From a bacterium (GTDB taxonomy: Bacteria; Verrucomicrobiota; Verrucomicrobiia; Limisphaerales; UBA11358): a DNA stretch of 64,000 bases. Location of the stretch: positions 1 to 64,000 of the forward strand of contig JAKAFL010000013.1 in assembly GCA_021817945.1 (NCBI GenBank), given 5' to 3'. Below the pieces are notes generated by a model that was not told where the DNA came from, made no database searches, and saw only the letters and a list, made by a program, of their open reading frames with translations. The translations under genes were made by a program, and so were the position numbers. Of this stretch, positions 1-64,000 are shown piece by piece; position 1 is the first letter of the stretch; the number at the start of each line of letters is the position of its first letter.

Positions 1-237
1 CGAGCTACAGAATAAGCGGAATAAACAGTCATTGCAAGAACAATATTGACAATAATTAATATATTACTTGCTACAAAAATTCGCTTTTATTGGCCTTTTG
101 TGATTTTTTGGGGGAAGTCAGGCTAGACGGGGTTCCCGGGACGGGTACTTTTGAATGACCAGATAACAGGCGTAGCAGGACAACATCCAGTCCTCCGCCT
201 CCACGACGCGCCCGGACAGAATCCAGGCCGGGGCGTG
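1..237. other. Window edge, no gene seen
   Basis: The first 90 bases are AT-rich and the next 150 GC-rich. No open frame here resembles a protein family, and no clear terminator for argS, which ends at 238 on the minus strand, was found. The AT-rich part could be the promoter of a gene beyond the left edge, but nothing decides this. Confidence 0.4.
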
Positions 238-2046
238 TCACATTTGCTCGACCACGCCTATCCCGAGGGTTTCCAGCCCGGTTTTTAGGACCCGCGCGGT
301 GAGTTCGCACAAGTGCAGCCTGGAAAGGCGGATTTGAGGGTCTTCCGCCTTCAAGACGGGACATTGTTCATAGAAGGAGGTGAATTTGCCAGCCAGTTCA
401 AAAAGGTAATTGCAGAGGAAATTGGGCCGATATTCCTCAGCAACGGCTTCCAATGTCAGGCCAAAATTGATCAGATAACTGGCAAGGGCAATTTCCTCGG
501 GAGCATCGAGTATGAAGGGAGCCAACTCGCCGGGTTTCCATCCGCCATCCACTTTACGGAATATGCTGCGAATGCGCGCGTAGGCATACATTAAATAGGG
601 CGCGGTGTTTCCCTGCAGGGCCAGCATTTTTTCCCAGTTAAACACGTAATCACTCTGGCGGTTGGGTAGGAGGTCGGCATATTTCACGGCTCCCACGCCC
701 ACGACCCTGGCTATTTCAGCGCGTTGATGTTCCTCGAGTTCCGGGCTTTTGGCATCCACCAGTTTCCTGGCGCGCTCCTGGGCTTCGTCCAACAGGTCGC
801 GGAGCCGCACGGTGTCACCGCTACGGGTGCGGAAAGGCCTGCCATCGTCACCCATGATTTTGCCGAACCCCACATGCACCAGCCGGACGGTTTTGGCCTG
901 CTCAGGCTTCCAGCGCCTGTAAATGGAGAACAATTTTTTGAAATGACTGGTTTGCCGGTCGTCAACCACGTAAATGATTTCACTGGGCGACCATTGGCTG
1001 ATCCGGTAATCCAGGGTGGCAAGGTCGGTGGTCATGTAGTTGTACCCGCCATCACTTTTGCGGATCAGGGCGGGATCATCCACCCATTCGCCCTCCTTGT
1101 TTACCAGGAATGGATCCTCGCGAGGTGGCAATTGGCCATCGCTGAAAACGGCCACCGCTCCGGCGCTTTCGCGGGCCATGCCGCAGGCCAGAAGGTCAGC
1201 CACCACGCCGGCGAGGAAAGGATTGTAGAAACTCTCGCCCAAAACCTTGTCAAACCGGACGCCCAACCTGCCGTAAAGGGCGTCAAATTGCACCTGGGAT
1301 AGGGAAACCATCTCCCTCCAAATGCCAAGGTTTTCAGGATCACCGGCTTGCAGTTTGACCAACTCCGCCCGGGCGGCCTCCAAGCGCCCGGCATCCGCAT
1401 CGCATTGGGCATTGATGACTTTGTAAAGACGCTCCAATTCGGCGATGGCGTCCGTGGCGAGGGCGGACCGGTCCAGCATTTCCTTCCAACCCAGCAGCAG
1501 CTTGCCAAATTGAGTGCCCCAATCTCCGATATGATTATCGGTGATGACCGAATGGCCGAGGAGCCGGAAGGCGCGCTGCAAGGCATCTCCAATGCCCGTG
1601 GAGCGAATATGCCCCACATGCATGGGCTTGGCCACGTTGGGGGAGCTGAAATCCACCACGATGTTGCGCCCGGCGTTTTCCCGGTCAAAAAACAGGTGTT
1701 CCCCTCGAATGGCTTCGGAGAGGGTTTCGGCCAGCCTGCCCTTGGAGAGCCGGAAATTCAGGAACCCGGCCCCGGCCACCTCCACCGATTCACAAATGCC
1801 TGAGAGGTCCAGGCGGGCGACGACATCACCAGCCAGCTTGCGGGGATTAAGGCCCCTTGATTTGGCCAGGCCCATCAAGGCGTTGGTCTGGTAATTTCCA
1901 AACTTGGGGTCGCAAGGCTGGACACGGATGGAATGAACATCCGCATCCGGAAAAAGCCCTGAAATACATTGCCGGAGTTTAGATTGAATTAGTTTACAAG
2001 GTGACACAAATTCCTGGATTTCTTTTGGCCGGGTGGTGGAACCCAC
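238..2046 (-). CDS. argS: Arginyl-tRNA synthetase
   Basis: Class I aminoacyl-tRNA synthetase that charges tRNA-Arg in the cytoplasm. The 602-residue protein has the amino-terminal Arg_S additional domain (about residues 18-105), the HIGH-type ATP site as HVGH at 143-146 after 'SSPNVAKPM', a KMSKS-region equivalent near 'GFGKIMGDDGRPFRTRSG', and the DALR anticodon-binding domain ending in 'LETLGIGVVEQM', the usual ArgRS finish. Length is normal for the family (about 550-600). The start used is GTG at 2046; no good Shine-Dalgarno sequence decides it, so a start a few codons further in is possible. It lies 98 bp downstream of ptsN on the same strand and may share its transcript. Identity is certain, the exact start is not. 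Confidence 0.95.
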   Translation of the reverse strand: MGSTTRPKEIQEFVSPCKLIQSKLRQCISGLFPDADVHSIRVQPCDPKFGNYQTNALMGLAKSRGLNPRKLAGDVVARLDLSGICESVEVAGAGFLNFRLSKGRLAETLSEAIRGEHLFFDRENAGRNIVVDFSSPNVAKPMHVGHIRSTGIGDALQRAFRLLGHSVITDNHIGDWGTQFGKLLLGWKEMLDRSALATDAIAELERLYKVINAQCDADAGRLEAARAELVKLQAGDPENLGIWREMVSLSQVQFDALYGRLGVRFDKVLGESFYNPFLAGVVADLLACGMARESAGAVAVFSDGQLPPREDPFLVNKEGEWVDDPALIRKSDGGYNYMTTDLATLDYRISQWSPSEIIYVVDDRQTSHFKKLFSIYRRWKPEQAKTVRLVHVGFGKIMGDDGRPFRTRSGDTVRLRDLLDEAQERARKLVDAKSPELEEHQRAEIARVVGVGAVKYADLLPNRQSDYVFNWEKMLALQGNTAPYLMYAYARIRSIFRKVDGGWKPGELAPFILDAPEEIALASYLINFGLTLEAVAEEYRPNFLCNYLFELAGKFTSFYEQCPVLKAEDPQIRLSRLHLCELTARVLKTGLETLGIGVVEQM

Positions 2047-2144
2047 AGTCCGGCAGCGCTTGAATGGGGATGGATCAGGTTTGCCGTTTACTGCGGAAAT
2101 TCACCGGGGGATTGGGCGTGGAAGGCGCAAAAACCGGGAAACAC

Positions 2145-2609
2145 TCATTTTTTACCATACTCTTGAATGGCTTTCATCATGGCATCGGCATCCGGCGCTT
2201 TTTCCAATGCCTCGCGAAAATCGGCCTTGTGCAGGAGTTTGGCGATGTTTGCCAGAGTGTGGAGGTGCCTTTGGAACTGGCCAGGCGGCACCAGGAAGAG
2301 CATGACCAATTTGACGGGTTGATTATCGAGGGCGTCAAAATGAACACCCTGATGGGAACGCCCCAAGGCACCCACCACTTCGAAGATCAAATCCGTGGAG
2401 GCATGTGGAAGCCCGATACCATAGCCAATGCCGGTGGACATGGAGGTTTCCCTTTTCCGGACAGCGGCAACGACAGCCTCCCTGTCTTTGGGCTGGATTT
2501 TGCCGGTAGTCACCAGGTTGCCAATGAGCTCATCAATGGCTTCCCATCGGTTAGTTGCCTGCAAATCAGGCACAACCTGTTCCCGGCCCAAAATATCCGC
2601 CAAATCCAT
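2145..2609 (-). CDS. ptsN: PTS IIA-type (PtsN-like) protein
   Basis: PTS EIIA domain of the fructose/nitrogen class (PF00359), a cytoplasmic phospho-acceptor that normally takes phosphate from HPr/NPr and regulates other proteins. The single domain covers almost all of the 154 residues. The phosphorylated histidine is recognisable in 'GIGYGIGLPHAST', and the carboxy-terminal 'LHTLANIAKLLHKADF' block is typical. I chose the ATG at 2609 because AAGG lies just upstream in mRNA sense; an ATG at 2645 has no ribosome-binding site. No EIIB or EIIC transporter partner is in the window, which suggests a regulatory rather than sugar-uptake role (inference). The next gene downstream is argS. Confidence 0.85.
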   Translation of the reverse strand: MDLADILGREQVVPDLQATNRWEAIDELIGNLVTTGKIQPKDREAVVAAVRKRETSMSTGIGYGIGLPHASTDLIFEVVGALGRSHQGVHFDALDNQPVKLVMLFLVPPGQFQRHLHTLANIAKLLHKADFREALEKAPDADAMMKAIQEYGKK

Positions 2610-2815
2610 AATCAACCTTGAGGATGCGCCTAAACCATGGAGCATTTCAAGACAGAATTTCGAGTTGGATTAAAAGTTTGCCCTGCGGAGGAAACACCAA
2701 TCAGGGCAAAACGGCCTCAGCGGGAACTTTTTAAACGGGGATGACGCAGAGAGGACGCTGAAAACACGCAGCCCGCACGGCCCGCATTTTATTCGTATTT
2801 TATTTAACTGAGCGC

Positions 2816-2843
2816 TTGCCTTTGAATCCGGTTGTGATAGGAT
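2816..2843 (+). promoter_or_regulatory. Candidate sigma-70-like promoter of rpsP operon
   Basis: TTGCCT at 2816-2821 and TAGGAT at 2838-2843 are separated by 16 bp and end 21 bp before the rpsP ATG. The spacing suits a housekeeping promoter, but both boxes are imperfect and this organism's consensus is unknown. The 255-bp gap between ptsN (minus) and rpsP (plus) must hold two divergent promoters. Confidence 0.35.
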
Positions 2844-2864
2844 TGCCGCTCTTTTGATAACATT

Positions 2865-3137
2865 ATGGCAGTAAAAATTCGCATGAAACGGGTCGGCACG
2901 AAAAACACTCCGGTGTACCGGATCGTGGTGGCCGATGGGCGCAGTCCCCGTGACGGCAAGTTCATAGAAGAGATTGGCACCTACCATCCCCTGAAGCAGG
3001 GAGGTAATTTCACTTTGAAACTGGACCGGGCGCTGCATTGGAAGAAACTTGGAGCGCAGGCCAGCGAGACCGTGGCCAGCTTTATCAAGAAAGCTGAAAA
3101 AGCAGCAAAGGAAACAGCCGGTGCCGTGGGTGCCTGA
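2865..3137 (+). CDS. rpsP: 30S ribosomal protein S16
   Basis: Small-subunit ribosomal protein bS16, needed for 30S assembly. The 90-residue product starts '[24 protein letters not shown]', a textbook S16 amino-terminus, followed by '[16 protein letters not shown]', and ends in a short alanine/lysine-rich tail. The ATG at 2865 is the only plausible start. It leads the block rpsP-khpA-trmD-rplS; khpA begins 8 bp after its stop codon, with the khpA ribosome-binding site overlapping that stop, which suggests coupled translation. Confidence 0.97.
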
Positions 3138-3145
3138 GGAGCCTT

Positions 3146-3421
3146 TTGGCTGCGGTTATGCAAGCTTTTTTGGAATATGTGGCAAAAGCGCTGGTGCAGC
3201 ACCCGCAGGAAGTAAGCGTCACCCCTGTCGAACGCTCAGGAGTGACGGTTTACCAGTTGCGGGTGAATCCCGGTGATGTGGGCCAGATCATTGGACGGCA
3301 AGGTGCCACTATCAATGCCATTCGTTCCTTGGTGCAAGTTGGAAGTTCGCGACGGGATTTGCGGTGTTCCGTGGAGATCGTCGAGGAAAAAGCCGTTCAA
3401 AAGCCGCAAAGTGCGGCTTAA
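3146..3421 (+). CDS. khpA: KH-domain RNA-binding protein KhpA
   Basis: Small KH-domain RNA-binding protein (KhpA/YlqC family). The 91 residues contain one KH domain with the GxxG loop as 'IIGRQGATI' near residues 48-56, preceded by 'VNPGDVGQ'. Members bind structured RNA and often sit between rpsP and the rimM/trmD genes, as here. The start is TTG at 3146, chosen because TGAGGAG, overlapping the rpsP stop, lies at the right distance; the next ATG at 3158 is too far from it. The stop codon falls inside the downstream pair of hairpins. The usual neighbour rimM is missing between this gene and trmD. Confidence 0.88.
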   Translation: MAAVMQAFLEYVAKALVQHPQEVSVTPVERSGVTVYQLRVNPGDVGQIIGRQGATINAIRSLVQVGSSRRDLRCSVEIVEEKAVQKPQSAA

Positions 3422-3437
3422 CCCCCATTTAGGGGGT
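3401..3437 (+). promoter_or_regulatory. Two tandem hairpins at khpA-trmD junction
   Basis: AAGCCGC (3401-3407) pairs perfectly with GCGGCTT (3413-3419) around a 5-nt loop. Directly after it ACCCCC (3421-3426) pairs with GGGGGT (3432-3437). The first hairpin covers the end of khpA, and the second ends 16 nt before the trmD ATG. Neither is followed by a U-tract, so a terminator is unlikely. A role in mRNA processing or in setting trmD translation relative to ribosomal proteins is inference. Confidence 0.5.
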
Positions 3438-3453
3438 ATGATCATTGGGGATC

Positions 3454-4173
3454 ATGAAAATTGATGTGCTGACCCTTTTTCCGGGCATGTTTGCCGGGCC
3501 ATTGGATGAAAGCATCATCATGCGGGCCCGAAAAAATGGTTTGCTGGAACTGGCCATTCATCACCTGCGGGATTGGACCCATGACCGGCATCGGACGGTG
3601 GATGACCGGCCTTTTGGCGGGGGTCCGGGAATGCTTTTGAAGCCGGAACCGGTCTTTGAAGCAGTGGAACAGTTAAAAGGCCCGGATACGAAGGTCATCC
3701 TGCTCGCGCCATCGGGAAAGCGGTTTGATCAAGCCACGGCCCGGGCGCTGGCCTTGCAAAAGCATTTGGTGCTGGTAACCGGGCACTATGAAGGGTTTGA
3801 CGAGCGGATCCGGGAAAACCTGGCGGACGATGAAATCTCGATTGGAGATTATGTGCTGACCAACGGGGCATTGCCGGCAATGGTTTTGATAGACACAGTC
3901 ACACGGTTGTTGCCCGGTGTTTTGGGTGACGACGAAAGCTCTGCGGATGAGTCTTTCAGCCGGGGTTTGCTGGAATACCCGCAGTACACCCGGCCGGCTG
4001 AATTTCGGGGTTTGCGCGTGCCCGAGGTTTTGGTTTCCGGAAACCACGCGGAGATAGCGCGATGGCGGCAGGACCGATCGAAGGCCAGGACCGAGGCCAC
4101 CCGCCCGGACCTGATGGCGGCCTTTAACAAGACCGGGGCGGAAAATGCGGGCGGTGCTGCAGGGCAAGACTAG
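3454..4173 (+). CDS. trmD: tRNA (guanine-37-N1)-methyltransferase
   Basis: SPOUT-class methyltransferase that makes m1G37 next to the anticodon and prevents +1 frameshifting. The 239-residue protein opens with '[13 protein letters not shown]', the family signature, and has the trefoil-knot AdoMet site in '[10 protein letters not shown]' and '[14 protein letters not shown]', followed by 'LLPGVLG' and the '[10 protein letters not shown]' substrate segment. An in-frame TTG at 3445 would add three residues, but ATG 3454 matches the conserved start. It lies in the rpsP-khpA-trmD-rplS block; 28 bp separate it from rplS. The leader carries the two hairpins at 3401-3437. Confidence 0.96.
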
Positions 4174-4201
4174 TTTTTTAACAGGCAAAAACATACAATT
4201 T

Positions 4202-4585
4202 ATGAACCAGGCATTACTAAAAAAAATTGAATCGGAACAATTTCGCAAAGACCAGACCAAGTTTGGCGTGGGCGACTCCGTGCGGGTGCACACCAAAGTG
4301 GTGGAAGGCGACAAGGAACGCATCCAGATTTTTTCCGGTGTGATCATTGGCAAGCGCGGGACCGGCCTCAATGAGACCTTCAGTGTCCGGCGCATTAGTT
4401 ATGGCGAAGGGGTGGAGCGTATTTTCCCCCTGCACTCCCCCCGGGTGGAAAAGGTGGAAGTGGAACGCATGGGCAAGGTGCGGCGGGCCAAGCTCACCTA
4501 CCTGCGCAAACGGCTCGGCAAGGGCGCCACTTTGGTCAAGGAAAAGGAAGCCAAAGCTGCCCCGGCAAGCCCTGCCGCCGCTTAA
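4202..4585 (+). CDS. rplS: 50S ribosomal protein L19
   Basis: Large-subunit protein bL19, at the 30S-50S interface. The 127-residue product has the usual '[17 protein letters not shown]' start, the '[22 protein letters not shown]' beta-barrel start, and '[16 protein letters not shown]'. The frame is open upstream to 4145, but ATG 4202 gives the conserved amino-terminus and does not overlap trmD. A lysine/alanine-rich tail (about 20 residues) extends beyond the normal end, as in S16 here. It is the last gene of the block and is followed after 26 bp by a strong terminator. Confidence 0.96.
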
Positions 4586-4611
4586 TCAAGGTTCATCCCA
4601 TTTTGACATTC

Positions 4612-4638
4612 AAGGCACCCTTCAATGGGTGCCTTTTT
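4612..4638 (+). terminator. Rho-independent terminator after rplS
   Basis: AAGGCACCC (4612-4620) pairs perfectly with GGGTGCCTT (4627-4635) around the loop TTCAAT, and the run of five T (4634-4638) follows. It ends the rpsP-rplS transcription unit. Confidence 0.9.
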
Positions 4639-4883
4639 CATTGGCTTGGCCACAATTGCATGGAAGTCAGGACATTCTAAAAAAACGCCCTGGCGATCGG
4701 GTTTATCGCTGCAGGAAGAGGCACCCAGTTTGGAACCCGAGCCATTCACATTGCAAGTCCATGTCATTGAAAATGATACACAAATATTGAAACATAATGA
4801 AGGCGAAAGATTCAACAGGTTTGGATTTGACTGACCCCTCTTTGGGAGGTACCCTCCCGGCCAGTCCATCACATGGAGTGAGG

Positions 4884-5096
4884 ATGAAATTTTACTATAT
4901 GTCTGAAGGATACTGTGTCAAATGCAAAGCCAAGAAGATCATCGCCGATGGCGTTGAAGAAACCATGAAAAATGGGCGCAAAGCCATCAAAGGCAAGTGT
5001 CCCACGTGCGGTACGGGGATGTATAAGATTTTAGGAAAATCCGCCAGCGCCAGCCCCTCCTCCACACCACCCGCCGCACCTCCCGCACAGGCTTGA
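4884..5096 (+). CDS. DUF5679-type small zinc-ribbon protein
   Basis: A 70-residue protein of the DUF5679 type, a short zinc ribbon also found at the ends of topoisomerases. The zinc ligands are C11/C14 ('YCVKCKAKK') and C39/C42 ('CPTCGTGM'), with the conserved 'MKNGRKAIKGKCP' between them and an Ala/Pro/Ser-rich tail after residue 52. The start at 4884 has GGAG seven bases upstream; an in-frame ATG at 4797 has none. It ends 10 bp before the nucleoside diphosphate kinase, so the two are probably cotranscribed. Role unknown; nucleic-acid or protein binding is an inference from the fold. Confidence 0.75.
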   Translation: MKFYYMSEGYCVKCKAKKIIADGVEETMKNGRKAIKGKCPTCGTGMYKILGKSASASPSSTPPAAPPAQA

Positions 5097-5106
5097 TTGT
5101 TTATTT

Positions 5107-6279
5107 ATGTCTCAACAACTTGCCTACGTCATCATCACGCCCTATTCGCTCTACAAATCGCGAACCGGCGGCATTCTGAGCCGGTTGATCAGCCGGACGG
5201 GGTTGGATTTGGTGGATTTGCGGATGTTCGCGCCCAGTATTGACCTGGTCCGCGAATATGCGCAAACCATCGTCTCGGCCCACGACACGCAGGACCGGAA
5301 AATCCAGGAGATGCTGCGCGAATATGTGCTCCAGCAACTCAGCCCGGATCCCAAGACCGGATTGCGGCGCAGGGTGATGATGCTGCTTTTCCGGGGCGAT
5401 GAAGCGGTGCGCAAAGTGCGCTCCGTGGTGGGCAACCTTAGTCCAGACAGGCGCGGCGGAGAAACCATCCGCGATACCTACAGTGATCTCATCCTGGATG
5501 AAGACGGCAGTGTGCGGTATTTTGAACCCGCGGTGCTGGCAGCCCCCAATGCCAGCGAATCAGAAACCAAACTGAAGCTCTGGGCGCGATTCTCTGAAAA
5601 GGATGGCGGCATCCTCGAAAATGTCATCACTTACAATCCCGGCGAACGCCCGGAACGCACCTTGGTGCTGATCAAGCCGGACAATTTTCGTTTTGCCACG
5701 GGCCGTCCCGGCAACGTGATTGACTTTTTTTCACGAACCGGGCTTTTCATCGTGGGAGCCAAGGTCCTCCGCATGAGCACAGCCCAAGCCATGGAATTTT
5801 ACGGGCCCGTGCGTGAATTCCTGCGCACCAAACTCAAGGATGGGGTCAGCGCCAAGGCCAAGGACCTGCTGGAAAAAGAATTCGGTTTCTCCATTTCACC
5901 CGAAAATCAAAAAGCCCTGGGCGACATCCTGGGTCCCATTCAAGGCGACAGCCAGTTCGACAACATTGTGCGCTTCATGTCCGGCCATGCGCCGGGGGAA
6001 ATCCCCCAAAGCGAATGGACCCTGCCCGGAACCGAGAAGTGCATCGCCTTGGTTTACGAGGGCATGAATGCGGTCTCAAAAATTCGGGATGTCCTGGGAC
6101 CCACGGATCCCTCCAAGGCCCCCCCGGGCAGCATTCGCCGTGAATTTGGTTCCACCATCATGGTCAATGCCGCTCATGCCAGCGATTCCCCCGAAAGCGC
6201 CCAGCGCGAGTTCGGAATCGTCAAACCGGGTGAAAATCATTTTCGCCAGGTCATCGAGGAATCCTACGGTAAAATTTAA
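5107..6279 (+). CDS. ndk: Tandem nucleoside diphosphate kinase, first domain degenerate
   Basis: A 390-residue protein made of two nucleoside diphosphate kinase domains; normal Ndk is about 140 residues. Ndk moves the gamma-phosphate between NTPs and NDPs through a phosphohistidine. The second domain (about 183-390) starts 'ERTLVLIKPDNF' and keeps the active site 'NAAHASDSPESA' with His357, but carries roughly 70 extra residues (240-310) before it. The first domain (about 4-165) starts 'LAYVIITPYSLYKSRTGG' and at the matching place reads 'APNASESET', with Asn148 where the catalytic His should be. So one domain should be active and the other probably structural or regulatory. A terminator follows 23 bp downstream. 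Confidence 0.85.
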   Translation: MSQQLAYVIITPYSLYKSRTGGILSRLISRTGLDLVDLRMFAPSIDLVREYAQTIVSAHDTQDRKIQEMLREYVLQQLSPDPKTGLRRRVMMLLFRGDEAVRKVRSVVGNLSPDRRGGETIRDTYSDLILDEDGSVRYFEPAVLAAPNASESETKLKLWARFSEKDGGILENVITYNPGERPERTLVLIKPDNFRFATGRPGNVIDFFSRTGLFIVGAKVLRMSTAQAMEFYGPVREFLRTKLKDGVSAKAKDLLEKEFGFSISPENQKALGDILGPIQGDSQFDNIVRFMSGHAPGEIPQSEWTLPGTEKCIALVYEGMNAVSKIRDVLGPTDPSKAPPGSIRREFGSTIMVNAAHASDSPESAQREFGIVKPGENHFRQVIEESYGKI

Positions 6280-6302
6280 AACCCTCCCAAGCTTCATTCC
6301 AA

Positions 6303-6337
6303 GCGGGGCATGTCATCAGGACATTCCCCGCATTTTT
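6303..6337 (+). terminator. Rho-independent terminator after ndk
   Basis: GCGGGG pairs with CCCCGC and, after a C-T mismatch, ATGTC pairs with GACAT around the loop ATCAG. ATTTTT follows. It closes the DUF5679-ndk unit. Confidence 0.8.
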
Positions 6338-6968
6338 GTCTCCCCAAAAAGTGGATGGCCACAATGTGGGGATTCGATTGCAAGGATTGGGAATGCGATG
6401 TCATGGCGCCCCATTGCCCCATCACACCAGGCAGGGCCGTGGAAAATATCCAAGGGTCCAATGATTATTCTTTGGAGCCCGCTTGCATCCGCTGGCACCC
6501 CCTTCCAAGCGCCATCAGCCGGGCTAGAATCAGACCGAAGCATTATAACGAGTTATACTTAAACATGTTGCAATCGCACAGCCAGGCATTGAAATTTCCG
6601 CCCGTCAAAAACTGCTGAACTTTTGGCCCAGTGGATGGTCTATAGGAGATCTATATGGAATCTCATTTGTGAAAAACACAAAGAACGGTTTGCGACATGA
6701 AACAATCTTGCTTGAGGGCTTGGCTGGGATGGATTCATGAGGAAGCAGCGACGCCAGGACCTTTCCAGTGCGTATGCCGGGATTTTCCCCAATTTAATCC
6801 AGAAATTGTTTCATGCTCTTCCAAGTTGGGATAAATTCCAGCATTTTGAGACTCGCAAGAACCACAGAATCTGCATGAAACCTATTACTTTGGGATGGAC
6901 AAACCGGGTGGTTTTCCGGTCTATTAATCGTTTTACACCAGCCACAAATTTGAGCAACCGAGGTCAAG
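6338..6968. other. Non-coding stretch upstream of DUF2723 gene
   Basis: No open frame here looks like a protein. CATGAAACAAT at 6696-6706 is matched by its exact reverse complement at 6805-6815, and CATGAAAC occurs again near 6875. A good ribosome-binding site (TAGGAG) precedes an ATG at 6655 that stops after five codons, possibly a leader peptide or chance. The stretch presumably carries the promoter of the 3.8-kb gene that follows. Confidence 0.4.
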
Positions 6969-9900
6969 ATGGAAATACCTAAGAAATCGAATTCTAAAAC
7001 CAACGCGTCCGAGGGCGGGAACAAGCACCAAGGCAAGGTGACAACGGTGCCGCCTGAGGCGGTTCCTTTGCCGCCAATGTTCCGGCGGGTGGACTGGCTT
7101 ACTTTTGGGCTGACCTTCCTGATTATCTGGGTGGTTTACCTCTGGACACTCGCCCCGGAGCTGACCTTGGAGGATTCAGGGGAATTGTGCACGGGTTCTT
7201 TCTATGCGGGCATACCCCACCCTCCAGGATACCCGTTCTGGGCCATTTACAGTTGGTTTTGGACCTTTATCCTGCCGATCGGCAATGTGGCGTGGCGCGT
7301 GGAGGTGGGGCAGTCCTTCGCCGCCGCCATGGGCTGCGGGATGCTGGCAATGATGGTTTCGCGCGGCAGCAGCATGCTCATGGAGGGCATTGAAGACCTG
7401 GCCAACATTCCACGGACTTGGGAAAGCTCCATTTGTTTCGTGTCCGGATTGGTCAGCGGGCTGCTGACCGGGTTGGACGGTTTCATGTGGGGTGAATCCG
7501 TGGTCATCAACCGGATTTCAGTTTTTGCGGTGCCTTGGATGATCGCGGTGACCCTGTGCCTGATGCGATGGTCCTACACTCCGGCCAGGCTGCGTTACTT
7601 GTACCTTGGCATGTTCCTCTACGGCATCTGCGCCACCATCCACCAAACCATGTTGCTCAGCGCGATGGGGGTGGAAGTGATCATCATCATGGCGCAACCC
7701 AGGTTGGGTCGTAGTTTTGCCCTCACCAACGGCGTTCTCTACCTCTGTATTTCCATAGCCAAGTACTACCTTCAAATCCCCGCCCTGCAAGCCATGGCAA
7801 GCGTCGAGACGGATGTCTTCAATGTGGTTGGAATTGTCTCCATCGGAGCCTACATCTGGCTGGCGGCCATCACCAAGATAAGCCCCCAGGAATTGCTTCG
7901 CGACGCCGCATGGTTCGGAATATTCCTATTTTTCGCCATGGCAGCCACGGGCTGGGGTCTTTTTGGCGTCCTATTATGCCTGGCATGCCTGGCGGCATTC
8001 ATCAAGCTCGCCTGGGATACCCGCAAGTTGGACTACGGATGGCTTGTCATCATCCTCTGCGGCCTGGTTTGGATTTTGGGTGTTTCCTTTTATTTCTATG
8101 AAGCCATTTCCTGCATGACGGATCCTCCCATGCAATGGGGGTACCCACGAACGGTCGAAGGTTTCTTCCACGCCTTGAGCCGCGGGCAATACAACTCCGT
8201 CAGCAACGGTCCTTTTTTTGAGGGATTCGGAAGGATGGTTTTCCAACTCTGGTACCTTATCCAGGGCTTGGCGGAATCCTTTAGCTGGGTGCTGATTTTT
8301 GTAGGACTGCTTCCGTTCCTGATCATTGGCCGCATGCATCGTCGGGAAAGGGGCTGGATCATCGGCATCACCTCCATGTATTTCTGCCTGGCCGTTTTGC
8401 TGGTGCGCCTTTTGGACGTCACCCCGGACCTGTCCACCACTGACTTGAACGAGGTTTTTCTCACGGCATCCCACGCCCTTTTCGCCATTTTGATCGGGTA
8501 TGGGCTGACCGTGATCGCTGCCTACGTGGCCAATCACTATGCAACAGTCCGCAAATGGTGCTTTGTGGGTGGATCGCTTGCCGTGCTCCTTGCCTTTTAT
8601 TGCCTGGTCAAGGCAGTGGGCAAATTGTACTTCGGCCAATCGGGCCAGATGAGAATCTCGTGGCTGCCGTTCAATGACTGGATCGGCTGGGGCTATCTGG
8701 CATTTGGCCCAAAAGGCCAGTTTGGAATTGGAGATCTTTTCCATTGGGTGGTCCAGGCTTTTGCCCCGCATCAGTACGGATTGCCGGTTCTGGCCAGCCT
8801 CGTCCTCATGGCTCTCCCGGTCCTTTTCATGATTGCCCTGGTGGTTTACAAAAACCGGGGACCGGTGCTGATCCTCCTTGCTCTCATCCTGGTCACACCC
8901 ATTTTTTCAGCCATGACCCACTGGTACACCAGCGAGCAGCGCAACCACTGGTTCGGATACTGGTTTGGCCATGACATGTTCACCCCGCCTTTCGTGGACA
9001 CGAATGGCAAATTCAGTTACGACAACTCCCGGCGCGCGGAATTATTAAAGGACCCATCCAAAGCCAGCCTGATCTATCCGGAAATGGCGCGCGACACGAT
9101 CCTGTTTGGTGGAACCGACCCCGGCCGCTTCTGCCCCACCTACATCATTTTCTGCGAAAGTTTCATCCCCCACTATTGCCAACCCAAGCAAGACCAGAAG
9201 TTTGACCGTCGTGACGTGTATATCATCACCCAGAATGCGCTGGCCGATGGCACTTATCTCGACTACCTGCGGGCGCAATACAACCGGTCCAAGCAGACTG
9301 ATCCGCCCTTTTTCAGCCGGTTTTTTCGCTATGTCACCACCCTTCTCACCGGCGTGGGTAAAGGTTCGGTGGCTGTGGATGGATCAGACCTGGGCAGCGG
9401 CGATTCCGGAAACGCAGTCGTGGAAGGAATCTGCTCACTGCTCAATTACACCTTGGATGTGCCGTTCACCAAATGGGGTGCCTATGTGGAGAAATACCGC
9501 CGGGCCGAGGGTGTCTATCCCCCGAAAGAGATTTACATTCCCACGCCAACCGATTCCCAGAATTGTTTTCAAAGCTATGAGGAAGACGTGGCTCGGCGCC
9601 AGCAACTGGGCCAGTTGAAACCCGGCGAGGATGTCAACGTGGAAAACGGCAGGGTTCAGGTTTCCGGCCAGGTGGCGGTCATGGAAATCAATGGCCTGCT
9701 TTGCAAGGTCATATTTGACCAAAACCCCACCAATGAGTTTTACGTGGAGGAAAGTTTTCCCCTGGATTGGATGTACAACTACGAGACCCCGTTCGGGATC
9801 ATCATGAAAATCAACCGGCAACCGGTTTATGAGTTGAGCGACGACGTCTTCAAGCGGGACCACCTTTTTTGGTCCACCTATTCGGAACGTTTGTGCGGCA

Positions 9901-10814
9901 ATTGGATCAACTATGACACTTCCGTGAAGCAGATTGCCGACTTTGTGGATCAGGTGTACATCAAGCACAATTACAAGGGTTACACGGGCAATCCGGCATT
10001 TGTGCGGGATGAGGACGCCCAAAAGGCATTTTCCAAGCTCCGGAGTTCACAGGCCGGAATGTATGCCTGGAGATGCGCGCCCACCTGCCCTCCGGAATAC
10101 CGCCAGAAAACCCCGGCCAGCCAGGAAGCTTTGCGTCGGGAGGCGGATTTCGCATTCAAACAGGCTTTTGCCTTCTGTCCCTACAGCCCGGAGGCGGTCT
10201 ATCGTTATATAAACTTCCTTCTTCAATACGGCAGACTGGACGATGCTTTAATTGTGGCGCAGACCTGCCAGAAGCTGGATCCATTTAACGACCAGATAGC
10301 CGGGACCGTGGAGCAGTTGAAGAACTATAAATCCCAAAACACCGAAAGGACCCAGGCCATTGCCCAATTAGGTTCCATGGAAGACACGGCACGCACCAAC
10401 CCGGACAACATCTCCAACCTGATCCGGCTCGGCGGAACCTACCTGGCCATGCAAAACACCAATCAAGGTTTCCATTTCCTTGACGAGGCCCTCAAATCCC
10501 CGGCCATCAGTTACCAGGACGCCACGGCGGTGGCTCAATATTTTGAGCAAATGGGAAACATAACTGGTTTTCAAGGCGCAATGGAGCGGCTGGTTGAAAT
10601 CGCCCCCACCGAACCGGACCCTCCTTTCCACCTGGCCGAGGTCATGGCCGTGACCGGTCATCCTGACCAAGCTCTGGCATATTTGAGGCAGGCAGTGGCC
10701 CTAAGCCGCAAAAAAAGTTCCGCCAGCAACCTGGCCAGCCAGGCAGCCATGGACCCCAACCTGGCCCCCCTGCGAAACCTTCCTGAATTCCAAAAAATCA
10801 TTTCAGGCAATTGA
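6969..10814 (+). CDS. DUF2723 multi-pass membrane protein with TPR tail
   Basis: A 1281-residue integral membrane protein of the DUF2723 family (PF11028), whose eukaryotic relative TMEM260 is an O-mannosyltransferase of the GT-C type. After a hydrophilic amino-terminus, the first membrane span (about 45-65) leads into the diagnostic loop 'LAPELTLEDSGEL' and 'GIPHPPGYPFW', whose acidic residues are those expected of a GT-C catalytic loop. About a dozen more hydrophobic spans follow to residue 660, then a soluble region, and from about 1040 to the end helical repeats resembling TPRs ('AVMAVTGHPDQALAYLRQAV'). Very likely a lipid-linked-sugar glycosyltransferase at the cytoplasmic membrane; the substrate is unknown. 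It stands alone in its transcription unit as far as can be seen. Confidence 0.8.
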   Translation: MEIPKKSNSKTNASEGGNKHQGKVTTVPPEAVPLPPMFRRVDWLTFGLTFLIIWVVYLWTLAPELTLEDSGELCTGSFYAGIPHPPGYPFWAIYSWFWTFILPIGNVAWRVEVGQSFAAAMGCGMLAMMVSRGSSMLMEGIEDLANIPRTWESSICFVSGLVSGLLTGLDGFMWGESVVINRISVFAVPWMIAVTLCLMRWSYTPARLRYLYLGMFLYGICATIHQTMLLSAMGVEVIIIMAQPRLGRSFALTNGVLYLCISIAKYYLQIPALQAMASVETDVFNVVGIVSIGAYIWLAAITKISPQELLRDAAWFGIFLFFAMAATGWGLFGVLLCLACLAAFIKLAWDTRKLDYGWLVIILCGLVWILGVSFYFYEAISCMTDPPMQWGYPRTVEGFFHALSRGQYNSVSNGPFFEGFGRMVFQLWYLIQGLAESFSWVLIFVGLLPFLIIGRMHRRERGWIIGITSMYFCLAVLLVRLLDVTPDLSTTDLNEVFLTASHALFAILIGYGLTVIAAYVANHYATVRKWCFVGGSLAVLLAFYCLVKAVGKLYFGQSGQMRISWLPFNDWIGWGYLAFGPKGQFGIGDLFHWVVQAFAPHQYGLPVLASLVLMALPVLFMIALVVYKNRGPVLILLALILVTPIFSAMTHWYTSEQRNHWFGYWFGHDMFTPPFVDTNGKFSYDNSRRAELLKDPSKASLIYPEMARDTILFGGTDPGRFCPTYIIFCESFIPHYCQPKQDQKFDRRDVYIITQNALADGTYLDYLRAQYNRSKQTDPPFFSRFFRYVTTLLTGVGKGSVAVDGSDLGSGDSGNAVVEGICSLLNYTLDVPFTKWGAYVEKYRRAEGVYPPKEIYIPTPTDSQNCFQSYEEDVARRQQLGQLKPGEDVNVENGRVQVSGQVAVMEINGLLCKVIFDQNPTNEFYVEESFPLDWMYNYETPFGIIMKINRQPVYELSDDVFKRDHLFWSTYSERLCGNWINYDTSVKQIADFVDQVYIKHNYKGYTGNPAFVRDEDAQKAFSKLRSSQAGMYAWRCAPTCPPEYRQKTPASQEALRREADFAFKQAFAFCPYSPEAVYRYINFLLQYGRLDDALIVAQTCQKLDPFNDQIAGTVEQLKNYKSQNTERTQAIAQLGSMEDTARTNPDNISNLIRLGGTYLAMQNTNQGFHFLDEALKSPAISYQDATAVAQYFEQMGNITGFQGAMERLVEIAPTEPDPPFHLAEVMAVTGHPDQALAYLRQAVALSRKKSSASNLASQAAMDPNLAPLRNLPEFQKIISGN

Positions 10815-10920
10815 GCCCCAACCCCCTCCCGGGGATGACGGGATTGAACGTCGGCAGTGGGCGGTGGAACCCGCCCCTGCCACATTCAACCCGCGTCGGT
10901 TGGCAGCCTTGCTGACTTGA

Positions 10921-11083
10921 AACCGAAAAACGAAAATCAAAAGGCCAATCTGCCCCAATCTGCCGGGCGCAAACTCGTTGAAAAAATTTCACCAAACCGC
11001 TTCGGGTGTGATTTCGATTTTTCCAAAGAGTTTCCGCTCCAGTATCTTGCCGCATCTTGACCCTTTCCATTTCGCTTTTCGGG
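10921..11083 (-). repeat. Fold-back repeat, copy 1 (full, inverted)
   Basis: Full-length copy (163 bp) in the opposite orientation to copies 3-6. Ends are AACCGAAAAACG and CGCTTTTCGGG. TTGA lies on both sides (10917-10920 and 11084-11087), a likely 4-bp target duplication. The interior keeps the TTCGGG-TGTG centre and the GCATCTTGACCC arm. It occupies almost half of the 345-bp gap between the DUF2723 gene and grpE, leaving about 75 bp for a grpE promoter. Confidence 0.85.
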
Positions 11084-11159
11084 TTGAAATAACCCAACCA
11101 ACCGTTGCCGAAACCGGCGCCTTTTGCTATTTTGACTGGCTGAAAATTTTATTAAATCC

Positions 11160-11741
11160 ATGAGCAAGCGAGAAGCAGAGTCGAATCCCTCGGAAAAAGG
11201 CGCAGACCAGAATCCTCCCATCCCATCGGATGGCAAGGGGCATGAAAACGTTGAAGAGCTCAAAGCGCGGGCCTCCAAAGCCGATGAGCATTGGGAACGG
11301 CTGCTGCGGACCACTGCGGATTTTGACAATTTCAAAAAACGCGCCGCGCGGGAGAAAACCGAGGCCATCCAGTTTGCCAATGCCGCACTGATGCAGAAAT
11401 TGCTTCCGGTGCTGGACAATTTTGAGATGGCACTGCAGGCGGCGGAATCCGTCCAGGACGAAAAGCTGGCCCCGGTGAAATCCGGTGTTTTGATGATCCA
11501 GCAACAACTCCGCGGAGCGCTTGCGGAAAGCGGCTTGGAAGAGGTGAACGCCGCAGGCAAACCCTTTGATCCAGCCTTGCATGAGGCCGTTTCACAGCAG
11601 GAATCCCAGGAAATCCAGGAAGGCCACGTCCTTCAGCAATTGCGCAAGGGCTATCGCCTCAAGGAACGGCTGCTGCGGCCTGCTTCCGTGGTGGTGGCAA
11701 AGGCCGCATCAACTTCCGCCAAGGACTCTCAAGCCGCCTGA
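11160..11741 (+). CDS. grpE: Nucleotide exchange factor GrpE
   Basis: Co-chaperone that releases ADP from DnaK. The 193-residue protein has a charged, disordered start (1-28), the long dimerising helix (about 30-90, 'ELKARASKADEHWERLLRTTADFDNFKKRAAREK') and the beta domain with 'FDPALHEAVSQ' and 'GYRLKERLLRPASVVVAK', the GrpE signature. It is followed after 36 bp by dnaJ; dnaK and hrcA are not in the window. No CIRCE element was seen upstream. The nearest upstream sequence is a fold-back repeat. Confidence 0.95.
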   Translation: MSKREAESNPSEKGADQNPPIPSDGKGHENVEELKARASKADEHWERLLRTTADFDNFKKRAAREKTEAIQFANAALMQKLLPVLDNFEMALQAAESVQDEKLAPVKSGVLMIQQQLRGALAESGLEEVNAAGKPFDPALHEAVSQQESQEIQEGHVLQQLRKGYRLKERLLRPASVVVAKAASTSAKDSQAA

Positions 11742-11777
11742 TGCGCCCCATTCTAACCGCACTCACCCGCTTCAAAA

Positions 11778-12914
11778 ATGGCCAAGCGTGATTATTACGA
11801 GATACTGGAAGTAGATCGCCAGGTGGATTTGGAAACACTCAAAAAATCCTACCGCCGCCTGGCCATTAAATATCATCCAGATAAAAACCCCGGCGACAAG
11901 GCTTCCGAGGAAAAATTCAAGGAACTGAGCGAGGCTTACGAGGTGCTTGGGAACCCTGAAAAGCGGGCAGCCTACGATCAATTTGGCCATGCGGCATTTG
12001 ATCCCCGCGCCAGGGCCCGTGGCGGCGGCGGCGGGTTTCATGACCCCGTTGACATCTTCCGTGAAGTGTTTGGCGGCGGGTCGGGCGGAAGCATTTTTGA
12101 AAGCATGTTTGGGGGTCAATCGGCTGACCCATCCCAGCCTCAACGCGGGGAGGACCTGCGTTATGATTTGGAAATCACCCTCGAAGAGGCGGCGCTGGGT
12201 TGTGAAAAGGAAATTTCAGTCACCAAGGCTGATACTTGCGAGGCCTGCCGGGGTTCGGGGGCGGAAACAGGGTCAAAATTGCGGTCCTGCGCCACCTGCG
12301 GCGGCAGGGGCCAGGTTCTGACATCACGCGGCATTTTCAGCTTTGCACAAACCTGCCCGCACTGCAAAGGCGCGGGACGCATCCTGGAAAAACCCTGCAA
12401 AACCTGCCGGGGCGAGGGCAAACAAAACCGCACCTCCAAAATCCGCCTGAAAATTCCCGCAGGCGTGGAGGCGGGTTCCCGACTGAGGTCCCAGGGCAAC
12501 GGGGAAGCTGGATTCCGGGGTGGCCCTTCGGGCGATCTTTACGTGGTGATTTTTGTCAAAGGCCACGAGATCTTCAAGCGCGACGGGGATGATTTAATTT
12601 GCGAGGTCCCCATTTCTTTTGTTCAAGCAGCACTGGGCGCGGAAGTGGTGGTCCCCACGCTCGAGGGGCGGGCCACCATCAAAATCCCTGCCGGCACGCA
12701 GCCGGGAACCATTTTTCGGGTGAAAGGCAAAGGGGTGAAGAACCTGCATGGCTACAGTCATGGAGACTTGCATGTGCGGGTGCAGGTGGAAGTGCCAGCG
12801 CACCTCAACGCGGAACAAAAAGCCAAGCTCTTGGAATTCGCCACCCTTTGCGATGGAAAGGAAGGCCCCATCACCCAGGGCTTTTTCCAAAAAGCCAGGC
12901 AGTTTTTCCGCTGA
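11778..12914 (+). CDS. dnaJ: Chaperone protein DnaJ
   Basis: Hsp40 co-chaperone that stimulates the DnaK ATPase. The 378 residues show the complete type I layout: J domain (1-70) with HPD at 33-35, a Gly-rich linker ('ARARGGGGGF'), four CxxCxGxG zinc-finger repeats (CEACRGSG, CATCGGRG, CPHCKGAG, CKTCRGEG), and the carboxy-terminal substrate domains with 'GGPSGDLYVVIFVKGHEIFKRDGDDL'. Length is normal. Transcribed with grpE, and rsmE follows 42 bp after it, so the three probably form one operon. Confidence 0.96.
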   Translation: MAKRDYYEILEVDRQVDLETLKKSYRRLAIKYHPDKNPGDKASEEKFKELSEAYEVLGNPEKRAAYDQFGHAAFDPRARARGGGGGFHDPVDIFREVFGGGSGGSIFESMFGGQSADPSQPQRGEDLRYDLEITLEEAALGCEKEISVTKADTCEACRGSGAETGSKLRSCATCGGRGQVLTSRGIFSFAQTCPHCKGAGRILEKPCKTCRGEGKQNRTSKIRLKIPAGVEAGSRLRSQGNGEAGFRGGPSGDLYVVIFVKGHEIFKRDGDDLICEVPISFVQAALGAEVVVPTLEGRATIKIPAGTQPGTIFRVKGKGVKNLHGYSHGDLHVRVQVEVPAHLNAEQKAKLLEFATLCDGKEGPITQGFFQKARQFFR

Positions 12915-12956
12915 CAATGGCCCGGGGAAAAGCCTGATCCATTCACTCTGGCCATC

Positions 12957-13712
12957 ATGCACCGCTTTTTCCAACCAGCTTGTCCTCCAGAAGCCTCCAG
13001 CCTGACCCTGACCGGAAGCGAAGCTCATCATGCGCTGAAAGTGCTGCGGGCAAAGGTTGGTGAATCCGTGGTGGTTCTGGATGGCCAAGGCCACACTTTT
13101 AATTGCCTTATCGAAAGCATCAGCCCCCACTCGCTGGGTTTAAAAGTAACGGGCCGGCTGTTTAGCCAGCCACCCCCCTGCCCCATCACCCTTTGGGTGG
13201 CCGTGCCCAAGGCCAAAGGCATGGATGGCATCATTCAAAAATTGGTGGAACTGGGTGTGGCTCGTGTGGTGCCGCTTCTGACCCAGCGTGTGGTGGCGCA
13301 ATTCAACACGGAAGAAGCGCTTCAAAAACGGGAAAAATGGCATCAGGTGGCCTGCGAAGCGCTCAAGCAGTGCGGCGGCGCCTGGCTGCCCATGATTGAT
13401 GCGCCCACACCCATTGCCAGGATTCTTTCCCAACCCCTCGATGTTGAACTTTCGCTGGTGGGTGCCCTGGCCTCCCCACGCTTTCACCCGGCTGAATGTT
13501 TCGCCGCGTTCAAGGCCTCTCACGGGCGCAAACCCCGTGGCGTTGGCATCTGGATTGGACCGGAAGGCGATTTCACACCGGATGAACTCCAGGCCATCTG
13601 CCAGTGCGGAGCGAAGCCCATCACCATGGGTGAGCGGGTTTTGAGGGTGGAAACAGCCGTTATTTGCGGCCTTTCCATTTTAAGCCACGAACTGAGCGCG
13701 CCTACTTGGTGA
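12957..13712 (+). CDS. rsmE: 16S rRNA (uracil-1498-N3)-methyltransferase
   Basis: SPOUT methyltransferase that makes m3U1498 in the decoding centre. The 251-residue protein begins 'MHRFFQP', has the PUA-like domain with 'SEAHHALKVLRAKVGE', and the knotted AdoMet site 'IWIGPEGDFTPDEL' and 'MGERVLRVETAV'. It follows dnaJ, a common arrangement. Its last 11 bases overlap the end of the convergent lpxA gene. Confidence 0.93.
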   Translation: MHRFFQPACPPEASSLTLTGSEAHHALKVLRAKVGESVVVLDGQGHTFNCLIESISPHSLGLKVTGRLFSQPPPCPITLWVAVPKAKGMDGIIQKLVELGVARVVPLLTQRVVAQFNTEEALQKREKWHQVACEALKQCGGAWLPMIDAPTPIARILSQPLDVELSLVGALASPRFHPAECFAAFKASHGRKPRGVGIWIGPEGDFTPDELQAICQCGAKPITMGERVLRVETAVICGLSILSHELSAPTW

Positions 13713-14466
13713 TTCCCCGCTCGCTGCTTCGGACAAAATCGAGCAGATGCTTGATTTCCGGCAGCAAGGCCACCTCCTGCTCGATCCGCTGGATCGCATT
13801 GGGTATGGAGAGGCCGGACCTGAAAAGGATTTTGTAGGATTGCTTGAGGGCAACTTGCGCCTCCTCGGAAACTCCATGACGCTCCAAGCCCACCTTGTTG
13901 ATGGTGCGGGTCTCGCTTGGATTGCCATCCACAATCATGTAGGGCGCCACATCCTGCGTCACCTTCGAGCAGCCGCCAATCATGGAAAGCCTGCCAACTC
14001 GGCAGAACTGGTGGACAGCCGAGACACTCATCACCGCATGGTCATCCACCTGGACATGGCCCGCCAGCATGGTGCAGTTGGACATGATGATGTGGTTGCC
14101 CAGGATGCAATCATGCGCCACATGGCTGTAAGCCAGAAAATGATTGTGGCTGCCGATCCGGGTCTCCTGGCCGTCACCCGTGGCGGCATTCACGGTCACA
14201 AATTCACGAAAGGTGTTGTGATCCCCTATTTCCGTCCGGGTGACCCCGCCCTTCCATTTTAAATCCTGGGACTTTTGCCCGATGCTGGCAAAGGGGAAAA
14301 TTTCATTGCCTGTGCCCAGGCGGGTGTGCCCATCCAGGACCACATGGGAATGGAGGTGACAACCGTTCCCCAAAACCACATTTTCGCCAACGATGCAGTA
14401 GGGTCCTATCCGGCAATCTGCGCCAATCTGCGCCCCGGGATGAATAATGGCAGTAGGATGAATCAT
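13702..14466 (-). CDS. lpxA: UDP-N-acetylglucosamine acyltransferase LpxA
   Basis: First enzyme of lipid A synthesis: transfers a 3-hydroxyacyl chain from ACP to O3 of UDP-GlcNAc. The 254-residue protein is a left-handed beta helix of hexapeptide repeats ('MIHPTAIIHPGAQIGADCRIGPYCIVG') with the catalytic His in 'AYSHVAHDC' and the helical end 'GLSIPNAIQRIEQEV'. Its ATG overlaps the lpxC/fabZ stop by four bases (ATGA), so the two are translationally coupled. Together they show that the organism makes lipid A. Confidence 0.95.
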   Translation of the reverse strand: MIHPTAIIHPGAQIGADCRIGPYCIVGENVVLGNGCHLHSHVVLDGHTRLGTGNEIFPFASIGQKSQDLKWKGGVTRTEIGDHNTFREFVTVNAATGDGQETRIGSHNHFLAYSHVAHDCILGNHIIMSNCTMLAGHVQVDDHAVMSVSAVHQFCRVGRLSMIGGCSKVTQDVAPYMIVDGNPSETRTINKVGLERHGVSEEAQVALKQSYKILFRSGLSIPNAIQRIEQEVALLPEIKHLLDFVRSSERGITK

Positions 14467-15836
14467 TGGCCACGCAGCATGAAAGTGACCTCGGATTCAC
14501 TCACAATTTCATCCTTCACCTTGCAAACCCCCCGCGCCTTGCCAATCTTTCCGCGTGATTTGATCAATTCCACTTCAATCACCAGCACATCGCCCGGGAA
14601 AACAGGTTTGCGCCATTTGACCTTATCGGCAGCCATGAAGTAAGCCAGTTGCCCCAGGTTTTCAGCCCGGCGCAGCATGAGAATGCCCGCCACCTGGGCC
14701 ACAGCCTCCAGTTGCAAAACCCCGGGCATAATGGGATGATTCGGAAAATGCCCCTGAAAGTACGGCTCATTGATGGTTACGTTTTTAAAGGCGGTGATGA
14801 GGTTGCCTTCCATCTTCAACACTCCATCCACCATCAAAAATGGATAGCGATGCGGCAGAACTTTCATGACCTGCTCCACATCCAGCGATCCCCCGCCCTC
14901 CAGCTTCTCCAGAAAATCATCCCGTTCCGAAGTTGCAGCCGGTGACTTGACCGGTTCGGGCCGCGCCTCCGGCGGGGGACCAAACGCCTGGGCCGCGCGC
15001 AGAGGCTTGTTCATTTGGGCCACGATCAGGCGGGCAAACTCGCAATTGGCAGCGTGGCTGGGTCGCACCGCCGTGACATGGCCGCGGATGGCGCGGCCAA
15101 CCAGCGAAATATCCCCCACAATATCCAGTATCTTGTGCCGCACAAACTCCTCAGGGTAGCGCAGGGGTTCCGTGGTCAGCACCGCATCGTCACGGATGAC
15201 GATGGCGTTTTCCAGGCTGCCTCCCTTGATCAGCCCATTTTTGATCAAATACTCGATTTCCTCAAAAAAACAAAACGTGCGGGCCTGGCACAATTCCTTT
15301 TCCCAGGTCTTGGAATTGATTTCAGTGCTGAAAAATTGGGTGAACCGCCCATTTTTTCCCGCGCTGGTGCAGGTGACCCTGAAGACTTCGTCGGGAAATA
15401 GGGTCATGACGGTCTCACCCATTTTCAATTCAATCGGTTCAACAGGCGTCCAGACCTCCCGCTGTTCAGTTTGAGAGACCACTCCAGCCGACTGAATAAG
15501 ACGCGTGAACTCCCTGGAACTGCCATCAGCAATGGGTGGCTCGTTGGCATCCAACTCCACCACGGCATTATCAACCCCCACACCGGCCAGGGCGGCCAAA
15601 ACATGCTCCACGGTATGGATTTTAACGCTACCCTTGACGAGGGTTGTTGAACGACTTGTCTCGCCTACAAATTCCACCCGGGCTTCGATCTCGGGTTTCC
15701 CTTCCAGGTCAGTGCGGCGAAACCGGATCCCATGGTTGGCCGGCGCGGGCAGGATGGACATGCTGACCCTCCCGCCACTATGCAGGCCCACCCCGGAAAA
15801 AGTGATGGAACGGTTTAGAGTTTGCTGGTTAAGCAC
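14463..15836 (-). CDS. lpxC/fabZ: Fused LpxC deacetylase / FabZ dehydratase
   Basis: Bifunctional 457-residue protein. Residues 1-300 are LpxC, the zinc deacetylase committing UDP-3-O-acyl-GlcNAc to lipid A, with the metal site in 'HTVEHVLAAL' (74-83) and 'HKILDIVGD'. After a Pro/Ala-rich linker ('FGPPPEARPEPVKSPAATS'), residues about 315-457 are FabZ, 3-hydroxyacyl-ACP dehydratase, with 'LPHRYPFLMVDG' and the catalytic His in 'GHFPNHPIMPG'. The fusion is known from Bacteroidota and PVC bacteria; it joins the enzymes that compete for 3-hydroxyacyl chains. The lpxA start overlaps its stop codon. Confidence 0.95.
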   Translation of the reverse strand: MLNQQTLNRSITFSGVGLHSGGRVSMSILPAPANHGIRFRRTDLEGKPEIEARVEFVGETSRSTTLVKGSVKIHTVEHVLAALAGVGVDNAVVELDANEPPIADGSSREFTRLIQSAGVVSQTEQREVWTPVEPIELKMGETVMTLFPDEVFRVTCTSAGKNGRFTQFFSTEINSKTWEKELCQARTFCFFEEIEYLIKNGLIKGGSLENAIVIRDDAVLTTEPLRYPEEFVRHKILDIVGDISLVGRAIRGHVTAVRPSHAANCEFARLIVAQMNKPLRAAQAFGPPPEARPEPVKSPAATSERDDFLEKLEGGGSLDVEQVMKVLPHRYPFLMVDGVLKMEGNLITAFKNVTINEPYFQGHFPNHPIMPGVLQLEAVAQVAGILMLRRAENLGQLAYFMAADKVKWRKPVFPGDVLVIEVELIKSRGKIGKARGVCKVKDEIVSESEVTFMLRGQ

Positions 15837-16047
15837 AGCAAATTACACCCAATTCCGGGCCTGTTGGCAAGAATGCACTCGCTTCAATTTCACCCCCTTA
15901 TTGGCTTCCCAAACCGCCATTGCGTGATACAGCCGGCCCTGTCCAGGCGCCTCGCCGAGGCTTGATCCACCATCCTGCAAGGTCACTTTTATTCTGGCCG
16001 CCCTTCGAGGTTCAGGGTAAATCTATGCCCATAGGAACCGTTTTTCC

Positions 16048-16887
16048 ATGATAGCATTTCTCAACGGAAAATTTTTGCCCGGTCAAGAGGCTTTCATTTC
16101 CATCAATGACCGGGGCTTTTTACTGGGCGATGGACTGTTTGAAACCATCCGCGTGGCTCGCGGCCGGCCCTTCCGGATGGCGCAGCATTTGGAGCGGCTG
16201 ATGCGCGGTCTGGACTTGTTCAAGCTTGCGCCGGGATTTTCCGCCAGAGAAATGCAGGGATACGCCGCGGAACTGATTCGCTTGAACTCGCTGGATGAAG
16301 GGGTGCTTCGGCTGACGGTGAGCCGGGGAAGCGGCGAACGGGGATATTCCGTCCGGGGACAACAGGTTCCCACGGTGGCGCTGACGCTGCATGAACTCCC
16401 CGCCCCTGCGACGGATGAACCATTGCAATGGAGCCTGGTCACCTCTCCCTACCGGTTGCCGGCCAGTGACGGGGTGGGCGGAATCAAATCCATCAGCCGC
16501 GCCCTCAATGTGCTGGCCCGGGCTGAAGCCGAGGCGCGTGGAGCGGACGAGGCTTTGCTGCTCAACACCAACGGCGAGGCAGCCGAAGCCGCGGGCGGCA
16601 ATCTCTTCTGGATATACCGGGAACAGGTTTGCACCGTCCCAACGGGGCGCGGAGTGCTTCCCGGCATCACCCGCGCCGTCGTCCTGGAGATTTGCCAAAA
16701 TCTGGGGTTAGCCACCAACAAACGGGTGATCAAACCCGAGATGCTCCGAAATGCGGAAGGTCTTTTCATCACCAACAGCGCCTTGGGAATAGTGCCGGTG
16801 GCGGCCTTTGATGGCGAACCCGTGGCTCCTTCCCCCCTGGTGGACCAAATTGCCAACGCCTACGATGCACTGCTACAAAATGAATGA
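16048..16887 (+). CDS. pabC: Class IV aminotransferase, probable aminodeoxychorismate lyase
   Basis: PLP enzyme of fold type IV (PF01063), 279 residues. The catalytic lysine is K147 in 'GGIKSISRALNVLARAEA', a pattern closer to PabC (4-amino-4-deoxychorismate lyase, folate synthesis) than to IlvE. The phosphate-binding segments 'EAAGGNLFWI' and 'GVLPGITRAVVLEI' are present, as is 'FLLGDGLFETIRV' near the start. D-amino acid or branched-chain aminotransferases share these motifs, so the assignment to PabC is probable rather than sure. It is monocistronic as far as visible; a shortened fold-back repeat begins 10 bp after its stop. Confidence 0.75.
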   Translation: MIAFLNGKFLPGQEAFISINDRGFLLGDGLFETIRVARGRPFRMAQHLERLMRGLDLFKLAPGFSAREMQGYAAELIRLNSLDEGVLRLTVSRGSGERGYSVRGQQVPTVALTLHELPAPATDEPLQWSLVTSPYRLPASDGVGGIKSISRALNVLARAEAEARGADEALLLNTNGEAAEAAGGNLFWIYREQVCTVPTGRGVLPGITRAVVLEICQNLGLATNKRVIKPEMLRNAEGLFITNSALGIVPVAAFDGEPVAPSPLVDQIANAYDALLQNE

Positions 16888-16896
16888 ACATCTGAG

Positions 16897-16975
16897 CCCG
16901 AAAAACGAAATTCAAAAGGCCAATCTGCCCCAATCTACCAGGCGCATCTTGACCCTTTGCATTTCGCTTTTCGGG
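16897..16975 (-). repeat. Fold-back repeat, copy 2 (internally deleted)
   Basis: 79-bp copy in the same orientation as copy 1. Both ends are intact (CCCGAAAAACGAAAT and ATTTCGCTTTTCGGG), but the central 80-85 bp is missing. It sits between pabC and the L,D-transpeptidase gene. Confidence 0.8.
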
Positions 16976-17020
16976 CTAAAACGATCTTGGCGGATGCATT
17001 GCGCCGGGTAACATTCGTTT

Positions 17021-18253
17021 GTGCCGAACTCGCAGAAAAAGCGCCACCGCCCGAAAAAGCGCGGGAAGTCCGGCAGACTTTGGACCGTATTGCTGATCCT
17101 GGCGGCACTGGGATTGGCGTTCTTATGGTTTCAATCACAGCGGCACCGTCTCTTTGATGGCGGCATGGAGGCGCCCAAAGTAGGGCACTCGCTCCCGAAG
17201 GCGGCCGAAAACCCGGCGGTTGCCGTCACCCCACCGGGCCTGACACCCATTCCAGCGCCCGCTCCGGCACAACCGCCCACCCCTGGCCCACCACCCGAAG
17301 TCACCGCATCCACACCTCCCGCAGCCAACCCACAGCAGGCAACTGCCGGCCAGCCTGATATTTCCGGCCCTTCGGGTTACCCTCGTCCGGCTCGCACCCC
17401 CTTTGAAATCCAGGTGGCATTGGCGCGTCATCTCATGTCTCCAGGCTCGATTGATGGCCGGATGGGTCCCCAAACCCGCGCGGCCCTTGCGGCCTATAAA
17501 ACCATTTCAACCGCCAATCCCGACGAGGGTCCAGGTGCGGCGCCTGCCCAAAATCTCACCCTGAAAAACCTGGTCCTGGACATGCCCGCTTTGACCAATT
17601 ACATCGTCACCTCCAATGACTTGGATTCGCTGCAGCCCATGGGAACCACCTGGCTGGCCAAATCCAGGCAAACCGCTTTGGCCTACGAAACGGAATTGGA
17701 GTTGATCGGTGAAAAAGCGCATTCCAGTCCCACCCTGATACGCAAACTGAACCCGGGCGTGGATTGGTCCGGCATTTCCCCAGGTACGCAGGTGCGAATC
17801 CCTGACGTGACTTATCCTGACCCGGAGTCCAAGGCAGCCTTCGTGGTCATTCACTTGGGCGAAAGGTTTTTGGAGGCATTTGATTCCCAATCCAATTTGA
17901 TGGCTCATTTCCCATGCAGCATTGCCGCCAAGGTGGAAAAAAGGCCGGTGGGTGAGCTTCATGTCATTGTGGTGGCGCCGCACCCCAATTACACCGTGAA
18001 TCCGGACTTATTTCCCGAATCCAGCGAACTTCAAGCCTTGGGCCATAAATTGATCCTTCCGCCAGGCCCCAACAACCCGGTGGGTGTGGCATGGATTGGA
18101 TTGGACCGCCCGGGATACGGCATCCATGGAACACCCAACCCGGAGGAAGTGGGACGCACGGAATCGCATGGATGTTTTCGTCTGGCCAACTGGGATGCGG
18201 AATACATGGTCAAGCTGGCCTGGCTGGGCATGCCTGTGGAAGTGGTGCCCTGA
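17021..18253 (+). CDS. Membrane-anchored L,D-transpeptidase (YkuD family)
   Basis: Predicted peptidoglycan L,D-transpeptidase of the ErfK/YbiS/YkuD family, 410 residues. Basic amino-terminus, one membrane span (about 20-38), a Pro/Ala-rich spacer (70-115), a peptidoglycan-binding-like helical domain (about 125-160, 'LMSPGSIDGRMGPQTRAALAAY'), and the catalytic domain (about 275-410) ending in the active-site motif 'SHGCFRL' with 'GIHGTPNP' before it. Such enzymes make 3-3 cross-links or attach proteins to the wall. The start is GTG at 17021 with no clear ribosome-binding site; the fold-back repeat copy 2 lies 45 bp upstream. Gene product is periplasmic by topology. Confidence 0.85.
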   Translation: MPNSQKKRHRPKKRGKSGRLWTVLLILAALGLAFLWFQSQRHRLFDGGMEAPKVGHSLPKAAENPAVAVTPPGLTPIPAPAPAQPPTPGPPPEVTASTPPAANPQQATAGQPDISGPSGYPRPARTPFEIQVALARHLMSPGSIDGRMGPQTRAALAAYKTISTANPDEGPGAAPAQNLTLKNLVLDMPALTNYIVTSNDLDSLQPMGTTWLAKSRQTALAYETELELIGEKAHSSPTLIRKLNPGVDWSGISPGTQVRIPDVTYPDPESKAAFVVIHLGERFLEAFDSQSNLMAHFPCSIAAKVEKRPVGELHVIVVAPHPNYTVNPDLFPESSELQALGHKLILPPGPNNPVGVAWIGLDRPGYGIHGTPNPEEVGRTESHGCFRLANWDAEYMVKLAWLGMPVEVVP

Positions 18254-18273
18254 AAAACCAGTGGGTGGCGCGA

Positions 18274-18324
18274 AAAGAAAAAAGCCCCGCTGGATTCTTC
18301 CCATGAGGAACCCAAAGCGAGGCT
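18274..18324 (-). terminator. Terminator of the cytochrome-porin operon
   Basis: Read on the minus strand, AGCCTCGCT pairs with AGCGGGGCT (one mismatch) in an imperfect hairpin with a further short GGTTCC/GGAA stem, followed by TTTTTTCTTTT. It lies about 100 bp beyond the diheme cytochrome gene. It has no T-run on the plus strand. Confidence 0.55.
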
Positions 18325-18422
18325 GCCTGGAGGAACAAACAGGCGTTGATGATGCGGCCAACCCAGATTCAGGACCGGCTGCCACCCCGGAGGATGGGTG
18401 ACAGCCGATTCTGGCTGGCGGC

Positions 18423-19262
18423 TCACTCAAAGGCGTTTTTTGCGGCAGGCGCCGAAGAAGCTGCCGGCGTTTCCGGCGCTACGGGCGTGGCCCGAACCGA
18501 CTTGACTTCCGCCGCAGTCACCTCAAGACCCGAATTGCCGAAGGAGTTGTAAACATAGGTCAAAACATCGGCAATATTCTCATCCGTGAGCGGGAAGGAT
18601 GGCATGCTGTTGTTGTAGGTCTGGCCATTCACCACCACCTCACCCTGGCGCCCATGGATCACAATGCCAATGGCGCGATTTTTGTCTGCGTTCAAGAAGT
18701 CTGAACCTGCCAAAGGCGGGAAGACATTGGGCCTTCCCAGTCCGGTGGGTTGGTGACAGGCAGCACAGATGGAGGCAAAAAGGTGCTGACCCGCCTGGAT
18801 GCGCTCCTCCTTGTTCTGTGGAGCAGCGGACACGGCAACCTCGCCCTGTGCACCCCCCTGGTCCACCCATCTCCGGATGATCAGGCGCTGGTTTTCCGTC
18901 AACTCCATGGATTCAGGACTGTTCTGAATGGGCATGGATTCCATGTAATAGCTTCCTCTCCAGCTATCCCAGATGCGGCGCCGGATTTCCCATCGGTCGT
19001 TATACGCAGTGCCGTAATCCAGCCAGTTATAAAGAAAACGCGACTCCTGGTTGTGGCAGCGCGAACAGTTGCCCATCAAAATGGGCAGCACATCCCGCAA
19101 ATAGGTGGGATGGTCGGGAACAGTTGATGCGGGCAATCCATTGGTTTCCTGGGCTGCGACCGACGAGGCTAATCCAGCGACCATAAGACCCAGCAGCGGG
19201 CGAATCTTCAGGCCGAATGAATTTGGAAGGAAAGCGATTCGGTTGTTCATTTTATTTTTCAT
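18423..19262 (-). CDS. Secreted diheme c-type cytochrome
   Basis: 279-residue exported protein with two covalent heme sites, CSRCH (about residue 63 of this reading) and CAACH (about 165), the second in a class I cytochrome c fold with the distal Met probably in 'NNSMPSFPLTDENIADVLTYV'. A signal peptide ending 'ASSVAAQ' directs it to the periplasm. The carboxy-terminal 35 residues are Ala/Pro/Val-rich. ATG 19262 is preferred over an upstream TTG at 19280. It is the last gene of a three-gene operon behind a porin and a monoheme cytochrome, so it may pass electrons at or near the outer membrane; the physiological partner is not known. Confidence 0.82.
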   Translation of the reverse strand: MKNKMNNRIAFLPNSFGLKIRPLLGLMVAGLASSVAAQETNGLPASTVPDHPTYLRDVLPILMGNCSRCHNQESRFLYNWLDYGTAYNDRWEIRRRIWDSWRGSYYMESMPIQNSPESMELTENQRLIIRRWVDQGGAQGEVAVSAAPQNKEERIQAGQHLFASICAACHQPTGLGRPNVFPPLAGSDFLNADKNRAIGIVIHGRQGEVVVNGQTYNNSMPSFPLTDENIADVLTYVYNSFGNSGLEVTAAEVKSVRATPVAPETPAASSAPAAKNAFE

Positions 19263-19304
19263 GGCAAATGATGCAATCAAGTTGGGTTTGTTAATTTCCT
19301 TGCA

Positions 19305-20678
19305 TTAAAATCCATAGGACAGTTGAAGGAGAAAATCGTCCACCTGGGTTGGATCAGGGCTATGCAGGAATTCATAGTCTCCCTCCACAAGGAAGGTGTT
19401 GGAGATATAATAGACAAATCCTGCGGTGTAACGCTCCACACGGGGATTGATGCCGTCATGGACTGAGTCATACCGTCCCACCAACTGGACATTGTTGATG
19501 CCTGGCAGCTCCAGGTTGAGGCCAGCCAGACGATAGGAAGCCTGGGCAAACCATCCCTGCTGGGTCACTTCACCGGCATCGCTGCCATATTGGGTCATGA
19601 TATACTCACCGGTGAACTTGAAGTTGATACCCAAGTCCAGCGCCGCATCCAAAACCCCGCCCGCCCACATGTGGCTGTTGATGGTATTATCCCATTGGCC
19701 GGCCATTCCTGAAACCCCTAATTCCACATCATAATGCGGCTTATAGAAAGGCATGAAATAGCCCAATCGTCCGCCACCGCTTGGATTTCCATTAAGGCTG
19801 GCCACTGCATTGTTGTTGCGCAAACCCACGTTTCCGCCCAAGTCCAGCGATGTGGGGCTGCCGGTGCCATCGTTCGAACTGGGGCCATTGACCCCATAAA
19901 CCGCGTACTCAAGATATTGGCCGGATTCACCAAAGGGAACAGAACCGCGAAGTTCGGCGCCCACGCCAGTTGCAGGGATCAGCGAATCCACCGCCAGCGG
20001 ATTATCTGGAATCAGGTTGAGCCAACCGGCGCCCCGTTCTGTGTATGTCCCCAAGGGCAGCAACAGCTCACCAGCACAAAGGGTCATGTAATCATTCATG
20101 ACATAGTCCAACTGCGCAAAGCTCAGGTTGAAGGTTGTGCCATAGCCCATATCATGGCCCGGCGGCACTGAATTCGGATTGGACCCATTTTGCAGGATGG
20201 TGTCAAATCCCGCCTCAAACAGGATGTTGTCGCCGCCACGATAGAGAAAAATGGGAGCGAAATCCGCCAGCAAAAAGCCGCCGTTCTGGCCCGAGGTCTT
20301 GTCATATTGAAACTCCGCATCCCCGAGCATTTGGAAATTGTGGTTCACTGTGGCTTCATCAATGGGCACGCGCGGGGGTGGCTGGCTCTGAACCTCCGCC
20401 ACTTCATCGCTCTTTTGCTTAGCCTCGGTGGCAGTCTGCTGCGTCTGGGCCAGCTTCGTCTGAAGATCCTGGATTTGCTGGACATCCAACTGGTGCTTCT
20501 GGTTCTGGACCTGATTGGTCGTCTGCAAATCATGCACCTCCTGGCTAAGCTGACCCACCAGTTCCTTGAGCGCGTTAAAATCCGCGTCGCTCACCTCCGC
20601 CCGCGCCGCCTGTGCCTGGGCCAGGCATAACAGGCCGGTGGTCGCTGCCATTCCGTATCGAATCACATTGGTTTTCAT
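19305..20678 (-). CDS. Outer-membrane porin with coiled-coil amino-terminus
   Basis: 457-residue exported protein. A signal peptide ends near 'QAQAARA', followed by a coiled coil (about 25-95, rich in Gln, 'VQNQKHQLDVQQIQDLQTKLAQTQQ') and then alternating hydrophobic strands typical of a beta barrel, finishing with the terminal aromatic 'LLQLSYGF' recognised by the BAM machinery. It resembles phosphate-selective (OprP/OprO) or general anion porins in organisation. Flanked in the same operon by two c-type cytochromes (gaps of 42 and 32 bp), an unusual setting for an ordinary porin. Start ATG 20678 chosen over 20696 because it leaves a standard signal peptide. Confidence 0.75.
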   Translation of the reverse strand: MKTNVIRYGMAATTGLLCLAQAQAARAEVSDADFNALKELVGQLSQEVHDLQTTNQVQNQKHQLDVQQIQDLQTKLAQTQQTATEAKQKSDEVAEVQSQPPPRVPIDEATVNHNFQMLGDAEFQYDKTSGQNGGFLLADFAPIFLYRGGDNILFEAGFDTILQNGSNPNSVPPGHDMGYGTTFNLSFAQLDYVMNDYMTLCAGELLLPLGTYTERGAGWLNLIPDNPLAVDSLIPATGVGAELRGSVPFGESGQYLEYAVYGVNGPSSNDGTGSPTSLDLGGNVGLRNNNAVASLNGNPSGGGRLGYFMPFYKPHYDVELGVSGMAGQWDNTINSHMWAGGVLDAALDLGINFKFTGEYIMTQYGSDAGEVTQQGWFAQASYRLAGLNLELPGINNVQLVGRYDSVHDGINPRVERYTAGFVYYISNTFLVEGDYEFLHSPDPTQVDDFLLQLSYGF

Positions 20679-20710
20679 GAATATCAAATCAAACAAGGTT
20701 CAGGTTGGGT

Positions 20711-21079
20711 TTATCGTCCGCTGTTATCTTGGAGGTACTTGAGAATCAAACGCGACTGCGCCACCGGTATTTGGGCCCGAACTTGCATGTGCAGCATGAT
20801 GGTCTTCCATGTGGCTGCGGTGCGCTCGGTGGGATACCTTTCCGGATGGCACCGATTGCAATGAATGGAATACAACTCCGCGCCCGTAAGCTTGTGAACG
20901 ATTTGGGCCGGGGGAGGGGTTGGGGCTTGAATTGCGCCCTCGGAAACAGCCGGGGCATTCGTTGACGGGTCTGCCAGCAATGGATTTGCGGCCACACTGC
21001 CAAACCAGGCGACGGCGGCCAGCGCCACCAGCGTGGCGCAAGTGCGGAGGTTTCTGTTTTTTTTCTGTTTCATAGTCAT
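20711..21079 (-). CDS. Small exported monoheme cytochrome
   Basis: 122-residue protein with a signal peptide ('CATLVALAAVAWFGSVAANPLLA'-type, about 12-34), a Pro/Ala linker and one heme site CNRCH, in 'LYSIHCNRCHPERYPTERT'. The helical tail contains 'MLHMQVRAQIPVAQSRLILKYL', so an axial Met or His is available. Start at ATG 21079; an upstream TTG is less likely. First gene of the monoheme cytochrome, porin, diheme cytochrome operon. Confidence 0.78.
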   Translation of the reverse strand: MTMKQKKNRNLRTCATLVALAAVAWFGSVAANPLLADPSTNAPAVSEGAIQAPTPPPAQIVHKLTGAELYSIHCNRCHPERYPTERTAATWKTIMLHMQVRAQIPVAQSRLILKYLQDNSGR

Positions 21080-21398
21080 GGTTTCAGGATGTTTCAATCA
21101 TGCTCAATCGCCAGGCGCTTCATGGCATTAATCGCCCACCAGGCTTTCCATTAGTGAAAAGTTAGCCGATTCACAAAAAACGACTCTCCAACCATTGCTT
21201 GAGAATGAACATCCTTTGCCCTATGCCTGCCTTTTGATTTTAAAGATTCAAAGCCCCTCACGAGGATTCTGGAAGCCCCTAACGTCCTCATCGAAACCAA
21301 TGCGCGACAAAAATGAGGAACCCCTCATGAATGTGCCAACGGATAAAACCTCAATTCCCGGGATGCCAAAACGGCCCTTGAATCTGCAAGATTCTTCA
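21080..21398. other. Upstream region of cytochrome operon
   Basis: About 320 bp without a convincing gene. It must hold the minus-strand promoter of the cytochrome-porin operon. CCCCTCA/GAGG words recur between 21250 and 21330 but form no clear hairpin. The right edge runs into a broken fold-back repeat and an IS66 fragment. Confidence 0.35.
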
Positions 21399-21433
21399 AC
21401 CCGAAAAGCGAAATGGAAAGGTCAAGATGCGGA
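21399..21433 (+). repeat. Fold-back repeat, copy 3 (left end only)
   Basis: The first 35 bp of the repeat (ACCCGAAAAGCGAAATGG to AAGATGCGG), then an abrupt change into IS66 transposase sequence. The break suggests that one element cut the other or that a deletion joined them. Confidence 0.7.
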
Positions 21434-21434
21434 G

Positions 21435-22029
21435 GGGCGGAAAGCCCTGAGGCAGGAACGGAGTGTGCCCCTGATGGAGGCATTGCACGGACGCATCCAG
21501 GAAATCCGACAGCAAATGGCGCCGGGCGGTAGGCTGGCGCAGGCATGCGACTATGCGCTGAGGCAGTGGTGCCGGGTGAGCGTGTATCTGGCCCGAAAAG
21601 CGAAATGGAAAGGGTCAAGATGCCGCAAGATGCTGGAGCGGAAACTCTTTGGAAAAATCGAAGCCATACCCGAAGCGGTCTGGCGAGATTTTCCCAATGA
21701 GTTTGCACCCAGTAGATTGGGGCAGATTGGCCCTTTGAATTTCGTTTTTCGGGTCTAGAGCACGGGAGGGTGGAAACAGATTCGAACTGGTGTGAAGGGG
21801 CGATGAGGCCGGTGGCGTTGGGCCGGAAGAACTGGCTTCACATAGGCAGCCCTGAGACGGGGCCCAAAATGGCGGCGATCGCCTCGATCGTGGAGACGTG
21901 CCGCCGATTAGACGTGAACTTGCGGACCTATTTGATGGATGTCCTGCCCCGGCTTGGCGATTGGCAACCACACGGGTGGCGGAGCTTACGCCCGTCGCTT
22001 GGAAAGCGGTTCACCTCAAAATCTCCTGA
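21435..22029 (+). pseudogene. IS66-family transposase (TnpC), carboxy-terminal remnant
   Basis: Two separated pieces of an IS66 DDE transposase. Piece 1 (21435-21591) reads 'GRKALRQERSVPLMEALHGR' to 'ALRQWCRVSVYL'. Piece 2 (21759-22029) reads 'HGRVETDSNWCEGAMRPVAL' then 'GRKNWLHIGS', the family's final catalytic region, and ends 'HLKIS'. Fold-back repeat copy 4 lies between them. Removing it and one copy of the 5-bp duplication restores the frame 'VYL-EHGRVETDSN' exactly. A further one-base loss near 21970 shifts the frame against the second remnant at 56938-57150. The amino-terminal two thirds are missing, so it is dead. Confidence 0.85.
21592..21753 (+). repeat. Fold-back repeat, copy 4, inserted in the IS66 gene
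   Basis: 162-bp copy from CCCGAAAAGCG to CGTTTTTCGGG. Its two arms (about 66 bp each) are imperfect reverse complements, roughly four positions in five, around a centre of about 25 bases. Flanks are TCTGG (21587-21591) and TCTAG (21754-21758), a 5-bp target duplication with one later change. This copy gives the cleanest proof that the repeat moves, because the interrupted reading frame is known. Confidence 0.9.
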
Positions 22030-22362
22030 CATCCCAGCAGTCTATCACAGCCATAAAGCCTCACCATACGGGGTTGCTGACACGAATACAAATCAACGAC
22101 AGAAATGACAGGCACGAATTGCACCGTGGACGCCGCCCGCAACGGCCCGGAAAAGCCAAAACAGCTTTTAAGAAAAGAAAGGCTTATTGATCCAATTTCC
22201 AAACCAAAGAAAATTGGGCAAATCGGTTCCTTACCCATCAAATTCCTGCTTTTCGCAGGGCACCTTTCAGGCCAGACTTGAATTAATAACAGTCGTTCGG
22301 CGTTTGCCGCAAAATGCTCCAATAGTAAGGCTAAATTGAATCTTTTTCGCCGCTGATCAACC
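22030..22362. other. Decayed IS66 end and lhgO upstream region
   Basis: The IS66-like 3' flank runs to the motif GGTTGCTGACACGAATAC at 22072-22089, which recurs at 44291, 45934 and 56938 and is probably the terminal inverted repeat of the element. From 22090 to 22362 no gene or clear promoter is seen. Confidence 0.5.
22072..22089 (+). repeat. IS66-type end motif, copy A
   Basis: GGTTGCTGACACGAATAC, 43 bp after the transposase stop codon. The same motif with 1-2 changes lies at the same distance from the other IS66 remnant (copy D, 56938-56955) and at both ends of the Fic segment (B and C). Confidence 0.65.
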
Positions 22363-23568
22363 ATGACTTCAAATTCTTTCGACATGGCCGTAGTGGGAGG
22401 TGGAATTCTGGGGCTGGCCACTGCCTTTCGATTGCTGGAAAAGCGGCCAGGACTGCGGCTTCTGCTCATTGAAAAGGAGATCCGGCTCGCCGGCCATCAG
22501 ACCGGCAACAACAGCGGCGTACTCCATTCCGGCCTCTACTACAAGCCGGGTTCGGCCAAGGCGCGTCTCTGCGTTTCAGGCTTGAGGGAAATGGTGCAAT
22601 TTTGCCAAACCCACGGGGTGGCACATGACATCTGCGGAAAAATAGTCCTGGCCACCCAGGCCGATCAATTGCCCCGGTTGGAAACCCTCTGGCAACGGAG
22701 TCATGCCAATGGGATGCTGGGCCTGCGACGCCTGGACCCGCCGCAAATCAAGGAAATCGAGCCGCATGCCAGCGGTGTTGCGGCAATCCATGTTCCACAG
22801 GAAGGCATCGTGGATTATCCCGCCGTTTGCGAAACCTTGGCGCGCTTGATTCAACATAATGGAGGCGAAATACGGCTGGGCACCCGGATGCTTCGTTTTG
22901 TTCATCAGGATGGGCAGTCCATCCTTGCCACCACTGCGGGCGATTTCCACACCCGGTTCATTGTGACTTGCGGCGGTTTGCATGCGGACCTCCTTGCACG
23001 GGCTTCAGGTTGCCAACCTTCCGCCAGGGTGATTCCATTCCGTGGTGAATTCTACCAACTCAGGGCAGACCGCCAGTATTTGGTTCGTCACCTTATCTAC
23101 CCGGTTCCAGACCCGCGATTCCCCTTTTTGGGAGTGCATCTTACGCGCCTCGTCCGCGGCGGCATTGAAGCGGGTCCCAATGCTGTCCTCGCTCTCGCCC
23201 GGGAGGGTTATGGCTGGACTTGCATCAACCCGGCCGATTTGGCCGGCTCGCTCCTTTATCCGGGTCTATGGCGGTTTTTGGCCCGGTATCCCACCATGTG
23301 CACCTACGAGATATACCGCTCATTGTCCAAGTCTGAATTCACGCGGTCCATCCAAAAACTGGTGCCGGAAATTCAGGAAAACGACCTGGTCCCGTGCAGA
23401 GCCGGGGTTCGGGCCCAACCCATGCTGCCCAATGGACATCTTGTGGAGGATTTCTGCTTTGAGGAAAAGCCAGGCCAATTGCATGTTCTCAATGCCCCGT
23501 CCCCGGCCGCCACGGCATCACTGGCTCTCGGCGCGGAGATTGCAGAAAAAGCTCTTGCCAGGCTTTGA
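22363..23568 (+). CDS. lhgO: L-2-hydroxyglutarate oxidase/dehydrogenase
   Basis: FAD enzyme of the DAO family that oxidises L-2-hydroxyglutarate to 2-oxoglutarate at the membrane, a metabolite-repair step. 401 residues: Rossmann FAD site 'MAVVGGGILGLATAFRLLE' (8-26), 'IEKE' ending the second strand, 'HQTGNNSGVLHSGLYYKPGS' (the LhgO-specific flavin segment), and the carboxy-terminal 'RAGVRAQ' with 'HVLNAPSPAATASLALG'. All match LhgO (YgaF) rather than glycerol-3-phosphate dehydrogenase. Start ATG 22363. Fold-back repeat copy 5 begins directly after the stop codon. Confidence 0.92.
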   Translation: MTSNSFDMAVVGGGILGLATAFRLLEKRPGLRLLLIEKEIRLAGHQTGNNSGVLHSGLYYKPGSAKARLCVSGLREMVQFCQTHGVAHDICGKIVLATQADQLPRLETLWQRSHANGMLGLRRLDPPQIKEIEPHASGVAAIHVPQEGIVDYPAVCETLARLIQHNGGEIRLGTRMLRFVHQDGQSILATTAGDFHTRFIVTCGGLHADLLARASGCQPSARVIPFRGEFYQLRADRQYLVRHLIYPVPDPRFPFLGVHLTRLVRGGIEAGPNAVLALAREGYGWTCINPADLAGSLLYPGLWRFLARYPTMCTYEIYRSLSKSEFTRSIQKLVPEIQENDLVPCRAGVRAQPMLPNGHLVEDFCFEEKPGQLHVLNAPSPAATASLALGAEIAEKALARL

Positions 23569-23730
23569 CCCCGAAAAGCGAAATGGAAAGGGTCAAGATG
23601 CGGCAAGATACTGGAGCGAAAACCCTTCGGAAAAATCGAAGCCATACCCGAAGCGGTCTGTGAGATTTTTCCAACGCGTTTCCGCCCGGTAGATTGGGGC
23701 GGATTGGCCTTTCGCATTTTGCTTTTCAGG
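23569..23730 (+). repeat. Fold-back repeat, copy 5, at the lhgO stop codon
   Basis: 162-bp full copy. TTGA occurs on both sides (23565-23568, which includes the lhgO stop, and 23731-23734), matching the target duplication of copy 1. Insertion therefore left the coding sequence intact. It lies between the convergent lhgO gene and ATP synthase operon, next to the atp terminator. Confidence 0.88.
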
Positions 23731-23776
23731 TTGAATCCGGTCCGGCATTTCCACCGGTGTCTGCCCCAGCCAAGAG

Positions 23777-23808
23777 GAAAAAGGCGCGGGGCAAATGCCT
23801 CGCGCCTT
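23777..23808 (-). terminator. Terminator of the ATP synthase operon
   Basis: Read on the minus strand, AAGGCGCG-A-GGC pairs with GCC-C-CGCGCCTT around ATTT (one mismatch) and is followed by a T-run. It lies 22 bp beyond the atpC stop codon. Confidence 0.88.
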
Positions 23809-23830
23809 CCTCCAGAAATGGTGGACCGGG

Positions 23831-24238
23831 TCAGGAATGAGTGCGGCGCTTTACTTTCAACTGGGCGGTGGCATGCGCCAGGGAGGCATGCACCAAGGCT
23901 GCATCCTCTTCGCTGATCTTTTCAGCCAGGCGCGCCTCGGCCCTTTTGCGGGCTTCCTCCGCCTTGGCTTCGTCAATATTTTCCGCGCGAATGGCCATGT
24001 CCGTGAGAATAGCCACGCGTTCCCCGGTGACTTGCACGAACCCGTCTCCAACCGCCAGAAAAAGGTTTTGCCCGTTTTTTCGGGCCACCACTTCGCCGGC
24101 CTGCAATTGGGTCATGAGCGGCATGTGCTGGGGCAGGATGCCCATTTCGCCCTCGCTGCCAGTCAGGGTGACCATCTCCACATCCTCGGAGAAGGTGATG
24201 GCCTCGGGGGTCACTATTTCCAGTTTTATGGTAGCCAT
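23831..24238 (-). CDS. atpC: ATP synthase epsilon subunit
   Basis: F1 central-stalk subunit that couples rotation to catalysis and can inhibit hydrolysis. 135 residues: beta sandwich with 'TLTGSEGEMGILPQHMPLMT' and 'GFVQVTGERVAILTDMAI', then the two-helix tail 'EAKAEEARKRAEARLAEKI'. Normal length. Last gene of the operon, 44 bp after atpD and just before the terminator. Confidence 0.95.
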   Translation of the reverse strand: MATIKLEIVTPEAITFSEDVEMVTLTGSEGEMGILPQHMPLMTQLQAGEVVARKNGQNLFLAVGDGFVQVTGERVAILTDMAIRAENIDEAKAEEARKRAEARLAEKISEEDAALVHASLAHATAQLKVKRRTHS

Positions 24239-24282
24239 GTCATTGGAGGCATGCCTTTGCGGGCGCCCAATGGCGCCCGTGC

Positions 24283-25803
<1,521 letters not shown>

Positions 25804-25850
25804 TCATCAATCCCCGTTCAGCCTCTTCGCCTCCATGACTGCCGTATTCC

Positions 25851-26729
25851 TTACCCCATGGCCATCTGGGCCGTGGTGATCTCCAAGAGTTCCTTGGTGA
25901 TGTTGGACTGGCGCAATTTGTTGTATTCCAAAGTGAGGTCCTTGATGATCTGGCGCGCATTGTCGGTGGCATTCTTCATGGCCACCATTCTGGCGCTGTG
26001 TTCACTGGCCCTGGCCTCAAGCAATATCTGGTAAACTTGAAAGTTCAGGCTGTGCGGCAGCAACGCTCCCAGCACCGTGGTCTCATCCGGCTCAAATTCA
26101 AACAGGTTGGTGTCATCCCTGGGGGCCAGCGTTTCAGCCACCGCTCCAACACCCGCACTGACCGCCTCAATTTTGCCCAGGGGCAAAAATGAAAGTTTTC
26201 GGGGCTGCTGCACCAGCGTGGAAACGTAGTTCGCATACAGTATTTCCACCGCGTCAACCTCCCCTTTCTCAAAAAGAGACTGGGCAAACTTGGATACCGC
26301 CCGCGCCTCTGCGAACTGGGGGTTGTCCTTGTAATAAAATTCTCCCGCCAGCGACCGGCGCGTTCGCCCTATGAACTGGGAGGCTTTCTTTCCAACCGTG
26401 ATGAACACGGTGTTGTCCTTGTCAAAACGGGCCGCCTCTCTAAACAGGTTGCTGTTCAGGGCGCCGCAAAGGCCGCGATCCGTGGTCACCAGGATCACCG
26501 CGCGCTTTCTCACCTCCCGCACCTCCATGAGAGGATGATCAAAACTCGCATACCGGCCTGCCGCCTGGGCCAGAACCTCATTGAGCAACGAGGCATAAGG
26601 ACGCCCAACCAGCGCCGCCTGCTGCGCTTTGCGCATCTTCGCCGCAGCCACCATCTGCATCGCCTTGGTGATCTGGGCGGTGTTCTTGACCGACTTGATG
26701 CGTCGGCGGATATCGCGCGTGCTAGGCAT
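25851..26729 (-). CDS. atpG: ATP synthase gamma subunit
   Basis: Rotating central shaft of F1. 292 residues: the amino-terminal helix 'MPSTRDIRRRIKSVKNTAQITKAMQMVAAAK' and the carboxy-terminal helix 'ARMVAMKNATDNARQIIKDL' form the coiled coil, and 'ILVTTDRGLCGALNSNL' is the family signature. Start ATG 26729, 9 bp after the atpA stop. Confidence 0.96.
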   Translation of the reverse strand: MPSTRDIRRRIKSVKNTAQITKAMQMVAAAKMRKAQQAALVGRPYASLLNEVLAQAAGRYASFDHPLMEVREVRKRAVILVTTDRGLCGALNSNLFREAARFDKDNTVFITVGKKASQFIGRTRRSLAGEFYYKDNPQFAEARAVSKFAQSLFEKGEVDAVEILYANYVSTLVQQPRKLSFLPLGKIEAVSAGVGAVAETLAPRDDTNLFEFEPDETTVLGALLPHSLNFQVYQILLEARASEHSARMVAMKNATDNARQIIKDLTLEYNKLRQSNITKELLEITTAQMAMG

Positions 26730-26738
26730 GTCCCGGCC

Positions 26739-28271
<1,533 letters not shown>

Positions 28272-28279
28272 AATGATCG

Positions 28280-28672
28280 CTAAAAGCTTTGTTCCAATTT
28301 ATTCAAGCGCGTTTTCACGCTTCCATCGTAGAGGTCGCTGCCCACCTGGATGCGCATGCCCCCTATCAGGTCGGGGTTTGTGTGAAACCCCATTTTTAAT
28401 CCCGGCCCGTACTGACTCTCCAAGCGCCTGCGCAAATCCGACTGCTGGGCCCCGGTGATCTCGATGGCGCTTTCCACCGTCACGGAGCGGCGTGCCAGTT
28501 CCAGTTTCACCAACCGATGCAGACGACTGAGGATGCCCATGAATCCCCTGGGTTTCATGGTGCCGAGGAGGCGTGCACATTGACGCACCTTGTCCTCGTC
28601 CAGCACCCCGTTCACCAAGCAACTCCTGAAAAGTTGCCGCGCCTCACGCTGGGCTTGTTTGGTTATTTTCAT
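28280..28672 (-). CDS. atpH: ATP synthase delta subunit, short form
   Basis: Peripheral-stalk subunit joining F1 to the b subunits. 130 residues against about 175-180 in E. coli. The carboxy-terminal part with '[25 protein letters not shown]' is a clear OSCP/delta signature, but the amino-terminal helical bundle is cut to about 60 residues. Position between atpF and atpA is as expected. No in-frame extension upstream was seen, so the short form looks genuine rather than a mis-called start. Confidence 0.85.
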
Positions 28673-28751
28673 CGGTCTAAATAGCGTCTGGTCGAACCCG
28701 CACGCTGCTTGGAGTCATTTAATGCTGAAAAAACTCACGAACCGCCGGGCA

Positions 28752-29240
28752 TCACGCCGTCAGTTGTTTTTCTGTCTCTGCGGAGAGGCGCTGCTGGTCC
28801 TCCGTGGTCAAAACCTTTCCGGTGACCGTGGCGGTGGTGCGAACCACCAGGCGGCCCACTTCCCGTTTCAACTGGACCAGCATCTGGGCCCGTTCCTGCA
28901 TGGCCGCCTCTCGCGCCTTGGCCACGATTTGTTCGGCAGCTGAAATCGCCTTTTGGGTTTCCTGTTCGCGTACCCGGGCCGCCGCCTCTCGCGCCTCGTC
29001 AATCATCTTGTTGGCTTTGTCCCCGGCTTCGGCCAGGATTTTCTGGCGCTCCGCTTCCGTCCGCGCCACGTCCACCTTGATTTGTTCAGCGTGCGCAAGC
29101 GCATCCGCGATCTTTTCGCGCCGCGCCTGGAGCATGGCAAAGATCGGCCCGTAGGCAAAACGCCAAAGCACGAAAAACACAACGGAAAAACTGATCGTCT
29201 GGGCGACCAGGATTTTCCACTCGATGCCTAGCTTGTCCAT
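28752..29240 (-). CDS. atpF: ATP synthase b subunit
   Basis: Peripheral stalk subunit: one membrane span near residues 8-30 ('ILVAQTISFSVVFFVLWRFAYGPI'-type), then a continuous charged helix ('ALAHAEQIKVDVARTEAERQKILAEAG') to residue 162. Normal length. Starts 8 bp after atpE. Confidence 0.93.
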   Translation of the reverse strand: MDKLGIEWKILVAQTISFSVVFFVLWRFAYGPIFAMLQARREKIADALAHAEQIKVDVARTEAERQKILAEAGDKANKMIDEAREAAARVREQETQKAISAAEQIVAKAREAAMQERAQMLVQLKREVGRLVVRTTATVTGKVLTTEDQQRLSAETEKQLTA

Positions 29241-29247
29241 GGCGCGA

Positions 29248-29451
29248 TTATTTGACGACCAACCACGCGATGACCGCCCAGCCTTCTGCGAGAGCCATGC
29301 CCACGAACATGAAGGTTAGGATTTTTCCAAACATACCCGGATTTCGGGCCATGGCAGTAACCCCCCCTGCGGTGGCAATGCCAATACCGATGGCGGCTCC
29401 GCCAAAAGCGAGGCCAATGTGAACGTTCCCGACAGTTTCTGCTAGCATCAT
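29248..29451 (-). CDS. atpE: ATP synthase c subunit
   Basis: Rotor-ring proteolipid, 67 residues, two membrane helices joined by the polar loop 'MARNPGM'. The ion-binding carboxylate is Glu56 in 'MALAEGWAVIAW'. The first helix is Gly/Ala-rich and lacks the Pro-Glu-Gln pattern of sodium rings, so a proton ring is more likely. A little shorter than the usual 75-80 residues. Two adjacent ATG codons begin it; 29451 is used. Confidence 0.93.
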   Translation of the reverse strand: MMLAETVGNVHIGLAFGGAAIGIGIATAGGVTAMARNPGMFGKILTFMFVGMALAEGWAVIAWLVVK

Positions 29452-29547
29452 AACTATTATTTTTTTGTTTTTGTTGAACCAGCCGCCGATTTGCGAGGCG
29501 TCTGAAATTTACCTCAAGCCAACCCATGGCCGCGCGTGAACAAACTT

Positions 29548-30480
29548 CTAGTGCCCATGCTCCTCAGTATGGCTGCAAAGAGTGCCCACAAACGCCACTA
29601 CCAGCATGGCAAACACGAATGCCTGCACCACACAGACAAAGGTCTCGTAAAAATACATCCCGGAGGCCAGGATCAGTGAAAACACCAGCGATTTGCCATG
29701 AAATATCATGTCCAGGATGCTTTCCCCGGCAAAAACATTCCCATACAACCGCATCGCCAGAGCCACGGGCCGCGCAAAAAGCACCGATAACAATTCCATG
29801 GCCCCGATGAATAAAAACAGCAGGAAAAACAGCGGATACAGAAACTTGCTGGTTTCCATTTTCACTCCAAAAATGTGTTTGATCAGCCCCCAAACACCAT
29901 TGTACTTCACTGCCCAGTAGAGGCTCATGACCAGAAAAATCCCCGCCATGGCCACCGTAAGATTTGCATCTGTCGTGGGAGGACGAAATAACGGGGTAAA
30001 TTCGCCCTTCTCTTTCACCCCAATGCTGCCAACACCTGGAACCAGGTCGGTCAGGTTGGAAAGAACAATGAATATGAAAAATGTGGTGGCAAAAGGAAAC
30101 ACCCAGCGTGTCACCCTCTTGTCCAGAATATCCCCAATCAACCCTTCCCAACCCTCCACCATGGCCTCAATCACATTCTGCAATCCAGAAGGCACTTCCT
30201 TGATGTTGTTCCAGGTGCCAATCCGCACCACAACCAAAATAAAGGCTGCCACCACCCAGGTGCAAATCATCGAGTTGGTAACCGGCAAACCCCAAACATG
30301 CAGAACGGCTGGCGCCGCAGCCTGCACCCCGGAATCCTCCTGCGACGCCGTCGAAGCCGCCACCACATTGGTCGCTCCCGCCGCGGAACTGGAATCATCC
30401 AAAGGCTGGGCAATGGACCCCAATTGACCGGTCAATAAAACCAGCCATACCGCCAAAATCCATTTTAAAACGGGTTTCAC
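29548..30480 (-). CDS. atpB: ATP synthase a subunit
   Basis: Membrane stator that forms the ion half-channels. About 310 residues from GTG 30480; an in-frame TTG at 30516 would add 12. The amino-terminus looks like a cleavable or first membrane segment ('VKPVLKWILAVWLVLLTGQLG'), followed by a Ser/Ala-rich stretch, then five or six spans. The essential Arg is in 'VALAMRLYGNVFAGESILDM', and the final helix carries 'YFYETFVCVVQAFVFAMLVVAF'. First gene of atpBEFHAGDC; no atpI was found. Confidence 0.92.
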   Translation of the reverse strand: MKPVLKWILAVWLVLLTGQLGSIAQPLDDSSSAAGATNVVAASTASQEDSGVQAAAPAVLHVWGLPVTNSMICTWVVAAFILVVVRIGTWNNIKEVPSGLQNVIEAMVEGWEGLIGDILDKRVTRWVFPFATTFFIFIVLSNLTDLVPGVGSIGVKEKGEFTPLFRPPTTDANLTVAMAGIFLVMSLYWAVKYNGVWGLIKHIFGVKMETSKFLYPLFFLLFLFIGAMELLSVLFARPVALAMRLYGNVFAGESILDMIFHGKSLVFSLILASGMYFYETFVCVVQAFVFAMLVVAFVGTLCSHTEEHGH

Positions 30481-30919
30481 TTTTAAATTACTATGAATCC
30501 CTTGAGCCGGGACCAAATCATAATGATTATCTAAACCAATATTGCGTCAAGGGACGTAAAGACTGCCTCATCGTGAAAAAATTCACAAGCAATTTCTGAA
30601 ATTATTTTAATGTGCGCACGTCCCAATCCCTGGCCAGGTTTGGCGATCACAGGTGAAGTTAAATTTATCAGGAAAAGTGTGGGCAAATTTGGGGTCAACC
30701 TGTTTTTTCCAGGCCCCTAAAGAGCCATTCCCTTGCCCTATCTTGCGAAAGGGAATTTTGATTCCCTGCGCAGGGCATTGACGGTTTTCGCGCCCAAATT
30801 CCCGGACTGATGGACTGGGCCAGCGGTTCCTGCCAGTTTTCTACCGGCCAGCAAAGCCATTGGGATGCGGCAAAAACCAACTTTTTGCGACCGCCCGTTT
30901 TGGGCGGCATCCAGGCACC
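30481..30919. other. alaS-atpB intergenic region
   Basis: 439 bp with no convincing gene. CCGCCC/GGGCGG around AAAAC lies just after alaS (about 30891-30907 on the minus strand) but has no U-tract. A TTGACG box (reverse of 30545-30550) with AT-rich sequence after it may belong to the atp promoter; no -10 box at ideal spacing is clear. Confidence 0.35.
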
Positions 30920-33670
30920 CTAGAGCATGCCTTGGACCCTGTCCAAGGCCTCATTAAGTTTTGAGACATCCTTGCCTCCACCGCAGGCATTGGTGGGTTT
31001 GCCCCCGCCCTTGCCGCCCACAATGGGCGCGATGGTTTGGATTATTTTTCCGGCTTGAATACGTGAAACCAACTCCGGCGGGACGGTTGCCACCAATGAG
31101 GCGGATCCAGACTCCACACCCCCCAGGACCAGAACACCCTGAAACTGGCCTTTCAAAGCGTCGGCCATGTGTTGGAGGTATTCCATGCCAGCGTCGGGCA
31201 CGGCTTGGGCAATCAAGGCAATCCCGTTGATGGTTTTTTGCTGGGCCAGCAGGGTTTGGGCATCGCGCCCGGCCTGGCGTCGCTGCCACGTTTTGACGGA
31301 TTTTTCCAAATCCTTTTGCGCAAAAAGCAAGCCGTCCAGTTTTTTCTCCAATTCATGGACGGGCGCATTCAATTTGCCGGCGAAATCCCTGAGCATCCGG
31401 GCTTGTTGGCGGGTCATTTCGATGGCCGCCAAACCGGCCACCGCCTCAATCCGGCGCACCCCGGCGGCCACCGCATTTTCTGAAACGATGCGGAACATTC
31501 CAATCTCGCCGGTGGCGCGAACATGGGTGCCCCCGCATAATTCCATCGAATAACCGTCCAAGGCCCCTTCGTGCCCGCCCACCTGCACCACCCGAACCTG
31601 TTCGCCATATTTATCGCCAAAAAATTGCATGATGTCCTGGCGCCCTTTCACCTGGTCAAACCGGATTTCCATCCAGGATACCTGCCCGTTTTCCAGGATT
31701 CGTTCATTCACCAGCGATTCGACATCGCAAATTTGCGCCGGGGTGAGCGGTGCGGAATTAAAATCGAAGGTTAATTTATCCGCGCCCACATGGGATCCTT
31801 TTTGGGTAACGTCATTGCCCACAATTTGGTGGAGGGCCCAATGCAGAAGGTGCGTGACGGTATGGTGCCTTTGAATGGCATTGCGGGTGGGACGATTGAC
31901 CTGCACGGTGACTGCGGCGCCCACGGGGGGAGCCTCCACGCCGGCCAGAAAATGCAGGAAAACCGGGCCGGATTTCCGGGTGGTAACCACACCCCATGAG
32001 TGGTTTTGGCCCAGGATTTCCCCTTGGTCCCCCACCTGACCGCCCATCTCCGCATAACAGGGGCTCGCATCCAGAATCACTGCGGTTTTATCCTTCAATT
32101 GCGCCACTTCCAGGACTTTTGCCGAAGCGGAGAATTGGTCGAAGCCCACAAAACGGGTGGGCTGGTTTGTTGTTATTTGAGTAAGGGAAATAATCTCCCG
32201 CTTCTGCGCAGACCTTGCCCTTTCCCGCTGTTCGGTCATCAGGGTCTCAAACCCTGCCGCGTCCACACCCACATTTTGCTCGCGCGCCATTAATTCGGTC
32301 AGGTCCAGCGGAAAACCATAGGTGTCGTATAACTCAAAAACCCAACTGCCGGGCAGAACCGGCTGGGTGCCGGGGGCGGAAGCGTCGTGCGGGGCCGGGT
32401 ATTGCGACCGCAATTCCTCCATGCGGGCGTTGAAAATTTCAATGCCACGGTCCAGGGTTTTGTTAAATGACTCCTCCTCGGTGCGGATGACTTCCTGCAC
32501 CGCCTGCCTGCGGCTGCGGATTTCCGGAAAGACATCCCCCATGGTTCGAGCCAGCACATCCACCAGCTTGTAAAAGAAGGGTTCCCGGAAGCCCAGTGTC
32601 CGGCCATAACGCACCGCCCGGCGCAAAATGCGGCGCAAGACATAATGCCGGTCGGAATTCCCCGGCATAATCCCATCCGCAATGGCAAAACCCAGCGTGC
32701 GGATATGGTCTGCGATCACGCGAAAAGCCACATCCACCTGTTCCTGCCGCGTCCGCGCCAGGCTTCCCGGCTCCGGCAGCGTGGACCCGTATCGGCATCC
32801 GCTCAAGCCCTCCAGGGCGTCAAACAACGGCCTGAAAATGTCCGTCTCGTAATTCGAAATCCGCGCATTTTTGAAATCCGTGAACCCGCGGGTTCCCTGT
32901 ATGATGGAGGTGACCCGTTCAAAGCCCATCCCCGTGTCCACATGCCGGGCTGGCAACGGGGAATAGGTTCCATCCGGGTTGGCATTGAACTGAATGAACA
33001 CCAGGTTCCAAATTTCGATGCAGCGCGCGTCCCCCTTGTTGACTAACGACCCGCGCGTGTCTCCCTCAGGGGTTAGGTCCACATGTAATTCAGAACAGGG
33101 ACCGCAAGGCCCCGTTTCGCCCATCATCCAGAAATTATCCTTCTTGTTGCCATTCACTATGTGAACGGCGGGATCCAAGCCGGCAGATCTGAATTTGGCG
33201 GCCCAAAAATCCCAGGCTTCCTGGTCAAAGGCGCTGGGGTCTTTCAACGAGGCGTTGGGGGCATAGACCGTGGCATAAAGGCGCTGGGGGGGAAATTGCC
33301 AGACGCCGACAATGAGCTCCCACGCCCAGTCTATGGCTTCGCGTTTGAAATAATCGCCAAAGCTCCAATTGCCGAGCATTTCAAAAAAAGTATGATGGTA
33401 GGTGTCCAGGCCCACGTCATCCAGGTCGTTGTGCTTGCCGCCGGCGCGTATGCATTTCTGCGTGTCCGCCGCCCGTCCTGGCTGGTAGGGACAGGGTGTC
33501 TGGCCCAAAAAAATCGGAACAAACTGGTTCATACCCGCGTTGGTGAAAAGCAAGTTGGGCGAATCAGGCATGAGCCTGGCCGAAGGCACAATGGCATGCT
33601 GCTTGGATCGGAAAAAATCGAGGAAATCCTGGCGGATTTCCGTGCTGGTACGAATGCGTGTCTGGTTCAT
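30920..33670 (-). CDS. alaS: Alanyl-tRNA synthetase
   Basis: Class II synthetase for tRNA-Ala with editing of mischarged Ser/Gly. 916 residues from ATG 33670 ('MNQTRIRTSTEIRQDFLDFF'); the frame is open to 33913 but that extension is not family-like. Aminoacylation domain with 'FTNAGMNQFVPIFLGQ' and 'NDLDDVGLDTYHHTFFEMLGNWSFGDY'-type motif 2, editing domain with zinc ligands in 'HTVTHLLHWALH' and 'CGGTHVRATGEIG', and the carboxy-terminal DHHA1 domain with 'GGKGGGKPTNACGGG'. Complete. A perfect hairpin lies 26 nt before the start codon. Confidence 0.96.
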   Translation of the reverse strand: MNQTRIRTSTEIRQDFLDFFRSKQHAIVPSARLMPDSPNLLFTNAGMNQFVPIFLGQTPCPYQPGRAADTQKCIRAGGKHNDLDDVGLDTYHHTFFEMLGNWSFGDYFKREAIDWAWELIVGVWQFPPQRLYATVYAPNASLKDPSAFDQEAWDFWAAKFRSAGLDPAVHIVNGNKKDNFWMMGETGPCGPCSELHVDLTPEGDTRGSLVNKGDARCIEIWNLVFIQFNANPDGTYSPLPARHVDTGMGFERVTSIIQGTRGFTDFKNARISNYETDIFRPLFDALEGLSGCRYGSTLPEPGSLARTRQEQVDVAFRVIADHIRTLGFAIADGIMPGNSDRHYVLRRILRRAVRYGRTLGFREPFFYKLVDVLARTMGDVFPEIRSRRQAVQEVIRTEEESFNKTLDRGIEIFNARMEELRSQYPAPHDASAPGTQPVLPGSWVFELYDTYGFPLDLTELMAREQNVGVDAAGFETLMTEQRERARSAQKREIISLTQITTNQPTRFVGFDQFSASAKVLEVAQLKDKTAVILDASPCYAEMGGQVGDQGEILGQNHSWGVVTTRKSGPVFLHFLAGVEAPPVGAAVTVQVNRPTRNAIQRHHTVTHLLHWALHQIVGNDVTQKGSHVGADKLTFDFNSAPLTPAQICDVESLVNERILENGQVSWMEIRFDQVKGRQDIMQFFGDKYGEQVRVVQVGGHEGALDGYSMELCGGTHVRATGEIGMFRIVSENAVAAGVRRIEAVAGLAAIEMTRQQARMLRDFAGKLNAPVHELEKKLDGLLFAQKDLEKSVKTWQRRQAGRDAQTLLAQQKTINGIALIAQAVPDAGMEYLQHMADALKGQFQGVLVLGGVESGSASLVATVPPELVSRIQAGKIIQTIAPIVGGKGGGKPTNACGGGKDVSKLNEALDRVQGML

Positions 33671-33695
33671 TTTAACCCAAATTGATTCCGCGCAA

Positions 33696-33720
33696 TCCCA
33701 GCCGCCCCGGGCGGCTGGGA
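33696..33720 (-). promoter_or_regulatory. Perfect 11-bp hairpin in the alaS leader
   Basis: TCCCAGCCGCC (33696-33706) and GGCGGCTGGGA (33710-33720) are exact reverse complements around a 3-base centre. In mRNA sense the stem ends 26 nt before the alaS ATG. It is GC-rich with no U-tract. It may be an RNA hairpin or a DNA operator; E. coli AlaRS is known to bind a palindrome at its own promoter, so autoregulation is a reasonable but untested idea. Confidence 0.6.
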
Positions 33721-34300
33721 AGACGCGATAAAGACTGGAGCCTAACACAAAACCGGGCCTTATGGCGAGCCAAGTTTTAGGCGAACCAGCCCCTGATGTA
33801 AAACCCACCCAAAATCCTGTGCCCCTCCACAAAAAAACACTTGAGATTTTTTGAAAATGGACGACATATATGGGTGCGGCTTGCTGTGACGGCACAGCGT
33901 GTTCTTTGAGCAATTTGAGTGACAGGAAAAATTACGGGATCACAGTTCGGAAACCTGATCCCCAACCCCTTTCCCTGCCCTGTTCGTGATTCGAAGCAAT
34001 CCTTGAACCGTAATTAAAACGATCACGGGATGGATCTGGGCGATGGATGACATGCCTTCAATGGAAGTTTAACATCGTTCAGGAAGTCCCACATGTAGCA
34101 ATACATGTTCAAAGGTTATGTTAGACACGGCAATGGCGGGGTTTATTTTTTGAATGGCAGTCTGCCTTTTGCAAAAAGCCTGGGCTGCTATTGAACCCCT
34201 AACCCCCAAATTCCGGCCATGCCCCGCCCCACCGGAATCCTTTTTAAAAAATCAGATGCAAAAGCCTTTTTCCACCGTTGGCACATGATAGGCTATCCAC
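33721..34300. other. alaS-rarA divergent intergenic region
   Basis: About 580 bp without a supported gene, holding the promoters of alaS (minus) and rarA (plus). The palindrome ACATGTA-GCAA-TACATGT at 34091-34108 is the clearest operator-like feature. No RNA gene was recognised. Confidence 0.4.
34091..34108. promoter_or_regulatory. Operator-like palindrome upstream of rarA
   Basis: ACATGTA (34091-34097) and TACATGT (34102-34108) are exact reverse complements, 193 bp before the rarA start. No regulator family can be assigned. Confidence 0.35.
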
Positions 34301-35695
34301 ATGGGGCAGGAAGATTTGTTTCAAACCAAGCGCGGAAAAGCCATGGGCATCTCCAATGACCCCGCAGTTCCTGAACGCACCTCACGGTCTCCCTTGGCAA
34401 CCCGGATGCGGCCCAGGAACCTCACGGAATTCACCGGTCAAACCCATATTTTGGCGCCAGGCCAACTCCTATGGCGGGCCATCGAGGCGGACCGGATCCA
34501 ATCCGTCATTTTCTACGGTCCCCCAGGCACGGGCAAAACTTCGCTGGCACGAATCATCGCCGGGCGGACCCGAAGCCGGTTCGAGCAGCTCAGCGGCGTG
34601 GAATCCAACGTGGCAGACATGCGCCGCGTCCTGGCGGGTGCGGTCCAGTGGCTGGACAGCGCCGGGGAACCCACGCTCTTGTTCATTGACGAAATCCACC
34701 GTTTCAACAAGGCACAGCAGGATATACTGCTGCCGGAGGTGGAAAACGGGTCCATACGGCTCATCGGCGCAACGACGCATAACCCCTTTTTCTTTGTCAA
34801 TCCGGCGCTGGTTTCCCGATCCCAGATATTCGAACTCAAACCCCTTTCCGAAACAGAGCTTTTGACCCTGCTCAAGCAAAGCCTGCAGGACAAGGAACGC
34901 GGCCTGGGACATCTCAAGTTGAATGCCGCCCCGGCAGCATTGGACCACCTGGCGCGGCTCTCGGATGGAGACGCACGCAAAGCCTTGAATTCATTGGAGA
35001 TTGCAGCCCTCACCACACCGCCGGAACCCGACGGAACCATCCACATCACCCTCCCCATGGCGGAGCAGAGCATTCAAAAAAAAGCGGTTGTTTACGAGGG
35101 GAACGGCGACGCCCACTATGACACCATCTCCGCCTACATCAAATCCATACGTGGCAGCGACGCGGACGCCGCTCTTTACTGGCTGGCCAAAATGATTCAT
35201 GCCGGGGAAGACCCGCGTTTCATAGCCCGGCGCATGGTCATCAGTGCGGCGGAAGACGTGGGGCTGGCCGATCCAATGGCATTGGTCCTGGCCAATGCGG
35301 CGCTGGCTGCGGCAGAATACGTGGGCTGGCCTGAGGCGCGCATCCCCCTGGCCGAGGCAACCATTTACCTGGCCACGGCCTCAAAAAGCAATTCTGCGTG
35401 CGTGGCCATTGATGCCGCCCTGGCGGATGTCCAGACCGGGCGCACCCTGCCGGTGCCCAATGCCTTGCGGGATGGACATTACGCCGGGTCCCAGCGCCTG
35501 GGTCACGGGCAGGGTTACCAATACCCGCACGACGCAAAAAATCATTTCATTCCCCAGGATTACATGGGTGAAACCCGCGCCTATTACAACCCCACATCAC
35601 AGGGGGTGGAGAAAAAGATTCAGGAAAGGGTGAAACAATGGCGGGCCGAATTTGCGGCCATTCGCAGCGAAAAAGATGGAAACAAAAGCGCTTAA
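34301..35695 (+). CDS. rarA: Replication-associated recombination protein A
   Basis: AAA+ ATPase of the RarA/MgsA/WRNIP1 family that acts at stalled forks. 464 residues: Walker A 'GPPGTGKT' (73-80), Walker B 'LLFIDEIHRF', sensor 1 'GATTHNP', arginine-finger region 'LVSRSQIFEL', and the tetramerisation tail 'YAGSQRLGHGQGYQYPHD' typical of the family. The first 30 residues ('MGQEDLFQ...') carry a DLF-type clamp-binding-like motif (QEDLF). Its end overlaps the next gene by 20 bp. Confidence 0.95.
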   Translation: MGQEDLFQTKRGKAMGISNDPAVPERTSRSPLATRMRPRNLTEFTGQTHILAPGQLLWRAIEADRIQSVIFYGPPGTGKTSLARIIAGRTRSRFEQLSGVESNVADMRRVLAGAVQWLDSAGEPTLLFIDEIHRFNKAQQDILLPEVENGSIRLIGATTHNPFFFVNPALVSRSQIFELKPLSETELLTLLKQSLQDKERGLGHLKLNAAPAALDHLARLSDGDARKALNSLEIAALTTPPEPDGTIHITLPMAEQSIQKKAVVYEGNGDAHYDTISAYIKSIRGSDADAALYWLAKMIHAGEDPRFIARRMVISAAEDVGLADPMALVLANAALAAAEYVGWPEARIPLAEATIYLATASKSNSACVAIDAALADVQTGRTLPVPNALRDGHYAGSQRLGHGQGYQYPHDAKNHFIPQDYMGETRAYYNPTSQGVEKKIQERVKQWRAEFAAIRSEKDGNKSA

Positions 35696-36248
35696 AATGG
35701 ATTTGCGTCGGCGCATGCGCGCAGAGCTGGCAAAGGTGAGCCCCGCAGTGCGCCTGGCCGCCTCCCTGGAGGCTTGCGAACGTTTAAAACCCCAACTGCA
35801 CTGCGCCGCAGCCATCCTCTTTTTTGCCCCGCTCCCGGATGAATTGGACCTTTGGCCGGTGCTGGAGGATGCCTTGGCACGCGGCATTTCATGCGCCCTG
35901 CCCAGTTTCAACTCCACCACCCAAACCTACTCCGCCCGGCTTATCACCAATTTGGAAAATCAAATCGTGCCTGGACAATTTGGGGTGCGCGAACCTCACC
36001 CATCCTGCACGGAGATTCCCATGGACCAGTTCAACCTGATTCTCGTCCCGGGAATGGCGTTCGATTTGGAGGGCAACCGCCTGGGAAGGGGATTGGGCTT
36101 TTATGACCGCATCCTGGCGAATATCTCCAGACTCAAATGCGGTGTCTGCCACGATGGCCAGCTCTTCCCCAAAATCCCCTCCGAATCCTCGGATGTACGG
36201 CTGGATTTTGTGCTGACCCCGTCAAAGCTGGTGCGCTGCAAATCCTGA
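35676..36248 (+). CDS. 5-formyltetrahydrofolate cyclo-ligase
   Basis: MTHFS/YgfA family enzyme that converts 5-formyl-THF to 5,10-methenyl-THF using ATP. 190 residues from ATG 35676, with 'KMDLRRRMRAEL' at the start, 'LVPGMAFDLEGNRLGRGLGFYDRIL' (substrate and ATP site) and 'DVRLDFVLTPSKLV' near the end. Residue content and length match the family. It overlaps the last 20 bp of rarA, so the two are coupled. An ATG at 35697 is a possible alternative start. Confidence 0.9.
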   Translation: METKALKMDLRRRMRAELAKVSPAVRLAASLEACERLKPQLHCAAAILFFAPLPDELDLWPVLEDALARGISCALPSFNSTTQTYSARLITNLENQIVPGQFGVREPHPSCTEIPMDQFNLILVPGMAFDLEGNRLGRGLGFYDRILANISRLKCGVCHDGQLFPKIPSESSDVRLDFVLTPSKLVRCKS

Positions 36249-36249
36249 A

Positions 36250-36278
36250 AGCCTGTCTAAAAATTCGGAAAGGTGCTG
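36250..36278 (+). repeat. 29-bp repeat, copy 1
   Basis: AGCCTGTCTAAAAATTCGGA followed by AAGGTGCTG, starting just after the cyclo-ligase stop. 24 of 29 bases match 46096-46124. The flanks differ. It may be the end of a degraded insertion sequence; the family is not recognised. Confidence 0.5.
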
Positions 36279-36490
36279 CGGCTGAGTATTTTGGACTTGG
36301 GCATGACGGAACTGTCGGCACATTCCCGTAGCGGACTGTAACGGCGGCGACAACAAAGCCCCAGTCACAGCACTCCTCCCAATTGAACTGGAGCCAGGCG
36401 GCCCGCCAAGCAAAACTGGCCATAAACTTGGCAATAAACAGTTGCCCCCCAATTCAATTGGATTTAAATTTAACGCTAGGAATTTCGACC

Positions 36491-37603
36491 ATGAAAACCA
36501 AACTGCACTCCCTCCTATTCATCGGGCTGATGCTTCTCGCTGGCGTTCATTCAACCATGGCGCAAGTCACAAATCTGGGTATCGCCCCGGCACCGGGCGG
36601 ACAATCCGTGCTTTACTGGCCGGTGAGCAGCACGAATTACGTGTTGCAGACGACCACGAATCTGGCCACGCCGAACTGGGTGGCTGTGCGCTCGGCTTAC
36701 CCGGTCAATGCGGGGCAGGTAACCAATTCGGCTCCGTCAGGCTTCTTTCGGTTGCAGCCGGTGACAGTGCCGGCAGGCATGGCCTTGGTTCCGGCGGGCT
36801 GGTTTACAATGGGCGACACAGTGGATGGGCTGACCAATGCCATCCCCACCAACATTTTCGTGTCGGCGTTTGTAATGGACGTGAATCTGGTCACTTTTAG
36901 CTTGTGGCAAACGGTGTATAAGACTGCAACCTCCTCTAAAGGTTATGCTTTTGACCATCCCGGCGTGGGCAAGGGGACGAATTATCCGGTGGAGACGGTG
37001 AACTGGTATGATTGCGTGAAGTGGTGCAATGCACGCTCGGAGTTATCGGGACTGACCCCGTGCTATTATACGGATGCGAATTTGACGCAGGTTTATAAAA
37101 CCGGGGATGTGGATGCCGTCTATGTGAACTGGACTGCAAGCGGCTATCGTTTGCCGACGGAAGCGGAGTGGGAGAAGGCTGCTCGGGGCGGGTTGAGCGG
37201 GCTGCGGTTTCCGTGGGGCAACATCATTGATGAAAATCTGGCCAACTACTACGGATTTACCAATAGCTTCAGCTATGACCGAGGCCCCAACGGTAACAAC
37301 TCTATTGCTAGCATCGGAGGAGCGAATCCGGCGACCAGTCCGGTGGGTTCGTTTGATGTGAATGCCTACGGTTTATATGACATGGCTGGGAACGTGAATG
37401 AATGGTGTTGGGACTGGTATGGCACGCCATATGGCCAACCGACCATAAACAACCCAACGGGAGGGCCAGCATCGGGCGTCCGTGTGTTGCGCGGCGGCAA
37501 TTGGTACAACACCGCCGACTTTTCGCGGTGCGCCAATCGCTTCTCCTTCTACCCGAACTATACCGACTTCGGCTTTGGGTTCCGTTGTGTGAGGGGCCTT
37601 TAG
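36491..37603 (+). CDS. Secreted SUMF1/C-type-lectin-fold protein with DGR-like variable end
   Basis: 370-residue exported protein. Signal peptide 'MKTKLHSLLFIGLMLLAGVHSTMAQ'-type (1-25), a short 'NYVLQTTTNLATPNWV' region common in Verrucomicrobiota, then an FGE-sulfatase (SUMF1) domain from 'GMALVPAGWFTMGD' through 'YRLPTEAEWEKAARGG' and 'NEWCWDWYG' to the last residue. The Cys pair that makes FGE an oxidase is absent, so it is probably a binding protein. The end 'GGNWYNTADFSRCANRFSF' then 'YPNYTDFGFGFRC' matches the variable region of DGR target proteins: Tyr, Phe, Ser, Asp, Thr and Gly occupy the places where the template normally has Asn, and 15 of these codons end in C or T. An Avd-like fragment follows 110 bp downstream. 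Confidence 0.75.
   Translation: MKTKLHSLLFIGLMLLAGVHSTMAQVTNLGIAPAPGGQSVLYWPVSSTNYVLQTTTNLATPNWVAVRSAYPVNAGQVTNSAPSGFFRLQPVTVPAGMALVPAGWFTMGDTVDGLTNAIPTNIFVSAFVMDVNLVTFSLWQTVYKTATSSKGYAFDHPGVGKGTNYPVETVNWYDCVKWCNARSELSGLTPCYYTDANLTQVYKTGDVDAVYVNWTASGYRLPTEAEWEKAARGGLSGLRFPWGNIIDENLANYYGFTNSFSYDRGPNGNNSIASIGGANPATSPVGSFDVNAYGLYDMAGNVNEWCWDWYGTPYGQPTINNPTGGPASGVRVLRGGNWYNTADFSRCANRFSFYPNYTDFGFGFRCVRGL
37491..37600 (+). other. Candidate DGR variable region (VR)
   Basis: Codons from GGC-GGC-AAT-TGG to the stop. The exposed positions read TAC AAC ACC, GAC TTT, TTC TCC TTC TAC, AAC TAT ACC GAC TTC GGC TTT, all NNC or NNT, as expected if adenines of AAC/AAT template codons had been replaced. The fixed residues W, A, R, C-A-N-R, P and GFRC sit where they do in other DGR targets. 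No matching template repeat was found in the window. Confidence 0.5.
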
Positions 37604-37927
37604 TTTTTGTCCTTTTACGCTTTAAGCCTTTTGAACCGGAGCGGGGGCGGTCATGCTGAGGGGCAGGCGAACAAAAACCAGCCTCGCGCAGCGGTGAAAT
37701 TACTTTGGGCTAAATTGACACGGCCGGGAGCGACAACTTTTTGACCAAGCTGCAAGACCTGCTGGTCTATTTGATCCCGCAACTGAACAAATTTCCGCGC
37801 AACCAGAAAAGAGCAAACGCGACAAATCAAAAGTAGAAAAACGCAAGCGGGTACCGGTCCAAAAAAGACCAAAGACGGGGTTTTCGATAGAACGTGTGAT
37901 GAAAAGCGGGCGAAAGCGCCGGCACCC
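37604..37927. other. Region after the variable protein
   Basis: Contains the Avd-like fragment and no intact gene. No reverse transcriptase, template repeat or stem-loop typical of an intact DGR cassette could be read here or nearby. Confidence 0.45.
37714..37836 (+). pseudogene. Avd-like (four-helix bundle) gene fragment
   Basis: The open stretch between two stops reads 'DNFLTKLQDLLVYLIPQL' then 'NKFPRNQK', which resembles the first helix and the conserved 'FPR/K-x-Q' turn of the four-helix-bundle accessory protein (Avd) of DGRs. After NQK it leaves the family and stops 8 codons later. There is no start codon. Position directly after a candidate DGR target fits a lost cassette. Short length limits certainty. 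Confidence 0.45.
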
Positions 37928-38098
37928 TTAACGATGCTGGTAATCCGTCATTCCACCCATTCCATTCTCCCAATCCTGCGGAGCGTCCCAGGGGCGGACA
38001 GAGGCGTTGTCAGGCACCGTGCTGGAACATCCCGTGAGTCCCACGGCCATGGCAACGGCAACCAAAAACAAAACCAAAATGGGAAACAACCGTTTCAT
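37928..38098 (-). CDS. Small lipoprotein
   Basis: A 56-residue protein not long enough for standard cut-offs: 'MKRLFPILVLFLVAVAMAVG' followed by 'LTGCSSTVPDNASVRPWDAP'. LTGC is a lipobox, so the mature lipoprotein would be 33 residues beginning at Cys24, with Ser at +2 suggesting the outer membrane. It starts 6 bp after the stop of the coiled-coil gene 38105-38872, in the same operon. 'NASVRPWDAPQDWE' looks conserved rather than random. Function unknown. Confidence 0.75.
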   Translation of the reverse strand: MKRLFPILVLFLVAVAMAVGLTGCSSTVPDNASVRPWDAPQDWENGMGGMTDYQHR

Positions 38099-38104
38099 CA
38101 GAAA

Positions 38105-38872
38105 TCAGGTGTCAGGATGAGCGGGCGTGACTTCATCCCCCTCAATCGGCTCGCCAATTTTCCAACCTGGTACAATATTGGCAATGCTGCGATTCTTCTC
38201 AACCGTGCGAAGGATGACCTTGGCCACCAGTTTGCCTTGACGGCTCACCAGCAATTCCGCATCGGGGACAGCCCCGGAATCATCCCCAATATTTAAAACC
38301 ACGAAATCCCATTTGGGATCCACCACCAAAACCTTGCCTTTCAGGCCGGGCGGCAGTTTGATGTCAAAATCCGGTCCGATCAATTCACGGAGATGGTTTT
38401 TGGTGATGACCAACTGATGATTAAGCAGGCTGTTTTCCCCATTGAGAGCTGCAATCTGCTTGTTGGCATCCTTCAACTGTTTATTCAGGGCAACCACTTG
38501 GTCAGGGGTCAGACCCGTGGCGCCATAGGCAGCGAGCTTATTCTGGGCGTCATCCCGCTGGGAGGTGACATCGGAGAGCTTTTGGTTGAGCTGATCCACC
38601 TGCCGCGTTTCGGCGTCCGCTCGGGCCACTGCCTTGTCCAGACTCGATTTTGTATCCGCCAGGTCCTGTTGCGTTTGGGCGAGATCACTCTGGGTTTTCT
38701 TGAGCTTGGTCCGCGTCTGGGCCAGATCGGTCAGGGCGGTCACCTTGGCGGTGTGTTCATCATCCCGTTGTTTGGTCAGGGCCGGCACTTGGTTGGACAC
38801 CACATAATAGTCCAGACCGCCGGCAGCAAAGCCGGCCACAATTGCCACAATAAGCGCGATACGGAGTAACAT
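38105..38872 (-). CDS. Membrane-anchored coiled-coil protein
   Basis: 255 residues: one amino-terminal membrane span (3-22), a long coiled coil (about 35-165) with repeated Gln/Asp/Lys heptads ('KKTQSDLAQTQQDLADTKSS'), and a compact carboxy-terminal domain with 'GKVLVVDPKWDFVVLNIGDDSGA' and 'AELLVSRQGKLVAKVILRTVE', a small beta-barrel-like pattern. The topology puts the coiled coil and the end outside the cytoplasmic membrane. It pairs with the small lipoprotein 6 bp downstream, which suggests an envelope-spanning or tethering role (inference). Family not recognised by name. Confidence 0.65.
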   Translation of the reverse strand: MLLRIALIVAIVAGFAAGGLDYYVVSNQVPALTKQRDDEHTAKVTALTDLAQTRTKLKKTQSDLAQTQQDLADTKSSLDKAVARADAETRQVDQLNQKLSDVTSQRDDAQNKLAAYGATGLTPDQVVALNKQLKDANKQIAALNGENSLLNHQLVITKNHLRELIGPDFDIKLPPGLKGKVLVVDPKWDFVVLNIGDDSGAVPDAELLVSRQGKLVAKVILRTVEKNRSIANIVPGWKIGEPIEGDEVTPAHPDT

Positions 38873-38990
38873 TTTAGTTCGTAGATCAGGTCAAATTTAG
38901 TCCCTTGCCCGTTCCATGTCAACGCCCTTCAAGGATTGATGATGAGAAATTTATAGGACCTCAAAAAGGCGCAATCTTCTCCCCTGCCCC

Positions 38991-39767
38991 TCATTCATGG
39001 CTCGTCCTGCCCTCAGCCGGCGCCTTTGGCCCCTTATAGGGTTTCATTAGCTCCAACATTTCACCCACGGCCTGGCCAAGCCCGCAAAAAACCGCCCGGC
39101 TCACGATGGCATGTCCTATATTCAGCTCCACAAGGTGCGGCACCTTCAGGAGGGTGGGAACATTCCTGTAATTAAGCCCATGACCGGCGTTTACCTTGAG
39201 ACCCAATTCATGGGCATGCTGCGCCCCATCGGTCAATTCCTTCAGCACGGCGACGCAAACGCTGGAATCGTCAAAATGAGAGGCAAATCTGCCTGTGTGC
39301 AGTTCCACGTATTGCGCCCCCACCCGACGGCTGGCCTCGATCTGTCTGGGATCGGGATCAATAAACAGGCTCACCTCTATGCCTGCCTGGGCCATTTTTT
39401 GGCAGGTACGGGTTAATGCCTCCTCGGAACCGGCCACATCCAATCCTCCCTCGGTGGTCAATTCCTGGCGGCGCTCGGGAACAAGACAGATGATATCCGG
39501 TTTCAGCTTCAGCGCCACATCCACGATCGCCGGCACATTGGCCATCTCCAGGTTCAGTCGGCACTTGATTTTGCTTCGGAGCTGAAAAACATCCCTATCC
39601 AGGATATGGCGGCGATCTTCCCGGAGATGGGCGGTAATGCCATGGGCACCTGCCGCCACGCAGACTTGGGCCGCCAATGTGGGATCCGGCTCCCCGCTGG
39701 CCAATCCCCGGTACCGGGCTTCCCGCAGGGTGGCGATATGATCTATGTTGACACCTAGTTTGAGCAT
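38991..39767 (-). CDS. pdxJ: Pyridoxine 5'-phosphate synthase
   Basis: Last enzyme of DXP-dependent vitamin B6 synthesis; condenses 1-deoxyxylulose 5-phosphate with aminoacetone phosphate. 258-residue TIM barrel with 'KLGVNIDHIATLREAR', 'GAHGITAHLREDRRHI', 'PERRQELTTEGGLDV', 'VELHTGRFA' and 'VNAGHGLNY' all intact. ATG 39767 gives the conserved start; the frame is open to 39863. Length normal (about 240-260). Confidence 0.95.
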   Translation of the reverse strand: MLKLGVNIDHIATLREARYRGLASGEPDPTLAAQVCVAAGAHGITAHLREDRRHILDRDVFQLRSKIKCRLNLEMANVPAIVDVALKLKPDIICLVPERRQELTTEGGLDVAGSEEALTRTCQKMAQAGIEVSLFIDPDPRQIEASRRVGAQYVELHTGRFASHFDDSSVCVAVLKELTDGAQHAHELGLKVNAGHGLNYRNVPTLLKVPHLVELNIGHAIVSRAVFCGLGQAVGEMLELMKPYKGPKAPAEGRTSHE

Positions 39768-40313
39768 GTGTGGCAACGGCTGCGGAGACTCCCTCCATTC
39801 CAAATGGCAGAACCCCCGAAACGCCGTCATTCGAGAATGACCGAAGGCCGGGCTTTTTGGCAATGGGAAAGAAGACCTCGCTGATGGTTGGGGCGCATCT
39901 CAGTTTTTAGGCTGGTGAAATTTGCGTGGAGGAAATGTGAAGCGGTCGGTTTGAAACCATTTCTAGCCTCGAAGGAATGGGCCATTTCAAGCGCACGCAA
40001 CAACCCAGCGCCTCTGGTTTCCTCGCCCCGCCAGCGGAGCGCGGGGAGAGGATTAAGGAGAGGGGAGATCGCAAACATCCAATGCGATAAATAAACCATC
40101 TCACTTCCCGAAAGCTCGGCGCCACCCCTCCTCGGTCCCCGCCATCCATGGAGATTGATGGGGAGGGAGAGCGGAGCAGTTGGTTTGTGGAGGATTATAA
40201 AAATTCAAACGCGGAGGCTGAGAGGGACTCTCCCAAAAACTGAGATGCGCCCTAGTGAACGGTGCCATTCAATTTCTGGTTGCGCGACCCTCTGATTCCG
40301 GCTTTCATTTCGC
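39768..40313. other. pdxJ-vanZ intergenic region with mobile element
   Basis: 546 bp without a gene. Most is taken by the inverted-repeat-bounded element at 39891-40252. The remaining flanks show no clear promoter. Confidence 0.5.
39891..40252. mobile_element. MITE-like element with 21-bp terminal inverted repeats
   Basis: GGGCGCATCTCAGTTTTTAG (39891-39910, 21st base G) and the reverse complement of 40232-40252 (GGGCGCATCTCAGTTTTTGG, 21st base G) differ at one position. The 362 bp between the outer ends contain no protein gene, but include a small CCCCGC/GCGGGG hairpin near 40030. No clear target duplication is seen. The size, ends and lack of coding capacity fit a non-autonomous element. 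Confidence 0.7.
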
Positions 40314-40778
40314 GTGCCTAAGTTCAGGGTATTCCTTTGTTACTGGTTTCCCGTGCTGGTGTGGATGGGCGTCATTTTTACCGCCTCGGCCGACAGCCAC
40401 TCCTACCAGCATTCCTCAGCCTTGTTTGAACCGCTCATGCGCTGGCTATTCCCGCATATTTCGGCGGAGCGGATGGATCTATGCCATCATTATTTTCGAA
40501 AGTGCGCCCACTTGACGGAATACGGAATTTTTGCCCTGCTTGTCTGGCGTGCCATCCATCAACCCCGCCCGGGCCTGCCAAAGCCCTGGCTCTGGAAAGA
40601 AATGCTCATCACCCTGGCGGTGGTCTTTCTTTACTCAACCACGGATGAATATCATCAATCTTTTGTTCCCACCCGCACACCCCTTTTCAGCGATTGCCTG
40701 ATAGACACCACCGGGGGTGCCCTGGCGCTGGCCGGCGCATGGGCTTTGCGGAAACTTCGGTCCGGGAAACGGCAATGA
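40314..40778 (+). CDS. VanZ-family membrane protein
   Basis: 154-residue VanZ-like protein (PF04892) with three to four membrane spans. The conserved polar motifs are all present: 'SADSHSYQHSS', 'FRKCAHLTEYGIFALL' and 'DEYHQSFVPTRTPLFSDCLIDTTGG'. VanZ confers low-level teicoplanin resistance in enterococci, but the general role of the family is not known. Its stop overlaps the comEC start (ATGA), so the two are translationally coupled. Confidence 0.85.
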   Translation: MPKFRVFLCYWFPVLVWMGVIFTASADSHSYQHSSALFEPLMRWLFPHISAERMDLCHHYFRKCAHLTEYGIFALLVWRAIHQPRPGLPKPWLWKEMLITLAVVFLYSTTDEYHQSFVPTRTPLFSDCLIDTTGGALALAGAWALRKLRSGKRQ

Positions 40779-43210
40779 AACACCCCCTCGCCTGGGTGCT
40801 GGCAGCTTACACCGCAGGTGTGGTTATAGGCCATTTTTTCCAAATGCCATGGCTCTGGCTTTTCGGCATGGCCCTGGCGGCGTGGACGATCTCCTTTTTT
40901 CTTCCCCGAACCCGGTTTGTGGGGATGGCATTGACACTGGCGCTGGCTGGATGGATGAATGCCCAACTCCATGAGCTTCCCCTGGCTGCGGATGATTTGC
41001 GGCGGATCCTCGGCAGCGACCCAGCCTGGGTTTCCATCAGGGGCACGCTTGAATATTCTCCCACGCTCCACGAGGTGAATGGCAAGCATGACCAGGGCGT
41101 GATGGGCATGGGGATGGTTAGGGTGAATGCCATCAAACTGGGCGATGATTGGCAGGTCGCCTCGGGAACTTTGCTGGCCACGGCGCCGGGCGACCCCGGA
41201 CCTCTTTTTTTCACGGGTCAATCGGTGGAAATCAATGGCGTTGCCGCCCCTCCGCCAGGACCGCTGGCAGACGGGTTGTTTGATGAACGCAGTTATTTGG
41301 CCGCGCGCAACATCTATTTTGAACTCAAGGCACCAACCTTGCAGGATTGGCAAACGTCCCTTCCCCTGCGACACACTCCGCCCCTGACCGACCGGTTCCT
41401 GAACTGGGCAAAGGGGACTCTGGCGATGGGTTTACCCGTGGAGGATGAGCCCCTGCGGCTGCTTTGGGCCATGGCCCTGGGCTGGCGCACCGGCCTGCAT
41501 GGAGCCATTAGCGACCCCTTTCTCCAGGCTGGCACCATGCACATGTTTGCCATTGACGGGTTGCGCATCGCGCTGCTCTCGGGAATTTTGGTGGCGGTTC
41601 TGCGGGCCATGCAGCTTTCCAGGGGTTGGAGCGGGCTTCTGGTCATTCCTCTCATCTGGTTTTACACCGCAGCCACCCACTGGGAGGCTCCTGCGGTAAG
41701 GGCTTCCATCATGATGACCATCGTGCTGGGTGGTTGGGCCATGAAACGGCCTCATGATCTCCTCAATTCACTCGCCTGCGCGGCCTTGATCATATTGGTG
41801 GCAGACCCCCGCCAACTGGGCGAGGCCAGTTTCCAGCTCTCCTTTTTCGTCATGCTTAGCCTGGCCCTGATGATTCCTGCTTTTCATCAAGCGACTCAAT
41901 CCTGGTTCCAACCCGACCCTTTGCTGCCGCTTGTCTTGGTCCCGCGCCCGGTCCGGGCGGGGTTATGGACGGCAAGGTGGTTGAACGATTTGTTCATCAC
42001 CTCGCTGGCAGCCTGGCTGGGTTCCCTGCCCCTTTCCATCAAATATTTTCACCTGGCCAGCCTTGTCTCCACCCCGGCCAACCTGCTGGCTGTCCCGTGC
42101 GGAACACTGGCATTGATGGCCAACCTGGCCGCCCTGGCCACGGGAAGCTGGGCCTGGCCACTGACGATTCTGTTCAATCATGCAGCCTGGTTTTTCATGG
42201 TGGCCATGACGTGGGCAAGCACAACTGCAGCTTCCCTGCCCGGCGCATTTTTTTACATCTGCGACATCCCTTGGTGGCTGGTATTGGCTTATTATGCCGG
42301 GATCATCTGGGTTTTTGCCGGAAAAATCCCGTCCGGCAGGCATCGCGCCCGCATTGGGATTTTTTTGTTTGTTCTTTTCCTCGCTTCCCTCTGGGGCATG
42401 GAACATTGGAGGAGGGAACCGCGATTGACTGTGCTGCCTTTGAATGGCGGCCACGCCGTTTACCTGGCGGCCCGTCATAGCCGGGATGACCTGCTGCTGG
42501 ATTGCGGCAATGGGTCTGCCTTTGAATCCATCCTCAAACCTTTTTTGAGGGCCCAAGGCGTGAATTTTTTACCCCGGGTGGTGCTCACCACCAGTGACGT
42601 GCGCAACGCCGGCGCCGCGGCCGCTTTGGCTTCCAGTTTCCATTTGGGCGAGCTATGCACCGGCGTCGGCCCGGACAATTCACCGCGTCTCCGGCAGGTC
42701 TGGTCCACCTTGCCCGCAAACAAGATTCACATCACCCCATTGCATGCCGGCGATACCTTTGGGGTTTGGACGGTGCTCTACCCACCCGCGAACCCCACTT
42801 TCAGCCGGTCTGATGACAATGCCCTGGTGCTATCGGGAAACCTGTCAGGATTGAAAGTCCTCCTGCTGTCCGACCTCGGGCCACAGGGACAGGCTCAATT
42901 GCTGGAACAATCCATCCCTGTGGCCGCAGACGTGCTGGTTTGCGGGTTGCCTGCGGAAGGCGAACCCATTGGAAACGGTCTCCTGGCCGCCATCCACCCC
43001 AAAGCCGTGGTGGTGGCAGACTCATCCTACCCAGCCACACGAAAGGCCGGCCATGCCTTGAAATCCCGCCTGGAAAGTTCCTCCGCAAAAATTTTCTACA
43101 CCAGCCAGGAGGGCGCCATCACCCTGGTGGCCAATCCTTCAGGATGGCAACTGGCCAGCGTTTCGCGGAATCTCATGGATTGGCCCTCTCAAAACCCTCC
43201 CTCCCCGTGA
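40775..43210 (+). CDS. comEC: ComEC/Rec2-family DNA uptake channel, degenerate MBL domain
   Basis: 811-residue inner-membrane protein. Amino-terminal spans and DUF4131-type OB region (1-180), the competence domain (about 215-500) with 'QAGTMHMFAIDGLRIALLSGI', and a carboxy-terminal metallo-beta-lactamase-like domain (about 560-800). ComEC carries single-stranded DNA into the cytoplasm in natural transformation. In the last domain the metal motif expected as HxHxDH reads 'LTTSDVRNAGAAA', so the nuclease site is missing. Start ATG 40775 overlaps the vanZ stop; the frame is open further upstream inside vanZ. Confidence 0.87.
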   Translation: MKHPLAWVLAAYTAGVVIGHFFQMPWLWLFGMALAAWTISFFLPRTRFVGMALTLALAGWMNAQLHELPLAADDLRRILGSDPAWVSIRGTLEYSPTLHEVNGKHDQGVMGMGMVRVNAIKLGDDWQVASGTLLATAPGDPGPLFFTGQSVEINGVAAPPPGPLADGLFDERSYLAARNIYFELKAPTLQDWQTSLPLRHTPPLTDRFLNWAKGTLAMGLPVEDEPLRLLWAMALGWRTGLHGAISDPFLQAGTMHMFAIDGLRIALLSGILVAVLRAMQLSRGWSGLLVIPLIWFYTAATHWEAPAVRASIMMTIVLGGWAMKRPHDLLNSLACAALIILVADPRQLGEASFQLSFFVMLSLALMIPAFHQATQSWFQPDPLLPLVLVPRPVRAGLWTARWLNDLFITSLAAWLGSLPLSIKYFHLASLVSTPANLLAVPCGTLALMANLAALATGSWAWPLTILFNHAAWFFMVAMTWASTTAASLPGAFFYICDIPWWLVLAYYAGIIWVFAGKIPSGRHRARIGIFLFVLFLASLWGMEHWRREPRLTVLPLNGGHAVYLAARHSRDDLLLDCGNGSAFESILKPFLRAQGVNFLPRVVLTTSDVRNAGAAAALASSFHLGELCTGVGPDNSPRLRQVWSTLPANKIHITPLHAGDTFGVWTVLYPPANPTFSRSDDNALVLSGNLSGLKVLLLSDLGPQGQAQLLEQSIPVAADVLVCGLPAEGEPIGNGLLAAIHPKAVVVADSSYPATRKAGHALKSRLESSSAKIFYTSQEGAITLVANPSGWQLASVSRNLMDWPSQNPPSP

Positions 43211-43260
43211 ATTGACCCACACCTGCGTCCATGCCCGCTCAAACGGCCTTTTAATTGCCT

Positions 43261-44190
43261 TCAATTTGATTTATAACCAGAAAGACGGTCAAGGCGACGC
43301 GCCATTTCACTGGTGTATTCGCGGCCAAGCGTGTCTTTGTGCCGGGCAACCCAATCCGTCAATCGGGTTCCACCCAATGGCGGGGAATCCACAAAGAGCC
43401 GGCCTTCCATCAATCCCCGAATCTCCTCGCGGGTAATGATGACATCCCGGACAAACCAGCCTGCCACACAACATGCCCAGTACCCAAGCCCCGGCGGAAC
43501 ACTGATGATGGGCCGGTTTAAGCCCAGCGTTCGGTTCACCATCTCCACCAACCCGCGATAGGTGAACGTCTCCGGTCCGATGGCATTGATTATTTCATCC
43601 CCATCCCCCATTGCTTTCTCAACGGCTGCAGCCGCCAGGTCATCCACGCAAATGGGTTGCAGCTTGTATTCTCCAGACCCAAACACCCCAAACAATGGTA
43701 GATGACGCAACGACCAGGCAATATTATTGACCAACACGTCTTCTTTTCCGAACAAAACGGTGGGGCGCAAAATACAGTGGGAAACGCCGAGAGAGGTGAG
43801 GACCGATTCCAACTCCGCCTTGCCCTTAAAATAAGGCAAGTCAGACTGAATGTCAGGATGGGTGATGCTGACATGAACAATCCGCCGCACGCCCGCATCC
43901 TTTGCCGCTTGAAACAGGATTTTGGTGTTGGCAACCGCCTGCTTATGCGTGAACAACCGGTGATCAAAGCGCACCCAATAGGTGTTGATGAGCGCCTCCA
44001 CTCCGCGCAGTGATTCCTTCAACTTTTCAGGATGGTCGAAATTGAAGGGAACCACCTGAACCTTGCCGCCAAACGGGTTCTCTCGATTCAAGGAATTGGT
44101 CAGCGTAACAACCGAGTGCCCGGCATCAAGCAGGCGATGGGCAATATAACGCCCTGAATACCCAAATGCTCCTGTTATTGCGGCACGCAT
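43261..44190 (-). CDS. NAD(P)-binding epimerase / NmrA-like protein
   Basis: 309-residue extended short-chain dehydrogenase-like protein with the Gly-rich NAD(P) site 'TGAFGYSGRYIAHRLLDAGH' near the start and an atypical active site (no YxxxK; 'HPDIQSDLPYFKGKAELE' at the usual place). This is the pattern of NDUFA9/NmrA-type proteins rather than sugar epimerases. A hydrophobic segment 'SVPPGLGYWACCVAGWFV' lies near residue 240. Substrate unknown. Convergent with comEC. Confidence 0.75.
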   Translation of the reverse strand: MRAAITGAFGYSGRYIAHRLLDAGHSVVTLTNSLNRENPFGGKVQVVPFNFDHPEKLKESLRGVEALINTYWVRFDHRLFTHKQAVANTKILFQAAKDAGVRRIVHVSITHPDIQSDLPYFKGKAELESVLTSLGVSHCILRPTVLFGKEDVLVNNIAWSLRHLPLFGVFGSGEYKLQPICVDDLAAAAVEKAMGDGDEIINAIGPETFTYRGLVEMVNRTLGLNRPIISVPPGLGYWACCVAGWFVRDVIITREEIRGLMEGRLFVDSPPLGGTRLTDWVARHKDTLGREYTSEMARRLDRLSGYKSN

Positions 44191-44290
44191 TCTATTTTAA
44201 GCGGACAACACCATGGCAAACGCCACGAACCCATGAACAAAATATTCAAACAATTCTCCCACACTAATCCCAGTGGGTCAAATGTTGAAC

Positions 44291-44308
44291 GTATCCGTGT
44301 CAGCAACC
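44291..44308 (-). repeat. IS66-type end motif, copy B (left end of Fic segment)
   Basis: GTATCCGTGTCAGCAACC on the plus strand. It faces copy C at 45934-45951 in inverted orientation (16 of 18 bases), and the small hypothetical gene and the Fic gene lie between them. Confidence 0.6.
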
Positions 44309-44320
44309 GATTGCTCTGGT

Positions 44321-44674
44321 ATGAAAGACGAGCAACAGCGATTTCTGGCGCTCTTGGGCCAACTGCCCGTTCGCCTGACGGCAGAGCAAGCGGGCTGGGT
44401 GTTGAACTGCCAGCCGCACGACTTTCCCGCGCTGGTCAATGCGCGGCTACTCAAGCCACTGGGCAATCCCTCGCAAAATTCTACCAGGTATTTTGCCACA
44501 GTGGACGTGGTTGATCTGGCAAAAGACCGCTCCTGGCTGGTCAAGGTCACAAATACGATCTGCCAGCATTGGCAGAGGCAAAATGCGGCAAAAAAGCAAA
44601 AACTGAACGGAAACGGGCGCAAAAGCGGGTTTGAATTGGGCGAAATCAAAGAAAATCAGGCGGTTGCCCGCTAA
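44321..44674 (+). CDS. Small hypothetical protein, possible HTH
   Basis: 117-residue cytoplasmic protein. 'MKDEQQRFLALLGQLPVRLT' is followed by 'AEQAGWVLNCQPHDFPALVN', which reads like an excisionase/MerR-type helix-turn-helix, then 'ARLLKPLGNPSQNSTRYFAT' and a Lys-rich tail. ATG 44321 is chosen because the extension to 44273 would run through the IS-end motif B. It precedes Fic by 112 bp. Similar short proteins are familiar from Verrucomicrobiota, but I cannot give a family name. A DNA-binding role is inference. Confidence 0.6.
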   Translation: MKDEQQRFLALLGQLPVRLTAEQAGWVLNCQPHDFPALVNARLLKPLGNPSQNSTRYFATVDVVDLAKDRSWLVKVTNTICQHWQRQNAAKKQKLNGNGRKSGFELGEIKENQAVAR

Positions 44675-44770
44675 AATAAGCCTTCCCCCGGGGTAATTCT
44701 TATTTTATATTTAAGCACTTTTCTAAAATAAGGCGTTTGGTCCGCTGGGCTTGTTTTAGCCGTTAAAACA
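44672..44770 (+). promoter_or_regulatory. Regulatory region upstream of fic
   Basis: TAAAATAAG occurs at 44672-44680 and 44724-44732 and as its reverse complement CTTATTTTA at 44699-44707, around CCCCGGGG. TGTTTTA (44752-44758) and TAAAACA (44764-44770) form an exact palindrome 17 bp before the fic ATG. These may be a terminator for the upstream gene plus an operator for fic; the binding protein is not known. Confidence 0.45.
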
Positions 44771-44786
44771 GGAAAATGATGTTTTT

Positions 44787-45929
44787 ATGCGAGCAGGCAA
44801 ATATGTAAAACAAGTGGAAGGATACCGGGCTTTCATCCCAGCCCCGCTTCCACCGCTGCCGCCCATTGCGATGGATGCGGAACTGACCCGGCTGCTGTCC
44901 GAAGCGGATCATGCCCTTGGACGGCTGGACGGCGTCACCTCCATTTTGCCCAATTCTGATTTATTCGTGTCCATGTATGTCCGCCATGAGGCGGTGCTAA
45001 GTTCGCAAATCGAGGGCACGCAAAGCACGCTTGAAGACGTGCTGCAATTTGAGATGGACGCCAAAGGCCAGGAGCATCCCAAAGACGTTGAGCAAGTCTT
45101 CAATTACGTCCGCTCCATGAATCACGGCTTGAAGCGTCTGAATTCCTTGCCGCTTTCCTTGCGCCTCATTCGGGAAATCCATGAAAAACTTTTGCAGGGC
45201 GTTCGCGGCGCGAACCGCACGCCGGGAGAATTCCGCCGCAGCCAGAACTGGATCGGCCCGGCGAACTGCACCTTGGCGACGGCCACCTTTGTCCCGCCTC
45301 CAGTCCATGACATTCAGGAGGCGCTCGCCAACCTGGAAAAATTCCTGCAGGATGAAAAGACCTACCCGACATTGATTCAATGCGGCCTGGCTCATGCGCA
45401 ATTTGAAACCATTCACCCATTTCTGGATGGCAATGGCCGTGTTGGGCGCTTGCTCATTACTTTCCTGCTCTGCCAGCGTGGCATTCTGAAATTTCCCCTG
45501 CTGTATCTGAGCCATTACCTCAAATTCCACCGGGCGGAGTATTACGACCGGCTTATGGCAATCCGTAACGACGGCAATTGGGAGAGCTGGTTAAAATTCT
45601 TCCTCAAGGGCGTGGGAGAGGTCAGTCGTTCGGCCACTGAAACAGCCCGGAAAATTTTGGAACTGCGGCAGAAGCATCAAGCTCTGATCCGGGACAAAGC
45701 TTCCAACCAGACAAATGCCGGGCTGCTGTTGGATTACCTGTTTGAACAGCCGATGGTGAACGTGCGACTTGTCGAAGACCACGTCAAATGCGCCTTTGTG
45801 ACTGCGGACAAACTGCTCAAGCAGTTTGAAGAACTCGGCATCGTGAAGGAAGTCACGGGCGGGCGACGCAATCGGCGTTACGAATATTCGCCCTACCTGG
45901 CGTTGTTTGAACCTGCGGAAATCAACTAG
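44787..45929 (+). CDS. Fic-family protein with inhibitory helix and wHTH end
   Basis: 380-residue Fic protein. Fic domains transfer AMP (or other nucleotide groups) to protein hydroxyls. The catalytic motif HPFLDGNGRVGR lies at about 210-221 with all key residues. An upstream auto-inhibitory motif 'SSQIEGT' (72-78) makes this a class II, self-inhibited enzyme. The start 'MRAGKYVKQVEGYRAFIPAPLPP' is the typical Fic_N region, and residues about 300-375 look like a winged helix ('LLLDYLFEQPMVNVRLVEDH'), common in the widespread chromosomal type. A palindrome just upstream suggests control by a repressor, perhaps its own wHTH. Confidence 0.9.
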   Translation: MRAGKYVKQVEGYRAFIPAPLPPLPPIAMDAELTRLLSEADHALGRLDGVTSILPNSDLFVSMYVRHEAVLSSQIEGTQSTLEDVLQFEMDAKGQEHPKDVEQVFNYVRSMNHGLKRLNSLPLSLRLIREIHEKLLQGVRGANRTPGEFRRSQNWIGPANCTLATATFVPPPVHDIQEALANLEKFLQDEKTYPTLIQCGLAHAQFETIHPFLDGNGRVGRLLITFLLCQRGILKFPLLYLSHYLKFHRAEYYDRLMAIRNDGNWESWLKFFLKGVGEVSRSATETARKILELRQKHQALIRDKASNQTNAGLLLDYLFEQPMVNVRLVEDHVKCAFVTADKLLKQFEELGIVKEVTGGRRNRRYEYSPYLALFEPAEIN

Positions 45930-45933
45930 ACGG

Positions 45934-45951
45934 GGTTGCTGACCTGGATAC
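45934..45951 (+). repeat. IS66-type end motif, copy C (right end of Fic segment)
   Basis: GGTTGCTGACCTGGATAC, two bases after the fic stop codon. Immediately to its right begins a fold-back repeat lacking its left end, so a junction lies at 45951/45952. Confidence 0.6.
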
Positions 45952-46089
45952 CAAGATGCGGCATGATGCTGGAGCGAAAACTGATTGAAAAAATCAAAAC
46001 CATACCCGAAGCGTTCTGGTGAGATTTTTCCAATGAATTTGCACCCCGTAGATTAAGCCAGACTGGCCTTTTGAATTTCGCTTTTCGGG
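45952..46089 (+). repeat. Fold-back repeat, copy 6 (left end missing)
   Basis: 138 bp, from CAAGATGCGGCATGATGCTG to CGCTTTTCGGG. The first 24 bp or so of the repeat are gone, cut exactly at end motif C. The missing part is not found at the other side of the Fic segment, so this is not a simple insertion. Confidence 0.8.
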
Positions 46090-46427
46090 TTAAGGAGCCT
46101 GTTTGAAAATTCGGAGGGATGCTGTTTTTGTGCCCGAGCCGGAGCGGTTGTGAGGGGGCTTGGCCGAACAGCCGCCGGTGAAGTGGAGCAAGAATGCGCG
46201 TTGGTCACGGCAACCTGGTTTTTGATAGTCAGAAATCAGTTTTTTGCCCCGAGGCATCATTCTTTCGAGTTTGCATTCGCGTCATTTTGAAATACTCTGG
46301 CGGTCAAGACGCACAAGAACAATGGATTAAGTTCTGGATCGCCTGCCGGGAAATGAAGCAACGCCGCCATGCTGAAAAGATATTTCTGGAATGACGCCGC
46401 CCCGTTCTGCTCCAGCCCCGGCGCGGA
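46090..46427. other. Upstream region of the defence operon
   Basis: 338 bp. Holds the second copy of the 29-bp repeat (46096-46124). TTGCAT (46271-46276) and TACTCT (46293-46298), 16 bp apart, are a weak promoter candidate. A 66-codon frame at 46194-46394 has no recognisable features and is not called. Confidence 0.35.
46096..46124 (+). repeat. 29-bp repeat, copy 2
   Basis: AGCCTGTTTGAAAATTCGGA followed by GGGATGCTG; 24 of 29 bases match copy 1 at 36250-36278. Confidence 0.5.
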
Positions 46428-49400
46428 ATGCCGGTGATGTTCCGCATGAGTTTCCAGTCCTATACAAGCATGGAAGTCATTGACAACATCAATCAACTGC
46501 TGGGCGACAACCTGAAGCAGACGATTACGCCGGGATCAAAGCTCAAAATCGCGGCGTCGTGCTTTTCCATCTACGCCTTCGAGTCACTCAAGGCAGAACT
46601 GGAAAAGATTGATTCGCTTCAGTTCATTTTCACTTCACCCACGTTTGTTCCCGGCGAAGTGACGGACAAGTTGAAAAAAGAGCATCGCGAATTCCACATT
46701 CCCAAACTGGAGCGCGAGCGCAGCCTTTACGGCAGTGAATTTGAAGTCCGTCTGCGCAATGAACTCACCCAGCGTGCCATTGCCAAAGAGTGCGCGGAAT
46801 GGATGCGGCAGAAGGCGATCTTCCGGTCAAATCGCGGGAACGCCCCGATGCAACAGTTTGCCGCCGTCACGGCCGGGGATAAAGAATCGGTGTATCTGCC
46901 GCTGCACGGATTTACCGCCGTTGATCTGGGTTACGAAAAAGGCAACGCTGTCTCCAATTTCGTCAACCGTTTCGATGAGCGATCCTTCACCTCGAACTAT
47001 CTTTCGCTTTTTGATCAAATCTGGAGCAACCCGGAAAAGCTCGAAGATGTGACGGCCCGGCTTTGCGAGCACATCGCCTCCGTGTATCAGGAAAATTCGC
47101 CCGAGCGCATTTACTTCCTGATGCTCTACAATATTTTCAGCGAATTCTTGGAAGACATCACGGCGGACGTTTTGCCTAACGACCGCACGGGTTATCAAGA
47201 CAGCCTGGTGTGGAAGAAGTTGTTCAACTTCCAGCGCGATGCCGCCACCGGCATCATCAACAAGCTGGAAACCTACAACGGTTGTATCCTCGCGGACAGC
47301 GTGGGGCTGGGGAAAACCTTCACCGCCCTGGCGGTCATCAAGTATTACGAGTTGCGCAACCGGTCTGTTCTGGTTCTTTGCCCCAAAAAACTCACGGACA
47401 ACTGGCTCACCTACCGGGGCAATCTGATCACCAACATTTTTGCCAAGGACCGCTTCGGCTACGATGTCCTTTGCCATACCGACTTGCTCCGTGAAAGCGG
47501 CCTGTCTGTCAGCGGTATGCCGCTCAACCGTGTCAACTGGGGCAATTACGATCTGGTGGTCATTGACGAGTCGCACAACTTTCGCAACAACGATCTCTAC
47601 CGCGAACGCGAGACCCGCTATCAGCGTCTCTTGAACCAGGTCGTCCGGCAGGGCGTGAAAACCAAAGTGCTGATGCTCTCCGCCACCCCCGTGAACAACC
47701 GCTTCTCGGACCTGAAAAATCAGCTCGCGTTGGCTTACGAAGGCGACCCGGAAAATCTCAGTTCCAAGTTGAAATCCGACAAGCACATTGATGAAATCTT
47801 CCGCCGTGCCCAGGCCGCGTTCAATGCGTGGTCCGCACTGCCGCCAGCAGAACGCACCGCCACCGCGATTCTAAATGCCCTCGACTTTGATTTTTTTGAG
47901 GTGCTGGACAGTGTGACCATCGCCCGCTCGCGGCGTCACATTCAGACCTATTATGACACGAAAGACATTGGCACCTTTCCCGAACGGCTCAAGCCGTTGT
48001 CCTTCCACTGTCAGCTCACGCACCGCAAGGACGTCATCGGCTTCAACGAGATTTTTGACCGCCTGAGCAAACTCTCGCTCGCGGTGTATGCCCCCTTGAG
48101 CTACGTGCAACCGAGCCGGCTGTCCGGCTACGAGGAACTTTACGACCCTGATTCGGATCAAGGGCATGAGAATCTCAAACAGTCGGGACGCGAAAAGGGC
48201 ATTCAGGCGTTGATGACGGTCAACCTGCTCAAGCGTCTGGAAAGCTCCGTCCATTCCTTCCGGCTCACCCTGAAAAGTCTGGCCGGCAATCACCAAAGCA
48301 CGCTGGACAAAATTGCCGCCTACAAGAAAACCGGGCGGGACGCCACCTTTGCCGATGTCTCGGCCGCCTTCGCGGATGTGGAACCCGATGATGACGACGA
48401 ACCGCCGAATCCCGAAGATTCCCAGATTGGAAGCAAGGTGCAGATCAAACTTTCCGACATGGACATCCCGAGCTGGGAGCAGGAGTTGTCGGCGGATCTG
48501 GTCATCATCAATGATTTGATTTCCGAAATGGAGAAGGTCACGCCATCAGATGACGCCAAGCTCCAGCACCTCAAAACCACCATTCTCAGCAAGCTGGCTT
48601 CGCCCATCAATCAGGGCAACCGCAAAGTCCTTATTTTTACCGCGTTTGCCGACACGGCCGATTACCTGTTCGATCACCTTTCTCCTTTCTTTCTCGAATC
48701 TCAAAGCATTCATACCGCCGAGGTCACTGGCGGTAATCGCCGTCAACGCAGCACGCTTAAAAAAAACTACGATTTCCAATCGCTACTCACGCTCTTTTCG
48801 CCACTGTCCAAACAGAAAGCCGCCATTCTGCCCAAGGAGCCGGACGAGATTGATCTGCTCATCGGCACGGACTGTATTTCCGAGGGGCAAAACCTTCAGG
48901 ATTGCGATTATCTGGTCAACTACGACATCCACTGGAATCCCGTCCGCATCATCCAGCGCTTTGGCCGCATTGACCGCATCGGCTCGCAAAACGCGTCCAT
49001 CCAGTTGGTCAACTACTGGCCCGACATCACGCTGGACGATTACATCAATTTGAAGGAGCGCGTCGAAAACCGGATGATCATTGCCGATGTCACCGCCACC
49101 GGCGATGACAACCCGCTGGATTCCCGCGCCAATGATGTCGCCTATCGTCGCGAACAACTCCGACGTTTGCAGGATGAAGTCGTAGAACTGGAAGACCTCA
49201 AGACTGGCATCTCCATCACCGATCTGGGTTTGAACGATTTTCGCATGGATCTCGTGAACTATGTGAAAACGCACGCCGATCTCGCCAGCCTGCCGAATGG
49301 CATGCACGCCGTGGTGGCCGCCGCCCCGGAACGCGGCCTCGTGCCCGGTGCCATCTTCGCCCTGCGCAACCGTAACGACAGCGTCAATATCAACCGCCAG

Positions 49401-49859
49401 AACCGCCTGCATCCGTATTACCTCGTCTATATCGCTCAGGACGGCACCATCGTTGCCAATCACACCGAGGCCAAACGGCTCCTGGATCTGGCCCGTTCCG
49501 CGTGCAAGGACCGGAGCGTGCCAATCCCGGAAGTTTATCAGGCGTTCAACAAGGCCACCAAGGATGGACGCCGGATGGACGCCTACTCCGAACTGCTCGG
49601 CACGGCCATTCGGTCCATGATCGAGCTGAAGGCGGAGAAGGACATTGACAGCCTGTTCTCCGGCGGCAAAACGACCGCTTTGGTCAATTCCATCAGCGGC
49701 CTGGACGATTTTGAGCTGATTGCGTTCATTGTCTTTTATGATCCTTCCAGCGCCGATGGCGGCACAACCCGGCATGTGATCGAGACCATGCTCAAGAAGC
49801 GGGGGGCGAAAGTGACCAGCCAGCTCATCTACGAAATCATGGAACGGGAGGGAATTTGA
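46428..49859 (+). CDS. SNF2-type helicase with PLD-like amino-terminus
   Basis: 1143-residue superfamily 2 ATPase of the SNF2/RapA kind. Residues about 15-110 ('GSKLKIAASCFSIYAFESLK') form a PLD-like half without an HKD site. The motor has Walker A 'ADSVGLGKT' (about 289-297), motif II 'VVIDESHNFRN', motif III 'MLSATPVNN', a long charged insertion (about 620-720) and motif VI 'QRFGRIDRIGS'. The last 200 residues are unassigned. Such helicases are common next to methylases and nucleases in phage-defence loci and probably move along or remodel DNA. The conserved part may start at the in-frame ATG 46470. First gene of a six-gene array. Confidence 0.85.
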   Translation: MPVMFRMSFQSYTSMEVIDNINQLLGDNLKQTITPGSKLKIAASCFSIYAFESLKAELEKIDSLQFIFTSPTFVPGEVTDKLKKEHREFHIPKLERERSLYGSEFEVRLRNELTQRAIAKECAEWMRQKAIFRSNRGNAPMQQFAAVTAGDKESVYLPLHGFTAVDLGYEKGNAVSNFVNRFDERSFTSNYLSLFDQIWSNPEKLEDVTARLCEHIASVYQENSPERIYFLMLYNIFSEFLEDITADVLPNDRTGYQDSLVWKKLFNFQRDAATGIINKLETYNGCILADSVGLGKTFTALAVIKYYELRNRSVLVLCPKKLTDNWLTYRGNLITNIFAKDRFGYDVLCHTDLLRESGLSVSGMPLNRVNWGNYDLVVIDESHNFRNNDLYRERETRYQRLLNQVVRQGVKTKVLMLSATPVNNRFSDLKNQLALAYEGDPENLSSKLKSDKHIDEIFRRAQAAFNAWSALPPAERTATAILNALDFDFFEVLDSVTIARSRRHIQTYYDTKDIGTFPERLKPLSFHCQLTHRKDVIGFNEIFDRLSKLSLAVYAPLSYVQPSRLSGYEELYDPDSDQGHENLKQSGREKGIQALMTVNLLKRLESSVHSFRLTLKSLAGNHQSTLDKIAAYKKTGRDATFADVSAAFADVEPDDDDEPPNPEDSQIGSKVQIKLSDMDIPSWEQELSADLVIINDLISEMEKVTPSDDAKLQHLKTTILSKLASPINQGNRKVLIFTAFADTADYLFDHLSPFFLESQSIHTAEVTGGNRRQRSTLKKNYDFQSLLTLFSPLSKQKAAILPKEPDEIDLLIGTDCISEGQNLQDCDYLVNYDIHWNPVRIIQRFGRIDRIGSQNASIQLVNYWPDITLDDYINLKERVENRMIIADVTATGDDNPLDSRANDVAYRREQLRRLQDEVVELEDLKTGISITDLGLNDFRMDLVNYVKTHADLASLPNGMHAVVAAAPERGLVPGAIFALRNRNDSVNINRQNRLHPYYLVYIAQDGTIVANHTEAKRLLDLARSACKDRSVPIPEVYQAFNKATKDGRRMDAYSELLGTAIRSMIELKAEKDIDSLFSGGKTTALVNSISGLDDFELIAFIVFYDPSSADGGTTRHVIETMLKKRGAKVTSQLIYEIMEREGI

Positions 49860-49863
49860 CGCC

Positions 49864-50274
49864 ATGTTCCTGCTCGACATTAATGTCCTGATCGCCCTGG
49901 CCGATCCTGATCACGAGCACCACGGGAAGGCCGAATCCTTTTTCCTCGCGAACCACCGGCTCGGTTGGGCGACCTGTCCGCTGACGGAAAATGGCTTTGT
50001 CCGCATCCTCGGCAGTGCCAGCTATCCCAAAGGTCCGGACAGTTCGGATGCCGCCTGCGCCATTTTGAAACACCTATGCGCCCAGCCGGGTCATCGTTTC
50101 TGGACCGACGACCTTTCGCTCCGGGGTTCGCCAAATCTGCCCGTCTCCAAACATTTGACCGATCATTATCTGCTCAGTCTGGCTATGCATCGCCAGGGCA
50201 AACTCGTCACGTTCGACCGCCATATTCAGGCTGGGAGGATTCCCGGCGGAGCCGCCGCATATCTGGTGATTTGA
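49864..50274 (+). CDS. PIN-domain nuclease (VapC-like), no antitoxin
   Basis: 136-residue PIN domain. The acidic Mg-binding residues are D5 ('MFLLDINVLIAL'), E42 ('LTENGFVRIL'), D100 ('HLTDHYLLSLA') and D118 ('LVTFDRHI'). PIN toxins cleave RNA and are normally encoded behind a small antitoxin, which is missing here: the gene lies 4 bp after the helicase and 5 bp before DUF4391. A ribosome-binding site GGAGGG lies at the end of the helicase gene. So it is either an orphan toxin or an RNase component of the defence array. Confidence 0.85.
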   Translation: MFLLDINVLIALADPDHEHHGKAESFFLANHRLGWATCPLTENGFVRILGSASYPKGPDSSDAACAILKHLCAQPGHRFWTDDLSLRGSPNLPVSKHLTDHYLLSLAMHRQGKLVTFDRHIQAGRIPGGAAAYLVI

Positions 50275-50279
50275 CTGCC

Positions 50280-50936
50280 ATGTTTGCCTATCCACGACAA
50301 ACTGAATTCAACCGCCCGGTCCCCAAAACCAAAATTTACGCGCACGCCCGCGCCTCCAAACGTCTCAAGGAACTTTTTGTGGCCCAGGTTGGAGAAATCG
50401 TATGGAAATACAAACTGTCGCCCGAGACGGTCAACCTGCCGGCGCGGAATGGCATCTCTGAAATCCAGGTGTTTGAACTGATGCTCAAGACGCCGGAACT
50501 GGACGACGCCGTGCTCGCGACGCTGGACAAAGCCATCCCGTTCCCGCTGCTTTTCCAGCTCGTTCATGACGGGCAAATCCGCTTTGCCGCCGCTTACAAA
50601 CGCCCCAGCGAAGCGGACGCTTCCAAATGGGTCGTGGAAGCCCGGTTTCAAACCGGCCCGCAGCCGGTGGGCGCGGAACGTCCGCCGTTGCCGGTGGCCC
50701 TGGATCTCGCCGGCCTTTACGAACAGCTCGTTCGCCGTCACATTGCGTTGCCGCCGCGCGCGGGAGAAGGCATCATGGAACACGTGACTCGTTTTAATGC
50801 GATTACGGCAAAACAACACACCAGACGGCAACTGGAAACCCGTCTGGCCCAAGAAAAGCAATTTAACCGAAAAGTAGAAATGAACGCCGCACTACGTTCG
50901 CTAATGAATGAAATCAGGAGCCTGGCACACATTTAA
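50280..50936 (+). CDS. DUF4391 protein
   Basis: 218-residue protein recognised as DUF4391 (PF14335), a family repeatedly found beside SNF2-like helicases and type III restriction genes. Typical parts are 'KTKIYAHARASKRLKELFVAQVGEIVWKYKLSP' near the start, 'ISEIQVFELMLK' and the ending 'KEKQFNRKVEMNAALRSL'-like helix. No catalytic motif is visible, so a structural or adaptor role is possible. ATG 50280 is 5 bp after the PIN stop; the frame is open further upstream, but inside the PIN gene. Confidence 0.75.
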   Translation: MFAYPRQTEFNRPVPKTKIYAHARASKRLKELFVAQVGEIVWKYKLSPETVNLPARNGISEIQVFELMLKTPELDDAVLATLDKAIPFPLLFQLVHDGQIRFAAAYKRPSEADASKWVVEARFQTGPQPVGAERPPLPVALDLAGLYEQLVRRHIALPPRAGEGIMEHVTRFNAITAKQHTRRQLETRLAQEKQFNRKVEMNAALRSLMNEIRSLAHI

Positions 50937-50945
50937 AATATCTCG

Positions 50946-52007
50946 ATGAAATCCCTAATCCAATTGCAACTCCCGTCCGGCCGGAAAACCGAGTCTGTTG
51001 ATCAAGCAATTTTGACATTATCTTCGAGCGTAAAATGGGAGCAAATTTCAGCGGCAGTAGCGTATTCGTCCTTAGCAGGCGTCGCTAGACTTCACGAAGT
51101 TGTTTACTCGGTTCAGCCGGAAGTTTCGTTCAGGTGGCTGCTGGGGCTTGATGACTATGTAACTCAACCCGGAGCAATTGATTTCTGCTGTTCAATCAAA
51201 AATTCAGTTGTCAAAGTTTATTCGTCCAAGACGCCAAGAACACGTTTCCATCCGAAAGTGCTTCTGTTTGATTCCGTAACTAGCTATCCGTCTTCTTCAA
51301 TGATTGTTGGTTCCGCTAATTTAACATTCGCTGCGCTCAATCGTAACTGCGAAGCTATTGCGGTTCTCGCCGCACAAAATCACGACGAGCAAAACCTAAT
51401 GCGCTCACGGTTCAATTCATTGTGGAAACTCGGCACAGAACCAACTTCCTCTATTCTGGCCGACTATCGGAAGAAATTTGAAAAGCATCGTAAATCCCGT
51501 GCTTTCCTTTTGGATACAGAAAGTGAGAGTTCAGCAAATAAGGGCCAAATTCTCCATTCAGACGCAGCCATCATCAATCCCGGTTCGGCAACTGTATGCT
51601 GGATTGAGGTGGGAAAAAACACGGCAATGGGAAAGGAGCTAGAAGTTAAAGGTGAACAAGTGCGATTTTTTGGACTTGAGCCAACCGGAGAAGCTGCTGC
51701 TTTCCGTGATTTTCGCGTTTCAAGTGGAGACACGGTTCCACTTCGCTTGAAATATCAGGGTAATGCGATGTGGCGATTGCAACTCCACTCAAACGTTCCA
51801 GAGGTTGCCACTGGACTTCGGCCAATTGTCAATGGACGACTTGGACGAAGTCCATACGTTGCAGTCTTCAAACGGATTACCAAAGAAAACCTTTATTCTC
51901 TATCGTTTCCAAGATGCGACTCAGAAGAATTTGCAAAAATCCGAAAACAGTCGGAAATCTCTGGAACAATAGGAAGCACTTCGTCGCGAGAATACGGCTG
52001 GTATTAA
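50946..52007 (+). CDS. PLD-type nuclease
   Basis: 353-residue protein with one phospholipase D/HKD nuclease motif: H102 and K104 in 'RFHPKVLLFDS', then 'SSMIVGSANLTFAALNRNCEA' (GSxNLT at 122-127). Single-HKD enzymes such as BfiI and NgoFVII-type endonucleases act as dimers and need no metal. The carboxy-terminal half has no family I recognise. Base composition is much lower in G+C (21 of 60 in a sample line at 51181) than in the helicase and Res genes, and the neighbouring part of mod shares this. It probably supplies a DNA-cutting activity beside Res. Confidence 0.8.
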   Translation: MKSLIQLQLPSGRKTESVDQAILTLSSSVKWEQISAAVAYSSLAGVARLHEVVYSVQPEVSFRWLLGLDDYVTQPGAIDFCCSIKNSVVKVYSSKTPRTRFHPKVLLFDSVTSYPSSSMIVGSANLTFAALNRNCEAIAVLAAQNHDEQNLMRSRFNSLWKLGTEPTSSILADYRKKFEKHRKSRAFLLDTESESSANKGQILHSDAAIINPGSATVCWIEVGKNTAMGKELEVKGEQVRFFGLEPTGEAAAFRDFRVSSGDTVPLRLKYQGNAMWRLQLHSNVPEVATGLRPIVNGRLGRSPYVAVFKRITKENLYSLSFPRCDSEEFAKIRKQSEISGTIGSTSSREYGWY

Positions 52008-52019
52008 ATAATCAATCAA

Positions 52020-53888
52020 ATGAACAAACTCAAACTTCATTCACTAGATTGCACTAAAGAGCGAGTAATGCAGATTGCCACATTATTTCCACATTGTATC
52101 ACGGAAGCTAAAGACGATAATGGGACGCCTTTTCAGGCTGTAGATTTTGATCTGTTGCGACAAGAGCTGTCATCCTTTGTTGTTGATGGCCCAACTGAGC
52201 GATATGGACTGAACTGGCCTGGTAAACGCGAAGCGTTAGTGACCGCAAATATGCCAGTGGCAAAAACACTGCGCCCAGCCGTTTCGGAAAGTGTTGAATT
52301 TAATGACACACAGAACTTGCTTATTGAGGGTGACAATCTTGATGGCCTGAAACTCCTACAAGAAACATTTCTCAACAGAATTAAAATCATCTGCATCGAT
52401 CCCCCATACAATACAGGTCAGGATTTTCTTTACGAAGACGACTTTGCTGAAAACCTTGAGACTTACTTGGAAAAAAGCAATCAGAGGGACGAATTGGGAA
52501 GCCGTTTGATAACCAACACAGAGTCAAACGGTCGCTTTCACTCTGACTGGCTTTCGATGATGTATCCACGGCTAAAACTTGCTCGAAACCTTCTTCGGGA
52601 AGATGGTGTGATCTTCATTACGATTTCTGACGTAGAAGTCGGAAATTTACGAAAGCTGTGCGATGAAGTTTTCGGCGAAGCAAACTTTGTAGCCAACATA
52701 ATTTGGCAGAAAAAATATACTCGTGCAAACGATGCAAAATGGTTTTCCGATAACCATGATCACGTCCTTTGTTTCGCTAGGGACAAAAGTTGTCTTCGTC
52801 TGAACAGTCTTCCGCGTAGTGAAGAACAGCTTTCTGCGTATTCAAACCCTGACAATCATCCTAAGGGGCGCTGGAAGGCCACACCACTTCACGCGAAAAG
52901 TGGCACCAACACAAAATCCTACACGTTTCTCAACGGAACTACTTGGGCGCCGCCTGCCGGCACTTTTCGTCGCTTTAATGATGATTCAATGCGGGAAATG
53001 GATAAAGGAAATGAAATTTGGTTCGGCGCAGATGGGAAGCAGACACCGAGCAGGAAAAGCTTTCTCAACGAAATCAAAGCCGGTGTAGTGCCAGTCACAA
53101 TTTGGCCTTACGATGAGGTTGGACACAATCACGAAGCTAACAACGAACTCAAGGAACTAGGGTTGAATGGAGTCTTTGACAACCCTAAACCGTCACGACT
53201 ATTTAAGCGGGCTATTTTTCTTGCTAGTTCGTCGCAGAAAGATGACATCGTTTTGGATTTCTTCGCCGGATCGGCAACGACTGCAAGTGCGGTGATGAAA
53301 CTAAACGCCGAAGATGGCGGAAACAGGCGGTTTATTCTGATGCAATTAGCCGAGCCATGCAACAAGGCATCCGAGGCATTTAAAGCTGGTTTTACATCCA
53401 TTTGTGACGTTAGCAAAGAGCGAATTCGCCGAGCTGGCACTAAGATCAAAGCCGAAAATGCCACGACGGCTCCTAACCTCGACATTGGCTTCCGCGTCCT
53501 GAAGATTGACACGTCGAACATGGCGGACGTGTATTACGCACCGGACGTGGTGAAGCAGGCCGACCTGGTGGCGCACACGGACAACCTCAAGCCCGACCGG
53601 ACGCCGGAGGATTTGCTCTTTCAAGTGCTGGTGGATTGGGGCGTGGACCTGTCCCTCCCCATCCAGCCGGAAACGATTGCCGGCAAGAAGGTGTTCTTCG
53701 TGGATGGCAACGCGCTGGCCGCCTGTTTCGATCCCAAAATCAGCGAAGACCTGGTGAAGGCGCTGGCCCAACGCAAACCGCTCCGCGCCGTCTTCCGCGA
53801 CAGCAGCTACGCCAGCGACAGCACCAAGATCAACGTGGAGCAAATTTTCAAGCTCCTCAGCCCGGAAACCGAAGTGAAGTCGCTGTAA
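52020..53888 (+). CDS. mod: Type III restriction-modification methyltransferase (Mod)
   Basis: 622-residue N6-adenine DNA methyltransferase of the beta class, which carries the recognition function of type III systems. Catalytic 'DPPYNTG' at 127-130 precedes the AdoMet motif 'DFFAGSATT' (413-421), the target-recognition domain lying between (about 230-370). The amino-terminus 'MNKLKLHSLDCTKERVMQIA' and end 'QIFKLLSPETEVKSL' are typical Mod. Composition changes inside the gene: up to about 53450 it is AT-rich (23 of 60 G+C at 52021), after that GC-rich like Res, a mosaic boundary near residue 477. Res follows 3 bp downstream. Confidence 0.93.
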   Translation: MNKLKLHSLDCTKERVMQIATLFPHCITEAKDDNGTPFQAVDFDLLRQELSSFVVDGPTERYGLNWPGKREALVTANMPVAKTLRPAVSESVEFNDTQNLLIEGDNLDGLKLLQETFLNRIKIICIDPPYNTGQDFLYEDDFAENLETYLEKSNQRDELGSRLITNTESNGRFHSDWLSMMYPRLKLARNLLREDGVIFITISDVEVGNLRKLCDEVFGEANFVANIIWQKKYTRANDAKWFSDNHDHVLCFARDKSCLRLNSLPRSEEQLSAYSNPDNHPKGRWKATPLHAKSGTNTKSYTFLNGTTWAPPAGTFRRFNDDSMREMDKGNEIWFGADGKQTPSRKSFLNEIKAGVVPVTIWPYDEVGHNHEANNELKELGLNGVFDNPKPSRLFKRAIFLASSSQKDDIVLDFFAGSATTASAVMKLNAEDGGNRRFILMQLAEPCNKASEAFKAGFTSICDVSKERIRRAGTKIKAENATTAPNLDIGFRVLKIDTSNMADVYYAPDVVKQADLVAHTDNLKPDRTPEDLLFQVLVDWGVDLSLPIQPETIAGKKVFFVDGNALAACFDPKISEDLVKALAQRKPLRAVFRDSSYASDSTKINVEQIFKLLSPETEVKSL

Positions 53889-53891
53889 GTC

Positions 53892-56800
53892 ATGAAGCTG
53901 AAATTCAAACAGCAGCGCTACCAGACGGATGCCGTCAAGGCGGTGGTGGATTGCTTCGCCGGCCAGCCCAAAAGCAAAGGGTTCAAATATGCAGTGGATC
54001 CCGGTCGCACGGCGGCTGGAGCGGCGGCCGCTTTGCCCGGCACCGAAGCGGAAGGTTTCGCCAACGAAAAAATCGCCCTCTCCCACGCCCAGGTGCTGGG
54101 AAATTTGCAAGCCGTCCAGCGGCGGCAAAATCTCACCGTCTCGCCCGAACTGAAAAAGACTTCCGTCTGCGACGTGAATCTGGATGTGGAGATGGAAACC
54201 GGCACGGGCAAGACGTATTGCTACATCAAGACGATGTTTGAGCTGCACCGGGAATACGGCTGGGGTAAGTTCATCGTGGTGGTGCCCAGCATCGCCATCC
54301 GGGAAGGCGTCATGCAGTCCTTCGAGCTGATGACGGAACATTTCCTGGAACAATACGGCAAGCGCGTCCGCTTTTTCATTTATAACTCCAAGCAATTGCA
54401 CAATCTGGAGAGCTTTTCCTCCGATGCCGGCATCAACGTGATGATCATCAATGTGCAGGCTTTCAATGCGCGGGGCGAGGATGCCCGGCGCATTTATGCG
54501 GAGCTGGATGATTTTCAATCGCGCCGGCCCATTGATGTGATTTCCAAGAACCGCCCCATCCTGATCCTGGATGAACCGCAGAAAATGGAAGGCAAGGCGA
54601 CGACGGAGAAGCTGGCGGAGTTCCATCCGCTGATGATTCTGCGCTATTCCGCCACACACAAGACCGAGCACAACAAGGTGTATCGGCTGGATGCCATTGA
54701 CGCCTACAACCAGAAGCTGGTGAAAAAGATCGCCGTGCGCGGCATCACGGTCAAGGGGCTGTCCGGCACGAACGCCTATCTTTATCTGGAATCCATCAAG
54801 ATTTCGACCACCAAGCCGCCGGAAGCGCGGGCCGAGCTGGAGATTCAGCAAAAGAGTGGCATCAAGCGCGTGTTGCGCATGTTGCGCAAGAACGACAATC
54901 TTCACGCTTTGTCCGACGGCTTGGAGCAATATCGCGGCTTCGTGGTGTCCGACATCAATGCGATTGAGAACACCATCAGCTTCACCAATGGCGTCGTGCT
55001 TGGTGCCGGTGAGGCCACCGGTGACGTGAGCGAATCCGCCTTGCGCCGTATCCAGATTCGCGAGGCCATCAAGGCGCATTTTGAAAAGGAAAAACTGCTC
55101 TTTGCCCAGGGTATCAAGGTGCTGTCCCTGTTCTTCATTGATGAAGTCGCAAAATATCGCAGCTATAACGAGACCGGCGAACAGGCTGGTGAATATGCCC
55201 AGGTGTTCGAGGAGGAATACAACAGCCAGCTTAATGAAGTGCTGACCCTGGAAGACACGCCCTACAACCGCTATCTCAAAGGCATTCAAACCAGCCTGAC
55301 GCACGACGGCTATTTCTCCATAGACAAAAAAACGAACCGGCTGGTGAATCCCGAAGTGGAGGCGCGCGGCGAATCCGCCGGCGAGGCCAAAGATGTGGAT
55401 GCCTACGATCTCATATTGCGGGACAAGGCGCGCCTGCTGAATTTCGATGAACCGGTGCGATTCATCTTCTCCCATTCTGCGTTGCGGGAGGGCTGGGATA
55501 ACCCGAATGTCTTTGTCATTTGCACATTGAAACACAGCGACAACACGGTGTCGCGGCGTCAGGAAGTCGGGCGCGGTATGCGCCTCTGCGTAAACCAAAA
55601 CGGGGATCGGATGGATGATCCAGCCATTGTCCATCAGGTGAACGTGCTGACTGTGGTGGCCAACGAGAGCTACAAGAATTTTGTTGCCGGCTTGCAAAAG
55701 GACATCAGCAACTCGCTGTCAGCCCGGCCCAAGCAGGCCAACCAGGAGTATTTCACGGACAAGGTGCTCAAGACACCGACGGGCGATGTGAAGGTGACAC
55801 CGCAGTTGGCCAAGCTGATCGAGCGTTATCTGGTGAAAAACGATTATTCCGACACCGACGAGCGTATCACCGAAGATTACCATCAGGCCAAAAAGGAGGG
55901 CGCACTGGCTCCGTTGCCGGCAGAACTGGAGCCTTTCAAGGAGCAGGTCTTTCAACTCATTGACAGCGTGTTCAGCACGTCGCAGTTGCCCGAAATTGAC
56001 GATGACCGCCAGGGCAAGGTGAACCCACTCAATGCCAATTTTGAGAAGAAGGAATTTCAAGAGCTGTGGGGCCGCATCAACCGCAAAGCCATTTACGCTG
56101 TTGATTTTGAAACCAACGAGCTGGTTACGAAGTGCATCAAAACACTCGACAAAGAACTCAAAGTGACGCCACTGCAATACACGGTGACTGCCGGAGAACA
56201 GACCCAGGAGGCCACTTATGAGGCGATGAAAAAGGGCGACGCGTTTGTGCTGAAGGAAAACGCCACCGGCCACCTGACCAGCTCGGCGCGCTCCGCCGTG
56301 AAATATGACCTCATCGGGAAACTGGCAGAAGCCACCCAACTGACGCGGCAGACCATCGCGGGCATCTTGCGGGGCATCAATGTTGCGGTATTCAGCCAAT
56401 ACAAAACCAACCCGGAAGATTTTATTCTTAAGGCCGGCACGCTCATCAACGAGCAGAAGGCCACGGTCATTGTCGAACACCTCGCCTACGATCCGCTGGA
56501 GGACAGCTACGGCATTGACATTTTCACGCAGGAGAAAAAGGAGGACTTGAGCAAAGGCTTCAAAGCAACCCGGCACATTTACGACTACGTCTTCACCGAC
56601 TCCTCCAACGAACGGACCTTCGTCGGCGAACTGGATGCCAGCTCGGAGGTGGTCGTTTACGCAAAATTGCCGAAAGCCTTCCACATCCCGACGCCCGTGG
56701 GAAACTACAATCCCGACTGGGCCATCGCCTTTCAATCCGGCAAAGTGAAGCACATCTATTTCGTGGCCGAAACCAAAGGCTCCATGTCCTCTATGGATTT

Positions 56801-56921
56801 GCGAAAGATCGAAGAATCCAAGATCGAATGCGCCCGCAAATTTTTCGCCAGGATCACCAGCGCCCAGGTGAAATATGACGTCGTGAACAGCTATGGAAAA
56901 TTAATGGAATTGGTGAAGTAA
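53892..56921 (+). CDS. res: Type III restriction enzyme subunit (Res)
   Basis: 1009-residue SF2 helicase-nuclease that cuts DNA in complex with Mod. Walker A 'METGTGKTY' (101-109), motif II 'LILDEPQKM', motif III 'RYSATHK', motif VI '[12 protein letters not shown]', and a carboxy-terminal PD-(D/E)xK nuclease site in '[12 protein letters not shown]' and 'VAETKGS'. All catalytic parts are present and the length is normal, so the subunit should be active. Sample G+C is 36 of 60 at 55021, in contrast to the upstream part of mod. Confidence 0.94.
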
Positions 56922-57492
56922 CCACGTATAAACAACCGTATCCGTGTCAGCAAGCCCGTCTGGTGCCGGCAGTCTGGCTGTGATAGACTGCCGGGACCTC
57001 AGGAGATTCTGAGGTGAGCGGCTTTCCAAGCGGAGGGCGTAAGCTGCGCCACCCGGGCGGCTGGCCAATCGCCAAGCCGGGCCAGGACATCCATCAAATA
57101 GGCCCGCAAGTTCGCGTCCAATCAGCGGCACGCCTCCACGCTCGGAGCGCAGTTCCATGAAAAGGCCGCCGGGCCATTGAAGCCGGTAAGCTGACGCCAC
57201 ACCGGGCTGGGGCAGGAGATTGGGTACAGGCAAAAAGGCGGCGGCACTGCCTCATCTTTTTTATAATTCCTTTTGAAAGCCAATGCTTTCCAAAATGGCG
57301 GAAGGGGTGGGATTCGTGCCCGAAATTTCAATATTTCATGGCTAAAATACACGATTTCATGGGCAATTCAAGCATATTCCGAAACTGCTCTGGATAACTT
57401 CCTGATACTTTTTGCTGACACTTTTACTGACAGTGCTTCCAATGCAATTAGATGAGATAAGATGTCGAACATCGGGCGACGCCTGGCCATTT
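56922..57492. other. Right border of the accessory island
   Basis: 571 bp. 56938-57150 is an inverted IS66 fragment. From 57151 to 57492 no gene, terminator or promoter is clear; AT-rich sequence at 57330-57440 has no start codon with a family-like product. Confidence 0.4.
56938..57150 (-). pseudogene. IS66 transposase carboxy-terminal fragment, inverted
   Basis: On the minus strand the sequence reads 'CRR' then 'LIGRE/LDANLRAYLMDVLARLGDW'-type text ending 'TPSAWKAAHLRIS', closely matching the end of the IS66 remnant at 21930-22029, and continues into the same 3' flank and end motif D (56938-56955, GTATCCGTGTCAGCAAGC). Only about 60 codons remain. Its end points towards the defence operon. 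Confidence 0.75.
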
Positions 57493-58581
57493 TCAATACG
57501 GTGGTGCCAATCGTCTAAACCCGTGAACTAGGACTGCGCTGATGAAAACAAAATTGCGCAATACGATTGCAGGCCAAAAGCAACCGATGGAACCAGCCGG
57601 TTTTCCACAAAAATTTTGTTCGGCCAATCTTACAGCAATTTTCTGCATATACGAAACCGACCTTGGCCATTCCCATATTTTATCAACCCATTCAGTTGGA
57701 ATTCCGTTTTTCCCAACGACAGCGCCCGACAGCGCTCCAAGGATTGCACCAACAGTATCCGTATCCCCACCGCAATCCAGAGCAGCGGCGAGCGCGGTGC
57801 GGAATTCGTCTGGATGCCGCAGCCATGCGTATAGCGCCACGGGAACGACGTGCAAAGAATAACCGGTCACACCACGCTTCAAATTCAAACTGCGGACAAA
57901 ATCTGACACGTTATGATCCGCCGCCAGAGAGGATTTCATTTTGGAAATGATACCCTGCCATTCTGATTCCTCCGAAAGCGCGGCAAGAGCATCAAACACC
58001 TTTGAAGCGTCTCCATGCTGGGTAGTCATTGCCAACGCTGCGGATTCGGCTACGGCCAAGGCAGCGATGTCTGCTTGCCAACTCCGGTGGGTCAACCGCG
58101 TTGACGCCAACACGAATGCCTTCCTTTGTTCCGGCTTCGTGGCGAAATAGGCTCCGATGATGGCGCTGCGCATTGGCGGGCCGCTGCCAGCCGAGACAAC
58201 CGCACATTTTTCTGGGCGAAATCCCATCCACATTTTGATGCAGGATTTGGCAGTGGCCAAGCCAACGCCACCTGGCAACGCAGCAAACCACCAACGGAAT
58301 TTCCACGCAAGAGCACGTTGAAATTCGGTCGCACTGTCTGGGTGTTCAAGCAAAGCCTGTGCAACCATCAAAGTGTGTTCGGTATCATCGCTGACCATCC
58401 CTTTGCCGAAAATGAACCGCATTCTCCATTTACCTTTCCAGCGTTTGTGGATTTTCTCAGCCGAAAGATTTTCTGCGGGCAACCCAAGCGCATCTCCCAC
58501 AGCCGTGCCAAGCAACAGGCCGGCAAAGCGATCGTTCAAAGTTAAGTTCGGCGCAGGTGAACTGGTTGCCGGGGCATTCAT
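57493..58581 (-). CDS. ADP-ribosylglycohydrolase (DraG/ARH family)
   Basis: 362-residue enzyme that removes ADP-ribose from proteins, nucleic acids or small molecules. The two-Mg site is intact: 'GTAVGDALGLPAE' near residue 30, 'SDDTEHTLMVAQ' near 65 and 'DCGGDTDTVGAILGALSGA' near 290. ATG 58581 overlaps the Nudix stop by four bases; an extension to 58662 would run through the Nudix gene. Last gene of the eight-gene minus-strand operon. Paired with the second hydrolase of the same superfamily at 59969-61306, which suggests different substrates. Confidence 0.9.
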   Translation of the reverse strand: MNAPATSSPAPNLTLNDRFAGLLLGTAVGDALGLPAENLSAEKIHKRWKGKWRMRFIFGKGMVSDDTEHTLMVAQALLEHPDSATEFQRALAWKFRWWFAALPGGVGLATAKSCIKMWMGFRPEKCAVVSAGSGPPMRSAIIGAYFATKPEQRKAFVLASTRLTHRSWQADIAALAVAESAALAMTTQHGDASKVFDALAALSEESEWQGIISKMKSSLAADHNVSDFVRSLNLKRGVTGYSLHVVPVALYAWLRHPDEFRTALAAALDCGGDTDTVGAILGALSGAVVGKNGIPTEWVDKIWEWPRSVSYMQKIAVRLAEQNFCGKPAGSIGCFWPAIVLRNFVFISAVLVHGFRRLAPPY

Positions 58582-59108
58582 TTGTTCTGGTTGATGAAGA
58601 ACAGGCCCGCAAAAACTTTTGGGTCTATCAAAACACCAGTTCGCGCCTTGGCCTCCAACCATGGAATTATCTCCGCCAACGAAATCTCATGAACGATGAT
58701 GTCCTCATGCGCTACGCCACCGCCTTCGCCGACCCGACTCAAGCCGAGGGCACGAAATAGTGTAACGCGTTCTGAGGTGATGCCGCTACAAGCCGGACCA
58801 GTGGTTAAAGGTTCAATTTGTTTCGCGTCGTATCCGGTTTCCTCCAGCAATTCACGGCGCGCAGCTTCAGCGTGAGTCTCGTTCGTGCTGTCCGGTTCAT
58901 CTCCAATGATGCCTGCCGGCAATTCAATCGTCCGCGCATGAACAGGAATCCGATATTGTTCCACCAGCAGCATTTTATTTTCCTGGGTCACGGCGACGAT
59001 CAAAGCCGCGCCTGTGGCGTTGACCCGATCAGCGAATTCCCAATGGCCTTCTTTCACCAGAGACAGAAACTTGCCGGTATGCAGCGTGGTTTGGGTGGTT
59101 TGGTTCAT
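58578..59108 (-). CDS. Nudix hydrolase, probable ADP-ribose pyrophosphatase
   Basis: 176-residue Nudix protein. The Nudix box 'AEAARRELLEETGY' is complete, preceded by 'RTIELPAGIIGDEPDSTNE' as in ADP-ribose pyrophosphatases (NudF/ADPRase), which cut ADP-ribose to AMP and ribose 5-phosphate. This fits its neighbours: free ADP-ribose released by the two glycohydrolases would be its substrate. Start overlaps the nicotinamidase stop, and its own stop overlaps the next start. Confidence 0.9.
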   Translation of the reverse strand: MNQTTQTTLHTGKFLSLVKEGHWEFADRVNATGAALIVAVTQENKMLLVEQYRIPVHARTIELPAGIIGDEPDSTNETHAEAARRELLEETGYDAKQIEPLTTGPACSGITSERVTLFRALGLSRVGEGGGVAHEDIIVHEISLAEIIPWLEAKARTGVLIDPKVFAGLFFINQNK

Positions 59109-59728
59109 TTGTTTTTCAAAAGATCGGCGCTTTGCACGCTGGTAATCCCCGCGCGGTTCATTTCCCCGACGGCGTTCTTAACATCATAGGGTTGGAGGTT
59201 TACTCCCCGGCTGGCGTCTTCAATGAAATATGTTTTGAATCCCAACGCTGCAGCATCCAGTGCCGTGAACTTCACACAATAATCTGTGGCCAAGCCGCAC
59301 ACGAAAACTTCCGTGACGCCTTTTGCCTTGAGCCAATCGCCAAGTCCGGTGCTTTTGCGATGGCCATTGTCAAACAGACCGCTGTAGCTATCTATGCCGG
59401 CGTCGGTTCCTTTGGGAAAGATTTTGGCGATGCGTTGTTGCTGTAATCCCGGCGCGAGTTCAGCTCCCGGTGTGTTTTGCACGCAATGCGTCGGCCAAAG
59501 AGTCTGCGGCAAACCATTCAGGTCAATTTGTTCAAACACTTTTTTGCCGGGATGATTTGCTGCAAAACTGCCGTGATTTGCCGGATGCCAATCCTGCGTG
59601 GCGACAACCAGCGGAAACACGGCTTGAAGCTGGTTTGCAATGGGAATAATGGCATCGCCGTTTGGCACCGCTAGTGCGCCGCCGGGCAAGAAGTCAGTTT
59701 GAATATCAACCAGTATTAGTGCTTTCAT
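59105..59728 (-). CDS. pncA: Nicotinamidase
   Basis: Cysteine hydrolase that turns nicotinamide into nicotinate for NAD salvage. 207 residues: catalytic Asp in 'ALILVDIQTDFLPGGAL', metal site 'DWHPANHGSF', catalytic Lys in the 'FPKGTDAGIDSYSGLFD' region and Cys in 'CGLATDYCVKFTALDA'. This is the PncA pattern rather than isochorismatase. Cotranscribed with NAD/ADP-ribose genes; it would recycle the nicotinamide released by ADP-ribosylation. Confidence 0.94.
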   Translation of the reverse strand: MKALILVDIQTDFLPGGALAVPNGDAIIPIANQLQAVFPLVVATQDWHPANHGSFAANHPGKKVFEQIDLNGLPQTLWPTHCVQNTPGAELAPGLQQQRIAKIFPKGTDAGIDSYSGLFDNGHRKSTGLGDWLKAKGVTEVFVCGLATDYCVKFTALDAAALGFKTYFIEDASRGVNLQPYDVKNAVGEMNRAGITSVQSADLLKNK

Positions 59729-59732
59729 ATCA

Positions 59733-59972
59733 TTATTGAATCAATTTGCGTTGGCGAAGGAGCGCCACGACCTTGCGCGCCCACACTCGGTCGGCTTCCT
59801 TCATGTTGTCTGCCAATTCTGCATAATCCACCCATGAGCGCTGCCATTTTGAGCGGATTACCTCCGCGACATCCCCAGCGACAGATTTTGACCAGTGCAT
59901 CCACTGCTCATGCTCAATTTCGGCAAGGGCCTCAACTAAATTGTCGGTTGGGTTAAGCGGCATATTATTCAT
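59733..59972 (-). CDS. 79-aa protein of unknown function
   Basis: Small helical protein with 'AEIEHEQWMHWSKSVA' and 'DYAELADNMKEADRVWARKV'. This 'EHxxWxxW ... Y-x-EL-x-x-x-x-K-E-x-D-R-x-W' spacing resembles the short RyR-type domain seen in some bacterial conflict and nucleotide-signalling proteins, but the match is by eye only. ATG 59972 overlaps the stop of the gene upstream (ATGA). Its place in the middle of the operon argues that it works with NAD or ADP-ribose products. Confidence 0.65.
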   Translation of the reverse strand: MNNMPLNPTDNLVEALAEIEHEQWMHWSKSVAGDVAEVIRSKWQRSWVDYAELADNMKEADRVWARKVVALLRQRKLIQ

Positions 59973-61306
59973 CCAATTGCTTCTCTCGCCTCCAACCATT
60001 CATTCGGAATGCTCTTACGGCCAGCACTCAATGCAACAATTCCACCTACAATAGCTGCATTTGTGTCGCAGTCACCGCCCACGCTGATGGTTTTCCCGAT
60101 TGCTTCAACAAATTGCAGTGGATAATTAGCCGCCATCCAAATGCAGAACGGAACCGTGTCAGGAGCCGTCACCAACGAACCGTTCCCCAGCGACTTGGCC
60201 ACCTCTGGAAATGGAATTTCAACCGGCGTTTGGCTGGCCAGCAAAATGCCACGGCGCACTTTGCTTTCAGGTGTGAGCCGGAGAATTTCAGCGAAGAATT
60301 TCTGCGCAAAATCTATTTGTGGCGCGGCGCGCAGTTGCCATGCCATCGCCGCACCAACGGCAACAGCGATTGTGCCCGCCACCCCTTCGGGATGAGTATG
60401 CGTGACCAAGGCCGAATCGCGGGCAGCGTCAGCGCAGCGGGCGAGATCATCGGCGAAATAAGCGCCCAGCGGAGCGACCCGCATTGCACCACCGTTGCCC
60501 ATTGAGCCTTGACCGCCAAACGCGTTTGCTGCCGTTTCCCGCCATTTGGCCCCGGCGTTGATTTCCCGCAATTGGATACGGGTCATGCTGCCGTAACCGC
60601 GATCTGGATCACGCTCGAAACGACGGGCGAAGCGTCGTGCCAACGCATCCTGATTAAGTTCCCCATGTGATTTAAGAACGGCGACGATGGAAATTGCCAT
60701 CTCGGTGTCATCCGTATGAAACCAAGGACCGGCCGGAAGATCGTTCTCTGCCAGTCGTCGCACCGCATTCGCCGATTGATAACTAAGCATTTCACCGAGC
60801 GCGTCGCCAAGACCAAGCCCGTCAAGGGACAATTTCATTCGCTCGACCCGTTCAACGTGATTGGCCTGCAAGTTCGCTTTCCAAGTATTTTCGTGTTCCG
60901 CCAACAGTTCTCGTGCTCGTCGCAGCCATGTCGTCTGAATCCAATCGGTTCCGAGTGGCCCAACCCGATCCACCATCCAGCCGGCGAACCGAAGTTCATT
61001 ATGCATGGAATAAACGCGGTCAACGTTCGATGAATGAATCAACACAGGACACACCGGCATGAAATCGCAAAGATATTTTGTCACATCAAATCCCGTGCCT
61101 GGGTCGGTAGTGATACCTGGTTGCGGATTCAAATCATGATCGAGGCAAATCAACGCGGCGCTCGGAAAAAACTCTGCACATTCAGCAATCATTGAATGAG
61201 CGTCACGCCAAATTTTCAATTCAAACCCGCCGTTTAACTCGGTCACGGTTTTCTGAAAACCAGCAATGCGCTCGTCGTTGTCTTCCAGAATGAGGATGGT
61301 TTTCAT
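59969..61306 (-). CDS. Receiver-like domain fused to ADP-ribosylglycohydrolase
   Basis: 445-residue two-domain protein. Residues 1-125 are receiver-like ('MKTILILEDNDERIAGFQ', 'ALICLDHDLNPQPG' at 52-64, 'PVLIHSSN'), resembling the cyclic-phosphate-processing receiver type with the LDHDLN motif rather than a CheY phospho-acceptor partner. Residues about 155-445 are a DraG-type glycohydrolase with 'GLGDALGEML', 'HTDDTEMAIS', 'GNGGAMRVAPLG' and 'SVGGDCDTNAAIVGG', so the metal site is complete. The combination suggests action on ADP-ribose phosphates or cyclic phosphates (inference). Confidence 0.85.
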   Translation of the reverse strand: MKTILILEDNDERIAGFQKTVTELNGGFELKIWRDAHSMIAECAEFFPSAALICLDHDLNPQPGITTDPGTGFDVTKYLCDFMPVCPVLIHSSNVDRVYSMHNELRFAGWMVDRVGPLGTDWIQTTWLRRARELLAEHENTWKANLQANHVERVERMKLSLDGLGLGDALGEMLSYQSANAVRRLAENDLPAGPWFHTDDTEMAISIVAVLKSHGELNQDALARRFARRFERDPDRGYGSMTRIQLREINAGAKWRETAANAFGGQGSMGNGGAMRVAPLGAYFADDLARCADAARDSALVTHTHPEGVAGTIAVAVGAAMAWQLRAAPQIDFAQKFFAEILRLTPESKVRRGILLASQTPVEIPFPEVAKSLGNGSLVTAPDTVPFCIWMAANYPLQFVEAIGKTISVGGDCDTNAAIVGGIVALSAGRKSIPNEWLEAREAIG

Positions 61307-62265
61307 TCGACCAACACACCTTTCTTTTCCGCAATGCCAATGACAGCTTGAGTCCCGGAATTGAATTCCAAAAAATCCTTCTCGATGCCATCGCTAAAAA
61401 TCACGCCGTTCTCAGCCATTTGAGATTCCAAAATCAGCGGAGTCTGATTCGTAACGCGACCGAACACCAAAGAGGCGCCGGTCGTCCGCGTTGGAAACGG
61501 TTCACGAACGGTGAAATACAGATAATCTGATTCCCATTTGAAACCAGTCACGGCTCGTTCATAACACCCCGGTTGCGGCTGCTCTTTTTTGTTGCGATTG
61601 CCGGAAGCGTAAGCGACAGCGCCAGCACCCGTAAGCAAACTTTTCAGCCAACCAGTTGCTCCCATGCCAGTGGAAACAATCACGCCACTGGACGAGTGGG
61701 TTTCACCAGCTTTGCCGCTTCGAATGAAATATCTGGCCGACGTATGAGTCTTTGGCCCAATGAAAAGGTCGTTCACTGCATACAACGTCTGCCCGTTATT
61801 CAGAGTAGCCTTGGCCATCGTCACCGAATGTGTGCTGCGTTTGCGTCGGACTACTTCCGGCATCAGCTTTGGCAAATCGCCGACCCGGAACGGCAGCAAC
61901 CGACCATCCCAGCGTTCTGGATCAGGATTCACGCCGACCACTGGCTGACCATCCAGATATTTCAGCGTATTGGCAACCAAACCGTCCTGGCCAAGAGTGA
62001 TCACCGTATCGTCCGGCGCGAACACGAAGTTCGGCAGGAAGCTGCGGTCTACGGTCTGCAAACGACCCATCTGGCCGAGTATTTCTTGGGCCTCGGTCAA
62101 CGCACGATGATACGTTTCATCTTCACGGAGATAATCCGAGAAATCCGCGCCTTGATGTTCGACGTAAAAGCGGGCCTGGCTGACGGTGTTGAACCGGATC
62201 ACCAGTTCAGCCAGACGCGTCGGGCGTGTCACAAGGACGATTTTGTTGTCAGTCAGACGGTTCAT
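61303..62265 (-). CDS. NAD kinase-like protein
   Basis: 320-residue protein of the ATP-NAD kinase fold. The nucleotide loop reads 'TLGQDGLVANTLKYL' (90-104), a GxDG version of the usual GGDGT, followed by 'PVVGVNPDPERWDG', and 'VSTGMGATGWLKSLL' carries the conserved STG-x-T motif. The altered loop puts it in a distinct subgroup; phosphorylation of NAD or of a related nucleotide is likely but not proven. Overlaps both neighbours by four bases. The window contains no other NAD kinase. Confidence 0.8.
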   Translation of the reverse strand: MNRLTDNKIVLVTRPTRLAELVIRFNTVSQARFYVEHQGADFSDYLREDETYHRALTEAQEILGQMGRLQTVDRSFLPNFVFAPDDTVITLGQDGLVANTLKYLDGQPVVGVNPDPERWDGRLLPFRVGDLPKLMPEVVRRKRSTHSVTMAKATLNNGQTLYAVNDLFIGPKTHTSARYFIRSGKAGETHSSSGVIVSTGMGATGWLKSLLTGAGAVAYASGNRNKKEQPQPGCYERAVTGFKWESDYLYFTVREPFPTRTTGASLVFGRVTNQTPLILESQMAENGVIFSDGIEKDFLEFNSGTQAVIGIAEKKGVLVE

Positions 62266-63287
62266 TTTTTTACCGGTTGCGGCCCCAACAATTCTCGGAG
62301 CAAATCCGGCGAAATGTTGAGTTGCCCGATTTTTTCGGCTTTGCCAGCCAGTTCCTGGAAGGCGAAGGCAATTAGTTGCTCCGGCTTCATGCTGGTGCTG
62401 GCGAGCGCTTGTAGAATCCGCGTGTCTGTTTTGCCCAATGCCTTCATTGTGGCCTCAACGCCATAAGCACGGGCATCAGCCTCCGCCTTGGTGTTTTGCG
62501 CTTCGAGTTCTACCAGCTTTTTTCGCCGATCTTCGATGCCGATGCCGGCTTCAAGCGCCTCCTTCTCCAGTAGGTGCTTCTTCTCCTGCACCGCACGCTC
62601 CGCCTCCATCTGGGTTTCGCGGATTTGGCGTTTTTTATTCTCGACGGCAATCTCGGTGTTTAACTCATTTTCCTTGATCGCACGTTCCTGCTCCACCGCT
62701 GCGTTGCGGCGGGCATAGATCGCTTCGTCCGATTCACGGAACAATTGTTCCCGCGCTTCGGCTTCAAGCGCACGGGCGGTTTCCGGCACTGGCTTGATGG
62801 CCAACACCGACAGCCCAAGGATTTCGAGCCCAAGCGAAGTGATTTCTTCTGCCGCCACCAACCGTTTCTTCACGGCGTCAACAATTGCGTCCGATGCACG
62901 GATGGCTTCTCGCAAAGCCAGCTTTTGTAGCTCGGCCCGCGCCAGCACATTGACGACATGAATGACGCGCTCGGGCAGTTTCTTCGGGTCTTCCGAAGTG
63001 TAGCCGTGGCCGTTGGGTGCCAGCGTGAAGTTCAACAACGCCGCCAATCGTTTGGCATCGTTTACGCGATATGTCACCTGCCCCTGAATGGTCACGGTTT
63101 GGAAGTCCGCCGTCGTTTCCTGAAAAATGAAGGGCACATCGGCGCTCCCCACCGGCACGGCCACCAAGGACGTGGTCGGCGCGTAGTAAAAGAAAGACAG
63201 TCCCATGCCTTCGCGGACGACTTTGCCGGCCCGATATTGCAACAGGTAGGTGGTGGGCTGAACTTTGATGAATTTAATCCCGAACAT
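62262..63287 (-). CDS. SPFH/band-7 domain protein
   Basis: 341-residue flotillin-like protein without a clear membrane span. SPFH domain at about 5-190 ('KFIKVQPTTYLLQYRAGKVVREGMG', 'VTIQGQVTYRV') and a long charged coiled coil at about 190-290 ('AAVEQERAIKENELNTEIAV'). SPFH proteins build membrane-associated rings that organise partners. Here it heads the run of overlapping NAD/ADP-ribose genes, 44 bp after the regulator gene. A scaffold for the enzymes is a plausible inference. Confidence 0.82.
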   Translation of the reverse strand: MFGIKFIKVQPTTYLLQYRAGKVVREGMGLSFFYYAPTTSLVAVPVGSADVPFIFQETTADFQTVTIQGQVTYRVNDAKRLAALLNFTLAPNGHGYTSEDPKKLPERVIHVVNVLARAELQKLALREAIRASDAIVDAVKKRLVAAEEITSLGLEILGLSVLAIKPVPETARALEAEAREQLFRESDEAIYARRNAAVEQERAIKENELNTEIAVENKKRQIRETQMEAERAVQEKKHLLEKEALEAGIGIEDRRKKLVELEAQNTKAEADARAYGVEATMKALGKTDTRILQALASTSMKPEQLIAFAFQELAGKAEKIGQLNISPDLLRELLGPQPVKK

Positions 63288-63331
63288 AATGTGCCTTTCG
63301 TTTAATGTTTTCTCCGTCAGTCAAATTTGTT

Positions 63332-64000
63332 TCACAGTTCAAAATTGAATCCGCGCTTTTTGAGTTTCTCGTATTTATCCGCATCGAACCGGAACAACTG
63401 CGCCGGACGATGGCCTCCGGCCATCTGGGTTTCCTTTAATGCCACAAGCAATCCGAACCCGAGGACTTTCTTGCGGAAATTCCTCTTGTCCAAATCCGAT
63501 TCGAGAATCGCTTCGTAAAGATGTTGCAAGTCGGACAGGGTGAACTTCGGGGGCAGCAACTCGAAACCAATCGGCTGATACCGCACCTTGCCCTGCAACC
63601 GGGCCAGCGCTGCTGCCACAATGTCGGCGTGGTCAAATGCCAACTTGGGCAACTTGGAAATGGGAAACCATTGGGCATTGGCCGCGTCAGTCGCCGCCTT
63701 TGCCTTGTGGTCAGTTAGTTTGACTAGGGCGTAGTGTGCCACGCTGACCACACGTTCGCGCGGATCGCGATCCACCGTGCCAAACGTGTAGAGTTGTTCG
63801 AGAAAGACATTTTCGAGACCCGTCTCTTCGGCCAATTCACGACGAGCAGCAACATCGAGAGTCTCGTCCACTCGAACGAAACCGCCAGGCAAGGCCCATT
63901 TCCCCTTGAAGGGCTCAAGTGCGCGCTGGATCAGCAGCACTTTCAGTTCGCTTTCGTCAAAACCGAAGACCACACAGTCCACGGTCAGAGCCGCACGAGG
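63332..64000 (-). CDS. NrtR-like Nudix transcriptional regulator, partial
   Basis: At least 222 residues; the start lies beyond the window, because the frame runs off the edge reading '[16 protein letters not shown]', the usual early region. Nudix box '[17 protein letters not shown]' after '[14 protein letters not shown]', then a carboxy-terminal winged helix with '[27 protein letters not shown]', the pattern of NrtR, which binds ADP-ribose and controls NAD genes. It sits 44 bp upstream of the NAD/ADP-ribose operon and most likely regulates it. A plain Nudix hydrolase cannot be excluded without the missing start. Confidence 0.82.

Follow-up and report, generated by a model that had tools for sequence, protein, structure and literature searches.

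Orphan DGR targets and transposon-driven decay of DGRs have both been described already. Isolates of Treponema denticola without a reverse transcriptase (RT) or template repeat (TR) retain orphan variable DGR target genes (PMC4891356). In Thiohalocapsa PB-PSB1, DGR loci are degraded by transposons, and IS and MITE-like sequences are found in and around the loci (PMC10907252). A DGR borne by IS66 is not among these cases: the literature that we searched, with incomplete coverage, holds no relevant report of a DGR as apparent IS66 cargo.

Here we describe a gene in a 64,000-nucleotide stretch of a draft genome from the bacterial order Limisphaerales (the window), which is very probably a DGR target stranded by the loss of its machinery and a relic of an element that combined IS66 and a DGR between imperfect inverted repeats. 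As with the T. denticola orphans, a variable target is left without RT and TR, and the T. denticola target TvpA is its closest solved structure; unlike those orphans, this locus shows the route of loss, through the physical remnants of avd and an IS66 transposase and through empty sites in relatives. With Thiohalocapsa PB-PSB1 it shares the survival of targets as mobile elements wear away RT or TR; it differs in that IS66 genes and DGR make up a single block here, whose ends are common to two or three species. In the plasmid collection, the nearest annotated relatives of the RT found in congeners (about 48–50% amino-acid identity) are cyanobacterial-type DGR RTs from plasmids of Fischerella, Nostoc and Microcystis, which belong to a different phylum.

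An intact gene for a secreted SUMF1-fold protein

The open reading frame at 36491–37603 (plus strand) is uninterrupted and encodes a protein of 370 amino acids, in which a signal peptide recognized by eye (MKTKLHSLLFIGLMLLAGVHSTMAQ) is followed by a short N-terminal domain and by an FGE-sulfatase/SUMF1 domain that runs up to the C terminus (PF03781, residues 96–368, E = 1.5e-47). The secreted SUMF1-fold gene described in the initial annotation is therefore confirmed and intact. The best relative in the PDB is TvpA (2y3c, E = 1.7e-27), which ranks above the true formylglycine-generating enzymes, and by sequence the protein has the C-type-lectin/FGE-type fold with the variable region (VR) at its C terminus; an AlphaFold model built from a 20-sequence alignment was too poor for use (pLDDT 45.6). 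In a phmmer alignment to the human enzyme, whose catalytic cysteines we take to be C336 and C341, the catalytic cysteine pair is absent and Asn and Ser occupy those positions, so the protein is not expected to be a formylglycine-generating enzyme. The body of the gene has evolved under purifying selection relative to its orthologue in the congener G027 (dN 0.066, dS 0.18). Phages gave distant matches only, with about 30% identity at the best rank; on viral contigs, 33 loci encode related proteins with 27–60% identity. The second FGE-domain protein of the genome, C95, was considered as a VR carrier and set aside, as it has no template-like or VR-like features.

Change restricted to template adenines

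The VR (37473–37596, plus strand) aligns without gaps to the TR of G027 (L062:5340–5463), and over these 124 nucleotides mismatches fall at 21 of 35 template adenines and at 3 of 89 other positions. Over 116 nucleotides the counts are 20 of 34 adenines and 4 of 82 other bases (Fisher p = 6e-10), which bears out the adenine-specific change proposed at first from the window alone. The cognate pair in G027 behaves in the same way: over 116 nucleotides, TR and VR disagree at 22 of 34 template adenines and at none of the 82 other bases, and over 128 nucleotides they do so at 24 of 36 and 0 of 92, respectively. The 3–4 non-adenine differences between the VR of the window and the G027 TR reflect either a slightly different template of its own or later point mutation.

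When the window gene is compared with the G027 gene, 22 of the 34 sites that are adenine in the TR differ (65%). In the gene body, used as a negative control, adenines differ at 13 of 203 sites (6%) and show no excess over the other bases there (9%). The two parts also differ in how changes are spread over codon positions 1, 2 and 3, with 12, 12 and 2 in the VR and 24, 20 and 42 in the body, where position 3 leads. The C-terminal codons of the target read LRGGNWYNTADFSRCANRFSFYPNYTDFGFGFRCVRGL. Against the G027 template, codons that encode Asn have become Tyr, Thr, Asp, Phe, Ser and Gly, all with NNC or NNT codons, and an Ile codon ATT has become the Phe codon TTT; the template codons are the AAC, AAT and ATT that had been deduced beforehand. 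Across the genus, VR columns have a mean entropy of 1.55 bits at template adenines versus 0.30 elsewhere, values that are uncorrected for the relatedness of the sequences. Four more distant intact systems, found through their RTs (G146, G136, G127 and G267), have TR/VR pairs with 14–21 adenine mismatches and no others in 80 nucleotides. Judged against a cognate-type TR, the gene thus carries the mark of an orphan target: a C-terminal VR that differs specifically at adenines, in a gene whose body has no adenine excess.

An ordinary FGE-family paralogue, with a surface loop that resembles a template by chance and no DGR ever involved, would account for the protein itself. Proteins with the FGE fold abound in these genomes and vary in their C-terminal loops, and C95 is an FGE-domain protein without a template-like pattern. 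Chance resemblance does not, however, predict differences restricted to adenines in the VR only, nor an avd stump in the window, and TR, avd and RT all stand beside the G027 orthologue. That locus refutes a paralogue without any DGR, and we give this explanation hardly any weight. The 85% identity of the window target to this G027 orthologue, with template, avd and RT next to it, instead upholds the original proposal of a DGR target with an orphan VR.

The machinery is missing from the genome

The window belongs to contig C73 of a 99-contig draft assembly of 3.76 Mb that is 94.7% complete, and the locus is internal to this 71-kb contig. In the whole genome, no match to RVT_1 was found up to E = 10 and no relative of the congener RT was found, and neither BLAST nor a 26-base pattern with 3 mismatches recovered a TR. 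The absence of RT and TR noted for the window therefore extends to the whole genome, where the search suggested in the initial annotation has now been run. That annotation had framed its refutation for this genome alone. One of the observations that it named as speaking against it (no template in the genome) is what we find; another, substitutions not limited to template adenines, is not what the comparison with the congener TR gives.

The third component, avd, survives as a stump. Directly downstream of the target, at 37717–37808 (plus strand), about 31 codons of avd (84% amino-acid identity, E = 8.5e-11; 92% DNA identity over 92 nucleotides; a weak match to NF033474) have lost their start codon, ATG having become ACG, and the frame then enters unrelated sequence. 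Of the DGR components, the genome therefore holds neither RT nor TR nor a complete avd. The feature first drawn from 36491 to 37836 rightly included the target; that it also took in this stump had gone unrecognized.

Upstream of the target lies a relic of an IS66 transposase, the last 12 codons and the stop codon of tnpC (36387–36425, plus strand), in which the C-terminal tail reads TGARRPAKQNWP before the stop compared with TGASLPAEENLP in G027. It is followed by the leader of the target gene (36426–36490, plus strand), which was retained from the element; over 36385–36490, identity with the leader in G027 is 79%. As a whole, 36385–37808 is homologous to L062 2571–3998, starting inside the 3′ end of tnpC. 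With a tnpC tail upstream and a broken avd downstream, what remains in the window is the middle of the element, truncated at both ends (36385–37808).

The relic sits in a lineage-specific insertion (36243–37931), absent from relatives, between the genes for 5-formyltetrahydrofolate cyclo-ligase and a coiled-coil protein. Alignment with the sister species G063 (94–96%) breaks off after 36242 and resumes at 37932, G063 having 563 bp of unrelated sequence in the gap, and little or nothing separates the two flanking genes in G019, G010, G028, G066 and G027. The 563 bp in G063 (contig C33; L203 3759–4321) occupy the equivalent intergenic site, which suggests that the site is prone to insertion.

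The left edge of the insertion (36243–36364) is a dispersed repeat of about 120 bp, possibly MITE- or REP-like, of which the genome has 22 further near-full copies (78–85% identity); we rejected its assignment to IS66 sequence. At the right edge (37809–37931), where an intact element would continue with the rest of avd, RT and TR, these are missing and the sequence has no significant match to the elements of G027 or G071. Its likeness to the left end of the element (17 of 22 positions, E = 0.64) was not significant and that identification was dropped. No copy of the element end repeat was found in the window with up to 4 mismatches.

Repeats inside the window are dispersed only, and among those listed none overlaps the VR. 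One family, around CCCGAAAAGCGAAAT, occurs in both orientations at 10917–11089, 16892–16981, 21591–21754, 23564–23736 and 45952–46095. A fragment at 21764–21955 matches the C-terminal part of an IS66 transposase (45% over 64 amino acids) and lies next to dispersed repeats (21880–22060 and 56968–57149).

The initial annotation had left the machinery as either remote or lost. Loss is supported, because the avd beside the target is cut off in place and no RT or TR is present in a genome that is 94.7% complete. If the source were remote, diversification of the target would continue in trans, with RT and TR encoded in the unassembled 5% of the genome or by a structural variant within the population. 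Other DGRs are known to have targets in trans and to occur as intact and degraded variants side by side, and a draft consensus may hide minority cells with an intact locus, as in Thiohalocapsa (PMC10907252). A reading frame that is still intact, a body under purifying selection and the mere 3 non-adenine changes among 89 positions would also suit continued diversification, and the 99-contig assembly leaves room for a remote RT and TR in its missing part. Even so, that missing 5% or so would need to contain an RT, a TR and a functional avd together, given the broken avd at the locus and the lack of an RVT_1 match, a congener-RT relative or a template in the genome, and we consider ongoing diversification in trans improbable. 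No RT, TR or intact avd, an avd stump, a tnpC tail and an insertion absent from relatives together argue that deletion of the machinery left a DGR target stranded.

Intact elements in congeners combine IS66 and a DGR

In G027, a 5.8-kb contig (C314) carries, in order, IS66 genes, target, avd, RT and TR. The RT matches RVT_1 (E = 4e-16), avd matches bAvd (E = 2e-21) and NF033474 (E = 4e-29), and the tnpC of the congener element is of the IS66 family (NF033517, E = 1e-112). G071 has the same arrangement, with a TR that is 99% identical to that of G027. The two elements (L062 305–5721 in G027; L168 7117–12565 in G071) form a common block with 88% identity over 5.4 kb and different flanks, and in both they start and end at imperfect inverted repeats, GTATGCGGCTGACGGTCCAC and GTATCCGCCTGACCGGCCAC, which agree at 17 of 21 positions. 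In both genomes, an IS66 tnpC and terminal inverted repeats thus enclose a DGR. The element ends in G027 and G071 showed no 8-bp target-site duplication, and the outer 8-bp flanks differ at both loci, so transposition itself is something we infer.

The element nevertheless occupies different genomic sites, as shown by the different flanks in G027, G071 and contig C29 of G019. The G019 copy (L081 3904–6749) is 99.86% identical to that of G071 (contig C125; L168 7128–9974) over 2,847 nucleotides from the left inverted repeat; it contains IS66 and the start of the DGR target and then runs off the contig end. Such near-identity reflects either recent transfer or a binning error. Within the element, target bodies of G027 and G071 are 75% identical, as against 95–99% for avd, RT and TR, a divergence that suggests target exchange between cassettes. 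No IS66 of the G027/G071 type was found in the flanking stretch examined beside the RTs of G146, G136, G127 and G267, which belong to other families, and as these more distant relatives lack it, the association of IS66 with the DGR is probably recent. Within the genus, the DGR appears to travel with the IS66 transposase, and probably by means of it.

Recurrent decay across the genus

The genus search set comprised 49 genomes, our own included. These hold six avd loci, of which two are complete (G027 and G071) and four are cut, at codons that differ: about 31 in the window, about 72 and about 20 at two loci in G060, and about 67 in G019. Of the 49 genomes, 15 contain VR- or TR-like sequences but 2 a cognate RT, a contrast that draft assemblies exaggerate. 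At one of the G060 loci (contig C130), the start of avd is joined after codon ~20 to a right-end repeat, a junction of the kind that an internal deletion would leave. In G019 (contig C6; L170 1–1480), the avd cut at codon ~67 is joined to GTGCGGGTTCAAATCC, which by eye resembles a tRNA 3′ end, and a relaxase-like gene lies near the avd fragment on the opposite strand.

Stranding need not have happened where the gene now lies. Recombination or one-ended transposition could have spread the target as a fragment, from the tnpC tail to the avd start, in which case the target would never have had its own RT at this site. Orphan targets are numerous in the genus, some of them in tandem (G031 and G019), and target bodies seem to have been exchanged relative to the rest of the cassette, as this scenario would lead one to expect. 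The fragment ends inside two genes with no recognizable boundary, however, and the avd breakpoints, which differ between loci, fit independent deletions at least as well. We regard spread as a fragment as a less likely history, although it is the alternative that we take most seriously, and we prefer deletion of the machinery at the locus itself.

Discussion

On the preferred reading, the element, or part of it, would have entered between the 5-formyltetrahydrofolate cyclo-ligase and coiled-coil genes. While it was active, and by analogy with DGRs that have been studied, template RNA would have been reverse-transcribed by an RT that miscopies at adenines, and the cDNA would have replaced the VR, rewriting the binding loop or face of the secreted lectin-like protein. 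Deletions on both sides would then have removed the transposase on one side and RT and TR on the other, leaving a single variant frozen in place. The cell probably still produces the protein, which would act as a binder of fixed specificity. In our best reading, the target has become an ordinary gene that preserves this frozen variant, barring machinery in the unassembled part of the genome or in other cells.

For the genus as a whole, we put forward, at roughly even odds of being right, that the complete DGR is cargo of an IS66-family transposon moving between species, and that its machinery is repeatedly deleted while the target survives, so that the genus accumulates frozen, once-hypermutated binding proteins. 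The decay of a DGR becomes physically traceable here, as a single genus offers donor-type elements that are intact, sites that are empty and several stumps of independent origin for comparison. These loci suggest that the diversity made by a DGR can persist in ordinary fixed genes after the DGR itself has gone. They also suggest that DGRs may be transferred from one species to another by a simple IS66 transposon, and such transfer would help to account for their patchy distribution.

What the first reader, a model, noticed from the sequence alone, without database searches (positions are those of the whole stretch)
50870..53450. AT-rich block: PLD gene and three quarters of mod replaced as one cassette
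Hand counts give G+C of 21/60 at 51181 and 23/60 at 52021 against 36/60 at 55021. The change falls at the end of DUF4391 and inside mod near residue 477, after the AdoMet motif. The block holds the whole recognition and catalytic part of Mod plus the PLD nuclease; the conserved mod end and Res are native-like. This looks like recombinational exchange of specificity together with a linked nuclease.
Basis: partly seen in the sequence, partly recalled or inferred. Interest (0 to 1): 0.72.

Follow-up and report, generated by a model that had tools for sequence, protein, structure and literature searches.

The report
Swappable restriction cassette in Type III locus
A 2.7-kb stretch of foreign base composition in a bacterial phage-defence operon carries both the DNA-recognition part of a methyltransferase and a separate nuclease predicted to read DNA itself; the same pair recurs in distant bacteria, as if the "cut here" and "protect here" parts must travel together.

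Summary
The AT-rich block is real and sharp. GC3 is 40% in the PLD gene and 43% in Mod residues 1-477, against 83% in the Mod C-terminus and 72-73% in helicase and Res. No sampled stretch of this genome is as AT-rich. The breaks lie inside two genes: the last ~50 codons of DUF4391 (~50,790) and mod codon ~480 (~53,460).

The array is a widespread Type III restriction system (SNF2 helicase, DUF4391, optional genes, Mod, Res). In near-identical E. coli copies only the Mod core and target-recognition domain (TRD) is swapped, with the same right edge as here.

The PLD gene is not a generic accessory. It is an HKD nuclease with a predicted C-terminal B3 DNA-recognition fold, like BfiI and R.NgoAVII. 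All four other copies found sit directly before a Mod with this same TRD, on two different helicase/Res backbones. The TRD also occurs without the PLD, but the PLD was never found without the TRD. Other genes in the same slot show no such link.

Best reading: a restriction endonuclease plus the matching recognition half of its protecting methyltransferase, exchanged together. Recognition-domain swaps in mod are known; a linked, independently DNA-reading nuclease appears new. Shared recognition sequence is inferred, not shown.

The parts
46437..49859 (+). SNF2-family helicase (backbone)
   Evidence: Pfam SNF2-rel_dom/Helicase_C; PADLOC 'HKD+Snf2' C3a139 E 8e-123; 66-72% identical to plasmid homologues; GC3 72
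49864..50274 (+). VapC-like PIN-domain ribonuclease, extra gene between helicase and DUF4391
   Evidence: TIGR00028 88.6 bits, above its cut-off
50280..50936 (+). DUF4391 gene (backbone); contains the left composition break
   Evidence: PF14335 E 1.8e-52; GC3 69% codons 1-168, 44% codons 169-218
50757..50800 (.). left break of the AT-rich cassette (support interval)
   Evidence: GC3 change-point -59 to -46 codons from PLD start
50946..52007 (+). PLD-B3 gene: predicted sequence-specific HKD restriction endonuclease
   Evidence: PLDc_2 and weak RE_NgoFVII; AF2 model matches BfiI 2c1l E 2e-12, SauUSI 7clg, R.NgoAVII 4rct
50946..51476 (+). HKD nuclease domain (aa 1-177), with invariant H102, K104, N125, E136
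   Evidence: alignment of 5 PLDs; HMMER alignment to BfiI and Nuc
51585..52004 (+). B3-like DNA-recognition domain (aa 214-353)
   Evidence: AF2 of the domain alone pLDDT 83.5, pTM 0.82; top 27 VIA matches all B3 folds, best BfiI 3zi5 Z 11.7, rmsd 2.6, 122 residues
52020..53888 (+). Type III Mod, a compositional mosaic (aa 1-~480 AT-rich; ~481-622 GC-rich)
   Evidence: PADLOC MTase_III E 1e-228; PDB Mod 6k0w E 3.5e-78, EcoP15I Mod 4zcf; GC3
52710..53144 (+). target-recognition domain of Mod (aa 231-375), shared with all PLD-B3 loci
   Evidence: 54-77% identity within the group against 31-40% to other TRDs; plasmid TRD search
53424..53492 (.). right break of the AT-rich cassette (support interval, mod codons 469-491)
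   Evidence: GC3 change-point; same right edge as E. coli mod swaps, aa ~435-470
53892..56921 (+). Type III Res (backbone)
   Evidence: PADLOC REase_III E 0; RE_endonuc and ResIII; GC3 73

Best explanation
A Type III restriction locus acquired, by recombination inside conserved coding sequence, a ~2.7-kb specificity cassette. It holds the tail of DUF4391, a whole PLD-B3 endonuclease gene and the first ~480 codons of mod. Shown here: the compositional mosaic, the domain architecture (by prediction), and the recurrent PLD-TRD linkage across different backbones. Inferred: the B3 domain of the nuclease and the TRD of Mod read the same DNA sequence, so Mod methylation protects the cell from the PLD nuclease as well as from Res. 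That would explain why this nuclease is found only beside this TRD, while the TRD also exists alone, and why the two must be exchanged together. The Mod C-terminus stays with the resident Res (inferred role: Res binding). The SNF2 helicase present in all five PLD loci may be the ATP-driven partner, as the helicase subunit is for R.CglI/R.NgoAVII (inference).
For: Composition and break-points. In all 5 PLD loci, PLD and Mod N-part share the same AT shift from their backbone (z -16.6/-15.2, -13.3/-10.1, -14.3/-12.8, -2.8/-2.1, -5.7/-4.4). PLD immediately precedes a Mod with the same TRD in 5/5 loci (Roseomonas plasmid, Comamonadaceae, Pyrinomonadaceae, Planctomycetaceae, window), on two helicase/Res backbones. 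On plasmids, 140 records match this TRD but only three do so above 44% identity: E. coli without PLD, and two Roseomonas records, the only records with a PLD above 40%. Control: UvrD-like genes in the same slot are 87% identical while TRDs are 17% identical; OLD 80% against 16%; AAA 98% against 27%. The B3 domain is more conserved (47-65%) than the nuclease domain (28-38%). B3 fold. TRD tree groups loci across backbones, core tree by backbone. E. coli loci with 98-100% identical helicase differ in Mod aa ~70-130 to ~435-470 only.
Against: No locus with near-identical flanks and a different cassette was found for the PLD version. The E. coli swaps start inside mod and carry no nuclease. Recognition sequences of Mod and PLD-B3 are unknown. 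A Type III Mod methylates one strand only, so after replication one daughter is briefly unprotected; a BfiI-like enzyme cutting single sites would be risky, and BfiI itself has two methylases (PMC4267653). Only five PLD loci are known, and physical adjacency alone gives some linkage.
Confidence: 0.6

Rival explanations
1. Hitch-hiking: the PLD-B3 gene happens to lie directly upstream of mod, so it is carried along when the Mod recognition part is exchanged; its own DNA specificity has nothing to do with Mod.
For: PLD is adjacent to mod in all five loci, so any crossover upstream of PLD moves both. PLD and Mod N-part share composition.
Against: Other genes in the same slot are not linked to the TRD: UvrD-like 87% identical with TRDs 17%, OLD 80% with 16%. 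PLD is never found without the TRD, while the TRD occurs without PLD in E. coli, G173 and G143. The B3 domain is better conserved than the nuclease domain.
Confidence: 0.25
2. The PLD-B3 protein is an anti-evasion or modification-dependent effector: its B3 domain reads the Mod-methylated or altered site (Type IV-like, as in SauUSI) rather than the unmethylated site.
For: The nuclease domain's best sequence match in the PDB is SauUSI (7clg, E 5e-14), described as an ATP-dependent endonuclease (PMC7913695) and, from general knowledge, specific for modified DNA.
Against: The C-terminal domain matches sequence-reading B3 domains (BfiI, UbaLAI, EcoRII, NgoAVII). A nuclease cutting the mark made by its own Mod would be self-lethal.
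Confidence: 0.07
3. Two separate events: the mod recognition part was exchanged, and the PLD gene was inserted independently from a similarly AT-rich source.
For: E. coli swaps affect only mod; the same slot receives varied genes in other loci.
Against: The AT-rich composition runs without interruption from the DUF4391 tail to mod codon ~480; the PLD-TRD pair exists as a unit elsewhere.
Confidence: 0.15
4. No exchange: the low G+C is an intrinsic property of Mod recognition domains and PLD nucleases.
For: Mod N-part is lower in GC3 than Mod C-part in all 14 loci tested.
Against: The deficit remains after controlling for amino-acid content (z -15 to -24 in several loci), and it is small in other loci (L077 z -1.5, L125 z -2.1). 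It covers two unrelated genes and part of DUF4391.
Confidence: 0.04

Closest known systems
Type III restriction-modification (EcoP1I/EcoP15I-like Mod-Res)
   Same: Mod and Res families, gene order mod-res, TRD between catalytic motifs IV and I; PDB Mod 6k0w and 4zcf match
   Different: Carries a conserved SNF2 helicase and DUF4391 upstream and, here, a second predicted DNA-reading endonuclease
modA DNA-recognition-domain exchange in Neisseria/Haemophilus phasevarions (PMC3311624)
   Same: Recognition domain moved en bloc by recombination between conserved mod ends; the modA12 recognition domain has lower G+C than the rest of the gene
   Different: There the unit is inside mod only; here it extends upstream through a whole nuclease gene into DUF4391. 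No repeat-based phase variation was examined or claimed here
BfiI and CglI/NgoAVII restriction endonucleases (PLD nuclease plus B3 recognition domain; PMC4267653)
   Same: HKD nuclease domain followed by B3-like domain, single HxK motif; CglI/NgoAVII also need a helicase-like ATPase
   Different: BfiI has two methylases and CglI/NgoAVII a C5 methylase; here the only neighbouring methyltransferase is a Type III Mod that also serves a Type III Res
DISARM (SNF2-like DrmD, methyltransferase, PLD protein DrmC, DrmA, DUF1998)
   Same: SNF2 helicase, methyltransferase and a PLD protein in one locus; a 26%-identical PLD sits in a DISARM locus of Methylocystis
   Different: No DrmA or DUF1998 gene here; the methyltransferase is Type III Mod with a Res; DrmC scores are far below cut-off

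Membership tests
Type III restriction-modification | beta-class N6/N4 adenine methyltransferase Mod with motif IV DPPY and motif I FxGxG order | tested here: met
   PADLOC MTase_III 1e-228, DPPYNTG and DFFAGSATT; the motif I G-to-A variant is also present in relatives L094, L077 and L101
Type III restriction-modification | Res with SF2 helicase motor and C-terminal PD-(D/E)xK nuclease directly downstream of mod | tested here: met
   REase_III E 0; ResIII and RE_endonuc domains
Type III restriction-modification | ATP-dependent cleavage after collision of complexes on two inversely oriented sites | not testable with these tools
   biochemical
PLD-B3 restriction endonuclease (BfiI/NgoAVII kind) | N-terminal HKD nuclease domain with HxK, N and E catalytic residues | tested here: met
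   H102, K104, N125, E136 invariant in 5 homologues; align to BfiI and Nuc motifs
PLD-B3 restriction endonuclease (BfiI/NgoAVII kind) | C-terminal B3-like DNA-recognition domain | tested here: met
   predicted model only: pTM 0.82; the 27 best structural matches are all B3 folds, next unrelated fold Z 4.8
PLD-B3 restriction endonuclease (BfiI/NgoAVII kind) | sequence-specific cleavage blocked by a cognate methyltransferase | not testable with these tools
   inferred from PLD-TRD linkage
mod recognition-domain swapping | different recognition domains between conserved mod ends in otherwise near-identical loci | tested here: met
   E. coli loci: helicase 98-100%, Res 98-99% in most comparisons (one frameshifted and cut copy lower), Mod TRD unrelated; not observed directly for the window itself
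DISARM | DrmA helicase and DrmB (DUF1998) core | tested here: not met
   no such gene among the array ORFs; helicase matches DrmD far below the NCBIfam cut-off (147 of 610 bits)

The most novel reading that the evidence does not exclude
A composite restriction system in which one swappable cassette carries two structurally unrelated readers of the same DNA sequence: a B3 domain on a stand-alone nuclease and a TRD on a Type III methyltransferase. One methyltransferase then protects against two endonucleases, and specificity change of the whole system happens in a single recombination step.
Probability: 0.55. Interest if true: 0.75.

Novelty: new variant of a known kind. Interest (0 to 1): 0.6.

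Why it matters
It offers a concrete answer to how a restriction system with two nucleases can change specificity without killing its host: the cutter and the matching half of the protector move as one block. It gives a natural, testable pairing of two unrelated DNA-reading folds that should recognise the same sequence. It also shows that the region before mod in a widespread plasmid, phage-plasmid and chromosomal Type III array is an accessory slot, and that only some slot genes are tied to specificity.

Tried and rejected
Sought the donor or an empty version in relatives: the two same-order genomes with 75-76% identical Res (G115, G313) have no mod next to Res or end at a contig edge, so they could not serve as recipients. 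No PLD relative in phage records, viral contigs, 195 relatives (E <= 1e-20) or 337 phylum genomes by profile. Flanking direct repeats that would suggest a site-specific or transposon mechanism: only weak, short, chance-like repeats. DISARM membership rejected (no DrmA/DUF1998). Weaker PLDs on plasmids turned out to belong to DISARM (L149), a methylase-PLD-helicase operon resembling CglI (L151) and a transposon context (L150). The idea that all slot genes track specificity was rejected: UvrD-like, OLD and AAA/DUF4276 genes do not. A literature search for DUF4391 found a single paper, not read and not evidently related; papers outside the open library were not searched.
Full report
What was checked. 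The composition plot confirms it: G+C drops to 0.42-0.48 from about 50.75 to 53.5 kb between flanks at 0.55-0.59. The block is lower than any of 1,309 equal-length windows from about 322 kb of the same genome plus the rest of the window. The change is in third codon positions: PLD 40% GC3; Mod aa 1-477 about 43%; Mod aa 478-622 81-84%; Res 73%; helicase 72%. When each gene is re-drawn with the codon usage of helicase plus Res, PLD is at z -16.6 and the Mod N-part at z -15.2, while the Mod C-part is slightly above expectation. Amino-acid content therefore does not explain it.

Edges. A change-point search puts the right edge at mod codon 480 (469-491), far beyond shuffles. It puts the left edge about 49 codons inside the 3' end of DUF4391 (GC3 69% then 44%; log-likelihood 5.5 units better than the gene boundary). 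Both edges are thus inside coding sequence of backbone genes, as expected from homologous recombination between related arrays. No notable repeats flank the block. The backbone itself is G+C-richer than the average host gene (GC3 64%), so the array as a whole probably also came from elsewhere.

The backbone. The order SNF2 helicase - DUF4391 - mod - res recurs on many plasmids of Pseudomonadota and on E. coli phage-plasmids, with helicase 66-72%, DUF4391 43-51% and Res 57-67% identity to the window in the closest ones. The position between DUF4391 and mod is an accessory slot: empty (E. coli, Methylotuvimicrobium, Acinetobacter), UvrD-like (Raoultella, Aeromonas media), OLD plus DUF2130 (Enterobacter), OLD (Aeromonas veronii). 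A second slot between mod and res holds AAA plus DUF4276, or a Schlafen-AlbA protein.

Natural exchanges. Among E. coli copies with 98-100% identical helicase, the sequence is near-identical except inside mod, from about aa 70-130 to about aa 435-470, where it falls to unrelated levels. The right edge coincides with the window's. The left edge there is inside mod and no slot gene is involved. This is the known kind of mod recognition-domain exchange; en-bloc transfer and lower G+C of a modA recognition domain were described for Neisseria and Haemophilus (PMC3311624).

The PLD gene. Its closest relatives are few: a Roseomonas plasmid (41%) and MAGs of Comamonadaceae, Pyrinomonadaceae and Planctomycetaceae (41-44%). 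In each of these four loci the PLD gene lies directly upstream of a Mod whose TRD is 56-73% identical to the window's, against 31-40% for other TRDs. Three of the four have a quite different SNF2 helicase and Res; the planctomycete has a distant version of the window's backbone. In tree terms the Mod catalytic core groups loci by backbone, while the TRD groups them across backbones, although several TRD branches are long. Compared with relatives of its own backbone (Sphingopyxis, Paracoccus, Aeromonas), the Roseomonas Mod is 59-60% identical in the core and 54-75% in the C-part but only 14-18% in the TRD.

One-way association. In 72,556 plasmid records, 140 match this TRD. Only three exceed 44% identity: one E. 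coli phage-plasmid (78%, no PLD) and two Roseomonas records (59%), the only records with a PLD above 40%. By record this is 2 of 3 against 0 of 137 (my arithmetic: Fisher p about 3e-4; counting the two Roseomonas records as one, 0.014). In the window's order, three further genomes carry the TRD at 51-62% with no PLD detected; one of these is cut by a contig edge. So the PLD has not been seen without this TRD, while the TRD exists without the PLD. That is the asymmetry expected of a cutter and its protector. Genes in the same slot that are not TRD-linked form the control: UvrD-like proteins 87% identical beside TRDs 17% identical, OLD 80% beside 16%, AAA 98% beside 27%. Composition agrees: the UvrD-like genes follow the backbone (z -1.6, +0.4) while PLD follows the Mod N-part in all five loci.

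What the PLD protein is. From this linkage I predicted a DNA-reading domain before searching for one. The AlphaFold2 model has an HKD nuclease domain and a C-terminal domain. Foldseek gives BfiI (E 2e-12), SauUSI and R.NgoAVII. The C-terminal domain predicted alone (pLDDT 83.5, pTM 0.82) has 27 best structural matches that are all B3 domains, led by the BfiI recognition domain bound to DNA (Z 11.7, rmsd 2.6 over 122 residues), with unrelated folds starting at Z 4.8. Foldseek alone gives no hit below E 0.001 for this domain, but most of its top ranks are B3 as well. Catalytic H102, K104, N125 and E136 are invariant. Unusually, the B3 domain is better conserved between loci (47-65%) than the nuclease domain (28-38%), as expected if all read one sequence.

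Mechanism proposed. The cassette contains a restriction endonuclease with its own reader and the recognition half of the methyltransferase that protects its sites. Taking only one part would either kill the cell (nuclease without matching Mod) or leave the nuclease useless; taking both changes the specificity of the whole locus in one step, while the resident Mod C-terminus and Res stay matched. Steps shown: mosaic, architecture (predicted), linkage. Steps inferred: common recognition sequence, protection, helicase partnership, single exchange event.

Open problem. A Type III Mod marks one strand, so one daughter duplex is unmarked after replication. BfiI solves its asymmetric site with two methylases, and CglI/NgoAVII need ATP and a helicase partner (PMC4267653). 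Here the SNF2 helicase, present in all five PLD loci, is a candidate for making cleavage conditional. This is testable.

Confidence. Exchange of a foreign block is very likely. That PLD and TRD are functionally matched is the best explanation (about 0.6) but rests on five loci and a predicted structure.

Noticed in passing
window 49864-50274; L075 5212-5843: A VapC-like PIN gene sits inside the window array between helicase and DUF4391, without an obvious VapB; in the Roseomonas PLD locus a VapBC pair lies directly upstream of the SNF2 helicase.
   Followed up: partly
window 44787-45929: A Fic-domain protein gene lies just upstream of the array on the same strand.
   Followed up: no
L050 8629-11649 (G115:C220): Solitary Res gene, 75% identical to the window Res, with no mod, helicase or DUF4391 upstream.
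   Followed up: partly
L079, L092-L099: The array is carried by E. coli and Citrobacter repA/IncFIB phage-plasmid-like elements (dnaE, recA-like, homing endonuclease neighbours), with several different Mod recognition domains on near-identical backbones.
   Followed up: partly
L080 17721-19512, L100 10204-11995, L154 4009-5777: An AAA ATPase + DUF4276 pair is 98% identical (AAA) between two Aeromonas loci whose Mods have unrelated TRDs; a similarly annotated pair sits before mod in another Type III locus: possibly a mobile two-gene accessory module.
   Followed up: partly
L076, L078, L080, L100-L102, L124: In many loci the Mod N-part is markedly lower in GC3 than the Mod C-part and the backbone, suggesting that AT-rich recognition modules are repeatedly imported into GC-rich hosts.
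   Followed up: partly
window 46437-47100: The helicase matches the PADLOC 'HKD+Snf2' candidate family; its N-terminus may hold a degenerate PLD-like domain.
   Followed up: no
L149 2971-8074: A methanotroph DISARM locus has a methyltransferase directly followed by a PLD protein 26% identical to the window PLD; whether it too has a B3 domain was not tested.
   Followed up: no
window 57493-58659 and 59969-61306: Two ADP-ribosylglycohydrolase-like genes downstream of the array on the opposite strand; the Pfam match was tested only for the first.
   Followed up: no
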